From positions 1 through 34,703 of the forward strand of contig SLJX01000136.1 in the NCBI GenBank assembly GCA_007134885.1: 34,703 nt of DNA. Reading direction: 5' to 3'. Of the stretch, positions 1-34,703 are shown in pieces. Below the pieces are notes generated by a model that had not been told where the DNA came from, ran no database searches, and saw only the letters and a list, made by a program, of their open reading frames with translations. The DNA comes from Halanaerobiaceae bacterium. Lineage in GTDB: Bacteria; Bacillota; Halanaerobiia; Halanaerobiales; Halarsenatibacteraceae. The position numbers and the translations under genes were made by a program. The number at the start of each line of letters is the position of its first letter. Positions within the stretch are counted from its first letter, which is position 1.

Positions 1-65
1 AAATGAAAGTTAGTGTTTAGGATTTATAGTTTTAGTATTTAGGTTTAACAGTAGGAGGGTTTATC

Positions 66-821
66 ATGGCCGGACATTCAAAATGGGCCAATATCAAGCA
101 TAAAAAACAGAAGGAAGATCGCCGCCGGGCCAAGCTTTTTTCCAAACTGAGCCGGAGAATAGCTGTAGCGGCCCGGGAGGGCGGAGGAGATCCTGAGTTC
201 AACCCGGATTTAAGGATGGCCATTGAAAAGGCCAAAAATAACAACATGCCCAATGAAAATATTGAGAAGGCGATCAAACGGGGCACCGGAGAGCTTGAGG
301 GTGTTGACTATGAAAGCTTTAATTACGAAGGTTACGGACCAGGAGGAGTGGCTCTCTTTCTGGAAATAACCACCGATAATCGCAACCGCACTGCTTCAGA
401 AATTCGCCATATTCTCTCCGAGCACGGCGGCAATCTGGGCGAATCTGGCTGCGTGGCCTGGATGTTTGAGCGCCGGGGTCAGCTGATTCTCGATAATAGT
501 AGCGGCGAATATGATCTGGATAAGGTTATGCTGGAAGCCCTGGAGGCCGGAGCAGAAGATATTCAGGAAGAAAAGAATTTCATTCAGATATTCACCGCCG
601 ATAAAGAATTTATCCAGGTCAAGGAGAGGATGGAAGAAGCAGGCTATCAATTTGATGATTCCGATATTGTCATGAGCCCCAATAACATTGTTGAACTTGA
701 TGGTCCTGAGGCTAAAGAAATTTTAAGATTGATGGAAGAGCTGGAGGATCACGATGATATTCAGGAAGTTTATGCAAACTTCGATATTCCTGAAGAAATC
801 ATGGCTGAACTGGAGGAATAA
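66..821 (+). CDS. yebC: YebC/PmpR-TACO1 family protein
   Basis: The 251-residue product belongs to the YebC/TACO1 family. Members have been described as DNA-binding transcriptional regulators, and more recently as ribosome-associated factors that help translation of difficult proline-rich stretches. The N-terminus MAGHSKWANIKHKK is the family signature, followed by a basic helical segment and the AIEKAKNNNMPNENIEKAIKR region typical of domain 1. Length matches the usual 240-250 residues. An AGGAGGG ribosome-binding site lies 7 bases before the ATG. It sits directly upstream of ruvCAB, as in many bacteria, but a hairpin terminator at 855-880 separates it from ruvC, so cotranscription may be partial. 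Family assignment is firm; the exact molecular role is from family knowledge. Confidence 0.96.
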   Translation: MAGHSKWANIKHKKQKEDRRRAKLFSKLSRRIAVAAREGGGDPEFNPDLRMAIEKAKNNNMPNENIEKAIKRGTGELEGVDYESFNYEGYGPGGVALFLEITTDNRNRTASEIRHILSEHGGNLGESGCVAWMFERRGQLILDNSSGEYDLDKVMLEALEAGAEDIQEEKNFIQIFTADKEFIQVKERMEEAGYQFDDSDIVMSPNNIVELDGPEAKEILRLMEELEDHDDIQEVYANFDIPEEIMAELEE

Positions 822-854
822 CCGGCAGCAACAAATAGGCCTGAATTTTGCCTG

Positions 855-880
855 AGACACTGATACCTCAGTGTCTTTTA
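855..880 (+). terminator. Rho-independent terminator after yebC
   Basis: A perfect 9-bp stem (855-863 with 868-876, arm AGACACTGA) with a TACC loop is followed by TTTT at 876-879. It lies 34 bases after the yebC stop codon and about 20 bases before the ruvC start, so it may act as a partial terminator between the two genes. Confidence 0.75.
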
Positions 881-903
881 CTATTTAAGATGAGGTGAAC
901 TTG

Positions 904-1401
904 GTGAGAATATTAGGTATCGACCCCGGACTGGCAACAACAGGTTATTCTCTGCTTGAGAAGCAGGGCAACTCCTTTGAACTGATAGATTCCGGCCGAA
1001 TAAAAACTTCTCCTGACAGGCAGGATGTCACCAGACTGGAGGATTTATTTCAGGAACTTACAGAACTTATCAATAGTTTAAATCCCGGGCATATGGCAGT
1101 GGAGGAACTATTTTTTAACAAAAATGTCAAGACAGCCATCCGGGTGGGACAAGCCCGGGGAGTTATTCTCCTGGCTGGCTCCCGTCAAGGGCTTGAAGTC
1201 TATGAGTATACCCCCCTGCAGGTTAAACAGGCAGTGGTGGGCTATGGCCGGGCCAGCAAGCATCAGGTCCAGGAGATGGTAAAGGCTCTGCTCAACCTGC
1301 CGGCAGCACCGGATTCCGATGATGAAGCCGATGCTATAGCAGTGGCCATCTGTCACGGGCACAATTATGCTGTTAAGAAGAACTGGGGTGAACTAGTATG
1401 A
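904..1401 (+). CDS. ruvC: Holliday junction resolvase RuvC
   Basis: RuvC is the endonuclease that symmetrically cuts Holliday junctions held by RuvAB. The product (165 residues) begins MRILGIDPGL. Catalytic acidic residues are visible as D7, E67, and D140/D143 in the DDEADAIAVA segment, matching the four-carboxylate active site of the family. An upstream in-frame GTG at 895 is possible, but it lies inside the GAGGTGA Shine-Dalgarno sequence. The GTG at 904 sits 5 bases after that site and gives the canonical N-terminus, so I chose it. The stop codon overlaps the ruvA start in ATGA, which indicates translational coupling. Confidence 0.96.
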   Translation: MRILGIDPGLATTGYSLLEKQGNSFELIDSGRIKTSPDRQDVTRLEDLFQELTELINSLNPGHMAVEELFFNKNVKTAIRVGQARGVILLAGSRQGLEVYEYTPLQVKQAVVGYGRASKHQVQEMVKALLNLPAAPDSDDEADAIAVAICHGHNYAVKKNWGELV

Positions 1402-1985
1402 TAGGCTTTGTCAGGGGTAAGGTAATTTCTCGCAGGGAGGACCAGATAATTGTTGATGTTAATGATGTGGGATATCAGGTAACAGTGCCCACCACTATGG
1501 CCGGAGTTGAAACCGGCAGTGACTGTGAACTTTATATACACACTCATGTCCGGGAGGATGCTCTGGAGCTCTTCGGTTTCACCCGCAAGTCTTACCGGCA
1601 GATGTTTCAGGAACTTCTGACGGTATCGGGAATCGGACCCCGGGTGGCTTTAAATATAATCTCTACTCTTTCCCCGGACCGTTTTGCCCGGGCCATTCTC
1701 AATGAAGATCTCAATATTTTAAAGGAAGTCAAGGGCATCGGGCCCAAGAGCGGCCAGCGTATGATTCTGGAATTGAAGAGCAGGGTGGATGATCTGATGG
1801 CAGGCGAAAGTTTCTCCGATACCGCCGCCAGCTTTGCCCGGGATGATGAACTCTACTCGGCCCTGAATAATTTAGGTTACAGTGACAGCGAGGTCAATTC
1901 CGCCCTGGAAGAAATGGAGATTGAATCCCAGGATAATCTGGAAGAAAAAATCCGCCAGGTGCTGCTTTTTCTGGGACAGGATTAA
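1398..1985 (+). CDS. ruvA: Holliday junction DNA helicase subunit RuvA
   Basis: RuvA forms the tetrameric platform that binds the four-way junction and loads RuvB. The 195-residue protein starts MIGFVRGKVI, the usual N-terminal OB-fold. Two helix-hairpin-helix motifs follow: SGIGPRVALNI near residue 75 and VKGIGPKSGQRMILEL near residue 110. The C-terminal segment DDELYSALNNLGYSDSEV (about residues 150-170) is the RuvB-contacting domain III. Length is normal. It is translationally coupled to ruvC through ATGA. A 230-base gap separates it from ruvB, which is longer than in many genomes. Confidence 0.97.
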   Translation: MIGFVRGKVISRREDQIIVDVNDVGYQVTVPTTMAGVETGSDCELYIHTHVREDALELFGFTRKSYRQMFQELLTVSGIGPRVALNIISTLSPDRFARAILNEDLNILKEVKGIGPKSGQRMILELKSRVDDLMAGESFSDTAASFARDDELYSALNNLGYSDSEVNSALEEMEIESQDNLEEKIRQVLLFLGQD

Positions 1986-1995
1986 TCATAGCTCA

Positions 1996-2076
1996 AGCCA
2001 GAATTTCCATTTATGATGATATTGACTCCTAATTTATTTCTGGCTTTCACATTAGAAGTTAATATTACCCGGGTAA
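1996..2076 (+). other. Inverted repeats in the ruvA-ruvB spacer
   Basis: AGCCAGAA (1996-2003) and TTCTGGCT (2038-2045) can form an 8-bp stem with a 34-base loop. Twenty bases later comes the perfect 12-base palindrome TTACCCGGGTAA (2065-2076). No long T-run follows, so this is not a standard terminator. The role is unknown; an operator or a leader structure for ruvB is possible. Confidence 0.4.
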
Positions 2077-2216
2077 ATGGGGAATGAACAAGAAAAACTG
2101 CATCATTATTTAAAATACTTCAAATTAAAAAACAGGATTTTCATCGTTTTTGGGCATATGCTGCAAATTTTTCTATCTTTTAACAACTCCATATATTGGG
2201 GAAGGAGTTATCATAA

Positions 2217-3251
2217 ATGGATCAGGACAAAAAAAGAGTCGTTTCTCCCCGGGAAGTAGAGGATGAGGTGCTAGATAAAACTCTGCGTCCTACCAGACTG
2301 GAGTATTATATAGGTCAGGAAAAGGTTAAGGAAAAGCTAAATATATTTATTCAGGCTGCCTGCCAGCGGGGCGATGCTCTGGATCATGTTATGCTTTCCG
2401 GCCCGCCCGGCCTGGGCAAGACCACTCTGGCCAATATTATTGCCAATGAAATGAATGTCAACATTCATACCACCAGCGGTCCGGCCATCGAGAGACCGGG
2501 AGACCTGGCTTCAATTTTAACCAATCTTTCCAAACAGGATATTCTTTTTATTGATGAAATTCACCGGTTGAACCGGGTGGTGGAGGAGGTTTTATATCCG
2601 GCCATGGAGGACTATGGTCTGGACATCATGATCGGTAAAGGGCCCTCGGCCCGCTCGGTCCGCCTGGATCTGCCTCAGTTCACCCTGGTGGGAGCAACCA
2701 CCCGGGTCGGCAAACTTTCCTCACCACTGAGGGATAGATTTGGAGTCATTAACCGGCTGGAATTCTACAACCGGGAAGAGCTGGCCGAGATTGTTCAGAG
2801 ATCAGCCAGAATTTTGGAGGTGGATATCTCTTCCCAGGGAGCCGGTGAAATTGCCCGTCGTTCCCGGGGAACACCCCGGATTGCCAACCGGCTTTTAAAG
2901 AGAATTAGGGATTTTGCCCAGGTCCGCGCCGATGGCGCTATTACCCCGGAGGTAGTTCGGGAAGCTCTGAAATTGCTGGAAGTTGATGAAATGGGTCTGG
3001 ATAAAATAGATCACCGACTGCTTAAGACCATTATCCAGAAATTTGGAGGAGGCCCGGTCGGCCTCAAGACCATCTCGGCAGCCATCAGCGAGGAATGTGA
3101 AACTATAGAAGATGTTTACGAGCCCTACCTGCTGCAGCTAGGTTTTCTGGAAAGAACTCCCCGGGGCCGGAAGGCCACCCGGTCAGCCTATCAGCATCTG
3201 GAAATAGAACTTCCCCAATCCCGCCAGCAGGCCCTTTTTGAAGAGGACTAA
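2217..3251 (+). CDS. ruvB: Holliday junction branch migration ATPase RuvB
   Basis: RuvB is the AAA+ motor that drives branch migration on RuvA-bound junctions. The 344-residue product has the Walker A motif GPPGLGKTT, Walker [10 protein letters not shown], sensor segment [20 protein letters not shown] and the C-terminal winged helix ending [17 protein letters not shown]. Length matches the family. The ATG at 2217 is preceded by GAAGGAG. The last bases of that site (GGAGTT, 2204-2209) can pair with AACTCC at 2185-2190, so the ribosome-binding site may be partly sequestered. A 60-residue frame overlapping the start is not convincing. Confidence 0.98.
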
Positions 3252-3423
3252 CCTGATATCCTGATATTTTAGAGATATATTTTTTAGATAAGGATGTTTC
3301 TAAGATGATTGGGACAATAGAGGTCTTTAATGGGTAAAATAATTGATAACTAACTAAGCTAATTGCTTAAGCTGTATTTTATTCACATTAATATTTAGCT
3401 CAATACTATGGAGGTTTATTTAG

Positions 3424-4515
3424 ATGGAGGTAAAGGATTTTGATTATGAGCTGCCGGAGAGGCTGATTGCCCAGGAACCGACCTCCCGGCGGGATGAATC
3501 CCGGCTGATGGTTTTAAATAAAGCAGGGGGTATAAGGGATCATGCCAGATTTTTTCAGTTAGGGGACTACCTCGAGTCCGGTGACAGGCTGGTTTTAAAT
3601 GACAGCCGGGTAATTCCGGCCCGTCTTCACGGACGAAAAAAATCCTCCGGAGTGGAGGTTGAGGTGCTGCTGCTGAATGAACTTGAGCCCGACCGCTGGG
3701 AGGTTCTGGTCAAGCCCGGCCGGCGGGTGAAGCAGGAAACCGAAATAGTTTTTACTTCTAAAAAGGATGGTCCAGAGAAGAAACCGGAGAGAGAGAGCCG
3801 AGGAGAGATCACAGCCCGCTGCCTGGCTTATACCGATTTTGGCGGCCGGATTCTGGAGTTTAACCCACCCGGCAGACTCCGGGAAAAATTGGAGGCTCTG
3901 GGAGAAATGCCCCTGCCCCCCTATATTACCGAATATTCTGGAGATCCGGAGCGCTATCAGACTGTTTATGCCAGCCGGGAAGGCTCAGCGGCAGCACCAA
4001 CTGCCGGCCTCCATTTTACCGAAGATCTCCTGGAGGAGCTTAAAGAAAACGGGATAGACATAAGTTATATCACCCTGCATGTCGGACTCGGAACCTTCCG
4101 GCCGGTTCGCACCAATGAGGTGGAGGAGCACGAGATGCATGCCGAATATTTTGCAGTAAGCCAGGAGACCGCCCGTGAAATCTGCCAGACCAGAGAATCC
4201 GGCGGCCGGATTATTGCTGTTGGTACCACCGTCACTCGAACCCTGGAGGGAGCTGCCAGGTCAATTCTTGAAGGACAGGGCCGGCAGGGGTGGACTGAGA
4301 TTTTTATTTATCCCGGCTATGATTTTCAGGTGATTGATGGTCTCCTGACCAATTTTCACCTGCCCAAATCCACCCTTCTGATGCTGGTCTCAGCTCTGGC
4401 AGGCAGGGAGAATATCATGCAGGCCTATCAGGAAGCCATCCGCCGGGAGTACAGGTTTTACAGCTTTGGGGATGCAATGCTGATAATATCCCATTATAAA
4501 ACTGATAATCCTTGA
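3424..4515 (+). CDS. queA: S-adenosylmethionine:tRNA ribosyltransferase-isomerase QueA
   Basis: QueA transfers and isomerises the ribose of SAM onto preQ1 in tRNA to give epoxyqueuosine. The protein has 363 residues, starting [19 protein letters not shown]. Family segments [11 protein letters not shown] and [31 protein letters not shown] are clear. It is roughly 20 residues longer than common homologues because of a charged stretch around residues 117-130 ([17 protein letters not shown]) in the beta-rich domain. It is followed by tgt after 43 bases, so two enzymes of the queuosine pathway are probably cotranscribed. GGAGGT precedes the ATG. Confidence 0.97.
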
Positions 4516-4552
4516 TTTAAGGACTGATTATTTTTAATTAAAGGACTGATAA

Positions 4553-5683
<1,131 letters not shown>

Positions 5684-5781
5684 TATTATTTCCAACCCAG
5701 CTGGCTGCTGATATTTCCTGGCTTGCTATCACCTGAAACTCCACCCTGGGTGAAAAAATAGTTTTCTCCGGGCAAAATCTC

Positions 5782-5810
5782 TTGTAATTAATGGTATTAG
5801 ATATTATAAT
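5782..5810 (+). promoter_or_regulatory. Sigma-A type promoter for yajC
   Basis: TTGTAA (5782-5787), a 17-base spacer and a perfect TATAAT (5805-5810) lie 65 bases before the yajC start. Transcription would start near 5817. This suggests the Sec genes can be expressed independently of queA-tgt. Confidence 0.75.
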
Positions 5811-5874
5811 AGTAAGGGAAAACAAAATATAATAATATGGGCAGGATGTAATTTAAAATTAAGGAGGAATTTTA

Positions 5875-6156
5875 ATGGAAGTTGTAGTTTCGTTATTACC
5901 CTGGATTTTGATTTTTGGTGTTTTCTGGTTTTTCCTGATCAGGCCGCAAAAAAAGCAACAGAAACAGCATCAGGAAATGCTGGACAGCCTTGAGGTTGGG
6001 GATGAAATTATTTCTGCCGGCGGTATTAGAGGCAAGATAATCAAGATCAAGGATAATATTGTCAGGCTGAGAATTTCCCCCGAGGTTGATATTGAGATGA
6101 TGAAGAGTTCCATCAGCCAGCTGGCCAGACAGAAAGAAGAAGCTGAAGAGGAATAG
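5875..6156 (+). CDS. yajC: Preprotein translocase accessory subunit YajC
   Basis: YajC is a small single-span membrane protein that associates with SecDF and the SecYEG translocon. The 93-residue product has one N-terminal transmembrane helix (about residues 5-22, LLPWILIFGVFWFFLIRPQ) followed by the signature RPQKKQQKQ and the cytoplasmic domain LEVGDEIISAGGIRGKIIKI. An AAGGAGGA ribosome-binding site is 6 bases before the ATG. A terminator-like hairpin follows at 6292-6318, before the signal peptidase gene. Confidence 0.97.
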   Translation: MEVVVSLLPWILIFGVFWFFLIRPQKKQQKQHQEMLDSLEVGDEIISAGGIRGKIIKIKDNIVRLRISPEVDIEMMKSSISQLARQKEEAEEE

Positions 6157-6291
6157 CTGTAAAATTAAGCAGCAGTGCTCTGGATCTGGATTTATTTCTT
6201 TAGTTAATTCCATTTTGTGACTCGCTTTACAGCTCAGGATTGCTTAATTAAACCCAGACAAACAGACAGACAAACAGATAAAAAATAACAG

Positions 6292-6318
6292 CAGGCTTTG
6301 AAAAAGCCTGACATTTTT
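6292..6318 (+). terminator. Terminator-like hairpin after yajC
   Basis: An 8-bp stem, CAGGCTTT (6292-6299) with AAAGCCTG (6303-6310), has a 3-base loop and is followed by ACATTTTT. It may terminate or attenuate transcription between yajC and the signal peptidase gene. Confidence 0.65.
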
Positions 6319-6368
6319 AACTGTTTAATTGTTTGATCTTGTACAATTTTGAATAGGAGGTAACCTCT

Positions 6369-6923
6369 GTGGATAAGGGCGATATCAAGGAATTTATCCA
6401 GTCGCTGGTCATTGCAGGTGTACTGGCTTTTTTAATTATAACCTTTGTAGCCCAGTCTTTTGTGGTTGAAGGCAGCTCCATGCAGCAAACCCTGGATAAT
6501 GGAGAGAGACTGATAGCTAATAAATTAATTTACCGTTTTCGTGACCCGCAACGGGGAGAAATAGTGGTCTTTACTCCCCAGGGGGCCAGTGATCAGAGAT
6601 ATATCAAGAGAATAATTGGCCTGCCCGGAGATACTGTCTATATCAGAAATGGACAGGTTTATGTTAATGGTGAACCACTGGAAGAGGATTATATCAAAGA
6701 AGATATGCGGGATATTGGAGATTCAGGGCCCTTCGAGATTCCCGAAGGGGAATATTTTGTGCTGGGGGATAACCGCAATCACAGTGCCGACAGCAGATTT
6801 CCTGGGCTGGTTGGTTATGTTGACAGAGATTCCATTCATGGTAAAGCTTTCTGGGTTTTCTGGCCTCTGGGTGAGATGAGAGTTCTGGAGCACGAGGAGT
6901 ATAATATTGATAATCAGGAATAA
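6369..6923 (+). CDS. lepB: Type I signal peptidase
   Basis: This membrane serine protease removes signal peptides from exported proteins. The 184-residue protein resembles the short SipS type: one N-terminal transmembrane helix (about 12-30), the catalytic serine at S37 in EGSSM, the general-base lysine at K80 in RYIKRIIGLPGD, and the late box GDNRNHSADSR. It starts with GTG, supported by TAGGAGGT just upstream. Its place between yajC and secD is notable, because these genes are usually adjacent. The context links signal-peptide cleavage with late translocation. Membrane topology is inferred as N-in with an extracellular catalytic domain. Confidence 0.96.
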   Translation: MDKGDIKEFIQSLVIAGVLAFLIITFVAQSFVVEGSSMQQTLDNGERLIANKLIYRFRDPQRGEIVVFTPQGASDQRYIKRIIGLPGDTVYIRNGQVYVNGEPLEEDYIKEDMRDIGDSGPFEIPEGEYFVLGDNRNHSADSRFPGLVGYVDRDSIHGKAFWVFWPLGEMRVLEHEEYNIDNQE

Positions 6924-6975
6924 TTATCTTTATATTAATTAAAATTTATTTTTTATTCTGTAGGAGGATGAATTT

Positions 6976-8199
6976 ATGAGGTATAAACAAAAACGCAGGC
7001 TGAAAATTGCTTTTATTGTCGGAGTTATAGCTCTGGCAATATTTCTTTATTCTTTTTATGGCATAAATCTCGGCCTGGACCTGGAGGGCGGGGCCCATAT
7101 TGTTCTTCAGGCTCAGGAAACCGAGGATCGCACCATTGACCGGGAAACTATGACAGGAATAGTCAGTGTGATTGAAAGAAGGGTTAATGAACTGGGTCTT
7201 TCAGAACCGGTCATTCAGACCGAAGGATCAGATCGCATCATTGTCGAACTGCCGGCTGTCGACAATCCTTCGGAAGCAATTCAAACCATCGGCCGGACAG
7301 CTATGCTTACCATCCGCAATCCCGAAGGAGAGGTGCTGTTAACCGGAGATAGAATAACAGATGCCCGGGCCAGCTATGATGAACACGGCCGACCGGTGGT
7401 CTCCTTCCAGCTGGATCGAGAGGGCTCTCGAGAGTTTGAAGAGATTACCCGGATGTATATGGGGCAGCGGATCGGGGTTTATCTGGATGAGGAGCAGCTG
7501 ACCAACCCCACAGTTCAGTCGGTGATCCGGGATCAGGGCCAGATAACCGGCTATGCCAATGTCCGGGAAGCTGAAGAACACGCTGTCCTGATCAGGGAAG
7601 GTGCCCTGCCGGTACCGGTAGAAGTAATGGAAAGCCGGACCGTGGGACCAACCCTGGGAGCAATAGCCATCCAGCAGAGTATCAGAGCAGGCCTAATTGG
7701 CCTGGCCCTGGTAGCAATCTATATGATTTTTTATTATAAGTTTCCCGGAATTCTGGCAGCCTCCAGCCTCATTATCTATGGTATAGTGATGATGGGAACC
7801 CTGGCCGGTCTGCAGGCAGTTTTAACCCTGCCGGGAATTGCCGGTATCATTCTCTCCATCGGTATGGCTGTCGATGCTAACATTATTATCTTTGAGCGCA
7901 TCAAGGACGAGCGTAACAGCGGGAAAAGTATCAGAGCGGCAATTGATGCCGGCTTTAAAAGAGCCTATATCACTATTGTTGATGCCAATGTTACTACGTT
8001 AATTACGGCTTCAATTCTGGCCTACTTTACTTCCGGTGCAGTCAGAGGATTTGCCGTCACCCTGATTATTGGAATTCTGGTCAGCATGTTTACGGCCTTC
8101 CTGATCACCAGAAGCCTGATCGATGTCTTTTCCCAGTCCAGTTTGATTCAGACCGAGAAGTCCTTCGGTGCCAACAGGGGGGTTCAGCAGAATGCTTAA
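6976..8199 (+). CDS. secD: Protein translocase subunit SecD
   Basis: SecD works with SecF to use the ion-motive force for protein export. The 407-residue protein has a first membrane helix (about 9-29), the signature GINLGLDLEGGAHIVL, an extracytoplasmic domain of about 190 residues, and five more C-terminal membrane helices with the GMAVDANIIIFERIKDE motif of the RND-like family. AGGAGG lies 8 bases before the ATG. Its end overlaps the start of secF by 8 bases, so the two are translationally coupled. Confidence 0.98.
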   Translation: MRYKQKRRLKIAFIVGVIALAIFLYSFYGINLGLDLEGGAHIVLQAQETEDRTIDRETMTGIVSVIERRVNELGLSEPVIQTEGSDRIIVELPAVDNPSEAIQTIGRTAMLTIRNPEGEVLLTGDRITDARASYDEHGRPVVSFQLDREGSREFEEITRMYMGQRIGVYLDEEQLTNPTVQSVIRDQGQITGYANVREAEEHAVLIREGALPVPVEVMESRTVGPTLGAIAIQQSIRAGLIGLALVAIYMIFYYKFPGILAASSLIIYGIVMMGTLAGLQAVLTLPGIAGIILSIGMAVDANIIIFERIKDERNSGKSIRAAIDAGFKRAYITIVDANVTTLITASILAYFTSGAVRGFAVTLIIGILVSMFTAFLITRSLIDVFSQSSLIQTEKSFGANRGVQQNA

Positions 8200-9094
8200 T
8201 TTTGACAGTGATAGACTTGATTTAATGGGTAAAAGAAAAATCTGGTTTACCGTAGGAGGAGCAATTGTAATTCTTTCCTTGCTTGCCCTGCTGGTCTTTG
8301 GTCTCAATCTGGGGATTGATTTTGCCGGGGGGACAATTATAGAGTTCAGCTTTGAAGAATTGATTCCCACAGAAGATGTACGGGCGGTGCTGACCGAGAT
8401 CGGCATTGCCGAGGATGCTACCTTGCAGACGACCATCGAGGATCAATATCAGGGTGTCATCATCAGAACCAGTGAACTATCCCCCACTGAGATTGAACAG
8501 GTAGAAAATGCTGTTCTGGCTGAATTTGCCGGGGCAGAAGTTTTAAGGACCGATATGGTGGGTCCAACTATCGGGCAGGAACTGAGAAGGCAGGCCTTGC
8601 TGGCCCTGCTGGTAGCCGGTCTGGCCATGGTAGCTTATATCAGCTTCCGTTTTGAGCCAAAATTTGCTATTACCACCCTGGCCACCCTGACCCATGATGT
8701 GCTCTTTACCGTGGGCATCTTTGCCCTGCTGGGACGGGAGATCAATACTGCCTTTGTAGCTGCGCTTCTCACCATTGTTGGTTATTCCATCAACGACACC
8801 ATTGTTATCTTTGACAGGATCCGGGAGAACATGAAACTCTACCGGAAAATGCCCTTTATTGAACAGGCCAACCGGGCGGTGGTCGATACCCTGCCCCGTT
8901 CCATCAACACCTCGATGACCACTCTGGTAGCGATTCTGGCCATCTATTTCTTTGGAGGTGCTGCCATCAGGACCTTTATGCTGGCTCTTTTTATTGGCCT
9001 GGCTGTGGGAACTTATTCCTCCATTTTTGTAGCTAGCCCGATACTGGTTGACTGGGATATTAGAGCGAAAGCCAGAGCGAAATCCCGGAGCTAG
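8192..9094 (+). CDS. secF: Protein translocase subunit SecF
   Basis: SecF is the partner of SecD. The protein from the ATG at 8192 has 300 residues. It shows an N-terminal membrane helix, the LNLGIDFAGGTIIEF signature, a compact periplasmic-type domain, then five membrane helices including the GYSINDTIVIFDRIRENM motif. A GTG at 8168 is in frame and would add eight residues. AGGGGGGTT at 8176-8183 is placed correctly for the ATG at 8192, which also gives the usual N-terminus, so I prefer the ATG. Confidence 0.97.
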   Translation: MLNFDSDRLDLMGKRKIWFTVGGAIVILSLLALLVFGLNLGIDFAGGTIIEFSFEELIPTEDVRAVLTEIGIAEDATLQTTIEDQYQGVIIRTSELSPTEIEQVENAVLAEFAGAEVLRTDMVGPTIGQELRRQALLALLVAGLAMVAYISFRFEPKFAITTLATLTHDVLFTVGIFALLGREINTAFVAALLTIVGYSINDTIVIFDRIRENMKLYRKMPFIEQANRAVVDTLPRSINTSMTTLVAILAIYFFGGAAIRTFMLALFIGLAVGTYSSIFVASPILVDWDIRAKARAKSRS

Positions 9095-9166
9095 GAGCTA
9101 AGAGAAGTTTCCTGTCCATTTTTAACTCATTGTGGATTTCAAGAGAGAGAAGGGGGTTGAAAACCA

Positions 9167-9484
9167 ATGAAATTAAAGCTGGAAGATATTTTATATCGCG
9201 GACTGGGTTCACTAGATCTGACAGTGGAAAAAATGGAAGAAGTTATCAGCACTATGATCAAAGAGGGAGATCTTACCCGCAAACAGGGCGAGGAGCTTGT
9301 CAAAAAGTGGCAGCAGAAGGGCGATGAGAAGAAAGACGAGATTGAAAAATCGATAGAAAAGAAGCTCAGGGATCTGGGTTTTTCCTCCCGGGAAGATGTG
9401 GAAGATCTCACCAGCAAGGTAGCAGCTCTGGAAAAGGAAGTTGACAGACTCAAGGAAATTTGTAGCGAAAATCCGGAAGACTAA
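9167..9484 (+). CDS. Phasin-like coiled-coil protein
   Basis: This 105-residue, highly charged protein (MKLKLEDILYRGLGSLDLT...) is almost entirely predicted helix. A C-terminal heptad-like segment lies at about residues 80-100 (LTSKVAALEKEVDRLKE). It resembles proteins annotated as polyhydroxyalkanoate-granule phasin or PhaF-like, which are often encoded next to AarF/UbiB genes. No PHA synthase gene is in the window, so a storage-granule role is not supported here. It is 18 bases upstream of the UbiB-like gene and probably cotranscribed and functionally tied to it. The ATG at 9167 has AGGGGG 10 bases upstream. Function is not established. Confidence 0.7.
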   Translation: MKLKLEDILYRGLGSLDLTVEKMEEVISTMIKEGDLTRKQGEELVKKWQQKGDEKKDEIEKSIEKKLRDLGFSSREDVEDLTSKVAALEKEVDRLKEICSENPED

Positions 9485-9502
9485 CAGGAGCCCTGGTCTG
9501 TC

Positions 9503-11176
9503 ATGTTATTTAATCTCAGGAAAAAATACAAGCATTTTCAAAGATACCGAGAAATCAGCCAGGTCTTCCTGAGAAACGGGCTGGGTTTTCTGCTGGACCG
9601 TTTTGACCTGAGAAGATTTGTTCCCCTGGAGGACAGATTTTCCCGGGATGAGGAGCTGGAAGAGCCTGCCAGCCTGCCGCCAAGATTGCGCCGGGTGATG
9701 GAGGATCTGGGCCCGACTTATGTCAAACTGGGTCAGCTTTTAAGCACGAGGCCTGATATCCTGCCCCCTGAATATATCAAAGAATTCCGTCGACTGCAGG
9801 ATGAGGTTCCTGCGGTCGATTTTTCTCAAATAACACCGGTATTAGAGGAAGAGTTGGGCGAGGACTGTCTGGAGAAAGTTTTTCAGGAGTTTTCTGAAGA
9901 ACCGACGGCTGCAGCCTCGATTGCCCAGGCTCATAAGGCCCGGCTGAAAACCGGGGAACCGGTAATAGTTAAAATCCAGCGACCGGAAATTTGGAAAAGA
10001 ATCCGGGTTGACCTGGAAATTATCTCTGACCTGGCGGAGATAGCTTTAAACCGGGGAATTCTGCCTGATTTTATCGACCCGGTAGGACTGGTTGAGGAAT
10101 TCCGGGAGACCCTCTTTAAGGAGCTTAACTTCAACCAGGAACTTACCAATATCCGGCGCTTTAATGCCAATCACATCCGTTATGAAGATATTATTGTTCC
10201 TCAGGTTTACGAAGATTACAGCAGCAACCGGGTGCTGGTGATGGAGGAGATTCAGGGTCAGAGACTGAGCAAAATTGAAGATTTCACTAAGATTGAAAAT
10301 AAAAAGCTTTCCCGCCTGGGGGCCGAAGTTTTTCTCAAGCAGGTTATGATTGATGGATTTTTCCATGCCGACCCCCATCCCGGGAATATTTTTATTATTG
10401 AAGGTTCCCGGCTGGCCTATGTTGATTTCGGCATGATGGGGCAGATCAGCAAGGTTGATCGGGATTATTTTGCTCTGCTCTTTGCTGCTCTTTTGCGCCG
10501 CAATGTGGAGGTCATCAAGGATATCATAGTGGAAATTGGTGACCTGCCCGAGAACCTTAATGAGCGTAAACTTTTAATTGATATTGAAGAGTTTATCCAC
10601 AGCTATTATAACCGGCGCCTCGAGGATATCAATTTCAGGGTTTTATTTCAGGATCTGCAGCGGATTGTTTTCAAGCATCACATCAGGCTGCCCCAGGAAT
10701 TTTTCCTGCTTTTTCGAGCTCTGGGGTTAAGCGAGGGTGTTGGTTCCAGTCTGGATCCAGAATTTAATATTGTGGAAATAGGCAATGATTTTCTGGGAGA
10801 CCTGCTCCGGGACCGCCTTCGCCCCGATAATCTATTAAAGCGCCTGGGACTGAACCTCTGGCAGTTTCGCAACAACATTAAGGATTATCCAGAGAACTTT
10901 GCCCTGATTCTGGAGAAACTGGCCCACAATGAACTAACCCTGGGTTTCAAACACCAGAATCTTGAAAACCTGATTAATGAAATTGACTTTGCTTCCAACC
11001 GCCTGTCAATCAGCCTGATAATTTCCTCCCTGATTGTGGGATCTTCCATGATCATTCAAACCGGCGTGCAGCCTCTCTTCAGGGGAATTCCCCTCTTTGG
11101 TTTTCTGGGATTTTTCATGGCCGGTGTTCTGGGAATCTGGCTGGTAATCTCCATCCTCCGCTCCGGCCGATTTTAA
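9503..11176 (+). CDS. UbiB/AarF/ABC1 family atypical kinase
   Basis: The 557-residue product is an ADCK/UbiB-type protein kinase-like ATPase. Family features visible are the KxGQ motif (K75-Q78, YVKLGQLLSTRPDILP), the Ala-rich nucleotide loop AAAS (136-139), the lysine K157 in VIVKIQRP, the HADPHPGN motif (288-295) and the DFG metal-binding motif starting at D308. Two C-terminal membrane helices (about 495-515 and 528-553) are typical and place it at the membrane. Homologues support ubiquinone synthesis in proteobacteria, but no quinone gene is nearby. Here it probably acts in lipid or isoprenoid homeostasis; this is inference. It is paired with the phasin-like gene. Confidence 0.9.
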   Translation: MLFNLRKKYKHFQRYREISQVFLRNGLGFLLDRFDLRRFVPLEDRFSRDEELEEPASLPPRLRRVMEDLGPTYVKLGQLLSTRPDILPPEYIKEFRRLQDEVPAVDFSQITPVLEEELGEDCLEKVFQEFSEEPTAAASIAQAHKARLKTGEPVIVKIQRPEIWKRIRVDLEIISDLAEIALNRGILPDFIDPVGLVEEFRETLFKELNFNQELTNIRRFNANHIRYEDIIVPQVYEDYSSNRVLVMEEIQGQRLSKIEDFTKIENKKLSRLGAEVFLKQVMIDGFFHADPHPGNIFIIEGSRLAYVDFGMMGQISKVDRDYFALLFAALLRRNVEVIKDIIVEIGDLPENLNERKLLIDIEEFIHSYYNRRLEDINFRVLFQDLQRIVFKHHIRLPQEFFLLFRALGLSEGVGSSLDPEFNIVEIGNDFLGDLLRDRLRPDNLLKRLGLNLWQFRNNIKDYPENFALILEKLAHNELTLGFKHQNLENLINEIDFASNRLSISLIISSLIVGSSMIIQTGVQPLFRGIPLFGFLGFFMAGVLGIWLVISILRSGRF

Positions 11177-11319
11177 TATTTACTGATACTTCTGTAATAT
11201 TTTAGCAAAAACTTGAAGCAACTGACCTGAGGCCTGGTAAGATTCCTTCTCTTCCTACCATTATCCAAAATTTAATTTAAATTGTTTTATAATTGCCTTA
11301 CAAAAGAAAGTTGGTTGCT

Positions 11320-13893
11320 ATGCAGGAAAGATGGCAGATAAAAAACCCTACAACTCAGAGTTTAGATTCTCCTGCTGTCCGGATTCTCAAGCGGCGGGGT
11401 TTGACACCCAAGGAAATTGAGAGTTTTCTCCAGCCGGTACCTGAAAATCTCAGTGATCCCTTAAAATTTCCCGGTATTCCTTCGGCTGTGACCAGGATCA
11501 GCCAGGCCCGGGAAGAGCAGGAGAGAGTTTTAATTTACGGTGATTATGATGTGGACGGGATAACTTCCATAGCTCTGCTTTTTGATTATTTAGCAGAAAT
11601 CTGGGCTGTGGAATGCCTCTACTATATTCCAGACCGGATCCGGGATGGCTACGGCTTTAATCTGGCAGCCCTTAAAAGCCTTGGCCTGGAAAATTTTGAG
11701 CTGGTAATCACAGTTGACTGCGGCATCACCGCCCTGGAAGAAATTAAATTTTTACAGGAACGGAGTATTGATGTCATTGTGATCGACCACCATGAACCTG
11801 CAGATCAGTTACCACCTGCTTTTTCTCTTATCAACCACCACCTGCTGAAGGGAGATTTTGAAATTAAAGGCGGCCTGGCTGGCGTGGGGACAGCTTTTAA
11901 GTTCTGCCAGGCCCTGGAGCAGCAGCGCTTAAGCCGGGAAAATAACCCGAATAGCCCGTCCAGCAAAAAGTCAATTTCCGAGAAAAGCTTAACTCCCTAT
12001 CTCAGATCCCGGCTTGATCTGGTGGCCCTGGGGACGGTGGCGGACCTGGTTCCCCTGCAGGGTGAGAACCGGATCCTGGTAAGGGAAGGTCTAAAGGTTT
12101 TGAAAAACACCGGTAACCCCGGGCTTCAAGCTCTGGCCGAGTGTCTTTCCCTTGATCTTTCCCGGGAAATCTCAACCGGCCAGATAGGCTATATTTTAGC
12201 TCCTCCAATCAACGCCGCCGGCCGGATCAAATCAGCAGATCAGGCCCTGCAGCTTCTGCTGGCCGGGGACCGCCGGCAGGTAGAGGGACTGGCTCAAAAA
12301 CTGGTGGAGTATAATTATCAACGCCGCCAGGAAGAGGACCGGACCCTGGAGGAAGCTCGGGAGATGATTGAAACAAGCCCGCCAGGAGAAGGGGAGGGTA
12401 TTGTTCTGGCTTCCCGCAGCTGGCACCCCGGAGTAATCGGGATTGTGGCCTCCCGGCTGGTTGAGAAGTATTACCGTCCGGTGATTCTGATAGCCCTGGA
12501 GGATAAGAAAGAGGGCAAGAAACAGGCTGAGGAATCCCAGAGACCTGATCAAGCCGGTGATAATAGCCGGCCAGTATCCAAAATAAGCAGCTCCATTCCT
12601 GCTGGATCAGACCGGGGGCGGGGCTCGGGACGCAGCATCTCAGCCCTTAACCTTCATCAAGCTCTCAAATCCTGCAGTTCCTATCTCCTGAGTTTCGGCG
12701 GCCACAAACAGGCTGCGGGCCTGGAGATAGAAACCGGGAAGGTTGCTGACTTTCGCCGGGCCTTCAATAATTATCTTAAGGAGAATTTGAGCTCCCGCGA
12801 TTTCATTCCGGCCCGCCAGATAGATGACATTTTAAGCGAGCAGCAGATTTCGCTGGATTTTTATCAGGAGCTGAAAAATTTAAAGCCTTACGGCATCGGC
12901 AATCCTGCTCCCACCTTTCTTCTGCCTCAGGTAAGCCTGCAGCAGGCCAGGGCGGTGGGCCGGGATAACAGCCATCTTCAGCTGATAACCTCCGGAGGAC
13001 TTAAGGGTATTGGTTTTAATCTGGCACTGGATTTTGATTTTCCTGGCACCGACAGCACTTATAATATTATTGCCCGGGTCGAGGATAATAACTGGCAGGG
13101 CAGACACACTGTTCAGCTTAACCTTAAGAGCCTGGTTCCAGTCAGCCGTCAGCAGGATTATCCTATAATCTATTCCGGCGATAATCTAAAACTTCACGAC
13201 TACCGGAACAGCCGTGACCCCTGCAGGGTGATTGCTTCAATTTCAAAAGATACAAACTCCTGCCTGATCTATCTCAATAACAGAAAGTTAAAGACCGAGC
13301 TCGAAGAAAAATTTCCCCGGGCGCTCTGCTGTACCTCGGCAGAAGAAGCTGCTGCAAGCAACAGCCAGCAGGTAGTTTTTTTTGAACTTCCCTTTTCTCT
13401 AGCAGAACTGATTCAGGTTGCTGGCATTGATTCCAGCCAGGCAGAGATTAGCTCAAACAAGAGCAGCACATCAGAGCTGGAAATATATTTTCTGTTTGGC
13501 AGAGAAGATTTAAACGCTAATAAGAGGATACTGCAGCATCGGCTTATAAGCAAAGAGACTCTAGAGCAGGCCTGGCAGTTAATTAGCCGACAGGAAAGAT
13601 TCACCAGGAAAGAGCTTTCTGGACTGCTGAAAGATTGTCCTGGCTTAAAGCCAGCAGCAATTGATCAGCTGCTGGAAATCTGGCAGGAGCTGGAGCTGAT
13701 TACCAGGGAAGAAAAGGCAGAAAAGGTCTACCGGATAACGAGCAGTTTCCCGGCTAAACTGGACTTATCCCAGTCAATAAGATATAATAGAAATGTTGAA
13801 ATTAAAGAGGATTTTAACCGGCTTAAAGAACTAGCCTTCTCTAGTAATCTCAGAGAATTTTTTGCGCTGCTTCAGCAGGAACTTAAATTATAG
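11320..13893 (+). CDS. recJ: Single-stranded-DNA-specific exonuclease RecJ
   Basis: RecJ is a 5'-3' single-strand exonuclease of the DHH phosphoesterase superfamily, active in recombination and repair. The protein has 857 residues from the ATG at 11320. Visible motifs are DYDVDG (D75-G80), VDCGIT, DHH (D156-H158) and the DHHA1 signature GGHKQAAG (from G460). A hydrophilic insertion of about 40 residues (about 394-434) lies between VILIAL and GSGRSI, where homologues usually have only a few residues. A C-terminal extension of about 250 residues resembles the long Firmicute form. A TTG at 11293 would extend the frame, but the ATG start better matches the family N-terminus; the ribosome-binding site is weak. 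Confidence 0.95.
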   Translation: MQERWQIKNPTTQSLDSPAVRILKRRGLTPKEIESFLQPVPENLSDPLKFPGIPSAVTRISQAREEQERVLIYGDYDVDGITSIALLFDYLAEIWAVECLYYIPDRIRDGYGFNLAALKSLGLENFELVITVDCGITALEEIKFLQERSIDVIVIDHHEPADQLPPAFSLINHHLLKGDFEIKGGLAGVGTAFKFCQALEQQRLSRENNPNSPSSKKSISEKSLTPYLRSRLDLVALGTVADLVPLQGENRILVREGLKVLKNTGNPGLQALAECLSLDLSREISTGQIGYILAPPINAAGRIKSADQALQLLLAGDRRQVEGLAQKLVEYNYQRRQEEDRTLEEAREMIETSPPGEGEGIVLASRSWHPGVIGIVASRLVEKYYRPVILIALEDKKEGKKQAEESQRPDQAGDNSRPVSKISSSIPAGSDRGRGSGRSISALNLHQALKSCSSYLLSFGGHKQAAGLEIETGKVADFRRAFNNYLKENLSSRDFIPARQIDDILSEQQISLDFYQELKNLKPYGIGNPAPTFLLPQVSLQQARAVGRDNSHLQLITSGGLKGIGFNLALDFDFPGTDSTYNIIARVEDNNWQGRHTVQLNLKSLVPVSRQQDYPIIYSGDNLKLHDYRNSRDPCRVIASISKDTNSCLIYLNNRKLKTELEEKFPRALCCTSAEEAAASNSQQVVFFELPFSLAELIQVAGIDSSQAEISSNKSSTSELEIYFLFGREDLNANKRILQHRLISKETLEQAWQLISRQERFTRKELSGLLKDCPGLKPAAIDQLLEIWQELELITREEKAEKVYRITSSFPAKLDLSQSIRYNRNVEIKEDFNRLKELAFSSNLREFFALLQQELKL

Positions 13894-13954
13894 TTTTATT
13901 AGCTATTTTAGGGATGGTAATTTCAACTGAGGTTTGGCTAAACTTTTAAATCAA

Positions 13955-14013
13955 AAATTACCGGCAAACCAACTGAGTAATCTCAGGGCAGCACCCCCAG
14001 TTTTCGGTAATTT
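13955..14013 (+). promoter_or_regulatory. Structured element in the apt leader
   Basis: AAATTACCG (13955-13963) pairs perfectly with CGGTAATTT (14005-14013), enclosing a second hairpin CTGAG-TAAT-CTCAG (13973-13986). The conserved-looking bases GCAAACC and GGGCAGC flank the inner hairpin. The 5' part recurs upstream of aspS at 22236-22251. The shape recalls a small riboswitch, but I cannot match it to a known class: the GACGCAAAGCC segment expected of a c-di-GMP-I aptamer is absent. It ends 166 bases before apt. Confidence 0.35.
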
Positions 14014-14179
14014 AGCAGGATTTTATATTAATTAGCGGCAATAACCAGTAGTGAAATATTAAAAGAAATAAAAAAGTGATTAAAGCAATCACCAGAAACT
14101 ATAAAAACTATCACCAGAAATTAAAAGCAGCTAAAGGGTTGAAATAGTATTTTAAGAATAAATCAAGAGGGGGATAGTG

Positions 14180-14692
14180 ATGAATTTATCAGATTATATT
14201 AGAGAAATACCTGATTTTCCCAAGGAAGGCATACTTTTTAAGGATATAACTCCGCTTCTCCAGGACACCACGGCCTTCCGTCAGGCCATAGACAGGATGG
14301 CCGAGCACTATCAGGAACGGGAATTTGATTATATTGCCGGGATTGAGGCCCGGGGCTTTCTGCTGGGGCCTACCCTGGCCTATAAGTTTGATAAGGGTTT
14401 TATTCCCATCCGCAAACCGGGTAAACTGCCGGCTGACAAGATTTCTGCCAGCTATGAACTGGAATACGGAACCAATACCCTTGAGATGCACAGAGATGCC
14501 TGCAAACCCGGAGATAAAGTGCTGCTGGTAGATGATCTGCTGGCCACCGGGGGAACTGCCCGGGCAGCTGTGGAATTAATTGAAGGCCTGAAGGGAGAAG
14601 TAACAGGTATAGGTTTTCTAATTGAACTGGTTGACCTCAACGGCCGGGCTGACCTAGAAGGATATGATGTTTATTCTCTTCTAGAAGAGTAG
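14180..14692 (+). CDS. apt: Adenine phosphoribosyltransferase
   Basis: Apt salvages adenine with PRPP to form AMP. The 170-residue protein starts MNLSDYIREIPDFPKEGILFKDITPLL, the standard N-terminus. It has the PRPP-binding motif VLLVDDLLATGGTA at about 114-127 and the GIEARGFLLGPTLA segment. A GTG directly upstream (14177) is also in frame, but it is only three bases after AGAGGGGG, so I chose the ATG. It precedes rel, a common Firmicute arrangement that couples purine salvage with (p)ppGpp metabolism. Confidence 0.97.
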   Translation: MNLSDYIREIPDFPKEGILFKDITPLLQDTTAFRQAIDRMAEHYQEREFDYIAGIEARGFLLGPTLAYKFDKGFIPIRKPGKLPADKISASYELEYGTNTLEMHRDACKPGDKVLLVDDLLATGGTARAAVELIEGLKGEVTGIGFLIELVDLNGRADLEGYDVYSLLEE

Positions 14693-14995
14693 TTTAACTT
14701 TAGAAAGTCAGCTTCTCTCCAGACAAATTATCAGGATTTGACTTTGCCTTTGTAATTATCAGGTTTAATTAACAGGCTTTTACCATCTTCGAGATAAATC
14801 ATAGCTTAAGATAATAAATATCAAGAGAAACCCGATTTAACCACTTTTAACCAGCTTTAGAGAAACTCACAAAAGATTTCAAAGGAACGCAAATGATCAC
14901 AAATAAATTTTATTAATCACCCGGATACCCCGGTATTTTTAATAATATGCTGCCGGGAAAAATTATTTCTGGCCCCAGAATGTTAGGAGTATTTT
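14693..14995 (+). other. AT-rich apt-rel spacer
   Basis: This 303-base spacer has no convincing ORF or RNA gene. A weak hairpin, CCGG-ATACC-CCGG followed by TATTTTT (14921-14940), might act as a poor terminator. No clear -35/-10 pair was found before rel. Confidence 0.4.
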
Positions 14996-17131
14996 ATGGA
15001 TCTCAATAAGATTTTCAAAAAAATTAAAACCTATATAACTGACCCTGATTTGAGTGAGATTAAGCAAGCTTATGAAGTTTGTAAGGAGGCTCATCAGGGT
15101 CAATATCGTATTTCCGGGGAGCCCTATGTCGATCATCCCCTGGGAGTGGCCTATATTTTAGCCGAGCTGGAGCTGGATTTAACCACCATCACCGGAGCAC
15201 TGCTTCATGATGTCCTGGAGGATTCCAAAATAACCAGAGAAGAAATTGTCGAGGAGTTTGGCGAGGAAATTGCCCTGCTGGTAGATGGTGTCACCAAACT
15301 GACCCGGATTCAGTTTAAGACCAAGGAGGAACAGCAGGCTGAAAGTCTGCGCAAGATGTTCCTGGCTATGGCCGATGATATCAGGGTAGTTCTAATTAAA
15401 CTGGCCGACCGGCTGCACAATATGAGAACCCTTGGTTACATGAACCGGGAGAAACAGCTGGAAAAGGCCCAGGAGACCCTGGATATATATGCCCCTCTGG
15501 CCCACCGGCTGGGGATGTCCCGTCTTAAGTGGGAGCTAGAGGATCTCTGTTTCCGCTATCTCAAGCCCGAAATGTATTATGAGGTTTCCCGCAAAATAGC
15601 AGCCAACCGCAAGGAGAGAGAAGACCAGATCCAGGAGGCTATTGATAAAATTAATAATCATCTGGAAGAGGAGGACATCAAGGCCGATATCTCCGGCCGG
15701 CCCAAGCATCTTTACAGTATCTATCAAAAGATGGAAAGGAAGGAAGTAGACTTTAATGAAGTTTATGACCTGACAGCCGTCCGGGTTCTGGTAGACTCAG
15801 TCCGGGAATGTTATGAGGTTTTGGGCATAATTCACGAGATCTGGAAACCAATGCCGGGCCGCTTTAAGGATTATATTGCCATGCCCAAATCCAACATGTA
15901 TCAGTCCCTTCATACCACCGTAATAGGCCCTGATGGTGATCCCCTGGAGGTTCAGATCCGGACCCGGGAGATGCACCGTACCGCCGAATACGGAATTGCC
16001 GCCCACTGGAAATACAAGGAGGGAAAAAGGAGCGACGGTGAATTTGAGGAGAAACTCTCCTGGCTCCGCCAGCTCCTGGAATGGCAGAAGGATCTCCAGG
16101 AACCCCACGAATTTATTGAAACTTTAAAGATTGATCTCTTTGAGGACGAAGTCTTTGTTTTCACCCCCAAGGGCGATGTCATTTCTCTGCCCCGGGGAGG
16201 AACCCCGGTGGATTTTGCCTATAACATCCATACCGAGGTCGGCCACAACTGTGTGGGGGCCAAGGTCAACGGCAAAATAGTTCCGCTGGAATACAGCCTG
16301 GAAAATGGCGATATAGTGGAAATCCTGACTTCCAATAATTCCACCGGTCCCACCCGGGACTGGCTGAAATTCGTCAAGACCTCCCGGGCCAGGAGCAAGA
16401 TAAAGCGCTGGTTTAAGCAGCAGCAGAAGGAGAAGATTGTGGCCAGCGGCAAAAAATCTCTCTTCCAGGCTCTGGAAAAGGATGAAATTGAATTATCCAA
16501 GGAAGAAAAACAAAAAGTTCTGCAGAAGGCAGCTAAAGAATTGAACTATTCGGACCTGGAGTCTCTGTATGCCGCCATTGGCTACGATCAGCTGACTACC
16601 CGTCAGGTTATAAATAAGATTCCGGAGGAGTATAAAAAACAGGTTGAGCTTCAGGATCTGATCAGCAAACCCCGGAAAAAGTCTACTGACCGCGGTGTCA
16701 GAGTTAAAGGAATGGATGATATTCTGGTCCGTCTGGCCCAGTGCTGCAATCCGGTACCCGGCGATGATATAGTCGGTTATATCACCAGGGGCCGGGGAGT
16801 TTCTGTCCACCGCTCGGACTGCCCCAACCTCAAGGGCCTCAGCAAAGATAGATTTATCGAGGTTAGCTGGAGCGGCACCCGCACCGGCTCCTACCAGGTT
16901 GAACTTTCCATCCGGGCGGTCAATAAATCAGCTCTGCTCAATGAAATAACCGGCCTGATTTCCAAGGAAAAGATTGAACTTCATTCAGTGATGGCCAACA
17001 CTGATAAATACAATCAGGCCTATATTAAGCTTGCGGTGGAACTTAGCAGCCTGGAACACATGCGGGATTTAATTAAAAAAATAGAAAACGTCTCCGGCGT
17101 GCTTTCTGTCAGCCGCTCCCGACCCAGTTAA
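14996..17131 (+). CDS. relA: Bifunctional (p)ppGpp synthetase/hydrolase Rel
   Basis: This stringent-response enzyme both makes and degrades (p)ppGpp. Its 711 residues show the HD hydrolase domain with metal ligands around H47 and H71-D72 (LLHDVLEDS, intact, so hydrolase activity is expected). The synthetase domain has GRPKHLYSIYQKM and RFKDYIAMPKSNMYQSLHTTV. The TGS domain (about 385-445) begins VFVFTPKGDVISLPRG, and the conserved CCNPVPGDDIVGYITRGRGVSVHR segment is followed by the C-terminal ACT domain (about 635-711). AGGAGT precedes the ATG. Confidence 0.98.
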   Translation: MDLNKIFKKIKTYITDPDLSEIKQAYEVCKEAHQGQYRISGEPYVDHPLGVAYILAELELDLTTITGALLHDVLEDSKITREEIVEEFGEEIALLVDGVTKLTRIQFKTKEEQQAESLRKMFLAMADDIRVVLIKLADRLHNMRTLGYMNREKQLEKAQETLDIYAPLAHRLGMSRLKWELEDLCFRYLKPEMYYEVSRKIAANRKEREDQIQEAIDKINNHLEEEDIKADISGRPKHLYSIYQKMERKEVDFNEVYDLTAVRVLVDSVRECYEVLGIIHEIWKPMPGRFKDYIAMPKSNMYQSLHTTVIGPDGDPLEVQIRTREMHRTAEYGIAAHWKYKEGKRSDGEFEEKLSWLRQLLEWQKDLQEPHEFIETLKIDLFEDEVFVFTPKGDVISLPRGGTPVDFAYNIHTEVGHNCVGAKVNGKIVPLEYSLENGDIVEILTSNNSTGPTRDWLKFVKTSRARSKIKRWFKQQQKEKIVASGKKSLFQALEKDEIELSKEEKQKVLQKAAKELNYSDLESLYAAIGYDQLTTRQVINKIPEEYKKQVELQDLISKPRKKSTDRGVRVKGMDDILVRLAQCCNPVPGDDIVGYITRGRGVSVHRSDCPNLKGLSKDRFIEVSWSGTRTGSYQVELSIRAVNKSALLNEITGLISKEKIELHSVMANTDKYNQAYIKLAVELSSLEHMRDLIKKIENVSGVLSVSRSRPS

Positions 17132-17294
17132 AATACAGCGGCACTGGCCTTGACTCCAGCAATATCCGGCGCAGTAATTGCCATCTTAATTTTTAACTTA
17201 AAATAGCAGGTAAAAATTCAGCTAATATTGTACCTTATCGCATCATTCATTTTTTATTAGTAAATTCACCATTATCAGCAGGAGGAGATACAGC

Positions 17295-17744
17295 ATGCGG
17301 GCAGTGGTTCAACGAGTTAGCGAAGCCAGGGTTCTGGTAAATGAAAAAGAAGTGGGTGCCATAGATTCAGGTCTCTGCGTTTTTCTGGGGGTGGGAGAGG
17401 AGGACAGCCAGGAAGATGCTGATTACCTGGCTGATAAAATTGTCAATCTCCGGATTTTTGCCGATGAGGAGGGTAAAATGAATCTCTCGGCTCTGGCACT
17501 GGATAAAGAACTGCTAATAATATCCCAGTTTACTCTTTATGGAGACTGCCATCAGGGACGTCGCCCCGGCTACAGCCAGGCCGCCTCTCCTCAGCGGGCA
17601 GAGGAGCTTTATGACTATTTTTTGGAGAAACTTAAAGATTATAGCCTTCCGCTGGCCAGTGGAGAATTCAAGGCTATGATGGAGGTTGATTTGATCAATG
17701 ATGGTCCGGTAACCCTGCTGCTGGACAGTCAGAAAAATTTTTAA
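17295..17744 (+). CDS. dtd: D-aminoacyl-tRNA deacylase
   Basis: Dtd hydrolyses D-aminoacyl-tRNAs and glycyl-tRNA(Ala), protecting translation from wrong chirality. The 149-residue product has the active-site segment SQFTLYGDCHQGRRPGY at about 77-93 and the Gly-cisPro motif NDGPVTLLLDS near the C-terminus, both diagnostic. Length is normal. GGAGGAG lies 8 bases before the ATG. rel-dtd adjacency is common in Firmicutes, and the next gene follows after about 40 bases, suggesting one transcript. Confidence 0.98.
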   Translation: MRAVVQRVSEARVLVNEKEVGAIDSGLCVFLGVGEEDSQEDADYLADKIVNLRIFADEEGKMNLSALALDKELLIISQFTLYGDCHQGRRPGYSQAASPQRAEELYDYFLEKLKDYSLPLASGEFKAMMEVDLINDGPVTLLLDSQKNF

Positions 17745-17780
17745 CAGCAGGGAACAGCAGGGTAAATAATTTTTCCAGGG

Positions 17781-18422
17781 GTGATTTATATTAAAATAAC
17801 CACGATTAAAACAGGCAGAAATGCCACCAACTGTTACGTTGTGGTAAGTTCAGGAGAAGCTCTGGTGATTGACCCTGGCTCAAAAAAAGAGGTCGACAAA
17901 ATTAAGAGCACAATTGAGACCGAAGAAGCCGTTTTAAAATATGTTTTAAATACCCACAGCCATTATGACCACATTGGAGGAAATAAGACTCTGCTGGCCG
18001 GCTCAGCGGCGGAACTTCTGGCCCATCCTTCGGCGGCTGACAACCTGACCGATCCCCGGAAAAACCTGTCAGTCTTTATGGGAGCGGATTACAGCAGTCC
18101 TGAGCCTGATTGCAGTCTGGAAGCCGGAGCAGTTCTGAAGCTGGGCAATGAAGTCTTCGAGACCTACCATATTCCCGGACATTCGCCAGACAGCCTGGCG
18201 CTTTATTCATCCTCCGAAAATTTGATCTTTGCCGGTGATTTAATTTTTAGTGGTGGCATTGGCCGCACCGACCTTCCCGGGGGAGACCAGCAGCAGTTAA
18301 AGAAATCTGTCGATCTTCTACTGCGGGAGCTTCCACCGGAAACCCGAGTTTATCCCGGCCACGGTGAACCGACCACTCTAAAAAAGTTTAAGGAAGAGGT
18401 TTATCCGGTTTTAAGGCGTTAA
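17781..18422 (+). CDS. MBL-fold hydrolase, glyoxalase II-like
   Basis: This metallo-beta-lactamase-fold protein shows the metal motif THSHYDHIGG (H59, H61, D63, H64 counted from the GTG), a later GHSPDSLALYS histidine, the bridging aspartate in FAGDLIFSGGIGRTDLPGGD and the final histidine in VYPGHGEPTTL. All ligands for a two-metal site are present. Homologues hydrolyse S-lactoylglutathione-like thioesters, though the substrate here is unknown. The conventional start is the GTG at 17781. However, the Shine-Dalgarno sequence GGGGTGAT overlaps that codon, and an ATT at 17790 is better spaced and may be the true start. Probably cotranscribed with dtd. Confidence 0.88.
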   Translation: MIYIKITTIKTGRNATNCYVVVSSGEALVIDPGSKKEVDKIKSTIETEEAVLKYVLNTHSHYDHIGGNKTLLAGSAAELLAHPSAADNLTDPRKNLSVFMGADYSSPEPDCSLEAGAVLKLGNEVFETYHIPGHSPDSLALYSSSENLIFAGDLIFSGGIGRTDLPGGDQQQLKKSVDLLLRELPPETRVYPGHGEPTTLKKFKEEVYPVLRR

Positions 18423-18811
18423 CAACCGGGATTACTTTCTGGAAGCTTAAAGTCAGAAAAAATGAAGCAGCCAGCAAAAAAAGTTTGCCCCAAAAATGGA
18501 TAGTTTTTTTAGATTGCAAAACCGGCACCTTAATAACCTGAATATAATTGACAATTGCCGGACTCTAAGGTAAAATAAAAATGCCAATTATAAATACTTT
18601 TTGATTTCTGCCCAGGGACAAATATTCATTTTTACCCGAAAATCCTGCCTGGAATCCTGGACTGGATCCCCACCGGGGTCTGTTTTTCTGTAACAATTAT
18701 TTATCATTTTTAATATTGGTTTAATACCGTCCAAATTTAATGCCTGCTTAAAAGTTTCAGTACGAGACAAAAGAGTATAGTTTTTCTGCCTAAGGGAGGT
18801 TAATTTAAAGG
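18423..18811 (+). other. Spacer with promoter and possible leader
   Basis: This 389-base gap holds a strong promoter at 18548-18576 and, 90 bases later, GATCCCCACCGGGGTC followed by TGTTTTTCTG (18665-18690), which may be a weak terminator or attenuator. A short antisense frame at 18588-18770 is not convincing. The region therefore seems to be a roughly 230-base leader for the downstream gene, or a small separate RNA. Confidence 0.4.
18548..18576 (+). promoter_or_regulatory. Sigma-A promoter upstream of the SurA-like gene
   Basis: A perfect TTGACA (18548-18553), a 17-base spacer and TAAAAT (18571-18576) form a strong promoter. Transcription would start near 18583, giving a leader of about 230 bases before the SurA-like gene. 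Confidence 0.8.
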
Positions 18812-20080
18812 ATGTTTAATGAACTCAGGAATTATAGTAGAATAATAGTTTATATTGTGGTTGTAGCCTTTGTAATTAGTGGTGGTTTTATGGGTTACGG
18901 TGCTCTTTTTGGAGGCGATACCGGTGGTCAGCCGGAGGGCCCGACCGATATTCAGGATGCCATAGTGGTTGTTAACGGGGAGGAGATCCCCCGCCAGCAG
19001 TATCTCAATATTCTGGATAACTATCGCCAGCAGACCGCCAATTTCACCCGTTCTCAGATGCTGCCTTTTCGGCTCAGCATTCTGGAATCTCTAATAGAAG
19101 AGAACCTTATAATTCAGGAAGCCCGGGAGCGGGGAATCAGCCCGGAAGTTAGCGAAGTTGAAATTGAAGAATTCCTTCAGCAGATACTGGATCAGAATCA
19201 GATGGAGATGGAAGAACTGGAACAGATCATGGAAATGCAGGGCATGACCATGGAAGATCTACGGCAGAGTCTGCGCTTTTCTTTAGAACAGCAGGCTATG
19301 GTTGAAGAAGCCAGGGAAGATATTCAGGGAGATGTCAGTGTTTCGGAAGAGGAGATAGAGGAAAGATTTTCCGAACAGTATGAAGATGAAGATCTGGATG
19401 AAGAGGAGGCCGAGGAAGCCCACCAGGAGATTGAAACCCGCCTGAGAGAAGAAAAGAAACAGCAGGCCTTTGACGACTGGCTGGCTGAGAAGAAAGCCTC
19501 TGCCGAGATAGAAATTAAGGACCCCGGTCTGCAGGGGCTGAAATATATGGAAGAAGATCGTTATGAGGAAGCCCGACAACAGTTCCACAGCGCTCTGGAA
19601 TACAGCAGAGACCCTGCTCTCTATATTTTCCTGGCCGAAACCTATCAGAATGAAGAAAGACATGCTGAAGCTGAAGAGGTCCTGATTGAAGCCCTGGATG
19701 AGGATCCTGAAAACTGGGAGCTTGCCTATCAACTGGGAGAACATTACCGCCAGATTGAAGAAGAAGAACTGGCTCTGGAGAAGTACGACCAGGCTTCAGA
19801 ATTTGCCGGCCGGAATCTAATGGCACGCTATCAGCTTAATATGGCTTACAGCCAGCTGGAAGCGGAGGACCGGGCTGCTGAAGAGATGGAGAAGTTTGTC
19901 GACATTCAGCAGCAGTACCAGGAAGTTGGTGCCGAAGGAATGGCTCCGCTGCCGGAGGGCGAAGAGCTGGATGAAGAGGATCTCGAGGAGCTGGAAGAAC
20001 TAGATCCCGAGGAAGAACTGGAAGAGGATCTGGATGAGGATCTGGAGGAAGATCCCCTGGAAACTGAACCTCTGGAATAA
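18812..20080 (+). CDS. Membrane-anchored SurA_N/TPR protein without PPIase domain
   Basis: The 422-residue protein has an N-terminal membrane helix (about 11-33), then a SurA/PrsA-type N-terminal chaperone region (about 50-175, IVVVNGEEIPRQQYLNIL, LIEENLIIQEARERGI). The C-terminal SurA helix appears directly after it (about 205-235, LREEKKQQAFDDWLAEKKASAEIEI). The parvulin PPIase domain expected between these is missing. Three TPR-like helical repeats follow (about 237-365), then an extremely acidic tail (about 382-422). It is probably an extracytoplasmic chaperone or scaffold. AAGGGAGGT precedes the ATG by 11 bases. Domain assignment comes from sequence pattern; function is inferred. Confidence 0.8.
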   Translation: MFNELRNYSRIIVYIVVVAFVISGGFMGYGALFGGDTGGQPEGPTDIQDAIVVVNGEEIPRQQYLNILDNYRQQTANFTRSQMLPFRLSILESLIEENLIIQEARERGISPEVSEVEIEEFLQQILDQNQMEMEELEQIMEMQGMTMEDLRQSLRFSLEQQAMVEEAREDIQGDVSVSEEEIEERFSEQYEDEDLDEEEAEEAHQEIETRLREEKKQQAFDDWLAEKKASAEIEIKDPGLQGLKYMEEDRYEEARQQFHSALEYSRDPALYIFLAETYQNEERHAEAEEVLIEALDEDPENWELAYQLGEHYRQIEEEELALEKYDQASEFAGRNLMARYQLNMAYSQLEAEDRAAEEMEKFVDIQQQYQEVGAEGMAPLPEGEELDEEDLEELEELDPEEELEEDLDEDLEEDPLETEPLE

Positions 20081-20132
20081 AGCAGCTTTTAGGGCAATTC
20101 CTTCTGAAAATCAATAAATTAAACAAAGCAGG

Positions 20133-20175
20133 CTTAAAGCTCGCTTAAAAGCACTCTTAAAGCACCTTTAATGAC
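20133..20175 (+). repeat. Short tandem CTTAAAGC repeats
   Basis: Three tandem copies of CTTAAAGC-like units begin at 20133, 20144 and 20156 (period 11-12), with a degenerate fourth at 20166. They lie in the 160-base spacer before hisS. No function is evident. Confidence 0.5.
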
Positions 20176-20240
20176 AGTTAGACAGTCAGCTTTAATTTTA
20201 ACAGCAGATATCAGAAAGAACCGGAATAGGTGATAAAATT

Positions 20241-21503
20241 ATGACAATCAAAGCTCCGCGGGGGACAAATGACATTTTGCCCCCCGCTTCTTTTAAATGG
20301 AATTACATTGAAAAACATGCTCACGAGATCTGCCGGCGTTACAATTATCAGGAGATCAGGACCCCGATATTTGAACATACTGAACTTTTTGCCCGGGGAA
20401 TTGGCGAGGCCACCGACATAGTTCAGAAGGAGATGTACACCTTCACCGATAAGAGCGATAGAAGCATCACCCTGAGGCCGGAGGGCACCGCTCCGGTAGC
20501 CCGGGCTTTCTTAGAACATAAGCTTTACGGTAAGGCCTTACCTAAAAAATTTTTTTATTTTGGCCCTATGTTCCGCTACGAGAGACCTCAGGCCGGACGT
20601 TATCGTCAGTTCCACCAGTTCGGAGTTGAAGTAATAGGCAGCGATGCCCCCGATGTTGACGTCGAGATAATCACGCTGGGGATAGATTTTATTGAAGAAT
20701 TTGGTTTCGAGGATTATTATGTGGAAATCAACAGTATCGGCTGTCCCGAGTGCCGACCTTCCTATCTTGAGGAGCTCAAGACCTATTTAGCCGGGAAAGA
20801 GGAACTCTGTGAAAACTGCCAGGAGAGACTGAAAACCAACCCTCTCCGGGTGTTGGACTGCAAGAGTCCGGTCTGTCAGGAGATCGTTAGCGAGGCCCCG
20901 GTGATAACCGATTATCTCTGTCCCGACTGCCAGGAAAACTTCAGTCAGGTCAAACAGGGTCTGGAAAAACTCAAGCTGGACTTCAAAGAGGTGCCTACCC
21001 TGGTTCGGGGACTGGATTATTACACCAACACCGTGTTCGAAGTCAAGTCCGATGAACTGGGGGCCCAGGATGCCATCTTTTCTGGAGGCAGATACAACGG
21101 CCTCCTGGAAGAGATCGGGGACCGCGACATCCCTGCCACCGGCTTTGCTCTGGGACTGGAAAGGTTGGAGATTCTGCTGGAAGAGGCCGCCCGGGAATTT
21201 GGCGATGATCTCCAGGTCTACATCACCACCATCGGCGAGGAAGCCGAAGCAGAATCTCTGGATATCCTCCACCGGTTGAGGCAAGCTGGTTACTCGGCCG
21301 ATCGGGACTACGGCGGCCGCAGTGTCGGCAGCCAGATGAAGGATGCCGACCGCAAAAACAGCCGTTACTGCCTGATCATCGGCAGCGAAGAGCTTAAAGC
21401 CGGCGAGGTTAACCTCCGCGACATGAAAAGCGGTGAGGAAGAGTCCGTTCCCCTGGATGGGATCCTGGAGCAAATGAGTAAAGTGTTTGAGCCTGAGCCT
21501 TAA
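20241..21503 (+). CDS. hisS: Histidyl-tRNA synthetase
   Basis: HisRS, a class II synthetase, charges tRNA-His. The 420-residue protein starts MTIKAPRGTNDILPP. It has motif 2 (MFRYERPQAGRYRQFHQFGVE), the histidine-specific loop VRGLDYYTNTVFE, the GGRYNGLLEEIG segment and motif 3 (GFALGLERLEILL). A Cys-rich insertion with pairs CPEC, CENC and CPDC (about 175-235) is typical of Firmicute HisRS and may bind zinc. The C-terminal anticodon domain is complete. AGGTGAT precedes the ATG. No T-box was seen upstream. Confidence 0.98.
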   Translation: MTIKAPRGTNDILPPASFKWNYIEKHAHEICRRYNYQEIRTPIFEHTELFARGIGEATDIVQKEMYTFTDKSDRSITLRPEGTAPVARAFLEHKLYGKALPKKFFYFGPMFRYERPQAGRYRQFHQFGVEVIGSDAPDVDVEIITLGIDFIEEFGFEDYYVEINSIGCPECRPSYLEELKTYLAGKEELCENCQERLKTNPLRVLDCKSPVCQEIVSEAPVITDYLCPDCQENFSQVKQGLEKLKLDFKEVPTLVRGLDYYTNTVFEVKSDELGAQDAIFSGGRYNGLLEEIGDRDIPATGFALGLERLEILLEEAAREFGDDLQVYITTIGEEAEAESLDILHRLRQAGYSADRDYGGRSVGSQMKDADRKNSRYCLIIGSEELKAGEVNLRDMKSGEEESVPLDGILEQMSKVFEPEP

Positions 21504-21879
21504 TGGTCGGTACCGGGTTCCTTGACAATTTTCGACAGATGTCCTGTCAAATTTTAACACAGTTCACCTTGCTGGATCTGATGATTTTTCTTTCTTTTTA
21601 TTTTATCTCTTTATCCTAATAACTATAATATTTTCATCTACTTACATTTACAAAATTGCTTTTATCTTTAAATTCAGTCCTTTCATATTTGGTTTATTGG
21701 GGTGTTTTCACACAAAGCCGGGGTGCAAAAACCGGCTATCTTTATAAGCTATTCAAAACTATAAGAAACTATTTTACTTTTATTTTTTTACTTTTTTTAT
21801 GCCATTTCTTTCAGGATCTCTCTTTTGTATCCGGATCATTTGCTTCAGACAAAGCATGAAGCAGATATCAAGATATCAA

Positions 21880-21974
21880 GCCAGTAATAGTGAAAGTATT
21901 ATCCTATTACATAGTGAAAGTATTATTCTCTTATTCTGTACCGCCAGTAATAGTGAAAGCATCATTCTGTACCG
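21880..21974 (+). repeat. Imperfect direct repeats with TAGTGAAAG core
   Basis: TAGTGAAAG occurs three times, at 21888, 21912 and 21951. The longer unit GCCAGTAATAGTGAAAG is exact at 21880 and 21943, and TTCTGTACCG appears twice (from about 21934 and at 21965-21974). Spacing is irregular (24 and 39 bases), so this is not a CRISPR array. Confidence 0.6.
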
Positions 21975-22014
21975 GGGAATTGTTTATTTTAAAAGTTATA
22001 CCATCCCGGTACAG
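21967..22014 (+). repeat. 10-bp inverted repeat CTGTACCGGG
   Basis: CTGTACCGGG (21967-21976) and CCCGGTACAG (22005-22014) are perfect inverted copies with a 28-base AT-rich loop, followed by TTATTATTTTAGG. This could be a long-loop terminator or the end of a small insertion. Confidence 0.55.
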
Positions 22015-22235
22015 TTATTATTTTAGGTTTTTTTATCAAAATCAAATCTTCAGGATTAACTAAAATTGGGAGGACAATGATGTGGTAGTTAAAAACTTCA
22101 AAGCAGTTTTTTAAAGCTTCTCTGGAGAAAATAGTTGCCTATGTTAAAAAGTTATCCTTCTTTTAAAAATACTTCTTTAAAAGTTTGAATAAGGCGCTGA
22201 TATTTACCATTTACATATTAAATTTTATCAAAATT

Positions 22236-22251
22236 AAATTACCGGTAAACC
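22236..22251 (+). repeat. Second copy of the AAATTACCGGYAAACC element
   Basis: It differs by a single base from 13955-13970 in the apt leader, and ATTTAGCAG follows both copies. It lies 122 bases before aspS. The internal hairpin of the apt copy is not preserved. Confidence 0.45.
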
Positions 22252-22373
22252 GCATAGTGTTTCGCAAAATTTAGCAGCAGCTGATCAATAATCACAAAAA
22301 CGGGGAAAGAAAAGAAGCAGTGCTTGAGAACTAAATTATTGAACCTGAAGAGCATGATAAGGAGAGTGCATTA

Positions 22374-24164
22374 ATGTATTTGTCAAATCAGAGAAAGTTA
22401 AATAGAACCAACATCTGCAGTCAACTTGACAGGGAAATGATAGGTGAAGAGGCAACAGTAGCAGGCTGGGTACAGCGCACCCGGGATCATGGCGGACTTC
22501 TTTTTGTCGATCTTCGGGACAGATCCGGCCTGGTACAGCTTGTCTTCTCTAAGAAAATTTCTGCCGAGGCCCTGAAAATGGCCGAACGACTGGGCCAGGA
22601 AGATGTCATAGCCGTCAAAGGATTAATCCGGAAGAGGCCTGAGGAAAATATTAACCGGGAGATTGCCACCGGAGAGATTGAAATAATGGGAGAGGAAATA
22701 GAGCTCATTTCCCCTTCTGAAACTCCGCCTTTTTTAATAGAGGATAAGGTAAATGCCGGGGAGGATCTGCGGCTGGAGTACCGCTATCTCGATCTCCGCC
22801 GTCCCGAGATGCTGGAAATCGTTAAAACCAAGCATCAGACAATGCAGGCCATTCGGGGGTTTCTCAGCCAGCGGGATTACTGGGAGGTAGAAACCCCAAT
22901 CTTGACCCGCAGCACTCCAGAGGGTGCCCGGGATTACCTGGTTCCCAGCCGTCTCCATCGGGGAAAATTCTATGCCCTGCCTCAGTCCCCTCAGCTCTTC
23001 AAGCAGGTCCTGATGGCATCGGGAGTCGAAAGATATTTCCAGATTGCCCGCTGTTTTAGGGATGAGGATCTCCGGGCTAACCGTCAGCCGGAATTCACCC
23101 AGATAGACATCGAGGTTTCTTTCATTGATCTGGAAAACTTTCAAAGAGAAATGGAAGAGCTGATGAGAGAGATCTTTAGCCTGAAGGGCATTTCCTTGCC
23201 CCGGGAAGTCCCCCGCCTGAGCTATCGGGAAGTCATGGATCGCTTTGGTTCCGACAGCCCCGACACCAGATTCGGTCTGGAAATTAATGACCTTTCCGGG
23301 ATTTTCGCTGATAGTGAATTCCGCGTCTTCAGCGGTACCATTGCTGATGGTGGTACTGTTAGAGGAATTAGAGTTCCGGGAGGAGCAGAATTCAGCAGGA
23401 GTCAGCTAGATAGGCTGGAAGAGAGGGTCAAAGAGTTTGGTGCCAAAGGCCTGGCCTGGCTGGTTTTTAGCAGCGAGGAAGTCAGCTCTCCAATTGCTAA
23501 GTTTCTTAGCGAAAAGGAATTTCAGCAGCTCAGAGAAAAACTGGAAATAACAGCAGGAGATCTACTTTTGATAGTGGCAGCCGATTATAAAACTGCGGTA
23601 GCCTCCCTGGGTCAGCTGCGCCTGGACCTGGGCTGCAAACTGGATTTAATTCCCGAGGATAGCTACGACCTCCTCTGGGTCGAAGACTTCCCCCTCTTTA
23701 CCTACAACGAGGAAGAGGAACGCTTTGAAGCTGAGCACCATCCCTTCACCGCTCCACTGCCCGAAGATATTGAACTGCTGGAGGAAAACCCGGCAGAGGC
23801 CAGGGCAGCCGCCTATGATCTGGTTTTAAACGGTGAAGAAATTGGTGGTGGAAGTATCAGAATCAACAACAGAGAGCTGCAGAGCAAAATATTTTCCCTG
23901 CTGAACATGTCAGAGGAGGAGGCCGAGGAGAAGTTCGGTTTTTTGCTCAAATCCTTCAGCTACGGGACTCCACCTCATGGCGGAATAGCCTTCGGCCTGG
24001 ATCGAATTATCATGCTTCTGACCGGAAGAAAGTCCGTCCGGGATGTCATCGCCTTTCCCAAAACTCAGCGGGCCACCTCGCCAATGACAAAAGCTCCCGG
24101 AACAGTAAGCCCGGAGCAGCTTAAGGAATTAAACCTGAAAACAATTTCTCCGGAAGAAGAATAG
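22374..24164 (+). CDS. aspS: Aspartyl-tRNA synthetase
   Basis: AspRS, a class IIb synthetase, charges tRNA-Asp. The 596-residue protein has the anticodon-binding OB-fold (AGWVQRTRDHGGLLFVDLRDRSG), motif 2 RYFQIARCFRDEDLRANRQPEFTQID, the bacterial GAD insertion (about 280-420), and motif 3 YGTPPHGGIAFGLDRIIMLLTG. Length is typical of bacterial AspRS. AGGAGAG precedes the ATG. hisS-aspS proximity is standard in Firmicutes, but here 870 bases separate them. I cannot tell from motifs alone whether the enzyme is discriminating or also charges tRNA-Asn. Confidence 0.98.
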   Translation: MYLSNQRKLNRTNICSQLDREMIGEEATVAGWVQRTRDHGGLLFVDLRDRSGLVQLVFSKKISAEALKMAERLGQEDVIAVKGLIRKRPEENINREIATGEIEIMGEEIELISPSETPPFLIEDKVNAGEDLRLEYRYLDLRRPEMLEIVKTKHQTMQAIRGFLSQRDYWEVETPILTRSTPEGARDYLVPSRLHRGKFYALPQSPQLFKQVLMASGVERYFQIARCFRDEDLRANRQPEFTQIDIEVSFIDLENFQREMEELMREIFSLKGISLPREVPRLSYREVMDRFGSDSPDTRFGLEINDLSGIFADSEFRVFSGTIADGGTVRGIRVPGGAEFSRSQLDRLEERVKEFGAKGLAWLVFSSEEVSSPIAKFLSEKEFQQLREKLEITAGDLLLIVAADYKTAVASLGQLRLDLGCKLDLIPEDSYDLLWVEDFPLFTYNEEEERFEAEHHPFTAPLPEDIELLEENPAEARAAAYDLVLNGEEIGGGSIRINNRELQSKIFSLLNMSEEEAEEKFGFLLKSFSYGTPPHGGIAFGLDRIIMLLTGRKSVRDVIAFPKTQRATSPMTKAPGTVSPEQLKELNLKTISPEEE

Positions 24165-24174
24165 CCAGCAGACC

Positions 24175-24202
24175 CAGTTCTGAATTTAGCGAATCAGAAC
24201 TG
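24175..24202 (+). repeat. 9-bp inverted repeat after aspS
   Basis: CAGTTCTGA (24175-24183) and TCAGAACTG (24194-24202) form a perfect 9-bp stem with a 10-base loop just after the aspS stop. No T-run follows, so it is not a standard terminator. It may protect the 3' end or act in the leader of the next gene. Confidence 0.5.
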
Positions 24203-24380
24203 CCGGATGTCTGGCAAAGAGCTTATCTTATTCTACCAATTCTACCAAAGGTGCTCCAGGGCTCCCTGCAAATTCCGAAATACTGACAGACTTCATCCAG
24301 GCATTCGGCAACAGTTTACCACTTTACAAACGCCAGCCAGTTACCTGCCACCAGTGAAAGCCCAGGAGGGTTATCAAATA

Positions 24381-25781
24381 ATGCTAGATCAAGAAAAAGA
24401 GAAGAAAATCAAAAACCTACTTGAGCAGCAGCGGGATTTCTTTCAGCAGGGTGGGACCAGAGAATTTTCCCGGAGAAAGGATTTTCTCCTTCGCTTAAAG
24501 AAGGGGCTTGAGGAGAAGGAAGAAAATATAATTTCAGCCCTCAATCAAGATCTCGGCAAGCACCCTGTGGAAAGCTATGCCGCTGAACTGGGAATAATCA
24601 AACATGAAATTGATTATGTTTTAAAACACCTCAAGAAATGGATGAAGCCCAGGAAGAGGAGATTGTCCCTATTACACTTCTGGTCCCGGGGAGCGGTTCA
24701 CCCTGAGCCCTATGGCAATGTACTCATTATTTCCCCCTGGAATTACCCCCTGCAGCTGGCTCTCCTGCCCTTGGTCGATGCTCTGGCAGCAGGGAACTGT
24801 GCTCTTCTAAAGCCCTCCGAGCATTCTCCTGCGGCCTCCCGGGTGATTGCAGAAATTTTTTCCGATCATCTTCCCCCTGAACTTGTAGCGACTGTCCAGG
24901 GGGCAAAAGAAACCGGACAGTTTCTCCTGGAGCAGCAGTATGACTTTATTTTCTTCACCGGCAGCCTCCAGGTAGGTAAGATTGTAATGAAGCAGGCTGC
25001 CGAAAATCTGACCCCGGTAAGTCTCGAGCTGGGTGGCAAATGCCCCTGTCTGGTAGATGAAACAGCCAACCTGGAGCTGGCTGCCCGGCGGATAATCTGG
25101 GGAAAACTTATAAATGCCGGCCAGACCTGCCTAGCGCCGGATTATGTCCTGATTCACCGCCAGCAGAAAGAAGCCTTCCTGGAAAAGGCCCGGCAGGCAG
25201 CCAGGAACTTTTATGGCAGCAATCCAGCAGAGAGCCCGGATTATGGCCGGATGGTTAATGAAAAACATTTCCAGCGGATTAAAAATTATCTGGAAAACAC
25301 CGAGGGCCGGATAGTCCTGGGCGGCGAGACTGACCTGGAAAACCTTTACATAGCCCCAACCATCATCGATGAGGTAACCCCTTCCGATGCCCTCATGCAG
25401 GAGGAAATTTTCGGCCCCCTGCTGCCTGTTCTGGAATATGAGGATATTTCCCGGGCCAAGGAAATAATTGACAGCTTCACCACACCTTTGTCCTTCTATC
25501 TTTTCACCCGCGACAGCCCGCTTAAAAAGCAGCTGATTCAGGAGATCCCCTTCGGGAGCGGCTGTATAAATGATACCCTGATTCAGGCCTCAACTCCCCG
25601 CTTTCCATTTGGTGGCAAGGCAGAGAGCGGAATGGGTACCTATCATGGCAGGGCCGGATTTAACCTTTTCAGCCATCAAAAGACTGTAATTGAAAAAACC
25701 GATCTCTTTGATATTAAACTCCGTTATCCCCCCTATCAGGGTAAATTAAAGATTATAAAGCGACTATTTCGCTGGTTTTAA
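24381..25781 (+). CDS. Aldehyde dehydrogenase, class 3 type
   Basis: This NAD(P)-dependent aldehyde dehydrogenase has 466 residues. Visible features are the PWNYPLQLALLPL segment, the cofactor loop FFTGSLQVGKIVM, the catalytic glutamate E216 in LELGGK, the nucleophile C250 in NAGQTCLAPDY and the FGPLLPV motif. C250 fits the class 3 pattern. The frame is open from 24207, but AGGAGGG at 24364-24370 supports the ATG at 24381, which also fits the family start. The C-terminus is basic and hydrophobic (KIIKRLFRWF), perhaps for membrane contact. The substrate, probably a medium-chain or fatty aldehyde, is inferred. Confidence 0.94.
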   Translation: MLDQEKEKKIKNLLEQQRDFFQQGGTREFSRRKDFLLRLKKGLEEKEENIISALNQDLGKHPVESYAAELGIIKHEIDYVLKHLKKWMKPRKRRLSLLHFWSRGAVHPEPYGNVLIISPWNYPLQLALLPLVDALAAGNCALLKPSEHSPAASRVIAEIFSDHLPPELVATVQGAKETGQFLLEQQYDFIFFTGSLQVGKIVMKQAAENLTPVSLELGGKCPCLVDETANLELAARRIIWGKLINAGQTCLAPDYVLIHRQQKEAFLEKARQAARNFYGSNPAESPDYGRMVNEKHFQRIKNYLENTEGRIVLGGETDLENLYIAPTIIDEVTPSDALMQEEIFGPLLPVLEYEDISRAKEIIDSFTTPLSFYLFTRDSPLKKQLIQEIPFGSGCINDTLIQASTPRFPFGGKAESGMGTYHGRAGFNLFSHQKTVIEKTDLFDIKLRYPPYQGKLKIIKRLFRWF

Positions 25782-25983
25782 TTATAAAAAATTTTAGTCA
25801 AAATAGATGTTAATAATTAAATGTATGGCATTTAAGTTAATGAACTGTCAACAGATAAATGTATTATATAAAGGCATAGAGCCAGAACAAGAATAGCTAA
25901 TTAATACCATAAAATATTTGCGAAGCTTTTTTTCTTTTATTAACTATCACTTTTGCTAACAACTGCTACTTTTGTTAACAGTT

Positions 25984-26023
25984 GTAGGTTAAGTTTGAAA
26001 CCTATGTAGGTTAAGGCTGAAAC
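25984..26023 (+). repeat. Tandem 18-base direct repeat
   Basis: GTAGGTTAAGTTTGAAAC (25984-26001) recurs as GTAGGTTAAGGCTGAAAC (26006-26023), 16 of 18 bases identical, with a 22-base period. A partial third copy may follow near 26044. Confidence 0.55.
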
Positions 26024-26080
26024 AGTCATAAAAGGTAAGCAGGCGAAGGTTGAAATTATCAAAAAAAGGAGTTTAACAAT

Positions 26081-26149
26081 ATGCTCTTGAACTTAAATAT
26101 ATCTTTTCCCAAGATAATCCTGATTTCTTTTGAGTCCCTGTTTAACTAA
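26081..26149 (+). CDS. Possible 22-residue peptide ORF
   Basis: The ATG is preceded by AAAAGGAG, an excellent Shine-Dalgarno sequence 9 bases upstream, and encodes a short hydrophobic peptide (MLLNLNISFPKIILISFESL...). It stops 20 bases before the 6S promoter. Nothing else supports coding, so it may be a leader peptide, a toxin-like peptide or chance. Confidence 0.25.
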   Translation: MLLNLNISFPKIILISFESLFN

Positions 26150-26168
26150 ATATTAATACTCTATCATC

Positions 26169-26197
26169 TTGATTATTTCATGCATCTGTGATATTAT
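26169..26197 (+). promoter_or_regulatory. Sigma-A promoter of the 6S RNA
   Basis: TTGATT (26169-26174), a 17-base spacer and TATTAT (26192-26197) predict a start near 26204, right before the 6S closing stem. Confidence 0.75.
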
Positions 26198-26203
26198 TTT
26201 ATT

Positions 26204-26388
26204 AATAGAAAAGTTCTGCCGTGTACGTGAATGGTAAAAAAATTTTGACCAACACCAATACATTGGGAGCCTGGTCTCTATCTGCGGCGCAGAAGCCCCC
26301 TGGGGGACCTGCAAACCAGGTAGGAGGGCACCCACTTTGCAGACAGGGATCAAAATTCTCAAACCACACGGCACGGTGGAGCTTTTCT
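26204..26388 (+). ncRNA. ssrS: 6S RNA
   Basis: This RNA of about 185 bases has a long closing stem: AAGTTC (26211-26216) pairs with GAGCTT (26379-26384, one G-U), and TGCCGTGT (26217-26224) with ACACGGCA (26366-26373), leaving a 5-base bulge. The inner part contains CCTGGT/ACCAGG and the GGAGGGCACCCAC segment I associate with 6S RNAs. It has a promoter at 26169-26197 and T-rich sequence after the stem. B. subtilis also has a 6S gene in its aspS-yrvM-rarA neighbourhood, so the position supports the call. 6S RNA imitates an open promoter and sequesters sigma-A RNA polymerase. Exact ends are inferred. Confidence 0.8.
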
Positions 26389-26999
26389 CTGTCAATATAT
26401 TTCCTGCAAATTCCTCACGAATAAATCTCCAGCTATATTCTTCTTCTGTTTATCATTTCCTGGCCGATTACAAGTTCTTACGTATCTTCTTCCTGTTAAA
26501 TCCACTCCTGTTAATTTTCTCTAGATCCTTAAATTTTTTTAACCATTACTTATTTGATAATTATTATTGCTGTTTCTGTCAAATTTAGCAAACTTTTAAT
26601 TTTAATTGTAATTTTCTCCCGAATCCTTTGCAATCTTATTGTCTTTTTGATATTATATGATGTAAGTAAATTAATCTAGACAATTTCAATAGCAATTTAT
26701 GGGTATAAGTTTTCGGTATAAGTTTCTGGCAGGATCTAATTGCCTTTTTCGCTAGGATCTGACTGTCTCTATAAAATTAGTTTGGCAGGTTTTTTTGGCC
26801 GCTTTTGTTAAATTTTGTACTTGCTGCAGTATCAAACTAAAACACACTTTAAGGTAATTAATGTCTGAGGTTAACCAGTGCCCCGGGTTATACAGAACAA
26901 CCAGCTTAACCTGGCAAAACCATCAGATATTTATCTCAATGATTCTCACATTCCGCTAAATGCTGGTGATTTAGTCATAAATATTGTCTCTCATTCCAA

Positions 27000-27098
27000 T
27001 AAATACTGGAGAGTTTGTTACTAATATTTTTTCAAGCCTTCGTATACTTAAAAGTTAAACATGAATCATTTTTTTAACCCTGTAAATACTGGAGAGTT
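27000..27098 (+). repeat. Direct repeat overlapping the rarA ribosome-binding site
   Basis: TAAATACTGGAGAGTT occurs exactly at 27000-27015 and 27083-27098. The second copy contains the GGAGAG ribosome-binding site of rarA, so the first is a decoy site or the trace of a small duplication. Confidence 0.65.
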
Positions 27099-27102
27099 AG
27101 CC

Positions 27103-28410
27103 ATGAACCTCTTTTCCCAAAATAAAAATAAGGACAAAGAACCCCTGGCCTTCCGGATGCGTCCGGAGAGCTTTTCCGAACTCCACGGCCAGGAGCACAT
27201 TACAGCCCCCGGTAAACTGCTGCGCCGAATGATTGAGTCTGACAAACTTCAGTCCCTGATTCTCTATGGGCCCCCCGGAACCGGTAAAACCAGTCTGGCC
27301 CGGATCATCTCCTGCCAGACCGAATCCGAATTTATCAAACTAAATGCCGTAACTTCGGGAGTTAAGGACCTCCGGGAGGTAATTTCTCAAGGCCAGGATA
27401 ATCTTGAGCTCTATAACAGGAGCACCATACTCTTTATCGATGAGATTCACCGCTTCAACAAAGCCCAGCAGGACGCCCTGCTGCCTTCGGTGGAAAAGGG
27501 AATCATTATCATGATCGGGGCCACTACCGAAAATCCCTATTTTGAGGTCAACGCTCCGCTGCTTTCCCGCTCCCGAATTTTTCGGCTTAAACCCCTGGAA
27601 AAGCAGGATATCATAAAAATAATTCACCAGACCCTTGAGGACGAAGAACGCGGTCTGGGCTATCTTGATATTGAAATTTCTCAGGAAACAATAGATTTTC
27701 TGGCCGACAGATCGGGAGGCGATGCCAGGGTAGCCTTGAACGCCCTGGAAATTGCCGCCCTGTCCACTCCCTCTGACCGGAAAGGTAGGATAGCACTGAC
27801 CAGGGATGTAATCGCCGATTCCATGCAGGAGAAAATTTTTAAATACGATAAGAGCGGAGATAATCACTATGATGTCATCTCGGCCTTCATTAAGAGCATC
27901 CGGGGTTCCGACCCTGATGCCGCCCTCTTCTGGCTGGCCCGGATGATCAAAGCTGGCGAGGACCCCATGTTTATCGCCCGCCGTATCATAGTTCATTCCG
28001 CTGAAGACATCGGTCTGGCCGATCCCGCCGCCCTGGGAATTGCCGTCGATGCAGCCCGGGCCCTGGAGTATGTCGGCCTGCCCGAGGCCCGCATCCCGTT
28101 GGCCCAGGCCGTGATCTATCTGGCTGCCGCCCCAAAGAGTAATTCTGTCATTACCGGCATCGACCGGGCCCAGGATTACCTGGAAAACAACGACCCCGGT
28201 TCGGTCCCCCCTCACCTGCGCGACACCCATTACCAGGGAGCTCAGGATCTGGGCAGCGGCCTGGATTATAAGTATCCCCATAGCTATGAGAAAAACTATG
28301 TCGAGCAGGATTACCTGCCCGAAAACCACCGGGAGGCTAGTTTTTATCAGCCGGGAGATCAGGGCCAAGAAGAGAAGATAAAAAAATTTCTTAAATATCT
28401 CAAAGAATAA
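27103..28410 (+). CDS. rarA: Replication-associated recombination ATPase RarA/MgsA
   Basis: RarA is an AAA+ ATPase related to clamp loaders that acts at stalled replication forks. From the ATG at 27103 it has 435 residues. It shows RMRPESFSELHGQEHI, Walker A LYGPPGTGKTSLA, Walker [21 protein letters not shown], sensor IGATTENPYFEVNAPLLSRSRIF and the C-terminal RarA domain with ARRIIVHSAEDIGLADP. The frame opens at 27061 with an ATG lacking a ribosome-binding site. The ATG at 27103 has GGAGAG 6 bases upstream and gives the normal N-terminus. Confidence 0.97.
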   Translation: MNLFSQNKNKDKEPLAFRMRPESFSELHGQEHITAPGKLLRRMIESDKLQSLILYGPPGTGKTSLARIISCQTESEFIKLNAVTSGVKDLREVISQGQDNLELYNRSTILFIDEIHRFNKAQQDALLPSVEKGIIIMIGATTENPYFEVNAPLLSRSRIFRLKPLEKQDIIKIIHQTLEDEERGLGYLDIEISQETIDFLADRSGGDARVALNALEIAALSTPSDRKGRIALTRDVIADSMQEKIFKYDKSGDNHYDVISAFIKSIRGSDPDAALFWLARMIKAGEDPMFIARRIIVHSAEDIGLADPAALGIAVDAARALEYVGLPEARIPLAQAVIYLAAAPKSNSVITGIDRAQDYLENNDPGSVPPHLRDTHYQGAQDLGSGLDYKYPHSYEKNYVEQDYLPENHREASFYQPGDQGQEEKIKKFLKYLKE

Positions 28411-28510
28411 CTAAATAGTATATTCTATAACAGTACTATAAATATCTACCCAAACATTAATAATTAATTCTCAAAAAAATCAGGACCAGTGTCAGAATAG
28501 TGGTGATACC

Positions 28511-29149
28511 GTGAAAGCGAACCAGAGTTATCAGACTATTTCAGCATCGCTTAAGATTATTAATAAGATTAAGGATAGCCGCTTTATAGCTAGCGCCAGT
28601 CCCTGCCGGGATAGGGAAGCAGCCGAAGCTTTTATCACCGAAATCAGGGAAAAACATGATGACGCAACTCACAATGTCTCGGCCTACCGCATCTATGAAT
28701 CCCGGGAGATTTTGGAATACAGTGATGACGATGGCGAACCGGCCGGATCCTCCGGCCCACCGGTGCTGGCTAAAATAGACGGCCACAATCTGGTCAACAC
28801 CTGTGTGGTCGTGACCCGCTATTTTGGGGGAACAAAATTAGGAATTGGGGGGTTAATCAAAGCCTATGGCAACTCCTGTGAGCGGGTTTTACTGAAAGCA
28901 GACAAAATCAAACTTAGCTTATTTTATCTTCTGATATGTCGGGGTGATTACCAGTATCTCGGCCCAACCCTCGGCCAGCTGGAAAAGGTCGGGGCAGAGA
29001 TTAAAGGAACCAGACATGTTGATAAAGGATTTTCCGTAGAGGCAGTTGTCAGGGCCTCAAGTTTTACCAGCCTCTCCCGGGAAATCACTAGAATAACCGG
29101 AGACAGAGTGAAATTGACTAAAAAAGAAAGTAAATTTTTACCTGATTGA
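28511..29149 (+). CDS. yigZ: YigZ/IMPACT family protein
   Basis: The 212-residue protein has the UPF0029 (IMPACT) domain with the signature DDDGEPAGSSGPPVL and the VVVTRYFGGTKLGIGGLIKAYG motif, and a C-terminal DUF1949 domain. Eukaryotic IMPACT regulates eIF2-alpha kinase GCN2; the bacterial function remains uncertain, with suggested ribosome or nucleic-acid contact. It starts with GTG after GGTGAT. Its TGA stop lies inside the -35 hexamer of the next gene's promoter. Confidence 0.94.
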   Translation: MKANQSYQTISASLKIINKIKDSRFIASASPCRDREAAEAFITEIREKHDDATHNVSAYRIYESREILEYSDDDGEPAGSSGPPVLAKIDGHNLVNTCVVVTRYFGGTKLGIGGLIKAYGNSCERVLLKADKIKLSLFYLLICRGDYQYLGPTLGQLEKVGAEIKGTRHVDKGFSVEAVVRASSFTSLSREITRITGDRVKLTKKESKFLPD

Positions 29150-29174
29150 CAGAGTGATTCAGCTATGTTACAAT
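29146..29174 (+). promoter_or_regulatory. Promoter of the Rrf2 gene, overlapping the yigZ stop
   Basis: A perfect TTGACA (29146-29151), a 17-base spacer and TACAAT (29169-29174). The TGA stop of yigZ is at 29147-29149, inside the -35. The start would be near 29181, about 35 bases before the regulator's ATG. No palindromic operator is obvious. Confidence 0.8.
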
Positions 29175-29214
29175 AAACTCGATGTTAATACTCAAGATTA
29201 TGGGGTGGAAAAAA

Positions 29215-29637
29215 ATGAAAATTTCAACCAGGGGTAGATATGGACTGCGGGCACTGGTAGGTCTGGCTATGTATCAGGATGATAAGGCAATTCCACTTCG
29301 GAAAATCGCCGAACGGGAAAAAATTTCTGAACAGTATCTGGAACAGCTTTTTGCCAGCCTGAGAAAAGCAGGCGTGGTAAGCAGCGTCCGCGGAGCTCAC
29401 GGAGGATATCTGCTGAACAAAGAGCCGGAAGAAATAACCGCCGGTGACGTCATCAGAATTCTGGAAGGACCTATCAGTCCGGTCGACTGTGTTATGGATA
29501 GTTATAAATGTGAGCAGGTCAACAGCTGTGTAACCCACGATCTCTGGAATATTTTAAGTGAGCAGATAGGCGAACTGCTTGACTCTTACACCATTGCCGA
29601 TTTAATGAAAAAAGCCGAAGCTCTCGAGAAAAGTTAA
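29215..29637 (+). CDS. IscR-like Rrf2 family transcriptional regulator
   Basis: The 140-residue protein starts MKISTRGRYGLRALVGLA, the winged-helix N-terminus of Rrf2 regulators, with the recognition helix in ISEQYLEQLFASLRKAGVV and wing SVRGAHGGYLL. Three cysteines, C92, C99 and C105 (C-x6-C-x5-C), occupy the place of the IscR [2Fe-2S] ligands, which in E. coli are C-x5-C-x5-C. It is therefore probably an Fe-S-sensing repressor, not the cysteine-metabolism regulator CymR. The ATG at 29215 has GGGGTGG upstream; an earlier ATG at 29182 lacks such a site. The gene precedes nifS-iscU-mnmA, consistent with Fe-S control. Confidence 0.9.
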   Translation: MKISTRGRYGLRALVGLAMYQDDKAIPLRKIAEREKISEQYLEQLFASLRKAGVVSSVRGAHGGYLLNKEPEEITAGDVIRILEGPISPVDCVMDSYKCEQVNSCVTHDLWNILSEQIGELLDSYTIADLMKKAEALEKS

Positions 29638-30007
29638 CGGTCAGGTTTTAATTAAAAAGAAATTTTTCGATTAAATTAACCGCCTTTTTATATTGACTTT
29701 TTGATTAATGATTACACTGTATGAAGTCGAATTTAACAAAATTATGAAGCTATAACCACTTGCAGGGGGACGATTTTGCAAGAAAAATTACCAAAATACA
29801 CTTTCCGCAGCGCCTTCCACAATTGCCTTAATGAGGAATAAAGTCTAATAAAGCCTGTTGCTTAAAATTAATTAATTATAATATAAAGAGCCCGATCAAT
29901 AAAAAATATATTAAAAAGTTCAGTCCTGTTGTTTTAGCAATAAAGGAAGACTTACGTTTCAGCAATGAAGAGAGTCAAAAGACTAAATAAGGACAGTCAA
30001 AAGAATT

Positions 30008-30063
30008 GCAGCAGTTAACCAGGTTTCCAAAAAGTTTAGGTGCTTGGAACGCTTAACTGCTGC
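30008..30063 (+). repeat. 11-bp inverted repeat upstream of nifS
   Basis: GCAGCAGTTAA (30008-30018) and TTAACTGCTGC (30053-30063) are perfect inverted copies. Inside, TTCCAA and TTGGAA can form a second stem. It ends 34 bases before the -35 hexamer, so it may be an operator or the 3' end of an unrecognised RNA; no T-run follows. Confidence 0.6.
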
Positions 30064-30096
30064 GACCCATGTTATTTAAAGGCTAAAAATATTTTT

Positions 30097-30126
30097 TTGT
30101 CATAATTTACTTTGAAAACTTATAAT
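30097..30126 (+). promoter_or_regulatory. Sigma-A promoter of nifS
   Basis: TTGTCA (30097-30102), an 18-base spacer and a perfect TATAAT (30121-30126). The start would be near 30133, leaving a leader of about 22 bases with GAGGTGA. Confidence 0.75.
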
Positions 30127-30154
30127 AATCGACCTGGAATGAGGTGAATCCAGT

Positions 30155-31327
30155 ATGAGCAAACGTTATTATTTCGATCATGCCGCTACAACCCCTCTTG
30201 ATCCTGAGGTTCTTCAGACCATGAAGCCCTTCTTTCGGGATAAATTTGGCAACCCTTCCAGTATATATCAGGAGGGCCAGCAGGCCGAACGAGCCCTGAC
30301 CGAAGCCCGGGAAAAGGTGCAGCATATGATTAATGCCGCCGACAGCCGGGAAATAATCTTCACCGGCAGCGGCACCGAAGCCGACAACCTCGCCATCAAA
30401 GGAGCAGCCATGGCAAGAAAGGACAGGGGGAACCATATTATCACCAGCAAAACAGAGCATCACGCAGTTCTCCATACCTGTGAATTTTTGGAAAAACACC
30501 TGGACTTCGAGGTGACCTATCTACCGGTCGATGAGAAGGGCTTCATTGATCTTCAGGAACTTGAGGAAGCCATACGTTCCGACACTATATTGATTACCAT
30601 CATGACCGCTAACAACGAAATTGGCACCATTCAGCCCATTTCCAGAATCGCAGAAATTGCAGAAGAACACGATATTTACTTCCACACCGATGCCGTCCAG
30701 GCAGCCGGCCAGCTGGAAATAGATGTCCAGCAGAGCGGCGTCGATCTCCTTTCGATTTCGGCCCACAAAATTAACGGCCCCAAGGGTGTAGGAGCTCTGT
30801 ACGTCAAAAAAGGAACCAGACTGCTGCCCCAGATGCAGGGCGGCGCCCAGGAACGCAAACGCCGGGCAAGCACCGAGAATGTCCCCGGCATTGTAGGATT
30901 CGGCGAGGCCGCCGAACTGGCAGTTAAGCGACTTCCAGAAAAACGCCAGAAACTAATAAAATTCAGAGATAAAATCATTGACACAGTCCTGGATGAGATC
31001 AGCGAAGTAAGGCTTAACGGTCCTCGGGGTGATCAGCGCCTTCCCAACAATGTTAGCTTCTGTTTCCGCTACATCGAAGGCGAATCAATTTTGCTCAATC
31101 TCGACATGCTGGGTATAGCAGCCTCCAGCGGCTCGGCCTGTACCTCCGGTTCCCTGGATCCCTCCCATGTGATGCTTTCCCTGGGCTTAAGCCACGAAGT
31201 AGCCCACGGCTCACTCCGCATCTCCATGGGCTACAGCACTACCGAGGAAGAGGTCGACTACCTCCTGGAACATCTCCCTTCGGTGATCCAGAAACTGAGA
31301 GATATGTCGCCCCTTTATGAAGGCTAA
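30155..31327 (+). CDS. nifS: Cysteine desulfurase (NifS/IscS type)
   Basis: This PLP enzyme converts cysteine to alanine and a protein persulfide for Fe-S clusters and tRNA thiolation. The 390-residue protein shows YFDHAATTPLDPEVL, the PLP-stacking SKTEHHAVLHTCEFLE, the Schiff-base lysine K205 (SAHKINGPKG) and the persulfide cysteine C329 in SSGSACTSGSLDPSHV, on a loop of group I type. Length is normal. GAGGTGA is 7 bases before the ATG. With iscU and mnmA downstream, it likely supplies sulfur to both. Confidence 0.97.
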   Translation: MSKRYYFDHAATTPLDPEVLQTMKPFFRDKFGNPSSIYQEGQQAERALTEAREKVQHMINAADSREIIFTGSGTEADNLAIKGAAMARKDRGNHIITSKTEHHAVLHTCEFLEKHLDFEVTYLPVDEKGFIDLQELEEAIRSDTILITIMTANNEIGTIQPISRIAEIAEEHDIYFHTDAVQAAGQLEIDVQQSGVDLLSISAHKINGPKGVGALYVKKGTRLLPQMQGGAQERKRRASTENVPGIVGFGEAAELAVKRLPEKRQKLIKFRDKIIDTVLDEISEVRLNGPRGDQRLPNNVSFCFRYIEGESILLNLDMLGIAASSGSACTSGSLDPSHVMLSLGLSHEVAHGSLRISMGYSTTEEEVDYLLEHLPSVIQKLRDMSPLYEG

Positions 31328-31878
31328 TCTTTACCAGGCTTTTTACTAAGAGAGAAAACTATATGCTACAATGCTAAAGTATTATTTTATTTTTCTAATA
31401 TATGGTTTCACTGTGAAAAGTCATTTTCCTGGAATTTGTTTGACTGGATCCTTTGCATGTTAAGTATTACAGTTTCGAAATTTGACAATATCGACTTTAT
31501 GCAGTGCAATCATATATAATTAATCAATTTGAGGAATAGTTTATTGTATTATCGTCTATTTTTGATATCATATGATTAAACAGAGAGCCAAGAACTTTAA
31601 AGTTATTAAGCTAAATTAGCAGAAACAGTTTTTAATCCAGTTTAATTTTATTGAGAGAATAAACAATTGCTCCAAAAAGAAAATAACAATTAAAAAAGCA
31701 AATAACTATATTTCAATAGCAAATAGAAATAAAGCAGCAAATAACTGCAAAGCATATTTAAAACCATTTTTAAAGCTTGTTTAGTTTTGATTCAGATTTT
31801 CAAACAAAGAACAATCCCAAGATTTATTTATAGAATTATTTAAGGTTTTTCAAAGAACAGTTTAAGGAGTTGACTCAA
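31328..31878 (+). other. 551-base spacer between nifS and iscU with repeat element
   Basis: It is AT-rich and contains copy 1 of the duplicated element (31401-31512) and a perfect ATCATATGAT palindrome (31567-31576), part of a longer similarity with 26641-26661. Nothing else is recognisable and no ORF with a ribosome-binding site was seen. Confidence 0.5.
31401..31512 (+). repeat. Duplicated intergenic element, copy 1
   Basis: This 112-base element matches 32571-32684. Block 1 (31401-31444) and block 2 (31473-31512) are about 90% identical to the second copy, while the 28-base middle has the same length but differs. Block 2 includes TTGACA (31482-31487), a 17-base spacer and TGCAAT (31505-31510), which resembles a promoter. 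It lies 366 bases before iscU. Confidence 0.75.
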
Positions 31879-32298
31879 ATGTATTCAGATAAAGTAATGG
31901 ACCACTTTCAAAACCCCAGAAATGTAGGCAAAATGAAGGATCCCGATGTTGTCGGCGAGGTTGGTAATCCCACCTGCGGTGATATTATCAGGGTTTATTT
32001 AAAAATCAGCGACGACGAGATCATTGATGATATCAAATTCAGCACCTTTGGCTGCGGCGCTGCAGTAGCTACCAGCAGCATGGTCACTGAATTGGTCAAA
32101 GGCAAACCCCTGGATGAAGCCCTTCAGGTCAGCAAGGACCAGGTCGCCGAAGCTCTGGATGGACTGCCTCCGGCCAAGATGCACTGCTCTAACCTGGCTG
32201 CCGACGCCATTAAAAACGCCATCTCCAACTATCGTCAGGGCAAAACCGGTCTGGAAGAGGACGACCAGGAAAAAAAAGTACCTCATGAGCACCATTAA
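31879..32298 (+). CDS. nifU: Fe-S cluster assembly scaffold IscU/NifU-like
   Basis: This scaffold protein, on which [2Fe-2S] clusters are built, has 139 residues. Ligand cysteines are C33 (NPTCGD, with the conserved Asp), C59 (FGCGAAVA) and C103 (KMHCSNLA). It corresponds to the N-terminal domain of NifU, with no separate Nfu domain. A charged C-terminal tail ends PHEHH. A TTG at 31870 is in frame, but AAGGAG 9 bases before the ATG at 31879, and the family start MYSDKVMDHF, support the ATG. Confidence 0.96.
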   Translation: MYSDKVMDHFQNPRNVGKMKDPDVVGEVGNPTCGDIIRVYLKISDDEIIDDIKFSTFGCGAAVATSSMVTELVKGKPLDEALQVSKDQVAEALDGLPPAKMHCSNLAADAIKNAISNYRQGKTGLEEDDQEKKVPHEHH

Positions 32299-32523
32299 CC
32301 TTAATTAATTACTATAATTAATTAATTATTATAAACTAACATGACTGCTAAATCAGTTCAGGAAAAGATATTTTGCTTGTTTAACCTGTAAAGTAGTTTT
32401 TAAAAATAGTAGAATTTTTAAGATCAAATCGGATAATTTATTAAGTCAAGAATCTGGGACTGGGTTATAGTATTAATTCAGGTTCTCTATAATTCAGTTA
32501 TTTTATAACTCAGGTAGTCTATC

Positions 32524-32571
32524 TTAAATTTAATAGAATCAAATACTCTATTTTGTTAAATTTAATAGAAT
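32524..32571 (+). repeat. 16-base direct repeat TTAAATTTAATAGAAT
   Basis: Exact copies lie at 32524-32539 and 32556-32571 with a 32-base period. The second abuts copy 2 of the duplicated element. Confidence 0.65.
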
Positions 32572-32684
32572 ATGGTTTCCCTGCGAAAAGTCATTTTACT
32601 GGTAATTTGATTGACAGAATGACTGATATGACGGCGATTATAATTTCGAAATTTTGATAATATCGCCTTTATGCAGTGCAATCA
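32571..32684 (+). repeat. Duplicated intergenic element, copy 2
   Basis: This 114-base element is homologous to 31401-31512. Block 1 is 32571-32615, block 2 is 32644-32684, and the middle is 28 bases. Block 2 retains TTGATA (32654-32659), 17 bases and TGCAAT (32677-32682). In this copy GGCGAT (32633-32638) can pair with ATCGCC (32662-32667) around the palindrome AATTTCGAAATT, but copy 1 does not preserve that pairing. It lies 324 bases before mnmA. Confidence 0.75.
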
Positions 32685-32840
32685 GAATATTGATTAGACT
32701 TAATAGCCATGTAAACTTATTATTAAGCCTTATGAGCAAATTAATGGTTCATAAGTCTGTTGCCCAAAAATCAATTTAAATAGTGATAGTTATTTAATTA
32801 ATCTTTAAAAACACATGATTAAATTGTTACAATTATTCCT

Positions 32841-32963
32841 ATGAAAATTAAAGATTTCTCAATTGCTGATAGTTTCTTATTGGATTTTTTAAAAGAGAAT
32901 CGATATATTCTATTCAAAGAATTAAATAATCCAACAAATCAATCACTTTCAGCAGTTAATTAA
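32841..32963 (+). CDS. Possible 40-residue ORF upstream of mnmA
   Basis: An ATG frame encodes MKIKDFSIADSFLLDFLKEN and 20 more residues. TACAAT at 32828-32833 lies just before the ATG, so a leaderless message is possible, but there is no ribosome-binding site. Codon use is far more AT-rich than in neighbouring genes. It may be a degraded gene fragment (for example a transposase N-terminus) or chance. No family recognised. Confidence 0.2.
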   Translation: MKIKDFSIADSFLLDFLKENRYILFKELNNPTNQSLSAVN

Positions 32964-33008
32964 CAAAAACATTATCAACATCTCAAAGGAACAAGAAGGT
33001 GATTTTCT

Positions 33009-34298
33009 GTGGCAAAAGTAATGGTCGCCATGAGTGGTGGTGTCGACAGTTCTGTCGCCGCCGCTCTTTTAGTTTCTCAAGGGCACGAAGTTATCGGAGC
33101 CACTATGGAAGTTTTCCCAGATTACGAGCAGCGCAGTGAAGAAGAGGGTGGCTGCTGCTCGCTGGCCGCCATCGAAGATGCCAAAAGGGTGGCTTTCCGG
33201 CTTGACATCCCCCATTACACCCTCAACTTTAAGGATATTTTTCAGCGGGAAGTCATCGATAATTTTGTGGCCGAATACAGCCGGGGCCGAACCCCCAACC
33301 CCTGTGTGGTGTGCAACAAAAAAATAAAGTTTGCCGCTCTGCTCCAGCGGGCCCGGGAACTAGATTGCCAGTACGTGGCAACCGGCCACTATTCCCGCAT
33401 AAAGACCGACCCAGAGACCGGTCGCTACCTTCTCTACCGGGCTATTGACCGCGATAAGGACCAGAGCTATATGCTTTACGGCTTTATCCAGAATCAACTT
33501 CAGCACACCCTGCTGCCCCTGGGTGAGCACGAAAAAATAGCAGTTCGGGAAAAAGCCCGCCAGCTGGGCTTCCGCGTTCACAACAAACCCGACAGTCAGG
33601 AGATTTGTTTCGTTCCAGGCAACGATTACCAGGCTTTTATCGAACGCAACTATCCCGAAATCGGCGAACCGGGCGACATCTACTATTATAATGGCGAAAA
33701 AATCGGCCGCCACCAAGGCCTGCACCACTACACCATCGGTCAGCGCCGCGGTTTGGGCATTTCTCTGGATCACCCGGTTTATGTTGTCGAAATCGACAGC
33801 ACCCATAACGCCCTGATCGTAGCCCCCCGGGAAAAGCTCAAGTTCAACGGCCTCACAGCCGAACAGGTTAACTGGATCGCCTACTCCAGCCCCCCGGAAG
33901 AAATAGAAGCCAGCGTTCAAATCCGTTACAACTCCCAACCCGTACCGGCCAAAATCTTAGTCCGGCGGTCGGCAGATTCTACCAACAGCTCAAACAGTTC
34001 AAACAATAGCTCAATTAATACTGATCCAGCAGCTCATCTTAATGAAAACCAATCAAATGCTCACTGTTCTGATGAAAGTTCAGTGACCAGACAGTTAAAA
34101 CAAGCTGTCACTCAATCAAAAAATAAGCCAGCTTCAGATATGATCTCCAGCAGAGTTACAGTAGAATTCAAAGACAGCTGTACAGCTGTAACTCCGGGGC
34201 AGTCAGTTGTTTTCTATCAGGACAAATTAGTCCTAGGAGGGGGAATAATTTCCGAAGGGCTCAAACAGAAAAATTATGCCGAAAAAATTTTCGATTAA
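33009..34298 (+). CDS. mnmA: tRNA-specific 2-thiouridylase MnmA
   Basis: MnmA thiolates U34 of Lys, Glu and Gln tRNAs using persulfide sulfur. The 429-residue protein has the PP-loop SGGVDSSVAAALL, cysteines C99 and C102 (NPCVVCNKKIKF), catalytic partner C200 (SQEICFVPG) and the GQRRGLGI motif. It is about 60 residues longer than usual, because a Ser/Asn-rich low-complexity stretch (about 321-380) interrupts the C-terminal beta-barrel, after which VTPGQSVVFYQDKLVLGGGII resumes normally. It starts with GTG after AAGGTGAT. The desulfurase upstream is its probable sulfur donor. Confidence 0.96.
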   Translation: MAKVMVAMSGGVDSSVAAALLVSQGHEVIGATMEVFPDYEQRSEEEGGCCSLAAIEDAKRVAFRLDIPHYTLNFKDIFQREVIDNFVAEYSRGRTPNPCVVCNKKIKFAALLQRARELDCQYVATGHYSRIKTDPETGRYLLYRAIDRDKDQSYMLYGFIQNQLQHTLLPLGEHEKIAVREKARQLGFRVHNKPDSQEICFVPGNDYQAFIERNYPEIGEPGDIYYYNGEKIGRHQGLHHYTIGQRRGLGISLDHPVYVVEIDSTHNALIVAPREKLKFNGLTAEQVNWIAYSSPPEEIEASVQIRYNSQPVPAKILVRRSADSTNSSNSSNNSSINTDPAAHLNENQSNAHCSDESSVTRQLKQAVTQSKNKPASDMISSRVTVEFKDSCTAVTPGQSVVFYQDKLVLGGGIISEGLKQKNYAEKIFD

Positions 34299-34311
34299 TC
34301 CAGAAAAAACC

Positions 34312-34340
34312 TTGACAGACCATGTTTTTGATGTTACCAT
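34312..34340 (+). promoter_or_regulatory. Upstream rRNA promoter (P1)
   Basis: A perfect TTGACA (34312-34317), a 17-base spacer and TACCAT (34335-34340), starting 14 bases after the mnmA stop codon. Confidence 0.7.
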
Positions 34341-34489
34341 GTAAAATGTCGCAGTCAAAAAAACATTAACTAAATCTGGAATTTTTGGCGGGAAATAAAC
34401 TTAATATAATTAGCAGATATAATTCAAGTTAAGCTTAACATTTTATCCTATTTCAGCTTGAATCCGGCCCAGATGAGCTTAATTACTCC

Positions 34490-34518
34490 TTGACTGCAGC
34501 ACCTTTTAATGATAAAAT
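34490..34518 (+). promoter_or_regulatory. Downstream rRNA promoter (P2)
   Basis: TTGACT (34490-34495), a 17-base spacer and TAAAAT (34513-34518), about 155 bases before the 16S sequence. Tandem promoters are typical of rRNA operons. Confidence 0.75.
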
Positions 34519-34673
34519 TAACTTCCGAAGTACAGTAAACAACAGGCTGAAAAGCTTTTTTCACAGCCAATCTAAATCGAAATTCAAGCCCTAAAAGAAC
34601 CTTGAAAAGTGGATAGTTAGAAGTTTTAGGAAAGCAGGCGGAGAAACAAAGCGTTAGCGTTTAAGATTTAAAG

Positions 34674-34703
34674 ATTTGAAGGAGAGTTTGATCCTGGCTC
34701 AGG
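34674..34703 (+). rRNA. 16S ribosomal RNA, 5' end only
   Basis: The window ends in AGAGTTTGATCCTGGCTCAG, the universal 5' segment of bacterial 16S rRNA (the 27F primer site). The mature 5' end is placed at about 34674 by comparison with other bacteria. The rest of the gene lies beyond the window. Confidence 0.97.

Follow-up and report, generated by a model that had tools for sequence, protein, structure and literature searches.

What does a SurA-like protein do when it is fixed in a membrane, carries TPRs and has no parvulin domain, and how did it come to be without one? A gene directly upstream of hisS in a Halanaerobiaceae bacterium raises both questions. The window that we analysed is the whole stretch of 34,703 nucleotides in which this gene lies (assembly GCA_007134885.1, contig SLJX01000136.1), and the genome is a draft metagenome-type assembly of 207 contigs, 95.84% complete. 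A single open frame with an ATG start encodes the protein of 422 aa. Its parts and the neighbouring genes are the following.

5875-9094: yajC, signal peptidase S26 gene (lepB), secD and secF
14996-17131, + strand: relA, upstream neighbour
17295-17744, + strand: dtd, upstream neighbour
17781-18422, + strand: gene of a metallo-beta-lactamase-fold hydrolase (MBL), upstream neighbour
18812-20080, + strand: the whole gene, 422 aa, with anchor, SurA-type NC core, TPR and acidic tail; parvulin absent
18842-18910, + strand: transmembrane anchor, about residues 11-33, preceded by two Arg and predicted from the sequence to lie N-in/C-out
18953-19306, + strand: SurA-type N-terminal part of the chaperone core, residues 48-165, from the Pfam profile and from the model of residues 41-240 matching SurA
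19370-19426, + strand: acidic linker, residues 187-205, from orthologue alignments and composition
19427-19519, + strand: C-terminal helix and strand of the chaperone core, residues 206-236, from the AF2 helix 197-230, the strand 233-235 and the SurA alignment reaching residue 428
19520-19921, + strand: TPR solenoid, residues 237-370, from TPR_19, the AF2 helices 238-376 and VIA matches
19928-20077, + strand: acidic tail, residues 373-422, predicted unstructured, not conserved
20241-21503, + strand: hisS, directly downstream

The preliminary description had presented a membrane-anchored SurA-like protein with TPRs and no parvulin, in which the N domain runs through an acidic linker into the C helix. 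Both points are borne out by Pfam profiles and the AF2 model, the second also by composition. SurA_N_3 (PF13624) matches residues 1-162 (E 1.8e-17) and the transmembrane anchor falls within this match, which starts at residue 1. SurA_N_2 (E 1.9e-10), SurA_N (E 2e-9) and TPR_19 (best stretch 246-305, E 3.2e-8) lie, like SurA_N_3, above their curated cut-offs. A profile search for a divergent PPIase domain found none in the protein, no Rotamase family being among its 17 Pfam families at E<=1. Fourteen NCBIfam models were matched, none near its own cut-off. The linker is 58% D/E, and residues 376-422 are 57% D/E and devoid of K/R.

An AF2 model of the whole protein was built from three sequences (the window protein, L001 and L002) and has a mean pLDDT of 73, with values below 50 in the anchor region and in residues 373-422 and of about 88-96 per block in residues 201-330. 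In this model, paired helices from 238 to 376 form a regular helix-pair solenoid. Residues 231-360 have a block pLDDT of 81-96, and structure searches match TPR solenoids, for example 8far_A in VIA (Z 16.2, 132 aligned). On these three grounds, residues 238-376 are not a generic coiled coil, a reading against which the TPR assignment had to be checked.

Since TPR chains filled the fold search of the whole model, the core was modelled separately (residues 41-240 alone, shallow alignment; mean pLDDT 73.5, pTM 0.55). Its best match in Foldseek is a SurA chain, 9hg9_F (E 7.8e-4, TMq 0.54), and SurA chains make up 11 of the first 13 rows. In VIA, 173 residues align with 9hg9_F at Z 9.4 and rmsd 4.8; model residues 4-198 lie on SurA 21-428, and the alignment spans both ends of SurA while skipping its PPIase domains. 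A second structure, 8hm3_B, is tied with it (Z 9.7, rmsd 6.1). The alignment is poorer with 8zht_A, a solved PpiD-YfgM complex (Z 4.6, 162 aligned). The N and C parts model, with moderate confidence, as the SurA core minus its PPIase domains, although the tool itself cautions that helical modules easily reach a Z of about 9, which for them is not high. At the sequence level, the anchor and N domain give an hhalign probability of 97.1 against E. coli PpiD, with 30% identity over columns 1-143; the two anchors align, and both proteins match PF13624.

The gene sits within a block of the order relA, dtd, MBL, the gene, hisS and aspS. In 95 of 97 loci, hisS lies directly downstream on the same strand, at a spacing of -1 to +370 bases; the other two loci are contig ends, and among the 97, L001 and L002 repeat L005 and L006. 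The gap between hisS and aspS in the window is long (21503-22374), unlike in most relatives, where the two genes are close together; at 21880-21968 it contains a 26-base repeat three times over, imperfectly copied. Further along, a 6S RNA (RF00013, 106.3 bits) is encoded at 26210-26386 (+ strand), between the aldehyde dehydrogenase and MgsA/RarA genes, and a 34-base repeat occurs three times (74-100% alike) at 26957-27116, just before and into the start region of the MgsA/RarA gene.

The gene is real and conserved. Orthologues were found in 37 of the 38 genomes of the order and in 58 of the 59 of the class, the sole genome of the class without one being an assembly 77% complete; G028 has no match to the gene. 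A profile of the order's proteins also detected the gene in further families of the phylum outside the class, and 37 such loci were read. After removal of L120, a fragment without the N domain, the orthologue set fell from 95 to 94. At E<=0.01, SurA_N_3 and TPR_19 are found in each of the order's 37 proteins, and Rotamase families in 8-9 of them. Median pairwise identity in the order is 0.56 for the anchor, 0.38 for the core, 0.37 for the TPR and 0.19 for the tail, and in the orthologue alignment the linker is, like the tail and unlike TPR and core, not conserved. The composition of the tail differs as well, being acidic in family f1, 63% Q/N in one family (f6, Q/N-rich) and below 30% D/E in many. 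The acidic tail of the preliminary description is thus present in the window protein, but it is not a conserved feature. We found no earlier description of this protein in the open-licence literature.

In 45 of the 94 orthologues, the site of the acidic linker is taken by a parvulin domain about 90-100 aa long, which lies between the N domain and the C helix with the TPRs behind. Since TPRs and PPIase coexist in all of these proteins, it is the PPIase whose presence varies; the idea that TPRs had taken its place was rejected. To score the domain we used our own profile, built from f8, f9, f11 and two sequences of f10, together with the histidines in the columns of ASHILI and GYHIIKV in f11, which we take to be the catalytic ones. 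Both motif histidines are present in 25 orthologues, the first is lost in 9 and both in 11, and the whole domain is absent from 49. It is intact in 8 of 8 proteins of f11, has lost the first histidine in 6 of 6 of f8 and both in 9 of 9 of f3 and f5, and is absent from all 28 proteins of f1, f2, f4, f6 and f7. Within a single genus of f10, G047 has an intact parvulin whereas G046 is without the domain. The proteins of f3 (8 genomes) and f5 (1 genome) exceed the others by about 90 residues, which make up the parvulin domain; PF00639 lies above cut-off in 8 of these 9, the ninth having a sub-threshold Rotamase_2 match only.

These relatives also bear on a trivial explanation. The draft state of the window's assembly might suggest that the missing parvulin is an artefact of assembly or frame, yet the domain is missing from more than half of the set, in many assemblies, some of them single contigs, and each time from one open frame. 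This refutes the artefact, which we find scarcely credible.

The history of the domain was followed on a tree of the orthologues (94 rows, 347 columns, parvulin columns left out). On the best tree, parvulin presence switches 7 times; starred (well-supported) branches force at least 5 of these changes, and none of 500 shuffles was as low. Such a tree gives changes and not their direction, gain or loss. Two observations make us read them as losses: the domain always occupies one and the same joint, which is also its place in SurA and PpiD, and some copies are decayed. Repetition is seen in the pattern itself, and the irreversibility of such losses, together with the SurA/PpiD domain order, points to loss as its direction. 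A loss-only count gives 9 losses (8-11 on 200 bootstrap trees), a figure that depends on the loss-only assumption and on the chosen root. On the best tree, the parvulin-bearing f3 and f5 are nested among parvulin-less families of the order. As the AU test does not reject a single clade of the 28 parvulin-less rows (p 0.176), we do not claim several losses inside the order. On a tree of the parvulin alone, the order's 9 sequences form a single clade (100/96), as vertical descent would give, but class and outsiders are mixed (5 and 4 changes, 2 and 1 forced). The repeated loss of the isomerase domain in these outer-membrane-bearing relatives of Clostridia, with the client-binding core and the TPRs retained, suggests that the domain is dispensable. 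This graded and repeated loss in one syntenic gene, and the confinement of the gene in our sample to genomes with an outer-membrane marker, are the striking points, more so than the single window protein.

Prolyl isomerases are scarce in the window's genome. At 95.84% completeness, neither of the two Rotamase families searched for genome-wide, PF13616 and PF00639, gave a match at E<=1e-3, and there was none to cyclophilin; a single FKBP match lies in a 430-residue frame that, from its size, is probably trigger factor. PF00639 is absent from all four genomes of the genus, two of them only 76-77% complete. On the strength of these absences, and with the lone FKBP probably trigger factor, the window's genus appears to be without a recognised extracytoplasmic prolyl isomerase. 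Across the order, a PF00639 parvulin is absent from 8 of the 38 genomes (G000, G027, G028, G029, G024, G030, G021 and G034; some incomplete), and in most other genomes PF00639 occurs in a separate protein about 330-370 residues long.

Across the phylum as sampled, the gene goes with the outer-membrane marker Omp85. Our phylum sample comprised 299 genomes, 77 with Omp85 (76 above cut-off) and 222 without. At E<=1e-30 the gene was found in 47 genomes, all 47 Omp85-positive, and in none of the 222 Omp85-negative ones (Fisher 1e-34, uncorrected for kinship). A wider profile that includes the parvulin (A3) matched at least 255 of the 299 genomes, and only rows reaching both of its ends were counted; most A3 matches cover the N domain and the parvulin (about positions 1-325) and are presumably PrsA-type proteins. 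Full-length A3 matches add at least 14 further genomes, all Omp85-positive, each with N, parvulin and TPR in one frame, and among the hisS matches listed, hisS lies 115-231 bases downstream in 9 of these 14. Sixteen Omp85-positive genomes were left without a counted match. The hisS loci of 10 of them showed the gene in two (G094 and G135, both without parvulin) and no gene in eight, which brings the gene to at least 63 of the 77 Omp85-positive genomes. In f40 and f70 (L130-L137), 8 of 8 Omp85-positive hisS loci are without it; this diderm group either does without the gene or has it elsewhere.

At 50 hisS loci from Omp85-negative genomes, chosen from the 222 (L140 and L159 cut by contig ends), the N, parvulin and TPR profiles found no match, and 34 of the 50 keep relA, dtd and MBL. 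This weakens a hint taken from the neighbourhood. The export genes yajC-lepB-secDF do lie in the same region, as had been noted, but the gene belongs to the block around hisS, which persists at those loci without it. Closeness is no evidence of partnership, and we set SecDF aside as a functional link.

In the window's genome, Omp85 and OmpH/Skp occur together on contig C164, and OmpH is present in 38 of 38 genomes of the order. BamA, TamB and Skp have been described in Halanaerobiales and Negativicutes in a survey whose main text does not name SurA or PpiD (0 occurrences each; PMC5007114). Shared ancestry could explain the link with Omp85: on a weak Dtd+MBL tree of 72 rows the Omp85 label changes 6 times, with 1 change forced by starred branches, that is, one supported independent pair. 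In that case the gene would be a vertical marker of long standing in some Bacillota lineages, and its role in secretion would be a general one, unrelated to the outer membrane, as the vertically inherited gene order of the hisS locus would also allow. Such a purely phylogenetic link seems quite improbable to us, as the sample covers many families and the same survey (PMC5007114) argues that the diderm Firmicutes lineages are separate, each near monoderm relatives, with several outer-membrane losses.

We give roughly even credence to the view that the protein is a periplasmic holdase of diderm Bacillota, anchored in the inner membrane at the Sec exit, where it probably catches newly exported proteins. 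Its N and C parts fold together into a client-binding core of the SurA/PpiD type, as profiles and modelling show. The transmembrane helix may keep this core close to where the Sec channel opens, and the TPR solenoid could be a docking arm, a role that YfgM fills in trans in E. coli. The chaperone would take freshly exported proteins as clients, among them outer-membrane proteins bound for Omp85/BamA. The parvulin insertion, ancestral in this scheme, would not have been needed: its catalytic motifs would have degraded in some lineages, and in others, that of the window included, the domain would have been removed at its boundary, leaving the short acidic linker.

The comparison with E. coli guides this proposal. 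There, the YfgM TPR domain binds the PpiD NC core, and the pair is reported to act as one unit at SecYEG (PMC9643414); the parvulin of PpiD is described as catalytically dead, and in a model YfgM's TPR grasps PpiD by two helices, of which the second is C-terminal (PMC9797188). As the TPR of the window protein follows directly on the C-terminal helix of the core, we propose a chaperone in one chain. With PpiD it shares the N-terminal anchor, the SurA_N_3 domain and the NC core; PpiD differs in its 623 aa, its extra domains, its lack of TPR and its dead parvulin (PMC9797188), where the window protein has the TPR in its chain and the parvulin gone. YfgM is likewise an anchored TPR protein, docking on that NC core according to PMC9643414. 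Its family, however, is TPR_21 (PF09976), which is not among the Pfam families of the window protein at E<=1, and hhalign detects no relation between the two TPR regions (probability 0.7). A fusion of PpiD with a YfgM homologue was accordingly rejected at the sequence level and kept as an analogy only: the likeness is one of design, not of membership. E. coli yfgM adjoins hisS too, but downstream of it, and we do not count this adjacency as evidence. A PpiD-YfgM complex is also mentioned for Bacteroides (PMC12718326), and Campylobacter PpiD is reported as an active isomerase (PMC5368265), so that isomerase loss is not the rule everywhere.

Other relatives are more distant. SurA shares the core fold made from N and C parts; it has two parvulin domains, whereas the window protein has an anchor, no parvulin and an added TPR. 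SurA itself is not known to have a membrane anchor. PrsA-type foldases of Bacillota come from the same phylum and have a SurA-like N domain, with weak fold matches, for example 5tvl_C (Z 6.7 over 64 residues). These foldases are lipoproteins, and the window protein differs in its TPRs and in having no cysteine, hence no lipobox cysteine. The TDE1658 family of Treponema (NF051879), known here by its listing name alone, gives a weak N-domain match far below cut-off (E 0.0027) and no match containing TPR.

Rather tentatively, and short of even credence, we suggest that the protein may be a separately invented one-chain counterpart of PpiD-YfgM, in which a SurA-type core became joined with an unrelated TPR arm and which is passed on at the hisS locus. 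It would serve outer-membrane biogenesis and vanish with the outer membrane, and its parvulin would have eroded stepwise, through the first histidine, both histidines and the whole domain, at least five times.

The core could instead work as in SurA, carrying outer-membrane proteins, with the TPR docking on Omp85/BamA or TamB and the anchor merely retaining the protein in the envelope. The nearest core folds are indeed SurA chains, several of them in BAM complexes, the gene is confined to Omp85-positive genomes in our sample, and the window's genome has no other parvulin-type match. Yet the anchor is kept in every aligned family and is more conserved in the order than the core (0.56 against 0.38), which argues for an inner-membrane site, and anchor and N domain resemble PpiD; this mode of action is in our eyes rather doubtful. 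The core might also be a structural remnant in an envelope scaffold, the TPR assembling some other diderm-specific complex. TPR conservation equal to that of the core and the dispensable catalytic domain would fit, but a remnant should have decayed as the parvulin did, and the SurA arrangement of N and C parts has been kept as well as the TPR. We regard a scaffold as unlikely.

As an anchored holdase, the protein would be a candidate periplasmic chaperone for diderm Bacillota, in which the main text of the survey names neither SurA nor PpiD (PMC5007114). It has long been asked why SurA, PpiD and PrsA have isomerase domains, which are often dead or dispensable. A single vertically inherited gene here shows the intact, the motif-decayed and the deleted state among close relatives, with differences even between two species of one genus, which makes the effect of the isomerase testable in matched proteins. 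If true, the one-chain counterpart of PpiD-YfgM would be a natural experiment on the purpose of the isomerase in such chaperones.
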